Below are positions 1-34,347 of a stretch of DNA of 34,347 bases, one piece after another. Source of the DNA: Candidatus Cloacimonadota bacterium (GTDB lineage Bacteria > Cloacimonadota > Cloacimonadia > JGIOTU-2). The notes under the pieces were generated by a model that searched no databases, was not told the origin of the DNA, and saw only the letters and a list, made by a program, of their open reading frames with translations. How positions within the stretch are numbered: position 1 is the first letter of the stretch; the number at the start of each line of letters is the position of its first letter. The stretch covers positions 1-34,347 of the forward strand of contig JAUWPE010000013.1 in assembly GCA_030611765.1 (NCBI GenBank), read 5' to 3'. A program made the position numbers and the translations under genes.

Positions 1-1
1 A

Positions 2-214
2 CTAGGCGCTGCTACAGAAAATGCAATTGAAAGAGCAAATGAAATCGCTAAATCAACAGTAAACAAAGTAAAAGAAATAAACTCAGCACGCACAGGTGTA
101 TTTCAGATAACCGAGCATTACTCGACAGAGGTTTCTGATTATGGAATGTATCAAACCTCAACAAGGAAAAAATCAATACGAGTAACGGTCACCTGTACGT
201 TCACTATCAAATAG
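2..214 (+). CDS. SIMPL-domain (DUF541) protein, C-terminal part only
   Basis: The window opens inside this gene; only the last 70 codons are present, ending at TAG 212-214. The visible protein contains an amphipathic helix (ENAIERANEIAKSTV) followed by SARTGVFQITEHYSTEVSDYG and a final beta-strand ending TCTFTIK. This arrangement, with the VFQIT..STEVSDYG block and a last strand, is what I know from the C-terminal end of SIMPL/DUF541 proteins, usually exported or periplasmic proteins of unclear function. The frame is open from base 2 and no start lies within the window, so signal peptide and full length cannot be judged. The stop lies 15 nt before the next gene, so the two are probably co-transcribed. 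Confidence 0.75.
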   Translation, partial: LGAATENAIERANEIAKSTVNKVKEINSARTGVFQITEHYSTEVSDYGMYQTSTRKKSIRVTVTCTFTIK

Positions 215-227
215 TCCTTTGGAGGAC
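214..227 (+). promoter_or_regulatory. small hairpin enclosing the ribosome binding site of the next gene
   Basis: GTCCT (214-218) and AGGAC (223-227) pair perfectly around a TTGG loop, and the GGAGGA Shine-Dalgarno (221-226) lies within this stem-loop, three bases before the ATG at 230. The upstream stop codon (212-214) touches the stem. A ribosome terminating there would melt the hairpin, so translational coupling is plausible. A 5-bp stem may also be chance. Confidence 0.35.
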
Positions 228-229
228 CG

Positions 230-613
230 ATGAGCTTACGCGAAGAAGTTTTTGCCTGGTTTGATGAAAATCCTGAAGATCTGAAAAAAGAAGGATACGG
301 CTCAAATGCTGCATTAAGGGATGCCTTTCCAAATGAAGATAGAAAAACTCTTTCTAAATATAAAATTCAATATACAAGAGAAATGAAAAAAGAAAATCTG
401 TCTGAAAAACCAGTGGAAAAAGTAAAAAAGGAAATCAAAAAAGAAATCTCTCAAGATGATCTAAAATTAGGTGACCGTGAATTTGATGCAATGATTAATA
501 AAATGAAGGAATCGCCTGCAGCAGAATTCATAAAGAAACATCATTTCTTTTTTATTGCAGGTTTCATTTTCATAATCATATTTTTCATTTTCAATCCGTT
601 TAAAAAGGATTAA
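230..613 (+). CDS. small tail-anchored membrane protein, unknown function
   Basis: A 127-residue protein with a strong GGAGGA ribosome binding site at 221-226. It has no signal peptide. The N-terminal half (residues 1-50) has a pattern like a small helical DNA-binding fold (EEVFAWFDENPEDLKKEGYG..AALRDAFPNEDRKTLSKYK), followed by a lysine/glutamate-rich linker and one hydrophobic segment at about 105-123, ending in NPFKKD. This suggests a cytoplasmic protein held in the inner membrane by its C-terminus. I do not recognise the family. Its position 15 nt after the SIMPL gene suggests a shared operon. Confidence 0.7.
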   Translation: MSLREEVFAWFDENPEDLKKEGYGSNAALRDAFPNEDRKTLSKYKIQYTREMKKENLSEKPVEKVKKEIKKEISQDDLKLGDREFDAMINKMKESPAAEFIKKHHFFFIAGFIFIIIFFIFNPFKKD

Positions 614-658
614 TAAAAAACTTTTCCCGTTATTCTTTGAAATATTAAAATAAAATAT

Positions 659-1831
659 ATGAAAAAACTATATTTTAGTCTGATTTTCTTGGGCATCATA
701 ATTCTCAGTTTTGGAGAACTCCATGCTGGTAACCTGAAAGTACATTTCATCGATGTACGTCAGGGTGATGCAATGCTGATCCAGTATGGGGGAGAGAACT
801 ACATTATCGATTCCGGGAGAAATCTCAGCTCGAACAAACTCATTCATTATATCGATTCTGTTGGTGTAACTACCTTGAATGCATGCTTGATCACTCATCC
901 GAATTTTGACCATTATGGAGAATTTGAAGATCTGGTTGAAAGCGGATTGTTCACCATAGAAAAATTTATTGTAAATAAAGATACCTCAACAAACTCGACT
1001 TACATCACACTTATGGATTTGTTACAAACTGAAAACATTCCAGTTGACTCAGTTGATTATGAAAACGATCTGAATTGGAGCATGACTACCGATATTCTTT
1101 CACCGAATTATGATAATGGTTTTTCTGGAACGAACAATAACTCAATTGTAATTAAAATGAGTTTGGGAGAGGTAAATTTCTTGCTCACCGGTGATAGCGT
1201 CGAAGATAATAATCAATACCTTCTCGATACATATGACCTTGATGCAGAAGTCTTGAAAGTGTCGCACCATGGTGGTCTTAACGGTACCAGTGAAGCATTT
1301 CTTGCGGAAGTAACTCCAATAGTATCAGTTATAAGTTCGGGCAATAATTCTTATGGCCATCCTTCACAAACTGTGGAAGTGTTGTTGGAAGACATCGGCA
1401 CTTTGATATACTCAACTGCTGATGATTGGAATACCTGGTGGATTAACGGTGGGAATGGTTCTGATGATATAAGTTTGGATGATGATGTCCTTGTCGAAAC
1501 TGATGGTGAAAATATCTGGGTAAATAATGAACTTGTGTGGTCATCCTTTGCTATTGATGAAGAATATACAGATAATACTTTCTTGAGCATATCACCGAAT
1601 CCATTTAGAAATTCAGTTACAATACAATATTATGTTAAGAAAAACAGCAACGTGAAAATTGATGTGTACGATCTGCGCGGAAAATTAGTTAAGCGGCTTC
1701 TCAATGAGAACAAAAGCACCGGCAACTATGAAGTAAAATGGAATTCTGAGGGAATGAGTTCAGGGATTTATTTTTGTAAATTTGTACAAGGGAATAAAGG
1801 AGAAGTGAGGAAACTGGTTTTAATACAGTAA
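659..1831 (+). CDS. secreted ComEC-like metallo-beta-lactamase-fold hydrolase with C-terminal sorting domain
   Basis: 390 residues. Residues 1-23 form a signal peptide. The catalytic domain (about 25-260) has the MBL-fold marks HPNFDH at 80-85, TGDS at 177-180, SHHG at 202-205 and GHPS at 233-236. The order and the SHHG motif match the stand-alone relatives of the ComEC/Rec2 C-terminal domain, which include nucleases and phosphodiesterases. The third position of the usual HxHxDH is Asn, as is tolerated in ComEC-type enzymes. Residues 309-390 (SPNPF...VYDLRGKLV...SGIYFCKF...KLVLIQ) form a type IX-secretion-like sorting domain, so the enzyme should be exported and released or anchored at the surface. 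A plausible role is hydrolysis of extracellular nucleic acid or nucleotides; the substrate is unknown. No good Shine-Dalgarno precedes the ATG, but the signal peptide supports this start. Confidence 0.85.
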   Translation: MKKLYFSLIFLGIIILSFGELHAGNLKVHFIDVRQGDAMLIQYGGENYIIDSGRNLSSNKLIHYIDSVGVTTLNACLITHPNFDHYGEFEDLVESGLFTIEKFIVNKDTSTNSTYITLMDLLQTENIPVDSVDYENDLNWSMTTDILSPNYDNGFSGTNNNSIVIKMSLGEVNFLLTGDSVEDNNQYLLDTYDLDAEVLKVSHHGGLNGTSEAFLAEVTPIVSVISSGNNSYGHPSQTVEVLLEDIGTLIYSTADDWNTWWINGGNGSDDISLDDDVLVETDGENIWVNNELVWSSFAIDEEYTDNTFLSISPNPFRNSVTIQYYVKKNSNVKIDVYDLRGKLVKRLLNENKSTGNYEVKWNSEGMSSGIYFCKFVQGNKGEVRKLVLIQ

Positions 1832-1842
1832 ACCATATTTCT

Positions 1843-2019
1843 CTCGTTCCAATCCGACAGCTGGCGGATGGGAACGGACGCATTTTCTCGAAACGGAAAA
1901 AAGTTCCCAGTTAAATAAAGAAAGATTTAATCCGAATGGAATATCGAAAAAAGATTTTACCCCGATTAACCCAGTTAAATCCTTTCGGGATCCCGATATG
2001 TCGGGATATTTAACAGGGT
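1843..2019. repeat. intergenic palindromic repeats after the MBL gene
   Basis: This 324-bp gap (1832-2155) holds several inverted repeats and no convincing gene. CTCGTTCC at 1843-1850 and GGGAACGG at 1870-1877 form one arm pair, resembling copies at 20023-20051 and near 24684. ACCCAGTTAAAT (1969-1980) pairs with ATATTTAACAGGGT (2006-2019) around two nested palindromes, TCGGGATCCCGA (1985-1996) and ATCCCGA-TATG-TCGGGAT (1990-2007). It has the character of dispersed palindromic repeats and could also end transcription of the upstream gene, although there is no U-tract. Confidence 0.55.
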
Positions 2020-2155
2020 GAAATAGATGACAGATTTCACGGGTTAAAAATAAAAGGAAAAAATTTAAAGGGGTAAACAGGGCAGGCGGGATAGGTAGAA
2101 TGGTTAGAGCAAGTGTTGGGTCTGTAAGTCAGCAAATAAAATTACTGCTTCTATT

Positions 2156-2494
2156 ATGGCAAATGGCCTGGCTCGTTGTTTAGGAGAGACATTTGAAATT
2201 GAGTTGGACAGTTGTTTGCATGTTGGTAGTGGTTATAAAAGTATATTAATGAAATACCAAAAAGTTTATAAGCGTGGTATAATCAGACCACAAGAATATT
2301 TGTTTGAAAATGAAATTAATAGTTATGATAGTTTAATTGTCAAAAAAGCAATCCAAATCAATAGCGATGCAATAATGATAAATTCTATAGATTGGAACAA
2401 TATGTTGAACGAAACAAAAAACAAAAACAAAGAACAATATCTGGATTTGAAATATTATTACGATACCTATAAAAGATATGACAAACATATATAA
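2156..2494 (+). CDS. hypothetical protein, possibly a fragment
   Basis: 112 codons from ATG 2156. I do not recognise the protein. It is hydrophilic, with no signal peptide or membrane segment, and contains SYDSLIVKKAIQINSDAIMI and a Tyr/Lys-rich C-terminus. There is no Shine-Dalgarno sequence before the ATG, the frame stays open only to 2108, and repeat-like DNA lies immediately upstream. It may therefore be the 3' part of a disrupted gene. Base composition from about 2200 on is strongly AT-rich and Asn/Lys/Tyr codons are frequent, as in the following two genes. Confidence 0.4.
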   Translation: MANGLARCLGETFEIELDSCLHVGSGYKSILMKYQKVYKRGIIRPQEYLFENEINSYDSLIVKKAIQINSDAIMINSIDWNNMLNETKNKNKEQYLDLKYYYDTYKRYDKHI

Positions 2495-2605
2495 AAAGGA
2501 TTAATATATTAGATACAATTGATTAATTTTAAAAAAATGTAGAAATAATTTGCGTATATTTTTTAGTTAATTAGAAAATAGGAAAACGTAAAAATGGAGT
2601 GATAG

Positions 2606-3064
2606 ATGAATAAATATAAAATTTGTATTTTAGTTATATTTATTTTAGTAGAAATTAAATTATTAGCACAAAATCAATCGGTAGATTCATGGAAACCAAT
2701 AACAAAAGCACCCCAATCCATTTCTGGAGGAGGTGGGGTAGTTTATTATCAAGATAACCTTTTCGTTAGTGTGGGAGGTGGAAAAGATGATTTTTATAAA
2801 TTTAATTTGAAAACAAAAACCTGGCATAAATTACAATGCTTTCCAAAAAAAATTAGTTTTGGTTCAGATTTGGCTTTTGATGGAAATCGTTATATATATG
2901 CGATAAAAGGTACAAGTATGCTGGGAATCATTGGTAATAGTTTGTTTTGGAGATATGATATTCAAAATAATTGCTGGGAACTCTTACCAAACACTCCCGA
3001 GGATATGGGCGCCTATGGCGTACCTGTTGGGGATTGTAAAAAAACCAGATTAGTTGGAGTATAA
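2606..3064 (+). CDS. exported short kelch-repeat protein
   Basis: 152 residues with GGAG at 2595-2598 before the ATG. Residues 1-21 form a signal peptide ending near LLAQ. The rest shows at least two kelch-type blades: SWKPITKAPQSISGGGGVVYY..LFVSVGGGKDDFYKFNLKTKTWHKL and FGSDLAFDGNRYIYAIKG..FWRYDIQNNCWELLPNTP. Kelch beta-propellers usually need six or seven blades of about 45-50 residues, so a 130-residue mature protein is too short for a closed propeller. It is either truncated, loses its remaining blades by a frameshift, or oligomerises. The stop TAA (3062-3064) is one base before the ATG of the next gene, so the two are translationally coupled. Confidence 0.65.
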   Translation: MNKYKICILVIFILVEIKLLAQNQSVDSWKPITKAPQSISGGGGVVYYQDNLFVSVGGGKDDFYKFNLKTKTWHKLQCFPKKISFGSDLAFDGNRYIYAIKGTSMLGIIGNSLFWRYDIQNNCWELLPNTPEDMGAYGVPVGDCKKTRLVGV

Positions 3065-3065
3065 T

Positions 3066-5798
3066 ATGAAGAAGATTTTTTGTAAGACACAAATAGTATT
3101 ATTAATGCTTTTTATTTTCATATACACAACCCTACATTCGCAGAGCTCAATAAATGTATGGAATAAAGATAATCAAAGTTTAAGTAATGGAGCAATACAT
3201 GGACAGGTGTGGTCAAATATTGGTGGACCAATTAAAGATGCATTGGTTTTTGTAACTGATCCAGATCTTACACATCTTTATGGTGAAGATATAAGCGATG
3301 ATGTAAGTAATTGGGGACAATACTGGATCAGTCCTCTTCCTTCAAATAAAGATTTGGTTGCTTTTGCATATCATCCTGGACGTCCTTTCATATTGGCATC
3401 AGAGAAATTTACATTATCATATAATGAAAATAAAAAAATTGAATTAGATTTATCTATTAATTATTCAGATCCAGGTTTTATTAAACTGTGTAACGATTTC
3501 AATAATTTTGGAACTGGTGGTGTGTTTCATCTTTCAGGTTTTGTATTAAGAATGATCACACTCTTACAACAATCACAAAATACTAATTATGCTAAGACGA
3601 TCATTGAGCAATTAAATTCATTAAAGGTTAATAATACTGATACATCAACAATGCCAACCTTAGGTTTCATTCTCGATTCCTCCGGCAGTATGAAAGACAA
3701 TGACCCGAACGATATAAGGAAAACTGCTCTTATTAATATTATCAAAGATAGGCTTACCGGTACTGAAAATGTGCATATAGTAGATTTTGACTCCGAGGCA
3801 CGTTTGTGTAACAATAATGTATCTGGTTGGTCAGAACAAGATTTAATAAATGCAGTACAAAGGATCGATTCTTCAGGTGGCACGAATGTTGAGGCAGGTC
3901 TTGATGCGATGAGTGCTTCGCTTACCAAAAATGGATTTTCTAATAATACAGGTGTGATGCTTCTCACAGACGGCCAGGGAGAATATACCGATGGCGCCCA
4001 ATGGTTCTTGAAAAATGGGATAAAAGTTTATACAGTGAGTTTTGTGGGTGAAACTGATGAAGTGCTACTGATGAATATTGCCCAACAAACCGGTGGAATT
4101 TATATGCGTGCAAATACTGCTAAACAAATATGTAATCTCTTCAACCTTTTTTATGATCTTTTAACTGGAAGTAGCATGTTCGTTTATCATAAAGATCAAA
4201 TACATCGAGGTGATGTGTTGGAATATTATTTTCCTGTGGATAATGTTGAGGGTTTGTTGTATTTTGCTACAAACTGGGCTGGCAGTAGAGGAGATATGAA
4301 AATAATTTCTCCATCTGGTAAGATCTTCACAGAAAATGAAGGTAGTGGACAATGGAATATAGGTGATACATACATTACCGCATCAATCCCGCCTATTGAG
4401 ATTGGGGATTGGGAGGTACAGTTGATGGGTTCACAGATTCCAGCTCAAGGAGGGGAGGTTAGTCTGGAAGTTCATGGTAAATCTGATCTCCTTTTTGATG
4501 TCGGTATGTCCGCGCTAGTAGGCATGGTTGATTTTCAGATAAATAGTATAATGAAACATCTTGTCAGTAATTATTCTACTACTGTTACAGTAGAAACACC
4601 CAGGGGAAATGAAATAAATATCAGTGATAAGCTTCAGAATGATATTTTATATTTTTTCCCAGCATCCGGCAAGGGTAGTTACAAATTTACCTTTATAATT
4701 AAGGGGAATAGAAATGATGGTTCTAAGTTCCAGAGACTACTTACAAGATACTATGTATTAGCTGAAATAGACGGAGAAGCTTCAACATATTTTTTTAAGG
4801 GTAGTGATTATCTTCAAGACAGTCTATTTGACAAGGCATTAGAATGCTTTCATATAGTTATAGTGATTGATCCAGATTACGTAGGAGCATACTACGGAAT
4901 GGGAATTATTTATGTCCAAAAAGGCAATTACAACAAGGCAATAGAATGCTACAAACAAATTATAGAGAAAGATCCAACTTATCCATATACATACTTCAAT
5001 ATGGGAAATGCTTATTGCTATAAAGGCAACTACGACAAGGCAATTTCTTACTATAAAAAATCGATTGAGATAGATCCAGATTATGCAGATGCATACTACA
5101 ATATGGGAGTTGCTTATGCCAAAAATTGTAACTACGATAAAGCGATAGAAGGTTATCAGGGAGCAATTGAGTTAGATCCTGATTATGCAGAAGCAAACAA
5201 CAATATGGGGATCGCTTATGCCAATAAAGGCAACTACGGCAAGGCAATTTCTTACTATAAAAAATCAATTGAGATAGATCCTAATTATGCAAAAGCATAC
5301 TACAATATGGGGGTTGCTTATGCCGATAATGGTAACTATGAAAAAGCAATAGAATGCTTTCTGAGATCGATTGAGATAGATCCAGATTATGCAGATGCAT
5401 ACTTCAATATGGGAAATGCCTATTACGATAAGGTAAACTATGACAAAGCGATAGAATGTTATCAGGGAGCAATTGAGATATATCCAACTTATCCATACGC
5501 ATACCTCAATATGGGAAATGCCTATTACGATAAGGGGAACTATGACAAAGCGATAGAATGTTATAAGAGATCAATTGAGATAGATACTGATTATTCAGAG
5601 GCATACTTCAATATGGGAAATGCTTACGCTCGAAAAGGTTGGGATATGGCAGCAGCTGATAGCTTTTATCAAGCGGGCTTGTTATATTTTAATCAAAACA
5701 ACAATCAGGAGGTTCTCAAAACGATAGATGCAATGAAGACAAAAACTCCAGATTCACCACTAATTCAAAAACTTATGGATAAATTGAATAAGGAATGA
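3066..5798 (+). CDS. exported von Willebrand factor A / TPR protein
   Basis: 910 residues from ATG 3066, which has GGAG at 3056-3059; an in-frame TTG at 3054 is unlikely. A signal peptide (1-26) is followed by a carboxypeptidase-regulatory-like beta domain (about 30-135), then a VWA domain (about 198-368) with a complete MIDAS: D204-S206-S208 (DSSGS), T273 and D302 (TDGQG). A beta-rich region (about 370-560) follows, then eight regular 34-residue TPRs plus a degenerate ninth (about 575-880). The TPRs have the NYDKAIECY...IEIDPDY pattern. VWA plus TPR suggests a metal-dependent adhesion or scaffold protein in the periplasm or on the surface. The substrate partner is unknown. It is coupled to the kelch gene upstream. 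TPR-encoding DNA is internally near-identical (for example 5027-5085 versus 5234-5285), pointing to recent repeat duplication. Confidence 0.85.
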   Translation: MKKIFCKTQIVLLMLFIFIYTTLHSQSSINVWNKDNQSLSNGAIHGQVWSNIGGPIKDALVFVTDPDLTHLYGEDISDDVSNWGQYWISPLPSNKDLVAFAYHPGRPFILASEKFTLSYNENKKIELDLSINYSDPGFIKLCNDFNNFGTGGVFHLSGFVLRMITLLQQSQNTNYAKTIIEQLNSLKVNNTDTSTMPTLGFILDSSGSMKDNDPNDIRKTALINIIKDRLTGTENVHIVDFDSEARLCNNNVSGWSEQDLINAVQRIDSSGGTNVEAGLDAMSASLTKNGFSNNTGVMLLTDGQGEYTDGAQWFLKNGIKVYTVSFVGETDEVLLMNIAQQTGGIYMRANTAKQICNLFNLFYDLLTGSSMFVYHKDQIHRGDVLEYYFPVDNVEGLLYFATNWAGSRGDMKIISPSGKIFTENEGSGQWNIGDTYITASIPPIEIGDWEVQLMGSQIPAQGGEVSLEVHGKSDLLFDVGMSALVGMVDFQINSIMKHLVSNYSTTVTVETPRGNEINISDKLQNDILYFFPASGKGSYKFTFIIKGNRNDGSKFQRLLTRYYVLAEIDGEASTYFFKGSDYLQDSLFDKALECFHIVIVIDPDYVGAYYGMGIIYVQKGNYNKAIECYKQIIEKDPTYPYTYFNMGNAYCYKGNYDKAISYYKKSIEIDPDYADAYYNMGVAYAKNCNYDKAIEGYQGAIELDPDYAEANNNMGIAYANKGNYGKAISYYKKSIEIDPNYAKAYYNMGVAYADNGNYEKAIECFLRSIEIDPDYADAYFNMGNAYYDKVNYDKAIECYQGAIEIYPTYPYAYLNMGNAYYDKGNYDKAIECYKRSIEIDTDYSEAYFNMGNAYARKGWDMAAADSFYQAGLLYFNQNNNQEVLKTIDAMKTKTPDSPLIQKLMDKLNKE

Positions 5799-5867
5799 GG
5801 AAAGAAGAGAATTTTTGAAGAATTGAGTGTGGTAGAGAATTGTGGGAAGGTAAGTGGTGATGATAAA

Positions 5868-5963
5868 ATGAAAAATGAATTGAAGCGATTCGGAAATTAT
5901 TATAATTTAGTCAAACCTCATAAAAGTATCGACGGCATGACTCCAAAGGAGAAATTAAAATAA
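5868..5963 (+). pseudogene. C-terminal remnant of an integrase-core (IS3/IS481-type) transposase
   Basis: The reading frame ending at TAA 5961-5963 encodes MKNELKRFGNYYNLVKPHKS, then IDGMTPKEKLK. The YYN..KPHKSIDGMTPKEKL pattern is the familiar end of rve-type transposases (YNxxRPHxxLxGxTPxE). Nothing upstream looks like the catalytic DDE region, so this is a tail left by a degraded insertion sequence. It is in frame with the stop of the VWA-TPR gene, probably by coincidence. Confidence 0.6.
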
Positions 5964-5972
5964 AGAAGTAAC

Positions 5973-6100
5973 GCAAGATTCCAATCTTGCGCATCTCAAC
6001 ATCAGTCTCCATTTCATTACGACTTGACAGGTCCGTCTCCGTTACACTTCAGTCTTCGCTACGCTACGCCCAGACAAGACGCCCTGGCAGGCAGACCCAC
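5973..6100. repeat. palindrome and GC-richer repeat-like segment
   Basis: GCAAGATT (5973-5980) and AATCTTGC (5983-5990) form a perfect 8-bp hairpin with a two-base loop, directly after the transposase remnant. Bases 6000-6100 are richer in G and C than their surroundings and contain CTTCGCTACGCTACGCC-like repeat text with no reading frame of interest. The hairpin has no U-tract. The remaining stretch to 6366 shows no gene; it contains only the dyad noted separately. Confidence 0.45.
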
Positions 6101-6270
6101 GAAAATTGACAAATTAGAGAATACGAATTTATTAGAAGAGTATGGAGAATGGAAAATTTGACAAAAAATATTCTACAATCATGAAAAGGATTAATGAAAC
6201 GGAAAAAAGAATAAAATATGGAAACTAATTTTCTTTTTCGTAGAGTAAAAATTGAAATTGATTTCTAATT

Positions 6271-6318
6271 ACTACAATACAAAATTACTTTTCGTCAGTT
6301 TATAAGTAATATTGTAGT
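6271..6318. promoter_or_regulatory. interrupted inverted repeat upstream of the sensor kinase
   Basis: The left half ACTACAATA plus ATTACTT (6271-6290, with a short insertion) is the reverse complement of AAGTAATATTGTAGT (6304-6318). It lies 49 bp before the kinase ATG. It could be an operator, an mRNA hairpin or the end of a lost mobile element. No standard promoter could be assigned with confidence around it. Confidence 0.35.
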
Positions 6319-6366
6319 TTGGAATGGTAAAATGTTTAATAATGTTCAACACCGACAGTAATTAAA

Positions 6367-9009
6367 ATGCAAGGTACGATTATAAAATCAAATATTAATA
6401 ACATGATATTTACTTTTAAAAAAACTATACTAAAAATTTCAAAATTTGTTAGGAATTTATTCAAAATTCAATATATATTATACTTAATTTTCCTCTTAAC
6501 TATAGTCTATTTCATTTTTAATCCAAGATTTATTTACGAAAAGGGACAATATTTTCTTACATCTTATAATGAGATTGATTATGCTACTCAATTTGCAACG
6601 ATCCCAAATAATTCACAATACGATATTATTTACATTAATCAAAGCACAACATGTACTTACATCAATTATTATAATGAAAAAGAAAACGGAACTTTTAAAA
6701 AGCGACTTTATAATTTCTCTCCAAACACTTTATTGGGAGGTTTGCTTTCAGAATGCTATTACGACACTCTAAACCACAAAATCTTCACAATATTAACGTC
6801 GGATGATGCAGATTATTATTTATTTGAATTATACAATGATGAGAACCCCACTGAAATAAAAAAAGATAAAATATTCCACTATAATATTTACGATTCAATG
6901 CTTGATACGAATATTATAGTTAACAATGTAAAGTTTAACTCATTTGAAGTAGAAAATGATCTCGAGAATCTTTGCGAACTTACACCTTACAAGGATGGAT
7001 ACAAACTCAAAGTTTCAGGTCGAGTAAGAGACTCGATCTTCCCACAAAAAGAAAGTATAAATATTAATAATGCTATCTATGATAGAATCAGTTCGGAAAT
7101 TAGTATCTTATTAAATATTCTTTTCACTCAAGAAGATATTTTTAAAATTATGCAATTTTTTTTAAGGAAAGATTATTATGATTGGAATTATTTTCGGAAT
7201 AAATTCCCCAACCGTGGATTCCTTCCAGCTAAAATTGCAGGAGCAGTTGATATAAATAATGATGGTCACGAAGAAATTCTAATTCTGATATACGGAAACG
7301 AATATATATATAATTTACTAATTTGTTTCGATACTGTCTCTAAATCTATTTTATGGGAAAATAGATACTATAGAACACCAGAACAATTTATTATTCAAGA
7401 TATCGATAACGATAAAATTGAAGAAATAATAATTGGATTCTCACATTCAGATTACAACTTGCCTGTTGAATGGTTTAAGAAAAATCCAAATAAATATAAT
7501 GATGGTGATATAGTTATATTAAATAATAACGGAACGATCAAACTTATCAATAAGAGACCAGCTCTACTTAATTTACCAGGGGAACCGGTCTCAACTATCT
7601 TTAGCACACAATTGAATGATGAGGGTATCCTGATGGGTTATAGATCTAATGGAGAATTGTTAGAGCAAAGGTTTATTTTTTGGAATCTCATTATTAATGA
7701 GATTGATTCATTGAATATATTATGCAACAATTTTATTGGTTTTTGTAAAAATAAATCTTATATTAGAGCATTCTCCTATTGTAATAAGAAAATAATTATG
7801 AAGTTGATTTCACTCGATATAGAATTAAAAAAAACATATAAAAACAAAATTCAGAAAAGATTGCATTCCATTTTGAGTTCAAGTAAGAAAATTTTAAATA
7901 ACAAATATTATATATCACTTCCTCTTTCCATAATTTCTCAAAATCTTAATTTAATATATGATTGTCCCTATAATGCTGTTAAGAATCACATATCCATAAC
8001 TGATAATAATCTATTTTTTATTGAGCAACGGAAGGGATTTACCTATTTATCAAGAATTAATTTTATTGAGAATAGAAAAATAAACCCATATGCTATTCTC
8101 ATTATCTCTTTGGAAATTTTGATTATAGTATCTTTCTTCTTTATAATTAACTTCATATCGTTTCCAATATCTTCTGGAATAAGTAGTTATCTCATTGTTA
8201 TTTCAGTTATAGATAAGATCCATTTCTGGAGAATATATGGGAAAATGAGAGCAATCTATAAACTGCCCAGACATATGTCATTAAAAAGAAATAGTTATTT
8301 AAATATTGTTCGCAGTTTATCAAACAATCATAGAAAAGTAGTATTTCAAAAGAAGAATTTAATATTCAATTACACTGTTTATGAATTAATCTCTAGGGAT
8401 GAATTAATAGTAATTCGCCATATAGTTCATGAACTTAAAAATAAAATACTATTAATCAAGATGATAATAAATAATAAGAATAAATTAAATTCTAATGCCA
8501 GTATCCTATCTATACTTGATTATATCTCAAAGATTGCAGTAACTCTTTCAAATTTGACCAGAATTGAAACTTTATATAAAGAAAAAGTAGAAATGAATCA
8601 ATATTTAAAGCAAATATTATCTGAATATATTAATCATCCCCACTTCACGAAAATTGAATTTGTTAGTGGAATCTCAAATGAATATTTTTACATCGATAAA
8701 CAATTATTTAAAATAGCTTTGAGAAATCTTATCAATAATGCTATTGAGAGTATAACCAATAGCAAGCAAATTATTAAAATAAAGGTGTTAATTGTTGATT
8801 CAAAATTACATGTGGATATTCTGAACCCAGGTCACTTAGAAAGAAATGAAATTGAAAAAATCTATGAGATCGGTTATACAACTAAAAATGAAGGTTCAGG
8901 ATTAGGAATTCCGATATCAAAGATTATAATTGAAAACCATAATGGTATTTTAAGTATCTCAAGTGATGATAACACCATTATGGTTCGAATAATATTACCT
9001 AAAGAATAA
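6367..9009 (+). CDS. membrane sensor histidine kinase with FG-GAP-like repeats
   Basis: 880 residues. One membrane segment (about 37-52) precedes a large presumed periplasmic domain (about 55-570). This domain contains two FG-GAP/VCBS-like calcium-loop motifs, DINNDGHEEILI (295-306) and DIDNDKIEEIII (345-356), suggesting a beta-propeller. Two further hydrophobic segments lie at about 573-597 and 602-618. The kinase core has an H-box HELKN with phosphoacceptor H688, an N-box LRNLINNAIESI (785-796), and a G-box region GYTTKNEGSGLGIPISKII (836-854). The gene is 26 bp upstream of its response regulator, an NtrC-type sigma-54 activator, so it is the cognate kinase. No clear Shine-Dalgarno precedes ATG 6367; M13 (ATG 6403) is an alternative start. 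Base composition is very AT-rich with many Asn, Ile and Lys codons. Confidence 0.85.
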   Translation: MQGTIIKSNINNMIFTFKKTILKISKFVRNLFKIQYILYLIFLLTIVYFIFNPRFIYEKGQYFLTSYNEIDYATQFATIPNNSQYDIIYINQSTTCTYINYYNEKENGTFKKRLYNFSPNTLLGGLLSECYYDTLNHKIFTILTSDDADYYLFELYNDENPTEIKKDKIFHYNIYDSMLDTNIIVNNVKFNSFEVENDLENLCELTPYKDGYKLKVSGRVRDSIFPQKESININNAIYDRISSEISILLNILFTQEDIFKIMQFFLRKDYYDWNYFRNKFPNRGFLPAKIAGAVDINNDGHEEILILIYGNEYIYNLLICFDTVSKSILWENRYYRTPEQFIIQDIDNDKIEEIIIGFSHSDYNLPVEWFKKNPNKYNDGDIVILNNNGTIKLINKRPALLNLPGEPVSTIFSTQLNDEGILMGYRSNGELLEQRFIFWNLIINEIDSLNILCNNFIGFCKNKSYIRAFSYCNKKIIMKLISLDIELKKTYKNKIQKRLHSILSSSKKILNNKYYISLPLSIISQNLNLIYDCPYNAVKNHISITDNNLFFIEQRKGFTYLSRINFIENRKINPYAILIISLEILIIVSFFFIINFISFPISSGISSYLIVISVIDKIHFWRIYGKMRAIYKLPRHMSLKRNSYLNIVRSLSNNHRKVVFQKKNLIFNYTVYELISRDELIVIRHIVHELKNKILLIKMIINNKNKLNSNASILSILDYISKIAVTLSNLTRIETLYKEKVEMNQYLKQILSEYINHPHFTKIEFVSGISNEYFYIDKQLFKIALRNLINNAIESITNSKQIIKIKVLIVDSKLHVDILNPGHLERNEIEKIYEIGYTTKNEGSGLGIPISKIIIENHNGILSISSDDNTIMVRIILPKE

Positions 9010-9034
9010 TTTCTGGCGTAAGGAAGAACTATAA

Positions 9035-10441
9035 ATGCTTAATGGAAAAATTTTAATTCTTGAAGATGATAAAGAATTAGCAAATCATTATTATGATTTA
9101 TTAAAGGAAACGTATATAGTAAAATTATCTCATGCAAGCACAGAATTCTTTAATATATATGATGAATTCGTTCCCGATCTTTTAATTCTTGATATTAAAC
9201 TGAAAAAAAGCTTATTAAATGGTGTGGAAGTATTTGAAAAACTTAAATCCGAACGTACACAGATTCCAAACGTTATTATCCTTTCGGGGGAAGCTTCAAG
9301 AAAGGAAATTGCACAAACAATGAAAATGGGAGCTTATACGTTCATTGAAAAATCTGGGGAGTTTAATGTCGAGAAATTTCTTATTGATGTGAAACAAGCT
9401 CTAAATCAAAAATTGCAAGAAAAATCAAACTTATCTCTACGGCAGGACAAAGAAAATTTAAGAAAAAGTTTGATAAATAGCAATGTTCTTATCGGTGAAT
9501 CTAAGAAAATGAAGTATATAAAAAAACTGATAGCAAAATTTGCAAAGGCAGATATCGACATTTTATTATTGGGTGACACAGGAACAGGTAAAGAAATTAT
9601 TGCCAACCATATATACTGGAATTCTAATCGAGTTGGGAAACCTTTTGTGAAAGTAAATGCCGGTTCTATTCCTGAATCTCTTGTTGATTCAGAATTGTTC
9701 GGTCATAAAAAAGGTTCGTTTACCGGTGCAATTAATGACAAAAAAGGGGTTTTTGAACAAGCCGACAAAGGAATATTATTTTTAGATGAAATCTCAAACC
9801 TTGATTATAACATCCAGGGAAAAATACTAAGAGCCATAGAGTATAAAGAAATCAGGATTTTAGGTGGAGAATTAAAGTATATTGATGCGCGTTATATATT
9901 TGCTACTAATAAAAACCTGGATAAATTGATGAAGGAGCATAAATTCAGAGACGATCTATTCTATAGATTAGAAGGAAATATAATTTATATCCCACCACTA
10001 AGAGAAAGAGAAGATGATATACTTCTCTTGATGAAATACTTTTTCGATCTAGCATCTGCCAAGCATAACGCACTGTTGGATATCTCTCTTAAAGACATTA
10101 AAAATGAATTATTATCATACGAATGGCCTGGGAATGTTAGAGAATTACAAAAATTTTGTGAATATGTTACAATAATGTATAATACTATTACTAATACAGT
10201 AATTCTAAATGAGTTATGCAAAAAATCAACAGGAATAGAACAAAATAATAATGAGATTGAAAATATTCTATCAATTTCGAATTATACAGAAGCTTGCGAC
10301 CATTTCTCAAAAAAATATATTCTATACCATCTCGCGAAAAATAATCGAAAGATTTCTTTGACAGCTCACAAACTCGGATTGGATCGCTCTACATTATATA
10401 AAAAATTAAAGAAATTTAATTTAGATTTTTCAGATTCGTAA
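9035..10441 (+). CDS. NtrC-family sigma-54-dependent response regulator
   Basis: 468 residues, with AAGGAAGA before the ATG. The receiver domain (1-120) has the acidic pocket E10-D11-D12, phosphoacceptor D53 (ILDIKL), S84 and K106. The AAA+ domain (about 150-385) has Walker A GDTGTGKE (180-187), the sigma-54 contact loop GSFTGA (227-232, Ser for the usual Ala) and Walker B ILFLDE (247-252). A Fis-type helix-turn-helix (about 438-462, ISLTAHKLGLDRSTLYKKLK) ends the protein. The length and domain order match NtrC/ZraR-type activators. It should be phosphorylated by the adjacent kinase, bind upstream sites, and drive open-complex formation by sigma-54 polymerase. A near-consensus sigma-54 promoter lies 656 bp downstream at 11097-11112. 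The sigma-54 gene itself is not in the window. Confidence 0.93.
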   Translation: MLNGKILILEDDKELANHYYDLLKETYIVKLSHASTEFFNIYDEFVPDLLILDIKLKKSLLNGVEVFEKLKSERTQIPNVIILSGEASRKEIAQTMKMGAYTFIEKSGEFNVEKFLIDVKQALNQKLQEKSNLSLRQDKENLRKSLINSNVLIGESKKMKYIKKLIAKFAKADIDILLLGDTGTGKEIIANHIYWNSNRVGKPFVKVNAGSIPESLVDSELFGHKKGSFTGAINDKKGVFEQADKGILFLDEISNLDYNIQGKILRAIEYKEIRILGGELKYIDARYIFATNKNLDKLMKEHKFRDDLFYRLEGNIIYIPPLREREDDILLLMKYFFDLASAKHNALLDISLKDIKNELLSYEWPGNVRELQKFCEYVTIMYNTITNTVILNELCKKSTGIEQNNNEIENILSISNYTEACDHFSKKYILYHLAKNNRKISLTAHKLGLDRSTLYKKLKKFNLDFSDS

Positions 10442-10576
10442 TATTTAGATTGGAGTTATTACTATTAATATAAAATCCACTGACTAATATGTTAACATTT
10501 AATAATGAGTTCACTCTAAAAACTAATACATGAAGATAAAAAAGGAATAAGTGAAAATGAGAGAACCAAAATTTGT

Positions 10577-10886
10577 CATTCTCGAAACCTGATTTATCAG
10601 GTTGAAGAATCTATTAACTTATTTCAATGTCGCTAATTAGAGTCTGTCCGTAAACTTGAAAATCTAGTAGAATTATATTTTTCATTCTGTTTTACCTCAT
10701 CCCCACAGTGAAATAGAAAAAGAGATTTCACGTGGTAAACCTAACCCCTTCTCCTAAAAAGAGAAGGGGAACTTTTTGTCTCCCTCTCCACGATAGGAGA
10801 GGGTCGGGGTGAGGTCGAAAAATGGACTTTACGGATGCACACTAATTAGAGATTCTTCACTCCACTTCGTTCCGTTCAGAATGACA
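10577..10886. repeat. dispersed GTCATTCT/AGAATGAC repeat pair in opposite orientation
   Basis: GTCATTCT...GAAGAATCT (10577-10613) and its reverse-oriented relative AGATTCTTC...AGAATGAC (10849-10886) bracket the MITE-like element. Text of the AGATTCTTC..CAGAATGACA kind is a dispersed intergenic repeat I associate with many environmental bacterial genomes. I see no coding content in the whole 10442-11061 gap. Confidence 0.45.
10633..10849. mobile_element. MITE-like element with terminal inverted repeats and 8-bp flanking repeats
   Basis: CTAATTAG occurs at 10633-10640 and again at 10842-10849. Just inside lie inverted ends AGTCTGTCCGTAAA (10641-10654) and TTTACGGATGCACA (10828-10841), sharing TCCGTAAA and further positions (10 of 14). 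The 201-bp interior has no gene but is rich in hairpins: CCAC-a-GTGAAAT/ATTTCAC-g-TGG, CCCCTTCTC/GAGAAGGGG and CCCTCTCC/GGAGAGGG. This fits a miniature inverted-repeat element with an 8-bp target duplication. One caveat is that CTAATTAG is itself palindromic and so could be part of the inverted repeats. Confidence 0.5.
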
Positions 10887-10946
10887 ACTATTTTTTTTCA
10901 TTTTCACACCTCGTTTTATATAAACAATATGCATTATTTAATTTTT

Positions 10947-10975
10947 TTGACTTTTTATAGTGAAACCAATAATAT
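10947..10975 (+). promoter_or_regulatory. sigma-70-like promoter
   Basis: TTGACT (10947-10952) and TAATAT (10970-10975) are separated by 17 bp. The same hexamer pair recurs at 15918-15947. It would start a transcript near 10982, running into the gene at 11164 and giving a second, sigma-54-independent promoter. Confidence 0.4.
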
Positions 10976-11096
10976 AAGAAATATATTTCAAATAATTAGA
11001 TTGCAAAATCTCATTTTTTCCACAAAACTGTAGATAATAATCCACAATTTTTTATAAAGAATTGAAAATAGATAGTAAAACTAAGCATTATTATTT

Positions 11097-11112
11097 TGGC
11101 ATGATATTTGCA
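11097..11112 (+). promoter_or_regulatory. sigma-54 (-24/-12) promoter
   Basis: TGGCATG-ATAT-TTGCA matches the TGGCACG-N4-TTGCA consensus except for one base, with exactly 10 bp between the invariant GG (11098-11099) and GC (11110-11111). The start would be near 11123, about 40 nt before the ATG at 11164. It is the best such site I found in the window and lies downstream of an NtrC-type activator gene. Upstream, GAAATATATTTC (10978-10989), a perfect 12-bp palindrome, is a candidate but unproven activator site. Confidence 0.8.
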
Positions 11113-11163
11113 TATAATATTTCTAAATGCATAGAAATGCAAAAAAAAAATCGGAGGAACAAA

Positions 11164-11601
11164 ATGAAAAAATTCATTTTGATCACGCTATGTCTTCTAT
11201 TTACTTTGTCCATTTCGCTTAATGCTCAAAGTTTCAAATACAAGAAAGGTGACATAGTAAAGGGTCCATGGTACCAAGAGTCTAATTTCTCAATGACCTA
11301 CAAAGGCAAAACTCAACTAATACCTGTCAAGATCAAGATACAGAGAGTCGTTGCTTCTCAACCAACAGATGAGAAATATGTATATGATTCAAGAGGTATT
11401 AAAGCTGGTTCGTACGAGACCTGGGAAGAAGAAATTACTTATCAAGTTATTGTAACTAATCCATATGATTGGGATCAAGGGTGGTTTACATTAGCAGAAG
11501 GCCAAACGCCCACTGACAAAATTTATAAAGCTCTAGAACCAGACAAACCAGACATACCACGAGGGTGGCAAAGAAAAGAGTTTGTCAGAGAAGAAGATTA
11601 A
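11164..11601 (+). CDS. small exported protein under the sigma-54 promoter, unknown function
   Basis: 145 residues from ATG 11164, with GGAGGA at 11153-11158. This start is preferred over any upstream in-frame codon because it has the ribosome binding site, follows the promoter, and begins a clean signal peptide (1-21, ...SISLNAQ). The mature part is a small soluble beta-rich protein with two KYKKGDIVKGPWYQESNFSM-like and YQVIVTNPYDWDQGWFTL segments. I recognise no family. Together with its strong ribosome binding site and the promoter, it appears to be the main product of the regulon. The next gene starts 46 nt later. Confidence 0.8.
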   Translation: MKKFILITLCLLFTLSISLNAQSFKYKKGDIVKGPWYQESNFSMTYKGKTQLIPVKIKIQRVVASQPTDEKYVYDSRGIKAGSYETWEEEITYQVIVTNPYDWDQGWFTLAEGQTPTDKIYKALEPDKPDIPRGWQRKEFVREED

Positions 11602-11647
11602 ATTCAATCGAAATTGACTCTCAAATTATTGAAATGAACGAGTTAAT

Positions 11648-13012
11648 ATGAAGAGAACGAACTATCTAAGGATAAGCACTTGGTGCTTATCCTTTTTTTT
11701 GATTTTTACATTTGTATCAAATTTATACTGTGCAAGACCACCTATATCTTATGAAACGATTGGTCGATTAAGTTATGAATCTCCATTGGAAAGTAGTAAT
11801 ACGGCTTGGAGACAGGTTAAAGAATATGATTTTCCCTGGGTATCTCCACAATATATCATCGGTTGGCAAAGAACTATAAATTCTTCCTTTAATGCAGGAA
11901 TTTATGTTTCGATATTTCCTTCAATGTCACCTTTTGAACCTCAAGAGTATAAAAATCTGATGTATTATGCTTTATCTGATAAATTTAAGGTGAGTTTGGC
12001 TAGTCAGAAGCTGATCACTATTTCGGGATATTATGCTGAGAGTTGCGCAATCGCTTCAGCTAACACCGGTAATGGTCTAGGATTTGAAGTTGGAAATATT
12101 CCAACTACTATAGAATATGTCATCATTCAACTTGAAGGAGAACCACCGAATTTCTATTATCATCCTGCAGTATTAATTATCTTTACGGTTCCGTCGAAAT
12201 TCTATAATGAAATCTATCCGGAATTTAATAAATTTATTGCTGATTTCCATATAGAACCACTACCAGGCGGACCTCCTACTGGGACCATTATCACAAATGG
12301 TTCTCCCAGTGGTACAATAATATACAACAAACCAACGATTTCTGTGAATACAAATGAAGATGCAACTTGTAAGTTTGATTTTTATAATAAATCTTATGAA
12401 GAGATGTCTTATACATTAAGTGGTAATGATAAAATTCATAGCTATACCTTTGATGAAGCGTTGTCAGATGGAAAATATACTATATTTGTAAAAGCGAAAG
12501 ATAATTCTGGGAAAATAAGTTTGGATAGTTATTCTTGGAATATTACAATTGCAAGTGCTGGTGAAGTTGAGCCGATTACAAAAACTCATAAAAAACCATT
12601 CGCTGTTGGATTCCAAAGATCATTGAATGGAATTGAGGGTTTAACTTTGTCTTATCAGGGTTATGATTGGAATCCATTCTTAATGATGGGTGGAAATTTT
12701 ACCAGATCGGATACCATTAACTCTAAACTCAATCTTGGCTTCGGTTTCAATCTTGATTTAGTAGAAATTAATAACTTGAGTCATTCAGGCACCGGCAGAC
12801 TAACTGTTCAACTTGGTGGTTTGGCTGGGATACATCTAGAAAAAACCCAAAAACCTGATTTCTTTATTGAATTACCACTGAAGCTTAAATACGAATTTTC
12901 AAACACAATAAGCATATGGACAGCTGTTGGCATTGGTTATACTTCAGATAGTGATGAAATGGTCATTCCTTTTAGAGATAGAATACCTGTCGGGATAGAA
13001 ATAAGTTTTTAG
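11648..13012 (+). CDS. exported protein with Ig-like segment and C-terminal beta-barrel-like region
   Basis: 454 residues. The signal peptide covers 1-29 (MKRTNYLRISTWCLSFFLIF then ...LYCA). Residues 30-205 form an unrecognised globular domain, about 215-305 resemble a bacterial Ig/fibronectin-like module (SDGKYTIFVKAKDNSGKISLDSYSW), and 310-454 alternate as in an outer-membrane barrel, ending in Phe (PVGIEISF), as outer-membrane proteins often do. It probably sits in the outer membrane. The ribosome binding site is weak. Codons 7-18 are also a perfect transcription-terminator hairpin (11668-11700), so expression may depend on readthrough or on translation of the leader. A terminator follows at 13069. 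Confidence 0.75.
   Translation: MKRTNYLRISTWCLSFFLIFTFVSNLYCARPPISYETIGRLSYESPLESSNTAWRQVKEYDFPWVSPQYIIGWQRTINSSFNAGIYVSIFPSMSPFEPQEYKNLMYYALSDKFKVSLASQKLITISGYYAESCAIASANTGNGLGFEVGNIPTTIEYVIIQLEGEPPNFYYHPAVLIIFTVPSKFYNEIYPEFNKFIADFHIEPLPGGPPTGTIITNGSPSGTIIYNKPTISVNTNEDATCKFDFYNKSYEEMSYTLSGNDKIHSYTFDEALSDGKYTIFVKAKDNSGKISLDSYSWNITIASAGEVEPITKTHKKPFAVGFQRSLNGIEGLTLSYQGYDWNPFLMMGGNFTRSDTINSKLNLGFGFNLDLVEINNLSHSGTGRLTVQLGGLAGIHLEKTQKPDFFIELPLKLKYEFSNTISIWTAVGIGYTSDSDEMVIPFRDRIPVGIEISF
11668..11700 (+). terminator. intrinsic terminator embedded in the signal-peptide codons
   Basis: AAGGATAAGCAC (11668-11679) and GTGCTTATCCTT (11683-11694) are perfectly complementary over 12 bp around a TTG loop, followed by TTTTTT (eight T in a row including the stem end). 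This is a textbook rho-independent terminator. It begins 20 nt after the ATG of the gene at 11648 and 66 nt after the stop of the gene at 11601. It would end most transcripts from the sigma-54 promoter after the first gene unless translating ribosomes keep the hairpin open. Confidence 0.75.
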
Positions 13013-13068
13013 AATTCACAGATTTTCAAGTCAAATTTCTGATATTAGAAATCTATAGTTAGTTTTAA

Positions 13069-13108
13069 CAATCCAGGACATTTTAATTTGTTCTGGATTG
13101 TTTTAATT
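13069..13108 (+). terminator. intrinsic terminator after the barrel-like protein gene
   Basis: CAATCCAGGAC (13069-13079) pairs with GTTCTGGATTG (13090-13100) with one mismatch; TTTTAATT follows. It lies 57 bp after the stop at 13012. It argues against an upstream start for the next small gene, whose earliest in-frame start codon (TTG 13088) is inside this hairpin. Confidence 0.7.
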
Positions 13109-13111
13109 CAA

Positions 13112-13372
13112 ATGAATTTGATATTAAAAATCCATTATGACTCCTATGATGCATATATTAATGGCGAATATACTGGTTCCGGTAAAATCTACCTTCCTCC
13201 CATTCCAGCGAATACGAGCAGGAATTATACCACAAATTTCCTCATGTCGTATAAGGATTTTGGAAATGCTTTCATAAATGCGATCAAAGATCGAAGTGTG
13301 ATATTGAAGATTGTTGGAAAAGTAGAATCTGATGGAATGACAATAAACTTTTCTGATTCCTATAAATGGTAA
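13112..13372 (+). CDS. LEA-14/WHy-like domain protein, probably 5'-truncated or frameshifted
   Basis: 86 codons from ATG 13112; a TTG at 13088 lies inside a terminator and is unlikely. The text KIHYDSYDAYINGEYTGSGK, then PPIPANTSRNYTTNF...IKDRSVILKIVGKVES, matches the second half of LEA type 2 (WHy) domains: a small-gap loop, a PxIPA.s turn and the closing strands. These domains usually carry an N-terminal signal or lipobox and an N-P-N strand before this point, both missing here. In another frame just upstream, NSNEFDIKN is encoded at about 13104-13130, which would fit that missing strand, so a small indel may have broken the gene. Confidence 0.5.
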   Translation: MNLILKIHYDSYDAYINGEYTGSGKIYLPPIPANTSRNYTTNFLMSYKDFGNAFINAIKDRSVILKIVGKVESDGMTINFSDSYKW

Positions 13373-13425
13373 GTTCAATAAATGATGAAATTAAACATAA
13401 TTATTTTATAAGGAGTGTCTCAATA

Positions 13426-15468
13426 ATGATACGTAAATATATAAGAATTATTTTGTTGATTTCTCTTGCGTTAACAATACCTCATACATTATTATCCCAG
13501 AATTACTACAATACTTACGGTTATATTGATAGAAACTTAAGACAAGAGACTTTTATTGATGATACAGAAAGAAATGTCTCAATAAAGATTTACAAAGATG
13601 CTGACCAGATCGGAACTGAACGGATAATAAGTGGATTGGATAATTACAATAAAAGAATGGAATTATACCGGGATGTGATCATGAACCTCGTTACCCAGCC
13701 AAAATGCCAGTCTGTTGATCTAATATATGAGGATGCAAAGCAAGGAGTAACAAAGGAAGAGTTATTGGCACAAGCTGCAATATTGTATGAAGCAGGTTCT
13801 TTCTCTACCAAACTTTTAGATTATATCTGCAAAACCGCAAATCTTGCTTACATACCTGGTTCAAACCAGACAGCTCAACTGGTTAATTCCTGGAAGCATA
13901 TCATGCGTCAGGTGAACCAGTCCAACCTTCACAATGTCAGCAATGCCCTAGGTGCAATATCAGTTGTGATGAATACCATAGAAATGGGTGATAAGGTCGC
14001 TATTATAAGCAGCAACTATGTATTGTTAAAAGCTCTTGAGATGGATCTTGCAAAGGAGCGACTCAGATTGCTCAGAGAATATTGTGATATCGAAGATGAT
14101 GCATTTACAGAAGCCCTGGCATTAGTGACAAATGACATGAATACGCTCCCTCAGAGTGATTGGAATAAAATAATTATGACTCTGCACAGCCAGGGGAAAG
14201 AAGTTGAGAAACTCATTATTACAATGGGACAATCGGTCAATACCCTTGGTTCATTACTTGCCAATATGCCCAAACCCAGTCCGCTAACAGGATGGATATA
14301 TGCTGGATTATTTACATGGCAGACCGGTGTTATGATCCAGGAGCACAAGGATCACATGAGAACATCCTCCCTGGCAGCAACGATTTATGCTAATATGAAA
14401 TTTCCGGAACAACCCTCTAAAATATTTGAGCTCTCTGAATATGCACAATATTTATTCGTTGATGAGTTTCGTCTCGCATTTGATAATTGGGTGACCTTAG
14501 TACTTTCCTGGTTCAACCAATCCTGGTATGAGGTAAGACAGGCATGGGAGGATGAAAGTAATTATCTCATTGAACATATTCAGATGAGAAGAGTGAAAGA
14601 AGCAATAAACTTATTTGATATCAATGAAGAAGAAAACCAAGAAATAATAAATATAACAAATCCTAATTCGCAAACAATCTGGTATCAAGATGAAGATATT
14701 GACATAGAATGGAACAATGCGACAGGTAATCAGATTATAGTAATGATTTTTAAAGATAATGTTGAATTAGGTATTTGTCACGATTGGACAGCAAATGATA
14801 ATATATGTAATGGATGGGTTAATCCCGATTGGGGAACTGGAAATAATTTTAGATTAAAAGTCATAGATGAAAATGATAATTATGGATGGAGTGAAGAATT
14901 TACTATTCAATCGGGAAATGGTTTACACGATAATTTTTATTCATGGAATATTTCTTATTGGGAAGGTAATTGGTGGTCCCATAATATCAATCATGGCGCT
15001 TGGCAACCAACTGTTGAAAACGGTTATGCATATATGAAAACAACCGATTATAGTTGGGGACAAATTAGGACGACTCAAATGTGGTCTCCTGGTCAGACAT
15101 TTTCTATAACTCTAATACCATTTTTAGAATCTGGCGGAATAAATGCTGATAAGGCATTTTTTTGCTTGAGTTCCAATTGGGTGTTTTATGATACCGATAT
15201 TGCAGCTGGAATCAAACTAGATAATAGAAATGTTATTGCTTGGTGTGAAGATAATTTTGAGATTGCAATTTTTGGTAGTTATACACCTGGTGATGAAATT
15301 ACTCTAACAATTACTTGGAATACTGATGGCACACTAACTCTAACAGGTGGTAGTGGTTCTTACACAATGGCATCAAGCTTATTACAAGCTAACGAAGCAT
15401 ATTTCGTTATTGTTAACAAAGACAGTATCGACGGAATTGAAGTTGATCAAGTTATAATATGCGAATAA
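13426..15468 (+). CDS. large exported protein with helical body, Kre9/KNH-like domain and C-terminal beta domain
   Basis: 680 residues from ATG 13426, with AAGGAG at 13410-13415; this start gives a signal peptide (1-25, ...HTLLSQ), unlike the upstream alternatives. Residues 30-405 are mainly helical with no family I recognise. Residues about 410-505 (ITNPNSQTIWYQDEDIDIEW...NNFRLKVIDENDNYGWSEEF) resemble the Ser-Thr-rich Kre9/KNH-type beta module of secreted proteins. Residues 508-680 are Trp/Gly/Thr-rich beta structure, like a concanavalin-type carbohydrate-binding fold. An extracellular or surface adhesin is a reasonable inference. It lies in the cluster downstream of the sigma-54 promoter but after a terminator, and may have its own promoter. 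Confidence 0.7.
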   Translation: MIRKYIRIILLISLALTIPHTLLSQNYYNTYGYIDRNLRQETFIDDTERNVSIKIYKDADQIGTERIISGLDNYNKRMELYRDVIMNLVTQPKCQSVDLIYEDAKQGVTKEELLAQAAILYEAGSFSTKLLDYICKTANLAYIPGSNQTAQLVNSWKHIMRQVNQSNLHNVSNALGAISVVMNTIEMGDKVAIISSNYVLLKALEMDLAKERLRLLREYCDIEDDAFTEALALVTNDMNTLPQSDWNKIIMTLHSQGKEVEKLIITMGQSVNTLGSLLANMPKPSPLTGWIYAGLFTWQTGVMIQEHKDHMRTSSLAATIYANMKFPEQPSKIFELSEYAQYLFVDEFRLAFDNWVTLVLSWFNQSWYEVRQAWEDESNYLIEHIQMRRVKEAINLFDINEEENQEIINITNPNSQTIWYQDEDIDIEWNNATGNQIIVMIFKDNVELGICHDWTANDNICNGWVNPDWGTGNNFRLKVIDENDNYGWSEEFTIQSGNGLHDNFYSWNISYWEGNWWSHNINHGAWQPTVENGYAYMKTTDYSWGQIRTTQMWSPGQTFSITLIPFLESGGINADKAFFCLSSNWVFYDTDIAAGIKLDNRNVIAWCEDNFEIAIFGSYTPGDEITLTITWNTDGTLTLTGGSGSYTMASSLLQANEAYFVIVNKDSIDGIEVDQVIICE

Positions 15469-15501
15469 TTTATTATTTACGTGAGCGTATTTTCATAGTG
15501 T

Positions 15502-15615
15502 GTGATAAAAAAAGGTAATGCCAATCGTCACTCTCTTATCGCTGATGCGAATAATTTTGCAGCACAGACGCTCGCTTATTATAGAACACCAACTTCTCAT
15601 GGAGGAGGTGGGAGA
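15502..15615 (+). pseudogene. internal fragment of a pilin-like exported protein
   Basis: The frame encodes KGNANRHSLIADANNFAAQ, then TLAYYRTPTSHGGGGRNFE, and then loses resemblance. I know the pattern N-R-(D)xxIxDxNNxAAxAxxYYRTPxxxGGGG from small pilin/pseudopilin-like proteins of FCB bacteria, where it follows an N-terminal hydrophobic helix. That helix is missing here, and the match stops abruptly where a transposase remnant begins on the other strand. Confidence 0.45.
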
Positions 15616-15834
15616 AATTTTGAATATTCTCAGTTGTTTTTCATCGTATTTAACCAATCCTTGTCTTTTCCTATTTACGGCTGTCCATTCGATTACGCTG
15701 ATCTGACGCAATTTTGCCACAGCTTTTTCCCACGATAATTTTATACTTTCAAACCTTTTCTCAAATAATACCGATAACTGAAATGCCATAAAACAAACCA
15801 TCACATGTGCCGGTATTTGTTGTTGTGTCCGCCT
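15616..15834 (-). pseudogene. C-terminal remnant of a DDE transposase (IS1634/IS4 type)
   Basis: Read on the minus strand the text is AHVMVCFMAFQLSVLFEKRF..SWEKAVAKLRQISVIEW...RQGLVKYDEKQLRIF. The AHvxVCFxAxxLxxLxEKR motif followed by a helix with AxxxLRQIxVIEW is the usual end of IS1634-like transposases of the IS4 superfamily. The catalytic part is absent. The fragment abuts the pilin-like fragment, so the insertion or a later deletion broke that gene. Confidence 0.5.
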
Positions 15835-15917
15835 GGAGGATTGGGAATCCGGAATCCAGTTTTAATTAATCAGTCCTTTAGAGTTAATCACTGTGCAATA
15901 TTATCTTTCTAAATTTT

Positions 15918-15947
15918 TTGACTTAAAAATACACATTTCAATAATAT
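15918..15947 (+). promoter_or_regulatory. sigma-70-like promoter
   Basis: TTGACT (15918-15923) and TAATAT (15942-15947) with 18 bp between. This would start transcription about 20 nt before the TPR gene at 15973. It uses the same hexamers as the site at 10947-10975. Confidence 0.5.
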
Positions 15948-15972
15948 CCCAAAAACCCGAAAGAGAGTATGT

Positions 15973-16695
15973 ATGAAAAAAATTATTTTATGTGTAATGC
16001 TGATATGTGCTACTTTTTCGATGTTGTATGCCCAGCATTCAGAATCCAATCCATTTCAGGATTATTATGCCGATCCGAATATTTCGAGTTTTGAGAATGC
16101 GTTTAAGCATTATTCCGCACAACTTGCAGAGGATGAAGAAAGCGACAGCGCCCGTTTGATGCTGTCCTATTTATATTTGATCGAACTGGAGAGAATGATC
16201 GAGCAGCTTGAAACTCGTGTTGATTCGCTGGCTCCGAAATATCAATTCCAGTATGCAAACCTGCTTCTCGAACTCAGAAAATATGATGAAGCGATTGAGA
16301 CTTATGAGATGTTGAATGCCGATTATCCCGACTGGTCCTGTTCATGGCGTCATAAGGGAGAAGCGTATTTCAAATCCGATGAACTTGTACAGGCGGAAAT
16401 TGCCCTCCAAAAAGCAATTGAAACACGCATTGAACATTACGATGCCTATGTTATGCTTGCAGAAGTGCAGGATGCAATGGGTAAAAATGCTGAAGCGCTT
16501 GCAACTTTGGAAACCGGATTTACCTACAAAGGTGAGGATATCGAGGACCCCGATGAAGAGGTTTCAGACCTCGATGTTCAGTTTCTGTATTTGAGATTGC
16601 TCAAGGTAAATGATAGGCATAATGATTATGAGCAGCTAAAAAAGAAGCTTGAAAAAAATGCTTCTGACGATGAACGCTGGAAGGATATTGATTGA
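15973..16695 (+). CDS. exported TPR protein
   Basis: 240 residues with GAAAGAG before the ATG and a signal peptide (1-20, ...SMLYAQ). Residues 60-200 contain three to four TPR units, such as YQFQYANLLLELRKYDEAIETY, WSCSWRHKGEAYFKSDELVQAE and HYDAYVMLAEVQDAMGKNAEAL. The charged C-terminus ends in DDERWKDID. It is probably a periplasmic scaffold. Its TGA overlaps the ATG of the next gene by one base (16695), so the two are translated together and likely act together. GC content is clearly higher from here to about 19650 than in the preceding region. Confidence 0.8.
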   Translation: MKKIILCVMLICATFSMLYAQHSESNPFQDYYADPNISSFENAFKHYSAQLAEDEESDSARLMLSYLYLIELERMIEQLETRVDSLAPKYQFQYANLLLELRKYDEAIETYEMLNADYPDWSCSWRHKGEAYFKSDELVQAEIALQKAIETRIEHYDAYVMLAEVQDAMGKNAEALATLETGFTYKGEDIEDPDEEVSDLDVQFLYLRLLKVNDRHNDYEQLKKKLEKNASDDERWKDID

Positions 16696-18218
16696 TGAAA
16701 AAAATTATTGCGATTTTATTAATACTTGCTTTCTCAACAGCATTACTAAGTGCTCAGGAGCCGCAGGGATATATTGAATACAAGGAAGATAAGAAGATCG
16801 TCAGAGTGTGGGGAACTCATTATGAGCGCGGCTATGGGCAGGGATATATGCTTTGCAATGAGATAATAGATATATTCTGCAATTATTTTCTTGGGTATCT
16901 TTTCGGTAATAATGCCTATTTTTACGGAGTTACTCGTGCGAATTTTGAGCAGAGTTTTGTAGTTGATGATAAGTATATCACTGAAGGAGATGGTGTTCTC
17001 GATGGCATTGTAGCAAGCGGACAAACTTTATATAATGATGTGTTGGAGCGGGATTTAGATGTTACCGATCTGATGATGTGCAATTCCATTGTAGATTTTG
17101 CCGATGACAAAAATCCCTTTTCTGATAATTCATTTTGTTCTTCTCTTACAAGCTGGGGATCCAGCACTTTTGATGCCCCTGAACTTTTGGGCGAGAGCAT
17201 CATAACCCGCTTTCTTGATTGGACTCCTCATCAAACGCTTATGGACAATCATATTCTTATGGTTTCCTTTCCCACAGAATCCTATGAGCAGAATTGGATT
17301 TCCTTTACTTTTCCAGGTTTGTTCGGCTGCCTTTCTGCGATAAATGAGAACGGTGTCGGCTCTTTTTATAATGTCGGAAACAATAATTCCTACGATCCGC
17401 AGGATACCTTTCAACCAATATTTCTTTCTATAAGAAACGGCATTGAAGCAGTGGATTATGACGGCTCCGGACAGTGCGATCCAATTGATGTGGTAAAGGC
17501 AGTAAGCGATAATGTGCAGCGGACCGGCTCGATCATGAATGTGCTCAGTTCGACAGAAAAGGACAGCTTTGCGCTAATTATAGAATGCAATAATTATATG
17601 GGCATTGCGGTTCGTACGCAGGCGGACAATACAGAAATTCCCGGCGATAATCTTGCTGCAACCAATCATTTCAGGAAATTATATACGCCGGTCTATTGCT
17701 ACAGATATGAGGGCATTGTAGATTCACTGGACATAAGCACTTTCATCGATCCTGAGAGAAGCTGGACACTGCTTTCCGGTGCCGCAGGTATATCTTCGAA
17801 TATTCAGGTAATTCAGTATATTCCCTCAACCGGTGCGATCTTATGGTCGGCAAGAACAGGTAGTGTTCCGGCATATTTGCTTGCGCCAACTGCCTTTACA
17901 ACAGATGAACTGTTTGAGTATGTAAGTGTGGATGATCCTGCATTTGACCAAAATGGAGAACTTTGTTTTAAAGAAGTTTTTCCTTATCCTGCCCAAAACG
18001 AGATCAATATTGCATATTTCTCAAAAAAAGCAAGGAATGTTATGTGTTCTATTTATAATGTGAGGGGAAGAAAAATTTATCAACAGGAAATTCAGGCAAT
18101 AGCTGGTGAAAATGAGTTTACTCTTAATATTTCAACTACCCTTTCTTCGGGACTGTACTTTATCAGGATGAGTGACAATACTGTGAGTGCAACTGAAAAG
18201 ATTCTCATTGTGAGGTAG
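16695..18218 (+). CDS. secreted C45/AAT-like Ntn hydrolase with C-terminal sorting domain
   Basis: 507 residues from ATG 16695, overlapping the previous stop. Signal peptide 1-21. The GTHYERGYGQGYMLCNEI motif (40-57) and the FCSSLTSWGSST segment (147-158) are the hallmarks of the acyl-CoA:6-APA acyltransferase/phospholipase B-like family. C148 is the expected N-terminal nucleophile after autocleavage, and the ATNHF segment (about 315-319) fits the family's later active-site strand. These enzymes hydrolyse amide bonds in acyl-peptides or related compounds; the substrate here is unknown. Residues about 425-507 (PYPAQNEINIAYF...IYNVRGRKI...SSGLYFIRM...KILIVR) form a type IX-like sorting domain, so the enzyme is exported across the outer membrane. 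Confidence 0.8.
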   Translation: MKKIIAILLILAFSTALLSAQEPQGYIEYKEDKKIVRVWGTHYERGYGQGYMLCNEIIDIFCNYFLGYLFGNNAYFYGVTRANFEQSFVVDDKYITEGDGVLDGIVASGQTLYNDVLERDLDVTDLMMCNSIVDFADDKNPFSDNSFCSSLTSWGSSTFDAPELLGESIITRFLDWTPHQTLMDNHILMVSFPTESYEQNWISFTFPGLFGCLSAINENGVGSFYNVGNNNSYDPQDTFQPIFLSIRNGIEAVDYDGSGQCDPIDVVKAVSDNVQRTGSIMNVLSSTEKDSFALIIECNNYMGIAVRTQADNTEIPGDNLAATNHFRKLYTPVYCYRYEGIVDSLDISTFIDPERSWTLLSGAAGISSNIQVIQYIPSTGAILWSARTGSVPAYLLAPTAFTTDELFEYVSVDDPAFDQNGELCFKEVFPYPAQNEINIAYFSKKARNVMCSIYNVRGRKIYQQEIQAIAGENEFTLNISTTLSSGLYFIRMSDNTVSATEKILIVR

Positions 18219-18223
18219 GAATA

Positions 18224-18868
18224 ATGAAACCAATATCAGTTATAATTTTGCAGAATTTGTACTACATCGGTACAGCTATCGGTTTTATCATCAAAGAAAT
18301 ATTCTGGCTGCGTATTGTGCTCATTATTGCAGGACTGTGTATGATCGCACGCGGTATCATCATGCAAGACTATGTGATCGTTTTCTGGATGTCTCTCTTT
18401 GCAGTGATCAACCTTGTTCAGGTCATACGCATTCTTCTTGAGAATAAAAAAGTGCATATCGATGAAGAAATTCTCGATCTCTATAACAAATTATTTTCCG
18501 ATATGACATCAAAGGAGTTCATGCTTTTCTGGAAGATGGGGGAAGAGAGAAAACTTCGTAAAGATCAATACATCTGTCATGACAACGTGAAGATCGATGA
18601 GATCATCCAGATCATTGACGGCACTGCTGTTGTGAAGAAGAATGACAAGGTTGTTGCCCATTTGTCACGCGGTTATTTTGTTGCAGAAATGCAGTATCTT
18701 ATGGAGGAAAATCCTTCTGCAGATGTGATCGCAGAAACTGATGTGCGCATAATTTCATGGAAGCATGGCAAATTAGCACGTCTGAAAGAAACCTATCCAA
18801 ACCTTTATAACAAATTTCATCTTATACTCAGTAAGGATCTCACCCATAAATTAAAACGCTACTTATAA
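18224..18868 (+). CDS. Popeye-like membrane protein with cyclic-nucleotide-binding domain
   Basis: 214 residues. Three hydrophobic segments (about 8-24, 27-45, 48-68) are followed by a soluble cyclic-nucleotide-monophosphate-binding fold (about 90-205, including DNVKIDEIIQIIDGTAVVKK and LSRGYFVAEMQYLMEENPSA). Three short membrane helices followed by a divergent cNMP-binding domain is the architecture of the Popeye family, which has bacterial members. The canonical phosphate-binding cassette (FGE...RxA) is altered to YFVAEMQYL...SADVIAE, so ligand binding is uncertain. The gene lies 5 bp after the C45-like gene and 9 bp before a TrkA-C membrane protein, with which it probably forms a functional pair. 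Confidence 0.65.
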   Translation: MKPISVIILQNLYYIGTAIGFIIKEIFWLRIVLIIAGLCMIARGIIMQDYVIVFWMSLFAVINLVQVIRILLENKKVHIDEEILDLYNKLFSDMTSKEFMLFWKMGEERKLRKDQYICHDNVKIDEIIQIIDGTAVVKKNDKVVAHLSRGYFVAEMQYLMEENPSADVIAETDVRIISWKHGKLARLKETYPNLYNKFHLILSKDLTHKLKRYL

Positions 18869-18877
18869 GAGGACACT

Positions 18878-19651
18878 ATGAATTTAATTTTTTTCGTTGT
18901 GATCGTAATTATTTCTATTACTGTAGTTCGTATAGGTGCTGTTGCATTCGAGCTCACCGGACTGGAATGGACAGTTGCGAAATTCCAGGCGCTTTCTTGC
19001 TTTACGAGTACTGGCTTTACCACTAAGGAATCCGAACTAATCGTAAAAAGCCAGCAGCGGCGGAAGATCGCTACAATACTCATGATCATCGGGCATGCAG
19101 GTCTTGTTACACTGATCGCAACTTTTGTGAACTCCCTGCGCCCATCTCAGCTTGTTCATAAGGTTTTTGAACCAATTATTCACCTGGATAATTTGCCGAC
19201 ATTGTCCGTTCTAATAAATATTGTGATCATTACCATTATTTGCTGGATCATTTTTTCTCTCTTTTCTCACACTAAATTATCTAAAAAAATCACAAAGGTT
19301 ATCCAGAATTTCTTTATAAAGAAAAACTTCATCAGCCGAACATACGTGCAGGACCTTGTTATCTCTTCAGGAGGATTCGGTATTATTAACATAGAAGTAA
19401 CAAAGCACAGCGAACTCTATCACATGAATTTATCTGATGTTGTGAAAAAGCATCCTGAAATGAAGATACTCGCTATTGAGCGTGGCAGAAATATCATTAC
19501 AAATCTCACTGATGAAACAAGAATTCTGCTTGGAGATAATATCATTTCATACGGTAAGATCGATGAGATTAAAAAAGCCCTTCATCAGCGTCTGATCGAC
19601 AAAGTGAAGGATAAGGTCAGCAATCGTAAGAAGAAAAATATCAAAAAGTAA
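18878..19651 (+). CDS. membrane protein with pore-loop-like motif and TrkA-C (RCK_C) domain
   Basis: 257 residues, with GAGG just before the ATG. A first hydrophobic helix (2-22), a second at about 66-86 and a third at about 107-127 frame the text ALSCFTSTGFTTKESEL (38-54). STGFTT resembles the selectivity-filter loop of Trk/Ktr-type potassium transporters, and this whole N-terminal block recurs in TrkA-C membrane proteins of FCB bacteria. Residues about 165-245 (FGIINIEVTKHSELYHMNLS...ILLGDNIISYGKIDEI) form an RCK_C domain, which binds ligands or ions and gates cation channels. I infer a regulated cation-permeation or sensing protein, not proven to conduct. The partner upstream supplies a cNMP-binding domain. 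No terminator of note follows. Confidence 0.7.
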   Translation: MNLIFFVVIVIISITVVRIGAVAFELTGLEWTVAKFQALSCFTSTGFTTKESELIVKSQQRRKIATILMIIGHAGLVTLIATFVNSLRPSQLVHKVFEPIIHLDNLPTLSVLINIVIITIICWIIFSLFSHTKLSKKITKVIQNFFIKKNFISRTYVQDLVISSGGFGIINIEVTKHSELYHMNLSDVVKKHPEMKILAIERGRNIITNLTDETRILLGDNIISYGKIDEIKKALHQRLIDKVKDKVSNRKKKNIKK

Positions 19652-19675
19652 AAATGAAATTTTTCATTTCTTGCG

Positions 19676-20002
19676 ATCCCGGTACGACCAAGCTTGAAAA
19701 GCAAATATCCTCTCACTTCGATAGATGAGTATATCACATGGCAACGAGAGGATGGACTTCCTTTTGATCCCTAGCTTCGGGTGCATGTAAAAAACGGCGG
19801 AAAGATCATAAAGCCCTGTCATAAAGCAATGTATATTCCCGGCACTATCAAAGAATGGGAAGAATGGACTGGTCTGAAGTTCTTTCCATCGGGGAAATAT
19901 ATTGTTGAAGATGCATTGAATCCAATATTGATAAATAAAGATATGAATTTGGGAGAATATATTGAGCCAAATGTGTGGGTAGTGCATGAGATTGAGCATT
20001 AG
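19676..20002 (+). pseudogene. GNAT-family acetyltransferase pseudogene, N-terminus lost and internal stop
   Basis: One frame reads RPSLKSKYPLTSIDEYITWQ, REDGLPFDP, stop, LRVHVKNGGKIIKPCHKAMY, IPGTIKEWEEWTGLKFFPSG, ...GEYIEPNVWVVHEI. The REDGLPFDPWLRVH...EWEEWTGL...YxEPNVW pattern is typical of a GNAT subgroup. The residue lost at the TAG (19772-19774) is the conserved Trp, so TGG to TAG is the likely change. About 100 N-terminal residues, including the start of the acetyl-CoA fold, are missing. A GTG at 19781 opens the remaining 73 codons, but they alone cannot form the enzyme. Confidence 0.75.
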
Positions 20003-20022
20003 TTACTCGTTCCTTCCTTCCG

Positions 20023-20051
20023 CTCGTTCCTAAGTTGAACTTGGGAACGAG
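20023..20051. repeat. 29-bp palindrome CTCGTTCC...GGAACGAG
   Basis: CTCGTTCC-T-AAGTT (20023-20036) pairs with AACTT-G-GGAACGAG (20038-20051) over its whole length with one T-G pair. A T-rich stretch follows at 20056-20070. It may act as a terminator or be a dispersed repeat; related text occurs at 1843-1877 and 24683-24691. Confidence 0.55.
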
Positions 20052-20117
20052 AATAAATATAATTTTTCATTGACAGATAAATTATGAGCGCAACTCTTTT
20101 GTTTAAATAAGGATTCT

Positions 20118-20258
20118 ATGTATGAATTATTTAAGAGAAGCAGAAAAGGAAGTATTAAAGACACAGAAAACTATACCCATGTTTCCACGAAAAATCTGCA
20201 AAATATCATCTCACCAGCGGATCTCATTTTTTCGGATAAGGAAAAAATAAACGAATGA
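20118..20258 (+). pseudogene. 3' remnant of a tyrosine recombinase (integrase)
   Basis: The 46 codons from ATG 20118 to TGA 20256 encode SIKDTENYTHVSTKNLQNII, then SPADLIFSDKEK. The xTTEIYTHVSTKNLQNIxSPxD text is the characteristic end of tyrosine recombinases of the XerC/D and integron-integrase type, and Y19 of the fragment is the catalytic tyrosine. The rest of the catalytic domain (R..K..HxxR) is absent upstream, so this is a broken gene. It points toward the cassette-like units that follow. Confidence 0.65.
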
Positions 20259-20288
20259 TTTGTTCGTATAATACTCCAATATGGCGTT

Positions 20289-20348
20289 CTATACGCAGTA
20301 TGTCGTATAGGAAGTAGTTACCTGCAAGGTTTAAAAACAACATACTGC
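20289..20348. promoter_or_regulatory. nested inverted repeats before the TIR gene
   Basis: CTATACG (20289-20295) pairs with CGTATAG (20304-20310), and GCAGTATGT (20295-20303) pairs exactly with ACATACTGC (20340-20348), ending five bases before the TIR ATG. The two pairings share bases and so are mutually exclusive. It could be an attI/attC relic, an operator or a switch in the leader RNA. No canonical GTTRRRY core is visible here, and no ribosome binding site precedes the ATG. Confidence 0.35.
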
Positions 20349-20353
20349 AAAAC

Positions 20354-21352
20354 ATGACAGATAATAAAACTAATAATTTCACATGTGATTTTGCGATTTC
20401 TTACGCAGGAGAAGAAGAAGAAATAGCGAATGGAATTTACCAGTCCTTAATAGAAAAATATGAGGGTTTTGTAATATTTTTTGCCCTTAGGGATAGAAAT
20501 AAACTTATCGGAAATGACGGTGAAAATTTTTTTGAAAACCTTTTTAATTCTGCAAAACAAGTGATTGTTATTTTGTCAGAGAATTATAAAAAAAAGGAAT
20601 GGACTCGCTATGAATGGGATATTATAAAAGAAAGAAACAAGGAAAATAGATGTATTCCAATAAAAGTTGATAATGTTAAAATTCTGGGATTACCATCAAA
20701 TTTTATCTACTTAAAGTTTAATGGCGATTATGAAGATATTGCAAATTTGTGTATTGAGAAATTAGTGACTTTTGAGAAAGATAAAGGAATTGTACGAAAA
20801 TCAGATTTACAAAAGCTAACTGAGTCTCTTGAAAACTCGAGAGGGGCAGTAGATAAAGCTGTACAATTGGTTTTAGATAAAAGAGAAAGAACGCCACTTA
20901 AAGACATCAATTATCCAAAAGGTAATTTTATCAAATCATTTGAAATTATTAAGATTGAAGAACTTCCATATTCTCGAATTCAAAGATTAAGTGCAAGGAT
21001 TAATTTACCTGACAATTTAAGTAAAGAGGAGGTAGCGTTTAATATTAAATATTGTACAGCTGAATTGTTTAATAAAAATAAACCAGATGCTTTAGGCTTA
21101 TTTGTTTACTCCTCTGAAGCTTCAAATTTCTTAGGATTTGAAAAATTCAATGTAGCTAAAGCTGATTTTGCTCCATTTGGTGATTGGGGTCAAGCCGAGG
21201 AAGCATTTGCATATAACTTACCTTCTGACAAATTTGATTGGAAAATCGAATTTGAAGAAAGCTATTTTGATAAAAAAAAACGTATTAAAACATCTGATGA
21301 GTTTGCAAGAGATTTAGTAATGGAAATGATGAAAAACAAAAAGAAAAAATAA
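20354..21352 (+). CDS. TIR-domain protein with uncharacterised C-terminal domain
   Basis: 332 residues. The TIR fold spans about 10-137: box 1 DFAISYAGEEEEIANGIYQS, then RDRNKLIGNDGENFFENLF, then VIVILSENYKKKEWTRYEWD. E87 in the YEW segment is in the position of the catalytic Glu of NAD-consuming TIRs. Residues 150-332 contain a conserved-looking mixed alpha/beta domain (SRIQRLSARINLPDNLSKEE...KADFAPFGDWGQAEEAF) that I cannot assign. There is no signal peptide or membrane segment. TIR proteins with an extra domain commonly act in anti-phage defence, and the location next to a restriction-modification pair fits. It is AT-rich and sits as a single-gene cassette in front of an attC-like palindrome. 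Confidence 0.8.
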   Translation: MTDNKTNNFTCDFAISYAGEEEEIANGIYQSLIEKYEGFVIFFALRDRNKLIGNDGENFFENLFNSAKQVIVILSENYKKKEWTRYEWDIIKERNKENRCIPIKVDNVKILGLPSNFIYLKFNGDYEDIANLCIEKLVTFEKDKGIVRKSDLQKLTESLENSRGAVDKAVQLVLDKRERTPLKDINYPKGNFIKSFEIIKIEELPYSRIQRLSARINLPDNLSKEEVAFNIKYCTAELFNKNKPDALGLFVYSSEASNFLGFEKFNVAKADFAPFGDWGQAEEAFAYNLPSDKFDWKIEFEESYFDKKKRIKTSDEFARDLVMEMMKNKKKK

Positions 21353-21491
21353 ACCCAGCAGGTAACAATGTATAAAAATAATAGCCGAAATAGTAGTAAA
21401 TTCAAGGGTTATAGCCCGCTTCAACTTCATCGTAAATTGAAAGATTTGAGTTCCGCAGTCGGCTATTATTCTTATACTTCACGTTGTGTGT
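21353..21491. other. attC-like imperfect palindrome after the TIR gene
   Basis: GTATAAAAATAATAGCCGA (21370-21388) and TCGGCTATTATTCTTATAC (21459-21477) are complementary at 18 of 19 positions. Outside them, ACCCAGC (21353-21359, like RYYYAAC), GTAACAAT (21362-21369) and CGTTGTGT (21482-21489, like GTTRRRY) resemble the outer simple sites of an integron attC. Total length is about 139 bp with a 70-nt loop. It begins directly at the TIR stop codon, as attC sites do in gene cassettes. A 41-codon frame running through it is an accident of the palindrome. Confidence 0.6.
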
Positions 21492-21532
21492 AATTAAAAA
21501 AAATGATTAATTTTGTACAAAAAAGGAAATAA

Positions 21533-22777
21533 ATGTTTGTTGAAATATTAAAGAACTTCAAATTAGAAAAAAAAACACCAAGTCTTTTTGATTTTGATGA
21601 TAATAAAAATTATACACGTATAGAAAACATTAGAATACAGGGTATTGAAGTAAATAAATACATAAATGAATTTTGGACAGCTAAACAAAGGCAAGCCAAT
21701 AGCATACACGAAATATCTTATAGAGCCTGTTTTAAACCACAATTACCAAGATTTTTCATTAAACATTTAACCAAAGAAAAAGATTATGTTTATGATCCGT
21801 TTCTTGGGAGAGGAACAACAATTATTGAAGCGGGATTGTTAAATAGACAAGTAATAGGAAATGATATAAATCCTTTAAGTATAATTTTGAGTAAACCTCG
21901 TTTTCTGATTCCTAACTTTAATAAATTATCAATTTACTTAAATAAGATACCTTTTTTTAAAGGTTTAAAGGCAGATATAGATTTATCAATGTTTTATCAC
22001 CCTGATACCGAGAGTGAAATAGTATCATTAAGAAATTTAATTTTGGAAAAAGAAGAAAAAGGAAAACTAAACGATTTTGATAAATGGATAAGAATGGTCG
22101 CTACTAATAGATTAACAGGACATTCCAAAGGTTTCTTTTCTGTCTATACAATGCCACCAAATCAAGCGGTTTTACCTGAAAGGCAAATAAAAATTAATCA
22201 AAAAAGAAATCAAATACCCGAATATAGAAATGTCAAACAATTAATTTTAAATAAAACGAAATCTTTAATAAAGGATGTTTCTTCTGCTCAAAGGCAACAG
22301 TTAAAAGAAATACATAAAACCGTTATTTTTTCAAACACAGATGCTCGTTATACAAAAGAAATACCTGATAATTTCGTTCAATTGACAGTTACTTCACCAC
22401 CTTTTTTAGATATTGTTCAGTATGCAAAAGATAATTGGCTCCGAGGTTGGTTTAATGGAATTGATATAAATGAAGTTGAACAAAAAATTACAATGTCTAA
22501 AAAAATCGAACAGTGGACAAATGTAATGCAGCTTGTTTTTAACGAATTATACAGAATAACAAAGATAGGTGGGTATGTGGCTTTTGAAGTAGGAGAAGTA
22601 AGAAACGGTAAAATAAAATTGGACGAATATGTTGTTCCTTTGGGAATAAGTTCTGGTTTCAATGTAATTGGAATAGTCATAAACGAACAGAAATTTACGA
22701 AAACTGCAAATATTTGGGGTGTGAAAAATAACTTAAAAGGCACAAATTCAAATAGAATAATTTTATTTAAAAAGTAG
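21533..22777 (+). CDS. DNA methyltransferase of a type II restriction-modification system
   Basis: 414 residues; AAAGGAAA precedes the ATG. Motif I DPFLGRGTT (88-96), followed by the acidic strand end GNDINP (109-114), binds S-adenosylmethionine. Motif IV SPPF (288-291, in TVTSPPFLDIVQYA) is the catalytic loop. Motif I before IV and Ser in place of Asn/Asp suggest an N4-cytosine enzyme, though SPPF is also found in some other amino-methyltransferases. The roughly 190-residue region between the motifs is long enough to hold the target-recognition part. Its partner nuclease starts 7 bp downstream. The recognition sequence cannot be read from the protein. Confidence 0.85.
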   Translation: MFVEILKNFKLEKKTPSLFDFDDNKNYTRIENIRIQGIEVNKYINEFWTAKQRQANSIHEISYRACFKPQLPRFFIKHLTKEKDYVYDPFLGRGTTIIEAGLLNRQVIGNDINPLSIILSKPRFLIPNFNKLSIYLNKIPFFKGLKADIDLSMFYHPDTESEIVSLRNLILEKEEKGKLNDFDKWIRMVATNRLTGHSKGFFSVYTMPPNQAVLPERQIKINQKRNQIPEYRNVKQLILNKTKSLIKDVSSAQRQQLKEIHKTVIFSNTDARYTKEIPDNFVQLTVTSPPFLDIVQYAKDNWLRGWFNGIDINEVEQKITMSKKIEQWTNVMQLVFNELYRITKIGGYVAFEVGEVRNGKIKLDEYVVPLGISSGFNVIGIVINEQKFTKTANIWGVKNNLKGTNSNRIILFKK

Positions 22778-22784
22778 AAATAAT

Positions 22785-23441
22785 ATGAATAAAAATATTT
22801 CAAAAGAATTAGAAGGTGTAATATCTCAAATGATTAAACCATTAAAAGGTTTACCGTTAGGTATTGTGATAGAGGGTTTATCAGGATATAAAGCAAAACC
22901 TTTTAATAAACGAAGTGAGAAAGATTTAAAGGTTTTGGAGATATTAAAAAGAGTTGCGGATGATGTTTTAACGGAAGTCAATAAAAAAGGAATTTTAAGA
23001 CCAAGACCGAATGAAGTTGGGAACGATATTGAACCCTATGTCAAGCAATCTATACAAAAATATAATTATCGTGCAGATACCCCTTTAACTATAAGTGGAA
23101 AAAAGAAATCGACAGGATACCCTGATATTGAATTTATTGATGAATTTGGTAGGTCTAATTATTTAGAATGTAAAACATACAATATTAATAACATTGAAAC
23201 TACACAAAGAAGTTTTTATTTATCACCTTCCGATGATTTTAAAATCACAAAAGATGCACATCATTTTGGCATTTCATTTGAAATTTATGTTGAAAAAAGT
23301 ATTGGCAACAAACATTTATATAAAGTAAACAATTGGAAAATATTAGATTTATCGAAACTTGAACTTGATGTAAAATACGAATTTAACGCATATAATAAAA
23401 GGTTATATGATAAAAAGTTAATATTAGCCAAGAAAAAATAA
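22785..23441 (+). CDS. type II restriction endonuclease, PD-(D/E)XK fold
   Basis: 218 residues. The catalytic signature is GYPDIEFID (111-119) followed by NYLECK (125-130), that is D114 - 13 residues - E128 - C - K130, a PD-(D/E)XK site with C at the variable position. No further family could be named. It begins 7 bp after the methyltransferase stop and ends exactly where the second attC-like palindrome starts. The genes together are one cassette-like unit of about 2 kb. Gene size and position make it the cognate nuclease of the methyltransferase. Confidence 0.8.
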   Translation: MNKNISKELEGVISQMIKPLKGLPLGIVIEGLSGYKAKPFNKRSEKDLKVLEILKRVADDVLTEVNKKGILRPRPNEVGNDIEPYVKQSIQKYNYRADTPLTISGKKKSTGYPDIEFIDEFGRSNYLECKTYNINNIETTQRSFYLSPSDDFKITKDAHHFGISFEIYVEKSIGNKHLYKVNNWKILDLSKLELDVKYEFNAYNKRLYDKKLILAKKK

Positions 23442-23445
23442 CTAC

Positions 23446-23577
23446 ACCCAACAACAAATATAGGGCATTTGGCAGATAGTGTTAAAAATGAAGATATTAG
23501 CAATAAATAACATTGGTCGTAACTTGAAAATGAATCGTTTCAAAATGCCAAACGCACCATATTCAAACCGTTAGGAG
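23446..23577. other. attC-like imperfect palindrome after the restriction gene
   Basis: AAATATAGGGCATTTGGCA (23456-23474) and TGCCAAACGCACCATATTC (23546-23564) are complementary at 15 of 19 positions, around a 71-nt loop. The left outer box ACCCAAC (23446-23452) fits RYYYAAC exactly, and the right outer box CGTTAGGAG (23569-23577) fits GTTRRRY but for the last base. Size, unpaired bases and box layout are those of an integron attC site. It starts five bases after the stop of the nuclease gene, and its right box also supplies the ribosome binding site (AGGAG) for the following gene. Confidence 0.65.
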
Positions 23578-23586
23578 ATTCATAAT

Positions 23587-24534
23587 ATGAAAACCAAAAT
23601 TTCATTACTCGCTCTGACACTCTTTGCAATTGTTCTGTCGAGTTGCAATACGACACCTCACAAGAACACAATAAAGGTGGGTTATTTACCTATGGTTTCC
23701 AGTTTGACCCATTTTGTTGCTGTTAAGAACGGATATTACAAAGATGAAGGGCTCGAAGTTCAAGCTCAGCAGATAATGACAAGCAATCTTATTGCACAAG
23801 ACCTTGTTGCAGGACACATTGATGCGGCTATTGAACTTTCAATAATTCCACTTCTCAAGCAACTGGAAAATTCACCAAATGCTGCAAAGATATTTTCCAT
23901 CAGCAGCATTACAAGCGAAAATGGTTTTGACGGAGTTTTGGTAAAATCAAATTCGCAAATTGTGAAGCTTGAAGACATTGCAGGAAAGAAAATTGGCGTC
24001 TTCCCTGGTACTACTGCTAAAAATTCCCTTTCAGATATTTTTAAAACACAATTTCCAAATCTTGAACTCCCTATTTTTGTTGAATTGGACCCGATCGTTC
24101 ATATACAATCTTTAGAAAACGGTGATATCGATGCACTCTTTGCATATGAACCGACTTTAACTTTGGGTATCGTGAAGAATGGCTTTAATAAAATATCCAA
24201 TTCTATTTACGCAATCCAATATTCACCCAATCCAATCGGTGTGGGAGCAGTTAATGACAAATGGTTGGCAGAAAATCTCGAAACTGCGAAAGCATTTTTT
24301 AAAGCGATTGACAGAGCAGTCGAGTTTATTGAGAAAAATCCTATAGAAGCGAGAAGGATCTTAGCAAAGGCAACAGACCTGGATGAAAATATCGCAAACG
24401 AAATGAATATAATGCCTCTTTCACTCTCTACGCAAATTGATTATAATAACCTAAGGGGTTATCTGGATGTTCTAAAAAACCTTGGGGAAATCGATGAAAC
24501 ACCATCCCCAAAAGATATTTGTAAACATGAGTGA
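23587..24534 (+). CDS. ABC-type solute-binding lipoprotein (NMT1/SsuA/ThiY-like)
   Basis: 315 residues; AGGAG at 23573-23577. Lipobox VLSSC with C20 as the lipidated residue. The body has the NMT1/thiamine-precursor/sulfonate/nitrate-binding pattern: IKVGYLPMVSSLTHFVAVKN, GYYKDEGLEVQ, DLVAGHIDAAIE, LEDIAGKKIGVFPGTTAKNS, LENGDIDALFAYEP. Such proteins deliver small organics to an ABC importer, but no permease or ATPase gene lies next to it in this window, so it is an orphan here. It lies immediately behind the last attC-like palindrome. It is either the first gene of the flanking chromosome or a cassette lacking its own site. Confidence 0.85.
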   Translation: MKTKISLLALTLFAIVLSSCNTTPHKNTIKVGYLPMVSSLTHFVAVKNGYYKDEGLEVQAQQIMTSNLIAQDLVAGHIDAAIELSIIPLLKQLENSPNAAKIFSISSITSENGFDGVLVKSNSQIVKLEDIAGKKIGVFPGTTAKNSLSDIFKTQFPNLELPIFVELDPIVHIQSLENGDIDALFAYEPTLTLGIVKNGFNKISNSIYAIQYSPNPIGVGAVNDKWLAENLETAKAFFKAIDRAVEFIEKNPIEARRILAKATDLDENIANEMNIMPLSLSTQIDYNNLRGYLDVLKNLGEIDETPSPKDICKHE

Positions 24535-24549
24535 ATGTGTAGATTCTTT

Positions 24550-24668
24550 TCTCTACCCCCTCTAACTCCCCCTAATTAAGGGGAGAACATAACTTCCTTT
24601 TATCGGGTAGTTCCCTTCCCCTTTGATAGGGGGAAGGGTGAGGGATAGAGGTAGTTTATAAGAGAAAA
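24550..24668. repeat. complex palindromic repeat between convergent genes
   Basis: An outer arm TTCTCTACC/GGTAG...AGAGAA encloses CCCCT-AATTA-AGGGG (24569-24583) and CCCTTCCCC...GGGGGAAGGG (24613-24638). The C-rich text CCCCTCTAACTCCCCC and its GGGTGAGGGATAGAGG partner belong to a type of dispersed intergenic repeat, similar to the interior of 10690-10815. It lies between convergent genes, so it may also serve as a two-way terminator. Confidence 0.55.
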
Positions 24669-24707
24669 ACCGTTTCACACTTAGGAACGAGAGTGCGTGT
24701 TGTTTAT

Positions 24708-24968
24708 CTATAGCGTCATCAGTATCGGCTCAATAAGATCGAAAGCCATCTCTTTATTCTTTTCATACACCAATATCTGAATATAGCTTCTTCTGCTGGA
24801 ATACTCAAAAAACGTGCCGAGAGAAAGCCCTTTACGTCGATAAGAATAGGGGATCTCATTGTTTTCGAGCATCTCAACTATGGCTTCGAACTGCAGAGTA
24901 TTATGAGCTTTACACAACTCAACAATTTTTTCAGAGCTATCTGATTCTTTTATCTCATTATCATTCAT
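24708..24968 (-). CDS. DUF2007-like small protein
   Basis: 86 residues. The segment FEAIVEMLENNEIPYSYRRK...YIQILVYEKNKEMAFDLIEPIL has the DUF2007 (putative signal-transducing protein) pattern: a helix ending in an E-x-x-x-I-P turn, then strands and a last helix with A-x-x-L-I. There is no signal peptide. The start overlaps the 3' end of the RNase R gene by 8 bp, so it is translated from the same mRNA. Function is unknown. Confidence 0.65.
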   Translation of the reverse strand: MNDNEIKESDSSEKIVELCKAHNTLQFEAIVEMLENNEIPYSYRRKGLSLGTFFEYSSRRSYIQILVYEKNKEMAFDLIEPILMTL

Positions 24969-27066
24969 AAACTATCTCGAATTCTATATCGTGAATTATT
25001 CTCTTCACCTTAACTTTAAGTTTCTGACACAGAACAAATCTCTGCTTGCTTCGTTTTCCTACAATAACGTAGTGCCTTGGATCGAACTCGAAGTAATCTC
25101 TTCCGATGGCTGCAAGAGGGATATATCCTTCAATGGGGTATGAATCCAGTTCTACAAAAATATTCCGCTTATTGAAATTCACGATCAATGCATCAAAAAT
25201 CTTATCCAAATTTTCACGCATAAAGCAATTCTTCTTCAGTTTTCCAAGACTTCGTTCTGCAATCATTGCTCGCACTTCCATCGCTGAGGAGTGCTCTGCA
25301 AAGGTTTTTATTTCATTGAGAGAAAACCGTTTTGTTGTACATTCAAAAACGTACTGCTTGATAAGATGATGAACCACAAGATCGGGAAAACGGCGGATAG
25401 GGGAGGTGAAATGAGTATATGATTTCAAAGCAAGCCCAAAATGTCCGATATTTCTGTATGAATATTTAGCTTTCATCAAGCTTCTCAAAAGAAGATAGTC
25501 ATATACACGATGCTGCTTCTCGTCGCTAATAGACTGTAAAAATTGTTTGATCGCAGTGCTGATATCTTTATGAACAAAACTAAAAGAAAATCCATAAGCT
25601 TTTATGGTGCGAGCAAATTCAGAAATTTTCTCTCCATTGGGAGGTTCATGAATACGAAATATCGCTGCACTGCACTTTCTTGCGATCAATTTTGCTACAA
25701 ATTCATTTGCTGCAAGCATGAATTCTTCAATAAAAAGATGGCTCTCTGTTTGATGAGTGCGTAAAATATTAATGGGACTGCCCTGCTCATCGAAAATAAA
25801 TTCCGAATCAGGAAGATCAAAATCAAGACTTCCTCTTGCATAACGAGTTTTAGTGAGATGTTGAGCCAATGAACGCATCTCCAATATAATATTCTTAACC
25901 TCCGGCTTGATCTCTTCATTATCTCCCTGTTCAAACAGCACATCCACCTGCTCATAACTCAATCTTTGATCACTTTTTATTACAGAAGGATACACACTCG
26001 AACCAAGGGCTTTGAATTCTGCATCATAATCAATAATTACAGTCATTGTCAGCCGCTCGACATCTGGCTGTAAACTGCATAATTTATTGCTCAGTTTAAA
26101 TGGTAGCATAGGAATGACATTTTGCAGAAGATAAATGCTTGTTCCTCGCTCCAGGGCATCGCTAAAAAGTGCATAAGGTATTTTCACATAGTGAGACACA
26201 TCGGCTATATGGACATAAAGTTTGAATGTCCCATTATCTATTTTTTCAAAAGATAACGCATCATCAAAGTCTTTTGCAGTTTTAGGATCGATCGTAAATG
26301 TAATAAGATTCCTGAAATCCTTTCTTCGCGAGATCTCATCTTCAGAAATAGTATCCGGCAAAGCTTCAACTTCCAGAATCACTTCTTCTGGGAAAGTAGT
26401 GGGGAGTTCGTACTGCTTTACTATTGCAAGATAATCCACATTCGGGTCTTCGAGTGCCCCCAAAATTTCTATTATTTTCCCTTTGGGCAGCACTTGTTGA
26501 TATCTATTTCCCCAATCTGTAATCTCTGCAACTATCTTTTTGCCTGTAAATTGAGTAAAATCACCTACCTCGATTAGTTCAACTTCAGTATCAAATTTTG
26601 GATTATCGGGAACAAAATAAACATGATTATCTTGTTTGAATGCAGAACCAACAAGAGTACTGTTTTTTCTCTCAATTACTTTCAGTATCTTGCCTACCGG
26701 ACCTCGCTTTGCCTCCTTTGTTACTATGAATTCAACAATATCTTGGTGATAGGCATTCAAGCAGTTATCTTCATATATTTTCACATCTTTATGCTCAGTT
26801 TCAACAAATCCAAAGGGATAATTCTTTGCGAGAGCTGTTGCATCAAAAGTGCCTATATGCGTTTTTCGAGGAGAGGGGGATGAATATGCTCTTTTATGTC
26901 GAATAATAATACCTTGTGATTCAAGATCCCTTAAAATGTTTTTAATAATCCTGAAATTTTTCTTTTTTACATGAAAAATTTTTGCTAATTTGGGCACTGA
27001 TAATTGTCTGTCCGGATGCCTTTGAATGTAGTTTTTTATCTCTTTATTGAGCTCTTTTTGTGACAT
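24961..27066 (-). CDS. rnr: ribonuclease R
   Basis: 701 residues, near the usual length. An N-terminal winged helix (about 1-60, LSVPKLAKIFHVKKKNFRII) is followed by cold-shock-type OB folds (about 70-235), the RNB catalytic domain starting at RRKDFRNLITFTIDPKTAKD with metal ligands D260, D266, D268 and D269, and an S1 domain (about 610-700). It degrades structured RNA from the 3' end. The Lys-rich tail of the E. coli enzyme is missing; the protein ends at EFEIVYE. The ATG overlaps the stop of the gene upstream by one base. Confidence 0.95.
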   Translation of the reverse strand: MSQKELNKEIKNYIQRHPDRQLSVPKLAKIFHVKKKNFRIIKNILRDLESQGIIIRHKRAYSSPSPRKTHIGTFDATALAKNYPFGFVETEHKDVKIYEDNCLNAYHQDIVEFIVTKEAKRGPVGKILKVIERKNSTLVGSAFKQDNHVYFVPDNPKFDTEVELIEVGDFTQFTGKKIVAEITDWGNRYQQVLPKGKIIEILGALEDPNVDYLAIVKQYELPTTFPEEVILEVEALPDTISEDEISRRKDFRNLITFTIDPKTAKDFDDALSFEKIDNGTFKLYVHIADVSHYVKIPYALFSDALERGTSIYLLQNVIPMLPFKLSNKLCSLQPDVERLTMTVIIDYDAEFKALGSSVYPSVIKSDQRLSYEQVDVLFEQGDNEEIKPEVKNIILEMRSLAQHLTKTRYARGSLDFDLPDSEFIFDEQGSPINILRTHQTESHLFIEEFMLAANEFVAKLIARKCSAAIFRIHEPPNGEKISEFARTIKAYGFSFSFVHKDISTAIKQFLQSISDEKQHRVYDYLLLRSLMKAKYSYRNIGHFGLALKSYTHFTSPIRRFPDLVVHHLIKQYVFECTTKRFSLNEIKTFAEHSSAMEVRAMIAERSLGKLKKNCFMRENLDKIFDALIVNFNKRNIFVELDSYPIEGYIPLAAIGRDYFEFDPRHYVIVGKRSKQRFVLCQKLKVKVKRIIHDIEFEIVYE

Positions 27067-27494
27067 TAAAATTTATTTCCTATCTTTTCATTCAAAAATT
27101 CCATAATCTGTTCCTTTTCACCCTGTTTTTTTGTAAATCTTATTGACTGCCCTCGAAATCTGTCTAAACCACGAGGACGATTAAAAGTGCTGAGCATTAC
27201 ACCTTTTTTGTCAGAATAAAAACATTTGAATTCAGTATATTTCCTTTTCCTTTTGAAAATCAGCACTTTCACAAAAACGTGATCATCGTAAAATTCATAA
27301 TATGTTGGAACAAAAAATGAAAAGAGCGAGGAAAAAAGAAAAACCATCGAGAGTAAAACCCAGAAAAAATTAAGTGTCACTGAATATACAAATACTGCTG
27401 CTAATAAGAAAAACGCAAGCACCAAAGCTGACGATAGGGGAAATTCAACAAAAGGGTAAGATATCCATGCATAGATCGGTTCTTTATTCGACAT
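27066..27494 (-). CDS. membrane protein with PH-like C-terminal region
   Basis: 142 residues. Two hydrophobic segments (about 20-40 and 44-66) are followed by a strand-rich cytoplasmic part: TYYEFYDDHVFVKVLIFKRK, RKYTEFKCFYSDKKGVMLST, SIRFTKKQGEKEQIMEFLNE. This is the pattern of small two-helix plus bacterial-PH-domain proteins. The gene overlaps yicC by 11 bp upstream and rnr by one base downstream, so it lies between two ribonuclease genes in one operon. Function is unknown. Confidence 0.7.
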   Translation of the reverse strand: MSNKEPIYAWISYPFVEFPLSSALVLAFFLLAAVFVYSVTLNFFWVLLSMVFLFSSLFSFFVPTYYEFYDDHVFVKVLIFKRKRKYTEFKCFYSDKKGVMLSTFNRPRGLDRFRGQSIRFTKKQGEKEQIMEFLNEKIGNKF

Positions 27495-28383
27495 TTAGCG
27501 TCTGTTCCTTACATTTTTCGATTTCTTCTTTTATATTAATTATATCCGAAAATATCGAAACGTTGTGATATTTAGCAGAGATCGTACTGATTTCTCTCTG
27601 CATTTCTTGAATAACAAATATCATGGAAAGCCCTATTGGTTTGTTCTTTACAGTAATTACTTTACGTATTTTCTTAAGATGACTTTTTAGTCGAACAATC
27701 TCTTCGGTAATATCTGACTTATCAATATAATAGTTGATTTCTGAAAGCAATTTTTCTTCATTGAATTTAGATAGATTAATATCTTCATCATGTGTTATTT
27801 CTTTACAAATGTTCCTAACTTTTATCTTTAATTCTTCGAGATATTCTGGAATTGAGTGCTCGATCGTGTTCAGAGATACCTCGATTTGATTGATCGATTT
27901 AATAAAAAATTCTTCAAGATGATCGCCTTCTGATTTTCTTTCATCAACAAGTTGTTTTAAAGCTTTTTTAAGTGTATCAAATAGCACTTTTTGAAATTCA
28001 TCTGATAAATAGTATTGATCAATAGGGGAGTTCTCCATTTTTTGAAGTGTCATGAGATCAGATAGTGATATAGTTGTATTAAATCCAAGATTTGACTTTA
28101 ATTTATTTAGTTTATTGAGTATCTTTTTAATATGTTCATCATCAAAATCTATATTTGCTATATCATTTCTTGAGTCTTTCATCGAAACTATAACGTTAAT
28201 TCCACCTCTATTTACAAATTCTGGGATAAATTGCTCAATTTTATAAGAAAGATATTCGGGGAATTCATAAGGTAGTCTCGTTCGGATATTTAGATATTTA
28301 TCATTCAATGATTTCGCGCTCACCCTCAGATAAATATCATTTTTATTATATTCTGCCACACCAAATCCTGTCATGCTATTCAT
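27484..28383 (-). CDS. yicC: YicC/YloC family endoribonuclease
   Basis: 299 residues, the usual size. The N-terminal MNSMTGFGVAEY and AKSLNDKYLNIRTRLPYEF and the C-terminal GLSMIFVIQEMQREISTISA...EEIEKCKEQTLNVE are family signatures. The middle is coiled-coil-like. YicC proteins are endoribonucleases affecting small-RNA turnover in E. coli and growth-phase control elsewhere. AAGGA precedes the ATG. It is the first gene of the operon with rnr. Confidence 0.92.
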   Translation of the reverse strand: MNSMTGFGVAEYNKNDIYLRVSAKSLNDKYLNIRTRLPYEFPEYLSYKIEQFIPEFVNRGGINVIVSMKDSRNDIANIDFDDEHIKKILNKLNKLKSNLGFNTTISLSDLMTLQKMENSPIDQYYLSDEFQKVLFDTLKKALKQLVDERKSEGDHLEEFFIKSINQIEVSLNTIEHSIPEYLEELKIKVRNICKEITHDEDINLSKFNEEKLLSEINYYIDKSDITEEIVRLKSHLKKIRKVITVKNKPIGLSMIFVIQEMQREISTISAKYHNVSIFSDIINIKEEIEKCKEQTLNVE

Positions 28384-28412
28384 AGAAGATCCTTATTCAT
28401 TTATAATGAATG

Positions 28413-28442
28413 GAAATAGTACTTCGAGTATTAATATGTCAA
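28413..28442 (-). promoter_or_regulatory. possible promoter of the yicC-rnr operon
   Basis: On the minus strand TTGACA (28442-28437) is a perfect -35 box. A weak -10 TATTTC (28418-28413) follows after 18 bp. The small dyad TTCATT-TAT-AATGAA (28396-28410) lies between this and the ATG. Confidence 0.35.
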
Positions 28443-28556
28443 GAAATTAAGAATGGGGAACAGTCCACCATAAGTTCCGACACAAAAGAAAAATGCAAAA
28501 ACATCTTCAAGTTTACATAATCTATATTATCAGACATTGCTAATATTCTTAAAAAA

Positions 28557-28590
28557 AAGGTGTGAACAAAGTTCATAGCCGTATCACCTT
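28557..28590 (-). terminator. intrinsic terminator on the minus strand
   Basis: Read on the minus strand, AAGGTG is followed by a 22-nt loop that contains GAAC/GTTC, then CACCTT and a run of eight T in total. It lies about 200 nt after the stop of the small membrane protein gene (28791). The 407-bp gap 28384-28790 otherwise holds no gene. A short stretch (about 28711-28765, minus) could read KLSYDHVWRSFKRKK, which may be a decayed C-terminus. Confidence 0.55.
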
Positions 28591-28790
28591 AAAATTAAAA
28601 CACTTATGAGTTTTATCTTAATTTACTGAAAGTGAGATCAGTCCCAAAAATGTACTCAAATATGATTTTACTTTCATTCTTCACACACATTTGGGGAATT
28701 TATTTTTTGCGTTTAAATGATCTCCAAACATGATCATAAGAGAGTTTCTGCTTTTCTTATTGCCAACTAATTATCGGAGTTAACCATTTT

Positions 28791-28991
28791 TTAATGCTCC
28801 TCTTCATCCAGTGCCTCTTCTTCGAATACTTCGACATCATTCTCTTCTTTACTGCCATCTTTCTCGCTGGTTTTGATTTTTATCACTAGCTCCCTTAAGA
28901 ATTTCAATACTACTTTGATAAGCAGATATATGAGTATGAAAATGGAAAGAGTTTTCCTAATATTTGTTTTTTTCTTCTTTTTTTCCTTCAT
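28791..28991 (-). CDS. small single-pass membrane protein with acidic tail
   Basis: 66 residues with AGGAGA before the ATG. A lysine-rich start (MKEKKKKKTNIRK), one hydrophobic helix (about 15-37) and an acidic tail (EENDVEVFEEEALDEEEH). The positive-inside rule suggests the N-terminus is cytoplasmic and the acidic tail faces the periplasm. I know no family. It is 102 bp downstream of the TPR gene and may belong to that operon. Confidence 0.6.
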   Translation of the reverse strand: MKEKKKKKTNIRKTLSIFILIYLLIKVVLKFLRELVIKIKTSEKDGSKEENDVEVFEEEALDEEEH

Positions 28992-29093
28992 CTGTTCTCC
29001 TAAAAAAATAATTTATGTTTAAATGAATTTTTCAATGTTTGTGTTTTTACAGCAGTATAGATTTCTTTGTCCAGAAATATATTAAGTTACTCA

Positions 29094-30860
29094 TTATTTT
29101 AGTCTGAACCGTATATCCGGAGCAAAGGTTCCTTGTGGAAACTCGAGTAAATAAGCAGTATAATATGCAAAAGCTTGTTCATTCAAACCAAGCTGGTTAA
29201 AGCAATTCGCAGTCATGAAGCACACATATTCCCTGTATGGACCATCATTGCTTTCTAGTAATTCTCTACAAAGCTCAACAGCGGATGCATACTCTCCCTG
29301 ATTAAAATAATAATCGGCAACCTGCAACTTTAGATATGATACAGTAGCAGAATCCTGAAGGACAATAGATAATTGCTCAATATCTTTATTCAACAATGCA
29401 TTGTTATTAAAATACATATTTCTAAGAAGTGAAAGAGCAGCATTTTTTACATTATCATCTGCTTGCTTGAGATGTAACTCATTATTCATTGTACGATACA
29501 TTCCGGCAATGTCATTTATAAATTTGGATTCATAATCATGAGCAAAAAAATCTTTAGAAAGAGAATCTGCTGCAGAAAAATCTCCTTTGAGAAGTACTGT
29601 TTCAATACGCTTCATCTTTGCTCTTTCCTTCACATCTTTATTGTAATGTTTATTATCAATAATTTCAGTTAATATTTTCTCACTCTTTACATAATGTTCT
29701 TGCTGTAAATAGCATTGTGATAGTAATATGTTAAGCTCAGCCTTATCCGTTAAAACACTGGCAAAATCAATCGCTTTTTCCAGGTATATTTGTGACTGCA
29801 CAGGATTTTGATATTCAAAAAGCTCAAGATATGCAAGATTTTTATATGCTCCAAAAATATATGCTGAAGGCAGCGATGCTTTCGTCTTTTGATAAAGTTC
29901 AGTAACTTTTTTATAATGCTTATATGCCTTTTCGTGATCGTTAAGTAAATAATAGAGCTCCCCTATCTTATTTTCCAGAAAGATAACTGTCTGCTCATCC
30001 TTTGTAGATTTAAGTACTTCAGAAATACACTGAATACTGAGCTTGTACAAATTCTGTTTCTCTGAAAGGGTTGCAAGCTTTATCAAAGCATCATTACCAA
30101 GAGTTTTGTAAAGCTCAAAAGCTCTTTGATACTGCCTTGAAAGCATAAGGAACTCTCCGATCAGCTCCGGCAATTCGATATTCGGCTCCTGCTCCTGCCG
30201 AGTTTCTAAAGCTACAATTATCTCTTCATAAGAAAGATTGAGCTTCTCTAATCGATAACGCACATTTTTATAGGTTTTATTGTCTAAAATATTTAAGTAC
30301 TCATTCAACGCATCGTAAGATCTTTCCTGTAACTGATAAACATTAGCTAATTCCTGAGCAAATACTATTGAATTCTTTGATTCCTTTCGTGCTTTTAGAT
30401 ATAATTCAATAGCATCATCGTAAAGGTGATATTTTTGATATACCTTCGCGAACTGCTTGATAGTCGATAAATTAACCTTAGCATTTTTGAGCATAACTTC
30501 AGCCATCTTTTTAGCTTCATTGAGCTGATTTTTCTTGATCAGTAATTCAATTCGAGTGATTTTATAGTAATTATTCGTTAGGAAATTCTTCTCATCTTCA
30601 AGAAATCTTTCAAGAGAATCGAGTTTATTCGTTCGCATATAGAGATATATTAACCTGCTGACCACCTGTCTGTTATGTGGAAAATTCTCAAGTAATTGTT
30701 TATATAACATTTCGGCTTTAATAATGTTTCCCTGCTGTTCATAATGCAATGCTTCCCGAATTTTTACCTGAAGTACCGCTTGAGCATCAACTGCATAGAT
30801 TGTCTGTGTGAAAAGTATGACAAAACAGGTTATTGCAATGAGATATCTAATTATTTTCAT
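29094..30860 (-). CDS. exported TPR-rich protein
   Basis: 588 residues. Signal peptide 1-23 (...FTQTIYA). The mature protein is almost entirely helical hairpins of TPR type, such as EALHYEQQGNIIKAEMLYKQ, YHLYDDAIELYLKARKES, YQRAFELYKTLGNDALIKLA and YYFNQGEYASAVELCRELLE. It overlaps the preceding DUF4175-type gene by 14 bp, so the two are coupled and probably form one envelope complex. It ends with a YTAYLLEFPQGTFAPDIRFR pattern as in tol-pal-type TPR tails. Confidence 0.85.
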   Translation of the reverse strand: MKIIRYLIAITCFVILFTQTIYAVDAQAVLQVKIREALHYEQQGNIIKAEMLYKQLLENFPHNRQVVSRLIYLYMRTNKLDSLERFLEDEKNFLTNNYYKITRIELLIKKNQLNEAKKMAEVMLKNAKVNLSTIKQFAKVYQKYHLYDDAIELYLKARKESKNSIVFAQELANVYQLQERSYDALNEYLNILDNKTYKNVRYRLEKLNLSYEEIIVALETRQEQEPNIELPELIGEFLMLSRQYQRAFELYKTLGNDALIKLATLSEKQNLYKLSIQCISEVLKSTKDEQTVIFLENKIGELYYLLNDHEKAYKHYKKVTELYQKTKASLPSAYIFGAYKNLAYLELFEYQNPVQSQIYLEKAIDFASVLTDKAELNILLSQCYLQQEHYVKSEKILTEIIDNKHYNKDVKERAKMKRIETVLLKGDFSAADSLSKDFFAHDYESKFINDIAGMYRTMNNELHLKQADDNVKNAALSLLRNMYFNNNALLNKDIEQLSIVLQDSATVSYLKLQVADYYFNQGEYASAVELCRELLESNDGPYREYVCFMTANCFNQLGLNEQAFAYYTAYLLEFPQGTFAPDIRFRLK

Positions 30861-33800
30861 GCTGTATCTTTTCCAAATATTCTTTTATCAAACGATGGTA
30901 CTCTTCCGGATAATTTTCATTAATATACTTTAGAATATCCCGAACTTCCATGTTTGTAGTGTCAATAATGAGATTGTCCGGCACATCCCACTGCTGTTCA
31001 TCGGGTGTTTCGGATTCTCTTTTCTTGCTGTAATCCCGCTCATGGATAGAGCGCTGAGCATCAAGCAGTCGGGAGAGGATGTTGTTCTGCTGGCGGATCA
31101 CCTGCTCATCAATTATGCCCCGCTGAAGCTTCTCCACTACTTCTTTTAACTCATTCTTCAATCCCTCCATATTTCCAAGTAATTTTTCAGCTTCAGGATA
31201 ATCCCGCAGCATTCGTTCAAAATTCTCCTTTATCTGCTGCTCGTTGCCTGCAATTCTGTCTATCATCCCTTGCTGCTGTGGTGTCAAGCCCTTGCCCTGT
31301 TGCAATTGGCCCATCATTTGCTCGAGCATTGCCTGGGTAAGCATATTTATCGATTGCTGCCCCTGTGACATCTGCTGAAGCTGTTGTAAAAGCTGCTGCA
31401 TACCTCCGCCGGAGCCCTGCGGCTGCTTGCTCTTCGAGAGTAAAAGATCAATGATCATTAGATTCATTGCCTTAAATATTTCTTCTTTGTCTTTCTGAAT
31501 ATTGTAATGGCTGTTTTCAGAAATTTTCTCGAACATCCTTTCAAAGCTGTTGAGAGCAATCGCGGAATGAGGAAAAAATTTTGGATCCATCATCAGAATT
31601 ATCATGGGATTCTGAAAAAGCGTGTTGACCGAATTCTTGATGCCTTCGTACATGCTTATCTCTTCATCGAGAATATCATAGGTATTATAGGATTTATCAA
31701 GGAAATGCTCCTGTTTTTTGGAGAAGAAAAGCATCTCATTAAGGGTCTTCTTGAGCAATTTTTGAAACTCGGTCATGAGCGATGCCTGCATTTTCATCTG
31801 CGCCATGCATATTGAATTCCTGAGTTCAGAACAACCAACAAGTATATCGCATTGCTTCTTTTTAACCTGCGGGTCGTCGAGACTGAGCTGCTGAGAAGCT
31901 GTTTGCATTGCTTCTCCCAATTTATTCTGAGCTGCCTGCTGAAGTCCTTTCTCGATCTCGTTTGCAGCATTCTTTTCACTATTTTCTGCAAGCTCTTTTG
32001 CAAGTTCCTCTAACTCTTTTTTGAGCGATTCATATTTTTCATGAATATCTGACTGCGAAGGAGCAAGTTCACTCAACTGTTGGTTTTTATCGATGCGTTC
32101 TGAGGTTTGCTGGTTGAGTTGTTTTTGTAGTTTCTCCAGCTCCTCTGCCTGCTGCAACGCTTTTTGCAATTTCTGTTCAAGTTGAATACTCTTTAACAAT
32201 TTTAAAGTTTGCTCCAGTTTTTTATTGAACTCTTCTTGTGAAAACTGGAAATTGTTCAACGCATTTTTCATCTGTTCGGGAGTGAGCTTCTCCATCTGCT
32301 TTTGCAGTTCTTTCATTGCTTTTTCAAGCTCGGGAGATGAGATTTCCTTCATGATCTCATGGATCTGCTTCAATTTTTCTAAAGTTTCCTTTGCAACTGC
32401 TTTGTTTTTCTCGAGCTCATCAACAAACTTTTCATATTCTTTAGCTGCTTCTTCTGCCTTCTTAGCAAGCTCTTTTTGCTTCTTAAGAACCTCTTTCAAA
32501 TCCTCTTTCTGCTGCCAGTCCATCTCCTCATTTTTGAGAAATTTCCTTCTCAGTTCATCAAATTTTTCTTTGTTTTTTCGAGATTCTTCCAGCGATTCCC
32601 TCATATCATCCATATTCCCGGACTGCTGTTTTTGAATTTCTTTATACAATTCTTCTATCGAGGGAAATTTAAGAAGGAAAATCTTTGTGTTAGATGTATG
32701 GGATTCGGGTACAGTACAGTTATCATAAATTTTTAGATAATAAAAGATCACATCTCCAGGAAGGAGTTCCCTGTCTGAAACATCGAAATTGTAACTTGCC
32801 GTGAGCGTGGTAATTCCGGTTGTGTCAATAACTGTTTTTGAGATGTATTCACCATCATTTTTCTTGTAGAGAATTTCAATTTTTTGGATACCAAAATCAT
32901 CTGAAGCGGTAAAATCAATACGTTCCTGCATGTTTTGAGCAAGGATCTTGTCCCGTGCAGGCAGGATGATCTCAATTTTTGGTGGAAGATCCTCTTCAGC
33001 AAATATAGTCCGTTCAAAAATGTTATTAGTATTTCCAAGAATATCTTTCAAATAAAAATGGTAACTTCCACTTTTCTCAACTGTAAATCCTGTTCTGTAA
33101 GTGAAGTCCCCTATCGTCTCAAGTTTTTTTGTAGTGCCGTCAGAAAAAACGATCCTGTATTCTGTAAGCTCATTATTAACTGTTAGCTTTTCCGTAATTT
33201 CTGTACCTTTAATCGCAATGATCTTACCCGAGATGTCATTTTCAGTTCGATTTTTCAGTTGAGTATACGCAGGATAGAAGTAGCTTATCTGCAAATTCTT
33301 TATGATGGGTTTTTCAAGCACCTGCACCGTAAAAGTGTCCGACTGCGCAAATTTATTTGAGACCGCATAATGAAGACTGTCGGTGATATTATAGAGAACA
33401 TGAGTGTTAGAGGTCATCTTCACAGTTTTCCGGCGTCTCTGCTGCTCTACGTGAATGTCATAGGATAATTCCGGATAGAAATTTCTTACTTCAATTTGCA
33501 GATTGCTTCCTTTAAGGATTGTTGTATTTCCCGTAGAAATTTTTATGAATGTGTCGTAATGCGGTGCAAATTCTGTGGGATGAAGAATCGTTTTTGCGGA
33601 GGTAGTAAGTAATACAGGATTTATGAGGAGTACAAGTATAAAAGCAACAGAAGAAAAAAGAATGGAATGAAAGCTTTTCTTCAGTTTTATTGCAGGAAAG
33701 ATAACTGAAAACTTTACCTCTGATGCTCGATTATTTGCATCATCAATTGCTTTACCAAGAATTTCTTGGGAATAATGAGCCAGATCAGATTGTGTTTCAA

Positions 33801-34122
33801 ATTCAAATGCAGACAGAATTATTTCATTATTCAGCGAATCAAAATTTGAAATTTTATGAGCTATTTGCTTAATGGATGGGATTGTGAAGAGAAATCTTAT
33901 GATGAAAAATAGGATGACAATTCCTGCAACGAGTTTCGCGATCAGAGACCATGTTTTGAGGGCGTCATATTTCTCAAAGGATAAAGTAAGAGGTTGAATG
34001 ATAAATGAAAAAACCAGGAAAAGAAGTATAAGAATTGTAATCAGGTAAAGTGCATTCTCAAGCAGTGAATTGAGAACATATTTATTTCTGAAAGAGATTA
34101 AAACTTTTTTATATAAATTCAT
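30847..34122 (-). CDS. DUF4175-type large membrane protein with coiled coil
   Basis: 1091 residues. Three hydrophobic segments (about 22-46, 60-82 and 150-172) lie at the N-terminus. They are followed by a beta-rich periplasmic region (about 175-490, with KNLQISYFYPAYTQLKNRTE and FDVSDRELLPGDVIFYYLKI), a long Lys/Glu/Gln-rich coiled coil (about 495-760), and a Gln-rich helical end that includes MQQLLQQLQQMSQGQQSINM. This is the layout of DUF4175 proteins of FCB bacteria, whose function is not established. The ATG is only 14 nt after the tRNA-Thr CCA end, with no Shine-Dalgarno, so its mRNA probably derives from a tRNA-containing transcript. It overlaps the TPR gene downstream by 14 bp. Confidence 0.8.
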   Translation of the reverse strand: MNLYKKVLISFRNKYVLNSLLENALYLITILILLFLVFSFIIQPLTLSFEKYDALKTWSLIAKLVAGIVILFFIIRFLFTIPSIKQIAHKISNFDSLNNEIILSAFEFETQSDLAHYSQEILGKAIDDANNRASEVKFSVIFPAIKLKKSFHSILFSSVAFILVLLINPVLLTTSAKTILHPTEFAPHYDTFIKISTGNTTILKGSNLQIEVRNFYPELSYDIHVEQQRRRKTVKMTSNTHVLYNITDSLHYAVSNKFAQSDTFTVQVLEKPIIKNLQISYFYPAYTQLKNRTENDISGKIIAIKGTEITEKLTVNNELTEYRIVFSDGTTKKLETIGDFTYRTGFTVEKSGSYHFYLKDILGNTNNIFERTIFAEEDLPPKIEIILPARDKILAQNMQERIDFTASDDFGIQKIEILYKKNDGEYISKTVIDTTGITTLTASYNFDVSDRELLPGDVIFYYLKIYDNCTVPESHTSNTKIFLLKFPSIEELYKEIQKQQSGNMDDMRESLEESRKNKEKFDELRRKFLKNEEMDWQQKEDLKEVLKKQKELAKKAEEAAKEYEKFVDELEKNKAVAKETLEKLKQIHEIMKEISSPELEKAMKELQKQMEKLTPEQMKNALNNFQFSQEEFNKKLEQTLKLLKSIQLEQKLQKALQQAEELEKLQKQLNQQTSERIDKNQQLSELAPSQSDIHEKYESLKKELEELAKELAENSEKNAANEIEKGLQQAAQNKLGEAMQTASQQLSLDDPQVKKKQCDILVGCSELRNSICMAQMKMQASLMTEFQKLLKKTLNEMLFFSKKQEHFLDKSYNTYDILDEEISMYEGIKNSVNTLFQNPMIILMMDPKFFPHSAIALNSFERMFEKISENSHYNIQKDKEEIFKAMNLMIIDLLLSKSKQPQGSGGGMQQLLQQLQQMSQGQQSINMLTQAMLEQMMGQLQQGKGLTPQQQGMIDRIAGNEQQIKENFERMLRDYPEAEKLLGNMEGLKNELKEVVEKLQRGIIDEQVIRQQNNILSRLLDAQRSIHERDYSKKRESETPDEQQWDVPDNLIIDTTNMEVRDILKYINENYPEEYHRLIKEYLEKIQHENN

Positions 34123-34136
34123 TTATAATTCAAATA

Positions 34137-34212
34137 TGGAGCCACCAGCGGGATTTGAACCCACGACCTACTGATTACGAATCAGTTGCTCTGCCAACTG
34201 AGCTATGGTGGC
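34137..34212 (-). tRNA. tRNA-Thr (anticodon CGT)
   Basis: A 76-nt cloverleaf on the minus strand with CCA encoded. Acceptor arms GCCACCA and TGGTGGC, D-arm GCTCAGTTGGCAGAGC, anticodon stem ACTGA/TCAGT with loop TTCGTAA (anticodon CGT, decoding ACG), and T-arm GTGGGTTCAAATCCCGC. All stems pair. No other tRNA is adjacent in the window. Confidence 0.96.
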
Positions 34213-34309
34213 TTATTATCACGTAATTAACATCCTATACGTAAAGTAAGAGAAAAGCAAAGTGGGAGGTCTGGTTGTCAAGTTTTGGGGAAATAAGAAA
34301 CGCTCAATT

Positions 34310-34343
34310 TCGACTCCTAAGGAGCGAAGCGACAAGGAGTCGA
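34310..34343. repeat. inverted repeat near the window end
   Basis: TCGACTCCT (34310-34318) pairs with AGGAGTCGA (34335-34343) around a 16-nt loop containing GGAGCGAAGCGAC. It is a small dispersed-repeat type palindrome; the sequence 34213-34347 holds no gene. Confidence 0.5.
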
Positions 34344-34347
34344 GGTT

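Follow-up and report, generated by a model that had tools for sequence, protein, structure and literature searches.

A kinase, an NtrC-type regulator, an upstream activator site (UAS), a -24/-12 promoter and the gene for a 145-aa exported protein very probably form a local two-component sigma-54 circuit in a member of the uncultured phylum Cloacimonadota. This reading draws on a promoter element, an rpoN gene, intact regulator motifs, the adjacency of regulators and promoters, and a fixed geometry of activator site and promoter in relatives, all of which are present in the sequence. The parts lie together in the window (i.e., the whole stretch of 34,347 nucleotides that was analysed) as follows.

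6367-9009, + strand: sensor histidine kinase, 880 aa (HATPase_c, E 6e-9)
9035-10441, + strand: NtrC-type response regulator, 468 aa (Pfam Sigma54_activat, 194 bits; Response_reg; HTH_8)
10947-10975, + strand: sigma-70-like TTGACT-17-TAATAT, possible second promoter (9/12 matches)
11020-11033, + strand: probable activator-binding site (UAS), CCACAAAACTGTAG (12/14 match to CCACAAWWTTGTGG)
11097-11112, + strand: sigma-54 -24/-12 promoter, TGGCATG-N4-TTGCA
11153-11158, + strand: ribosome-binding site GGAGGA, read from the sequence, 5 bases before the ATG at 11164
11164-11601, + strand: small exported protein, 145 aa (signal peptide at about residues 1-21, no known domain)
11648-13012, + strand: exported 454-aa protein with a weak Ig-like match (Big_13, E 2e-5, below the cut-off)
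11668-11694, + strand: intrinsic terminator with a 12-bp stem, 3-nt loop and T run (-16.4 kcal/mol, z -6.3)
13366-15468, + strand: exported 700-aa protein, no family match

The promoter and sigma-54 in the genome

An earlier note on this DNA had placed a sigma-54 promoter with exact spacing at 11097-11112, behind a kinase and an activator and in front of exported-protein genes; the site is exactly there and the neighbours are as it described. The element, TGGCATGATATTTGCA, is a full match on the + strand with the GG and GC in register, 10 bases apart as in TGGCAYR-N4-TTGCW. It is the sole zero-mismatch match in the window, in which two sites were found when one mismatch was allowed (0.93 expected). 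The genome-wide search that had been proposed, performed as a pattern search, found three copies of the full consensus in 2,234,508 bases and none for the reversed control. The other two copies lie in coding sequence, one in the last part of the gene for ribosomal protein L5 and one in a large secreted-protein gene, which leaves 11097-11112 as the sole intergenic full match of the 2.23-Mb genome. The lack of an rpoN gene had been named as grounds for abandoning the proposal; RpoN is encoded at full length and scores 330.6 bits with TIGR02395, whose cut-off is 277. Transcription from this element is predicted to start at about 11123.

A looser pattern, GGCAYR-N4-TTGC, occurs 19 times in the genome versus 3 for the reversed control, and six of these sites are intergenic by their ORF context. 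Two of the six, the window site and that on contig C85, overlap ORFs but were scored as intergenic: one covering frame extends the exported-protein gene upstream to a TTG start, and the other is short and antisense. Each of the four complete NtrC-type activator genes, found on C85, C90 (the contig of the window), C117 and C128, has one of the six sites 0.4-2.3 kb downstream; the chance of at least four of six falling near activators, with a 6-kb neighbourhood per activator as the target, is about 2e-7. All four of these sites stand before exported or membrane proteins. On C85 and C117, a short ORF comes first and then the gene for an exported protein that carries a type IX sorting domain; on C128 the product is a pilin-like protein without a Pfam match, and here it is the 145-aa protein. 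There are at least five activator genes in this genome, the two beyond the complete four being cut by contig ends. On this arrangement, the genome looks wired as local regulator-promoter pairs. The proposal that regulator and output share one locus is supported by a nearby -24/-12 site at every complete NtrC-type gene and, in other families, by orthologous pairs adjoining such sites in front of exported-protein genes.

A separate observation concerns a 349-aa protein elsewhere in the genome (L002:1219-2268, contig C115), which has a sigma-54 DNA-binding domain over the cut-off (Pfam PF04552) and a weak GIY-YIG nuclease match. Its gene sits between two pieces of a PAS-type sensor kinase and resembles an inserted mobile gene with a borrowed RpoN DNA-binding fold.

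The kinase and the regulator

The kinase carries both an H-box, with the phospho-acceptor H688 in HELKN, and an ATP-binding domain (HATPase_c at 778-879). By inspection, an N-terminal membrane helix precedes a large extracytoplasmic domain, with further helices at about 575-630. The extracytoplasmic domain contains the FG-GAP-like motifs DINNDG and DIDNDK, and residues D295/D299/G300, D345/D349, H688, K691, N692, N787, N791 and G843-G847 are conserved in an alignment of kinases (A3). The FG-GAP match itself is weak, and a single-sequence AlphaFold model (pLDDT 33) was too poor for fold searches. The locus does not, as had been suggested, define the stimulus; it offers a sensor domain that is weakly FG-GAP-like. 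In G009, the kinase gene (L046:13087-15647) is broken at about 13701-13707 into two neighbouring ORFs, by a frameshift or an assembly error.

The regulator has, in order, a receiver (D53, K106), an AAA+ sigma-54 activator domain and a Fis-type HTH (HTH_8 over its cut-off). D53 and K106 are invariant in 12 sequences (alignment A1), the Walker A and B motifs (GDTGTGKE, LFLDEI) and the GSFTGA form of the GAFTGA loop are intact, and the recognition segment of the HTH reads DRSTLYKK. No NCBIfam equivalog cut-off was reached (NtrX 290/600, NtrC 284/559, AtoC 279/714); hence, the regulator should not be named NtrC, NtrX or AtoC. Four orthologous regulators in the same alignment (L046, L047, L051 and L057) have GSFTDA rather than GSFTGA in the sigma-54 contact loop and may or may not still activate sigma-54.

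Among the relatives, whose genomes are incomplete, intergenic -24/-12 elements adjoin orthologous kinase-regulator pairs of other genera, in G102 (two promoters), G009, G028, G044 and G010, the last from the same family as the window genome. These sites stand before exported or pilin-like genes; in G028 the pair is followed by the site, then by a 138-aa exported protein and finally by a very large exported one. Several other orthologous pairs have no visible site, some because of contig ends. In the family f3 (presumably Cloacimonadaceae), the regulator orthologues lie in an operon with glycan genes and no adjacent kinase, and the fetched flanks held no intergenic site with a score of >=14. 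In G003 and G005, two relatives from the same genus, the recognition segment of the regulator is a different one (ERTT), and no site can be seen beside the gene. A search of wider genome contigs returned a single Cloacimonadota locus, on the same contig as L052.

The probable activator site and the predicted product

The G102 and G009 promoters have the same perfect palindrome, CCACAAWWTTGTGG, upstream. In 121 genomes of the class, it has ten copies: four are in coding sequence, one is the stem of a terminator behind tRNA genes (L138) and the remaining five all have a -24/-12 element 88-89 bp downstream, as measured from the first base of the palindrome to the start of the element. These five promoters come from four genomes (G102 twice, G009, G099 and G025), three genera and two families; their spacers and outputs are mostly unrelated, and three lie beside orthologues of the window regulator. 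In G025 the promoter and the regulator are on different contigs, and this promoter may therefore be a target in trans. As the palindrome was chosen after viewing the two G102 promoters and the G009 promoter, G099 and G025, which were found later, are the independent test, and G025 is the most independent case because G099 shares its genus with G102 and the promoter spacers of the two are clearly homologous. Joint searching for palindrome and promoter gave nine matches in the 121 genomes and none in the control, namely, the five promoters, the window and three matches in family f3 that we infer to be due to chance. A looser joint pattern with CCAC-N6-GTGG added no new convincing case; its extra matches, mostly in Cloacimonadaceae, have scattered spacings and were judged to be chance. 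Wherever the regulator was read in genomes with the palindrome, its recognition segment is DRSTLYKK or DRSTVYKK. G099 has the promoter without a regulator match at E <= 1e-90 (this genome is 77% complete), and G043 has DRSTLYKK without a perfect UAS.

In the window, the copy at 11020-11033 has two mismatches and lies 77 bp from the -24 element versus 88-89 bp in the relatives; a second half-site, CCACAA, is found at 11042-11047, 55 bp from the promoter. The alignment of the window with one G102 promoter, from the UAS to the -12 element, is better than any of 500 shuffles and includes a 12-base gap between AAGCAT and TTATTTTGG. This gap accounts for the difference between 77 and 89 bp and, being close to one helical turn, would roughly keep the helix face. 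Beyond the elements themselves, the similarity of the spacer is weak and limited to one G102 promoter (p 0.012). The activator site expected upstream of a sigma-54 promoter would be represented by a degenerate copy, and 11020-11033 is a likely candidate for it. The earlier note had suggested a different upstream palindrome, GAAATATATTTC (10978-10989), which we rejected: it is in no other fetched locus, and a 12-bp palindrome arises by chance in 24% of shuffles. Further upstream, the intergenic region contains a dispersed repeat with GTCATTCTGAACGGAACGAAG (10865-10889, with flanks at about 10560-10895), present in seven copies in the genome versus none for the control and accompanied by an inverted repeat, CCCCTTCTCC...GAGAAGGGG.

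In 59 related genomes, nothing was found that matches the 145-aa protein. Its best match among the outputs of the other UAS promoters (E 0.01) is confined to the N-terminal signal region, and no convincing homology was found between any of these outputs. The type IX C-terminal sorting domain (Por_Secre_tail) is absent from 11164-11601, and a single-sequence AlphaFold model (pLDDT 47) was too poor for fold searches. The strong intrinsic terminator just behind this gene favours the earlier suggestion that the small exported protein is the main output: if the terminator works, most transcripts carry this gene alone, and the 145-aa protein is the predicted main product of the promoter. The terminator falls within the first codons (about 7-16) of the 454-aa gene, whose expression from 11097-11112 would require read-through. 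As these are signal-peptide codons (window 11648-11700), the start of that gene and the stop of transcription share the same bases. The 700-aa protein likely starts at an ATG at about 13426, before its signal sequence. Farther along the window, at 20354-22777, genes for a TIR-domain protein and then a DNA methylase may constitute a defence locus.

In the proposed circuit, the membrane kinase would sense an extracytoplasmic signal via its propeller-like domain and phosphorylate D53 of the regulator, which would bind the dyad at 11020-11033 and then oligomerise. The GSFTGA loop and ATPase would remodel the RpoN-RNA polymerase at the promoter, giving a transcript that starts near 11123 and mainly yields the 145-aa protein, while the terminator would restrict transcription of the exported-protein genes that follow. 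The phosphorelay, binding at the degenerate site, the start site and terminator activity are the steps that we infer.

Several points weigh against this circuit: the mismatches and 77-bp distance of the window UAS, the weak spacer alignment, the cases of G099, G043 and G003/G005, and the sigma-70-like site. The -24/-12 site may be real and yet serve another activator, or the regulator may act via another upstream sequence. In favour of this alternative, the window UAS is degenerate and one turn closer than in the relatives, and the genome has at least five activator genes. We consider it unlikely, as a copy with two or fewer mismatches appears in only 0.085% of first-order Markov shuffles of 10906-11096, perfect UASs occur at the promoters adjacent to the closest relatives of the regulator (60-61% identity), and each of the remaining complete activators has its own nearby site.

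It is considerably less probable that the sigma-70-like sequence at 10947-10975 drives the exported-protein gene and that the -24/-12 match is a coincidence. Despite its nine matches, the sequence is not significant, since the region contains 8 such sites versus 5.3 +/- 2.2 in shuffles, whereas the -24/-12 element, unique as an intergenic full match, is in keeping with the regulator, the UAS and the parallel loci. Marginally less credible still is the idea that an unrelated protein uses the palindrome as its operator, or that a repeat carries it as a motif, and that it lies near these promoters by accident. The perfect copy behind the tRNA genes of L138 would agree with such an origin, but the fixed 88-89 bp in five of five relevant copies would not, given that these come from three genera and two families and that their spacers and outputs are for the most part unrelated. 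The local two-component circuit accordingly keeps our preference over these alternatives.

Relation to known systems

The comparison with relatives raises a broader reading, to which we give slightly less than even weight: one switch (an FG-GAP-domain kinase, a DRST-type regulator and CCACAAWWTTGTGG 88-89 bp before a -24/-12 promoter) may have been kept over family-level distances with its exported output exchanged in every genome. The control cassette would then be fixed and its surface output interchangeable, within one-regulator-one-promoter genomes. Sigma-54 use here is suggested to be local, with single exported proteins switched on beside their own sensors. Cloacimonadota thereby gain a testable circuit with a named kinase, regulator, binding site, promoter and product, and the fixed-spacing motif can be searched for in any genome of the phylum.

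Like the NtrC/AtoC-type enhancer-binding proteins, the window regulator has a receiver, an AAA+ domain with GxFTGA and a Fis-type HTH in the same order, an adjacent membrane kinase and a probable UAS some 100 bp before a -24/-12 promoter. UASs are described as lying 100 bp or more upstream, and promoters whose closest site is at most 100 nt away form the largest group (PMC4641369). The window regulator differs in scoring below all equivalog cut-offs, so that it is none of these named regulators, and in the FG-GAP-like extracytoplasmic domain of its kinase. Francke et al. (2011, PMC3162934) proposed that sigma-54 governs the bacterial exterior. The exported, cell-surface or pilin-like outputs found here agree with that view, but the functions in that study were mostly biosynthesis and transport of envelope precursors, whereas here they are single exported proteins beside the regulator. 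When the sigma-54 regulons of Desulfovibrio (PMC4641369) and Clostridiales (PMC6615313) were reconstructed comparatively, activators were likewise paired with nearby promoters and an AT-rich palindromic activator site was deduced by comparison, in phyla other than Cloacimonadota. A literature search of limited scope found no paper on sigma-54 in Cloacimonetes, and the motif and wiring therefore appear to be undescribed there. In its mechanism the circuit follows the familiar NtrC-type enhancer-binding proteins; what is newly mapped is the wiring.

Follow-up and report, generated by a model that had tools for sequence, protein, structure and literature searches.

A probable transcription terminator within the signal-peptide codons of an exported-protein gene in Candidatus Cloacimonadota

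Results

Genes and features of the locus

The window, i.e., the whole stretch of 34,347 nucleotides that was analysed, constitutes contig C90 in a MAG of 2.23 Mb from a Candidatus Cloacimonadota bacterium. The part of interest contains two neighboring genes for exported proteins, termed gene A and gene B, which are preceded by genes of a sensor kinase and a response regulator:

6367-9009, + strand: membrane histidine kinase with HATPase_c domain (Pfam)
9035-10441, + strand: NtrC-family response regulator with receiver domain, sigma-54 activation domain and Fis HTH (Pfam)
11096-11112, + strand: sigma-54 type promoter motif TTGGCATGATATTTGCA, GG-N10-GC, upstream of gene A (motif match)
11164-11601, + strand: gene A, small exported protein of 145 aa, orphan, with a strong Shine-Dalgarno sequence (GGAGGA, -9.5 kcal/mol)
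11648-13012, + strand: gene B, exported protein of 454 aa beginning MKRTNYLRISTWCLSFFLIFTFVSNLYCA (translation), orphan with a weak Ig-like match
11648-11731, + strand: signal-peptide codons of gene B, which hold the putative terminator (sequence)
11668-11694, + strand: putative terminator stem-loop, perfect 12 bp, inside codons 7-16 of gene B (sequence, consensus scan, RNA fold)
11693-11700, + strand: U-tract T8, which also encodes Ser-Phe-Phe-Leu of the signal-peptide core (sequence)
13069-13100, + strand: second putative terminator, CAATCCAGGACATTTTAATTTGTTCTGGATTG followed by TTTT, -16.8 kcal/mol, 56 nt past the stop codon of gene B

The motif at 11096-11112 is a perfect sigma-54 match and the only one in the window with 0-1 mismatches, where 0.21 were expected. 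No sigma-70-like promoter was found on the + strand between 11100 and 11760. The membrane histidine kinase is the likely partner of the NtrC-family regulator, which in turn may activate the promoter of gene A. As sensor kinase and regulator are encoded upstream and a sigma-54 motif is present, gene A is probably their controlled target. Orthologues of the kinase/regulator pair (6367-10441) occur in four other genomes (L042-L046, 50-61%). However, this synteny gave no second copy of the A-B unit, and the neighbors differ where they are readable. In one genome (G009) a frame change interrupts one copy of the histidine kinase. Dense inverted repeats (CCCCTTCTC...GAGAAGGGG and CTCTCC...GGAGAGGGTCGGGGTGAGG) that resemble a REP element lie in the intergenic stretch preceding gene A (10745-10816).

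No relatives of gene A were found in 125 genomes of the class, and for gene B none that count were found in 60 related genomes, GTDB contigs, plasmids and the PDB. Matches of gene B to RIPK3 in the PDB (E 0.002) were judged spurious. The translation of the frame 11648-13012 bears out the convincing signal peptide that had been assigned to it in the preliminary description. The C-terminus of the protein (...VGIEISF) resembles an outer-membrane beta-signal and is what suggests a barrel, since the single-sequence structure model is poor (pLDDT 33); residues 11-28 form one predicted helix, the sole part of the model with any confidence. The Shine-Dalgarno sequence of gene B is weak (-2.5 kcal/mol). 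Further downstream, the product of gene C (13423-15465) has a domain near residues 370-510 that is found as tandem arrays in three genomes of the class (G026, G094, G029).

A terminator-like hairpin in the first codons of gene B

The arms of the stem, AAGGATAAGCAC (11668-11679) and GTGCTTATCCTT (11683-11694), enclose a TTG loop at 11680-11682. Together with the T8 run the hairpin covers nt 21-53 of the open reading frame, so that the perfect 12-bp stem with eight T described beforehand for codons 7-18 is indeed present at 11668-11700, as seen by sequence, consensus scan and RNA fold alike. Five of the 12 base pairs are G-C, the loop has 3 nt and the energy amounts to -15.9 kcal/mol. The fold of the surrounding 161-nt region has a z-score of -2.9, with 2 of 200 shuffles equally good, and the minimum-energy fold consists of the terminator and flanking helices without a competing antiterminator. 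With a short-loop, G+C-containing stem and a U-tract immediately 3' of it, the sequence has the features of an intrinsic (Rho-independent) terminator. No other copy of this hairpin was found in the genome, and a search of Rfam gave no match above the gathering score, the best being ncr1241 with 26.4 bits (gathering 60, E 0.14). Position 11668-11700 is thus a real feature and, from its sequence, most likely a working terminator common to the two genes.

The stem begins 66 nt after the stop codon of gene A. As intergenic terminators in this genome mostly lie 15-33 nt past stop codons, this spacing falls in the tail of the distribution. Such terminators are standard 3' ends in the genome, and one could therefore think that the hairpin marks the 3' end of gene A and nothing else and that its overlap with gene B is inconsequential, either because B starts past 11700 or because a promoter lies within the first codons of B. 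However, the next in-frame ATG of gene B is found only well inside the protein, and with TTG at 11699 as start codon the n-region would be without charge. Among other in-frame starts none was found that retains the positively charged n-region, and a stop codon at 11630 closes the gene B frame upstream of the start at 11648. Also the lack of a sigma-70-like promoter on the + strand between 11100 and 11760 argues against this explanation, as does the second case described below, in which n-region and start codon always lie upstream of the stem. We regard it as very unlikely.

Frequency of in-gene terminators in the genome

A sample of ~1.03 Mb of the same MAG was searched for strong hairpin-U sites, which are mostly intergenic. 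Only two sense sites with dG <= -13 and a strong U-tract lie inside a gene within its first 42 codons, the one in the window and one on contig C87 (C87:569-594). Both are located in signal-peptide codons and in both the stem begins 20-21 nt past the start codon. The few other in-gene hairpins of similar energy have a broken U-tract, lie deep in genes or belong to doubtful short ORFs, and their rate is similar to that on the antisense strand. Further near-start in-gene hairpins, e.g., in the Maf gene (L206, L164, L225), were discarded as they are weak or have start codons that are probably wrong.

The null model was synonymous recoding of codons 2-40 of gene B with the codon usage of the genome (20,000 trials). 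U-rich codons are expected in the hydrophobic core of a signal peptide, and the hairpin of the window might be driven by the protein sequence or by chance, i.e., the signal-peptide codons happen to pair before a U-rich stretch and have no regulatory role. However, only 2 of the 20,000 recodings yielded a hairpin-U site of <= -14 kcal/mol. Over 650 gene starts synonymous recoding predicts 0.12 sites at <= -13 and 0.05 at <= -15, whereas two were observed (-15.9 and -15.2). Two sites in one genome sample correspond to p ~0.007, and a lone site at <= -15 to p ~0.05. The expectation of ~0.05 sites is above zero, and therefore a lone chance event would not be absurd for the copy in the window. Given the two cases within one genome and the conservation of the C87 case, chance is an unlikely origin of the window hairpin.

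A second case in a TPR-protein gene

The gene on C87 encodes a TPR protein (MTGKNLLKPLILLSGFLFLCSLAYT...) and follows an outer-membrane-type gene, starting one base after that gene's stop codon. The hairpin of the TPR gene, AAGCCGCT-(loop)-AGCGGCTT followed by a T-tract, is located at nt 22-47 of the gene in the signal-peptide codons, and the stem lies 22 nt downstream of the stop codon of the upstream gene. As this distance is within the 15-33 nt usual for the genome, the hairpin would most simply be the normal terminator of the upstream gene, overlapped by the signal-peptide codons of the next one. The window has the same layout with a longer spacing. Elsewhere in the class 33 of 35 examined sites with the stem AAGCCGC/GCGGCTTTTT are intergenic, mostly 17-26 nt past a stop codon, and to judge from these positions AAGCCGC...GCGGCTTTTT is an ordinary 3' terminator there.

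The TPR gene is shared by Candidatus Cloacimonadota relatives, including Celaenobacter. The stem is retained in genus g1 and in genera g3, g5 and g6 (L137-L150, L167-L175) down to a protein identity of ~35%, with the loop region one codon shorter outside g1. The T5 run is invariant across the family, and in every member the start codon and n-region lie upstream of the stem. It had been suggested to look in relatives for stem pairs that covary. In the TPR family the pairing is indeed kept (96.7% of 91 pair cells). However, no compensatory double changes were found, and therefore the conservation of the stem is one of sequence and not of covarying pairs; amino-acid constraint may contribute to it. 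The stem codons AAG, CCG, GGC and TTT are identical in 7 of 7 lineages, whereas among the conserved columns elsewhere in the gene only 14 of 103 use a single codon, none of them G/C-ending. In the genome of the window AAG, CCG and GGC account for just 28, 21 and 20% of the codons for their amino acids. Such frozen, non-preferred codons in the stem point to selection on nucleotides.

Relatives that keep the signal peptide but not the hairpin had been named as evidence against the proposal. Within the TPR family this is the case in two lineages (L142/L169 and L147). G001/AUK288 (L142, L169) has a broken stem, G008 (L147) has none, and in G097 (L144) it is weakened. In L142 and L169 it was lost via changes in both arms without restored pairing, and the start codon is TTG. 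The TPR gene of L144 is 61% identical to that of genus g1 although G097 belongs to another family (f4), which indicates transfer or misplacement.

In three loci (L145, L149, L150) the hairpin is retained with the upstream gene 323-496 nt away. As proof of an independent role of the hairpin this was rejected, because L149 and L150 differ at just 56 of 498 same-residue codons, and it is suggestive only. At position +20 a hairpin might also keep the initiating ribosome in place or shield a portion of the mRNA, i.e., serve as an RNA stability or processing element or as a downstream hairpin that enhances initiation instead of as a terminator. Against this, the U-tract directly follows the stem in both cases, the TPR family shows no variation in the T5 run and its stem occurs at other loci as an ordinary terminator, which makes such a function extremely improbable.

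Discussion

Proposed working of the A-B unit

We propose that the terminator at 11668-11700 closes the gene A transcript inside the signal-peptide codons of gene B and that read-through holds B below A, and we assign this reading a probability of roughly 0.6. The transcript of gene A, probably driven by sigma-54, would end at 11668-11700, and gene B would be made only from polymerases that read through the terminator, leaving its level below that of A. Termination in vivo, a transcript shared by A and B, and an A:B ratio set by read-through are what we infer from the sequence. In both genes, B and the TPR gene, the start codon and the charged n-region precede the stem; therefore an mRNA that encodes the mature protein always contains the terminator and read-through is needed. 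The dependence of the downstream gene on read-through would thus follow from the geometry of the locus. That the U-tract fits into a signal peptide is due to the hydrophobic core, which needs UUU, UUG and CUU codons.

The preliminary description assumed that the coding sequence serves two purposes, and this view has gained from the comparison: the same codons specify a signal peptide and a terminator-like hairpin, and the C87 gene shows this arrangement under nucleotide-level constraint. The attenuation of gene B relative to the small exported protein, as assumed there, would follow to some extent if the hairpin terminates, given that all transcripts that encode the signal peptide cross it. 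The part assigned to a translating ribosome, which was thought to keep the hairpin open, is unsupported. In E. coli, the terminator tR2 placed 30 bp after an AUG keeps most of its efficiency and translation lowers termination by ~10% only, because the ribosome starts too late (Li et al., 2015; PMC4824070).

Such control by translation would mean that a ribosome starting at 11648 blocks folding and that poor initiation leads to termination, so that transcription of gene B would require that it can be translated. In both genes the stem starts 20-21 nt past the start codon, a position directly in front of a ribosome that initiates there. Opening of a terminator by ribosomes is established for a leader peptide, in pil1 of Streptococcus gallolyticus, where a ribosome moving into the terminator region can prevent termination (PMC3894217), and for a terminator in E. 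coli located 5 bp past a stop codon, which showed <10% termination compared with ~90% at 28 bp (PMC4824070). However, the geometry that matches ours is that of tR2 with its ~10% change, and with the weak Shine-Dalgarno sequence of gene B and almost none in the TPR genes initiation would rarely be fast enough. Thus, we consider a translation-controlled attenuator quite unlikely. Under the preferred reading, in which read-through sets the level of B, modulation by the ribosomes of gene B itself would be possible and is expected to be small, as they come too late. In the TPR case the ribosome of the upstream gene comes to a halt 22 nt short of the stem, and its influence could be somewhat larger. 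A transcript ended by the terminator would contain the start codon of the downstream gene but lack a stop codon, and the poor Shine-Dalgarno sequences of B and the TPR genes would fit the avoidance of costly ribosome entry on such non-stop transcripts.

Comparison with known systems

In ampC of E. coli the attenuator hairpin sits in the leader, ahead of the start codon, whereas in the window it lies inside the signal-peptide codons. In logic, this is nevertheless the nearest precedent: the terminator of the frd operon doubles as attenuator of ampC, the next gene, which encodes an exported protein (PMC11838884). As in frd-ampC, the hairpins described here follow a preceding gene, in the TPR case at a normal distance past its stop codon (22 nt) and in the window in the tail of the distribution (66 nt). 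In leader-peptide attenuation as in trp, pyrBI or pil1 the terminator lies within or behind a leader peptide distinct from the regulated gene; here the frame that runs through the hairpin of the window is the structural gene B, no separate leader ORF was seen and the terminator lies in the gene's own codons.

Terminators located less than 100 bp into a coding region are efficient in E. coli (PMC4824070). The tR2-in-ORF constructs are alike in that an efficient intrinsic terminator is located 30 bp after the AUG in an operon, but they are artificial and have neither a signal peptide nor evolutionary conservation (PMC4824070). Natural terminators in coding regions are known from 3' ends inside ORFs that score as intrinsic terminators, in E. 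coli (PMC7815308) and in Borrelia, where 15.2% of the ORF-internal ends do so (PMC10319736). In the sections of these two reports that deal with such ends, they are not described as lying in signal-peptide codons or as conserved at the codon level. A limited literature search brought up no report of signal-peptide codons with a conserved terminator.

Implications

For the TPR family it seems that the terminator has fixed signal-peptide codons across genera. A wider view would be that signal-peptide codons are a recurrent, selected terminator site in a Cloacimonadota family, that the terminator dictates residues of a signal peptide (KPL...SGFL) and that read-through links how much exported protein is made to the state of the preceding gene, in transcription-translation or in secretion; we consider this rather unlikely at present. 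Here, in a natural locus, a single run of codons would act as protein sorting signal and transcription terminator at once. It opens the questions of how the downstream genes of such overlapping units are expressed, how the cells handle the resulting non-stop transcripts and whether translation is coupled to transcription in a phylum of which few members have been cultured.

Follow-up and report, generated by a model that had tools for sequence, protein, structure and literature searches.

Within the window (the whole stretch of 34,347 nucleotides that was analysed, from a Candidatus Cloacimonadota bacterium), a group of defence-related genes is accompanied by two large palindromes. A sequence-only reading had located these genes and palindromes, all of them on the + strand, and their positions were found again, the genes being supported by matches in Pfam and PADLOC. 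The first gene (20354..21352) codes for a TIR-domain protein of 332 aa (PF13676, E 1.5e-13) that has weak PADLOC matches to PDC-S66 and ThsB and a homologue in G005:C142. Its AlphaFold prediction from the single sequence reached a pLDDT of only 36 and was left unused. The following genes code for a type II DNA methyltransferase of 414 aa (21533..22777; PF01555, E 2.3e-19; PADLOC MTase_II, E 1.3e-150) and a type II restriction endonuclease of 218 aa (22785..23441; PADLOC REase_II, E 3.8e-39), the latter without any match in Pfam.

On the left side, the 3' fragment of an acetyltransferase gene (19658..20002, + strand) is joined to the chromosomal flank. This fragment was recognised by its similarity to sequences on C30, another contig of this genome (77% identity), and on G006:C37 (94%). 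In C30 the acetyltransferase gene is complete; it comes after lpdA and has a recombinase tail behind it. At 19658, the left junction does not resemble that of any relative; a rearrangement or a join made during assembly may account for it. On the right side, a gene for an NMT1/SsuA-like substrate-binding protein (23587..24534, + strand; PF09084, E 1.9e-18) sits between the boundary of the second palindrome and a flank whose conservation starts at about 24673/24715. The gene had no nucleotide match among 60 relatives; it could be a third cassette whose attC is not recognisable. A phage remnant was rejected because the array has no adjoining phage genes.

attC-type sites and cassette boundaries

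Both palindromes begin close behind the preceding stop codon, as had been claimed, with gaps of 8 and 5 nt, respectively. The first, attC1 (21360..21489, + strand), has AGGTAAC as R'' and GTTGTGT as R'; the second, attC2 (23446..23576, + strand), has ACCCAAC and GTTAGGA. They are about 2 kb apart and have the same orientation as the genes. The R'' box of attC2 fits RYYYAAC, whereas the boxes of attC1 fall outside the full RYYYAAC/GTTRRRY consensus. The sites have an AAC/GTT core and a covarying, imperfectly paired stem. An Rfam search of the window returned only a tRNA, and the attC-type sites had no Rfam match.

The boundaries of the cassettes can be deduced from the pairing rule of integrons. 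Cassette 1, with the TIR gene (20318..21483, + strand), starts at G|TTACCTGC, and its first bases GTTACCTGC pair at 9/9 positions with the R'' of the attC that closes it, GCAGGTAAC (21358-21366). Cassette 2, with the restriction-modification pair (21484..23570, + strand), starts at G|TTGTGTGTA and is the reverse complement of its own R'', TACACCCAAC (23443-23452), at 9 of 10 positions. As a control for chance, only 2 of the 1070 GTT trinucleotides of the window match either R'' at 6/7 or more positions. In 15 cassettes from this and related genomes, agreement extends over 6.47 of 7 positions for true R'/R'' pairs and over 2.41 for mismatched pairs, a level that was equalled in 0 of 100,000 permutations. 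For instance, the pairing is present in all five consecutive cassettes of G015:C249. Together with the covarying stems, these matches bear out the integron-type cassette plan that the sequence-only reading had proposed.

A reading of the palindromes as dispersed repeats (MITE, REP or terminator-like) that stand behind defence genes by chance, without any cassettes, can hardly be maintained. The genome does contain other dispersed palindromic repeats, such as those at 24547-24680 and the TCCGTCAGCTGACGGA elements, and the attC1 family is conserved at 75-85% across genomes. However, dispersed repeats do not predict that the bases behind the upstream palindrome match the downstream R''. Moreover, array L118 has five sites in a head-to-tail row, each with a single gene. 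MITEs and terminators were rejected on the same ground, since such elements do not follow the R'/R'' rule.

A scan for AAC..GTT palindrome stems was too noisy in this AT-rich DNA, even more so if the core could contain A, and was dropped in favour of profile and covariance searches. The covariance model built in this analysis, R1, derives from 23 sites and shows compensatory changes in 12 of the 15 stem pairs. attC1, whose relatives in many genomes share 77-85% identity with it, is a training member and scores 149.8 bits. attC2 was left out of the training set and scores 80.7 bits (E 1.2e-15), so that the attC score that had been named as a test of the cassette plan is obtained with this purpose-built model. 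R1 detected seven sites in this genome, some of them on four other contigs. Across the class it had hits in 37 of 123 genomes (all of them draft MAGs), where the sites lie beside unrelated cargo, another expectation of the cassette plan. In other phyla, R1 sites were found adjoining homologous recombinases on plasmids of Persicobacter (E 2e-14) and Chryseobacterium (E 9e-11). The comparison with another phylum also drew on 40 named genomes.

A recombinase family lacking the IntI insertion

Upstream of cassette 1 lies the 3' remnant of a tyrosine recombinase gene (20148..20258, + strand). The tail had been placed at 20118-20258; it is real, but its reading frame (G-S-I-K-D-T-E-N-Y-T-H-V-S-T-K...) covers only 20148-20258, the last 36 codons of the gene, and belongs to a recombinase that is not IntI. 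Its reference is the full-length 295-aa recombinase of G033:C30 (L117, 5496-6383), with whose C-terminus it shares 68% identity. Although the short length of the tail is indecisive by itself, the homology continues as far as the cassette boundary, and for this reason the tail is assigned to a family of cassette recombinases without the I2 insertion (group A); its interpretation as an IntI remnant was rejected. Between the tail and cassette 1, an alignment of ten loci revealed an attI-like site (20285..20319, + strand) composed of the inverted repeat TATACG..CGTATA followed by GGAAGTA|GTT. In these ten loci, the window included, the region 3' of group-A recombinases is conserved up to GTT and divergent from GTT on, which meets the attI criterion of a site beside the integrase with a shared insertion point.

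Full-length members of this family are present in about 23 of 125 genomes of the class, and the family also occurs in Bacteroidota and in one Marinimicrobia genome. Usually, the recombinase gene immediately precedes the paired cassettes and is read in the same direction, with an attI-like palindrome close behind its 3' end; homologues in G125 and G126 have no adjoining array. Contigs end exactly at G/ATT(A) in G026 (two contigs), G057 and the Marinimicrobia genome, and a contig of G004 begins at CGTTA. Such breaks are expected because different cassettes after one and the same site would split an assembly.

The integron integrase is defined by an IntI-specific additional domain near patch III (PMC9668308), with I2 described in PMC4792948. 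The segment between the catalytic K and H comprises 64-65 residues in 31/31 cassette recombinases, 70-71 in Xer and 106-107 in 8/8 IntI proteins. The 42-residue I2 insertion is thus missing and the IntI criterion is not met, the TIGR02249 score being 219 against a cut-off of 265. Xer criteria are not met either (XerD 185.6 and XerC 179.6 bits, with cut-offs of 329.6 and 335.15). In the tree, the cassette recombinases form one clade (93/96) and IntI another (100/99), with Xer outside both; the family is sister to IntI. Housekeeping xerC and xerD genes are separate in this genome (C76 and C165). In one bacterial family of the class the recombinases occur as tandem pairs, whose upstream member has lost the catalytic HxxR motif in all ten copies.

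It is rather improbable that the array is an ordinary CALIN, that is, a cluster of canonical attC sites moved by a true IntI encoded elsewhere, the tail being an unrelated Xer-like relic. The array does formally satisfy the CALIN definition (two or more attC sites spaced by less than 4 kb, with no IntI). In addition, 7 of 123 genomes of the class have true IntI genes that score above the TIGR02249 cut-off, and in this genome itself one IntI is broken (C26) and C156 carries IntI tails together with attC sites of canonical appearance. However, R1 found no sites in the seven loci examined that carry true IntI genes or remnants, the site type is not significantly commoner in IntI genomes (4/7, p 0.2), and a recombinase other than IntI heads such arrays in many genomes of three phyla. 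The sites are commoner where that recombinase is present (16/23 genomes versus 21/100 without it; p 1.5e-5, not corrected for kinship); among f1-family genomes with sites, 8/12 have no detected recombinase. We hold with high confidence that the window contains a decayed, integrase-truncated array of two, possibly three, cassettes of an integron variant, whose activity is inferred. The array is best seen as the remnant of a variant with an insertion-less recombinase rather than as an IntI integron minus IntI. The absence of an integron integrase, part of the sequence-only reading, holds in so far as the recombinase is only a remnant; what was truncated is the variant's own recombinase, not an IntI.

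Proposed mechanism and relation to known systems

In an intact array, each cassette would end in an attC-type site able to fold as single-stranded DNA, and the co-directional recombinase encoded upstream would recombine folded attC sites, either among themselves or with the attI-like site just 3' of its gene, at the G|TT core. Circular cassettes could thereby enter and leave the array. In one family of the class, the co-conserved, catalytically altered partner may take the part of the non-cleaving subunit. Recombination activity, the single-stranded substrate and this partner role are all inferred, and neither excision nor integration has been observed.

The array resembles sedentary chromosomal integrons and CALINs (PMC9024848) in its co-oriented genes, each with an attC-type palindrome, the G|TT core, R'/R'' complementarity, an attI-like site, and short cassettes with mixed cargo. 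It differs from them in a recombinase that lacks the IntI-specific extra domain and is co-directional with the cassettes, and in R boxes that allow GTTRNNN (ATTA in groups B and C) instead of GTTRRRY. Treponema integrons (PMC3607928) share the atypical orientation, with intI transcribed toward the cassettes, but they are described with intI, whereas the recombinases studied here form another clade without the insertion. XerA and XerC/D (PDB 4a8e, 5hxy, 1a0p; the best PDB sequence match is 4a8e) have the same domain layout and no I2, but they fall outside the clade of IntI and the cassette recombinases, and only the latter head cassette arrays here. Further relatives (about 50% identity) are Bacteroidota proteins annotated as 'site-specific tyrosine recombinase/integron integrase', such as that of a Chryseobacterium sp. 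SNU WT5 plasmid, which are also followed by cassettes with sites recognised by R1; they belong to another phylum and are annotated by family name only. No paper describing these proteins as integrons was found, nor any description of Cloacimonadota integrons or I2-less integron integrases, in a literature that excluded preprints and subscription journals.

According to PMC4792948 and PMC7790495, I2 has not been identified elsewhere and is the innovation by which integrases became able to act on folded, single-stranded sites. Natural I2-less cassette recombinases beside covarying attC-type stems make this requirement directly testable: either folded-site recombination needs no I2 or these enzymes solve the problem otherwise, for instance by means of double-stranded sites or a dead partner. 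Only tentatively can it be suggested that a second integron lineage, present in Cloacimonadota, Bacteroidota and at least one Marinimicrobia genome, captures cassettes through folded attC sites without the I2 helix, and that one family uses a duplicated, catalytically dead recombinase, in place of the extrahelical bases and the I2 of IntI, to block the second strand exchange. This lineage would have been largely missed because integron searches rely on the IntI extra domain. The I2-less cassette recombinases also imply that surveys based on IntI under-count integrons. Bacteroidota are an example: for Bacteroidetes proper, only one complete integron was reported with IntegronFinder 2 (PMC9024848).

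Locus variation and cassette cargo

Since the recombinase gene is cut to its last 36 codons, cassettes of the window could move only in trans, or no longer at all. This genome yielded no intact recombinase of either kind, and therefore the array may be dead. This raises the possibility, which we find doubtful, of a fixed defence island, in which the cassette architecture is ancient and inert, movement is over and the genes are kept for defence. The truncation, the absence of an intact copy and an in-frame insertion of 11 residues before the catalytic tyrosine, common to the copies on C181, C189 and C72 of this genome, agree with it. However, a gene can go missing from a 96%-complete MAG, action in trans is possible, and sister species differ in content at the same chromosomal place, which is empty in G002 and carries another cassette in G004, as the sequence-only reading had anticipated for a cassette array.

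That reading had also suggested a mobile defence island. The term 'defence island' fits the cargo of this genome but not the class, whose cassettes carry mixed cargo; mobility, like phage defence by the cargo, is inferred. Restriction-modification, TIR and Shedu genes circulate as cassettes in this uncultured phylum. The cassettes of this genome carry the TIR gene, two intact-looking type II restriction-modification systems, a split Shedu gene, and an EcoRI-type restriction-modification system whose endonuclease frame is short.

Array layout and cassette boundaries

The window corresponds to contig C90 of a draft genome of 2.23 Mb (G000); the RNase R that it encodes shares 89% identity with its counterpart in the Candidatus Cloacimonadota MAG NIOZ-UU3. 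From 19658 to about 24700 every array feature lies on the + strand. An acetyltransferase gene fragment (from 19658) is followed by the 3' end of a tyrosine recombinase gene, reduced to its final 36 codons (20148-20258), an attI-like palindrome, cassette 1 (a TIR gene and the palindrome attC1, 21360-21489), cassette 2 (a methyltransferase-endonuclease pair and the palindrome attC2, 23446-23576) and, lastly, a substrate-binding protein gene located 3' of attC2. Between this gene and the RNase R operon there is a dispersed repeat (24547-24680), with copies at about 80% on contig C18 of G000 and in G006 and G005, two genomes of the same class; it may be in place of a former third attC.

Integron cassettes are cut between G and TT, so that the first bases of a cassette pair with the R'' of its own attC. 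The start of cassette 1, GTTACCTGC (G at 20317), pairs with the R'' of its attC, GCAGGTAAC (21358-21366), at 9/9 positions; for cassette 2, GTTGTGTGTA (21483) and the R'' TACACCCAAC (23443-23452) do so at 9/10. Only 2 of the 1070 GTT trinucleotides of the whole window match either R'' at six or more of seven positions. The rule is also obeyed by cassettes of G000 contigs C91 (GTTATCTAA/TTAGATAAC) and C72 (GTTAGGCGTT/AACGCCTAAC) and in relatives, the clearest case being five consecutive cassettes downstream of a recombinase in G015 (contig C249). Over 15 cassettes the mean agreement was 6.47/7 for true pairs versus 2.41/7 for crossed pairs, and none of 100,000 permutations was equally good; some partners in this set were chosen by search, those of the window and of locus L118 being set by position. 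The cassette plan that the sequence-only reading had proposed for 20118-23577 is borne out by this complementarity.

attC-type sites and cassette cargo

A home-made covariance model (R1) was obtained from an alignment of 23 sites, including attC1 and leaving out attC2. The alignment yields an imperfect stem of 15 pairs, 12 of which show at least one pairing-preserving double change. R1, whose E-values are rough, recovered attC2 at 23440-23584 (E 1.2e-15). The covarying stem and this recovery support the attC-type status initially attributed to both palindromes. Other R1 sites of G000 are on C128, C91, C145 (two) and C142, and across the class R1 matches sequences in 37 of 123 genomes (E 1e-6 or better). 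R1 sites are also found downstream of homologous recombinases on a Persicobacter (E 2e-14) and a Chryseobacterium plasmid (E 9e-11), and in the cassette at the orthologous locus of G004 (E 8e-4). No R1 site was detected at seven loci with canonical integron integrase (IntI) genes or remnants, the flanking sequence available being short around most of them. On the Chryseobacterium plasmid, an IS110-family transposase lies within the attC-type site separating two cassettes (L214, 10044-11045).

The proposal of a "defence island" holds only in part. Besides TIR and the cassette 2 restriction-modification pair, the cassettes of G000 carry an EcoRI-type pair, whose endonuclease frame is no longer than 154 aa, and a Shedu SduA gene that is broken into two frames (both on C145; L224, 6054-8821), a HinP1I-type pair and a RhuM-family protein (both C72) and a DUF3795 protein (C91). 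However, the 28 cassette proteins of several genomes are mixed: YhcG nuclease, Fic, Schlafen AlbA and a second DNA methylase on the defence side, transporters, hydrolases and a D-Ala ligase-like protein on the other. Therefore, defence is frequent among the cargo, yet it is no rule.

Recombinases and attI-like sites

The window tail aligns to the C-terminal end of a G033 recombinase (295 aa); homology extends past it through the attI-like site, ending at the cassette boundary. Relatives of this recombinase are present in 23 of 125 class genomes (E 1e-40 or better). Directly 3' of the recombinases there is a palindromic site whose last bases are GTT or ATT, beyond which sequences differ. The association of recombinases and attC-type sites across genomes has a p of 1.5e-5, without kinship correction. 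Contigs terminate exactly at the attI-like site in G026 (two), G057 (one) and a Marinimicrobia genome (one), and a G004 contig starts at this boundary (CGTTA). Since assemblers break where one sequence has several continuations, we infer that these breaks suggest different first cassettes within the populations sampled.

Against the integron integrase model, cassette recombinases reach 219 bits, in two pieces (cut-off, 265). From the catalytic K to H there are 64-65 residues in 31/31 cassette recombinases, 106-107 in 8/8 IntI and 70-71 in Xer. Cassette recombinases form one clade (93/96) and IntI another (100/99), Xer being outside both, although, because of long branches, the exact point where they join is less certain. 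The G000 copies on C181 (L020), C189 (L018) and C72 (L019) share an in-frame 11-residue insertion (PIHFFKTTGQA) immediately before the catalytic tyrosine; those of C181 and C189 are also cut short, their PPAGG ends being encoded by a palindromic repeat.

In family f4 recombinases occur as tandem pairs, a second one, B1, lying upstream of recombinase B2 (L163-L171; G038, G118, G100, G026, G114, G110, G120 and G099). B1, the sister of group C in the tree, has an altered HxxR in 10/10 proteins (H to S/T, R to K, next H to N) and an altered box I arginine in 9/10. Loss of HxxR while the tyrosine and the reading frames are retained suggests that B1 is a selected non-catalytic partner. On attC, IntI performs a single strand exchange only, imposed by extrahelical bases and the I2 helix (PMC4792948). 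We hypothesize that the altered B1 could limit the reaction to one strand exchange in place of these elements. No such partner was found upstream of groups A and C in the loci examined, and the hypothesis has no bearing on the group-A tail found in the window.

Locus variation and proposed working

As anticipated, cassette content at this place varies. In G002 the right flank (from about 24673/24715) comes immediately after lpdA, without array, and in G004 it is preceded by a different cassette with an attC2-like end. In G001, lpdA-fusA is followed by a recombinase tail, and the contig stops at the boundary; in G000, lpdA is found on C30 together with an acetyltransferase gene and a further recombinase tail. 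In G006, G001 and G004 the left flank (to 19659) adjoins different chromosomal genes, and the junction at 19658 is absent from every relative compared. Thus, either the array was joined to a new left neighbour by translocation or 19658 marks a chimeric assembly join.

In the proposed working, G|TT would be the point of recombination between the attI-like site and the folded attC of an incoming circular cassette, excision would be the reverse, and cassettes would be transcribed in the same direction as the recombinase gene. The geometry of the array and its conservation are observed; there is no experimental evidence of recombination. The window recombinase is truncated and no intact copy was found in G000, a 96%-complete genome (all class genomes being drafts), so the array is probably frozen or reliant on an enzyme in trans.

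Integrons are defined by an IntI with an additional domain (PMC9668308), described as unidentified elsewhere (PMC4792948) and used by IntegronFinder 2 to distinguish IntI; for Bacteroidetes proper, that program reports a single complete integron (PMC9024848). Treponema is known to have integrases co-directional with their cassettes, as in the window system (PMC3607928). The open-access literature yielded no description of I2-less integrases accompanied by cassette arrays.

True IntI remnants also occur in G000. Two near-identical 69-aa C-terminal tails (C156, L017; 4148-4357 and 7627-7836) lie within a duplicated stretch, oriented divergently from cassettes whose attC sites look canonical, and an IntI pseudogene with stops is located on C26 (L016, about 4198-4920). 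Outside the class, the Acinetobacter indicus plasmid p80-1-2-tetX3 carries a 5'-truncated recombinase homologue (L216, 3052-3907; 222 aa, 55% identity); tet(X3) lies about 190 bp downstream of it, and the interval contains an attI-like palindrome that ends in GTTATGTGCC. Because of this arrangement, tet(X3) may be a former cassette of the I2-less system, captured in a Bacteroidota ancestor.
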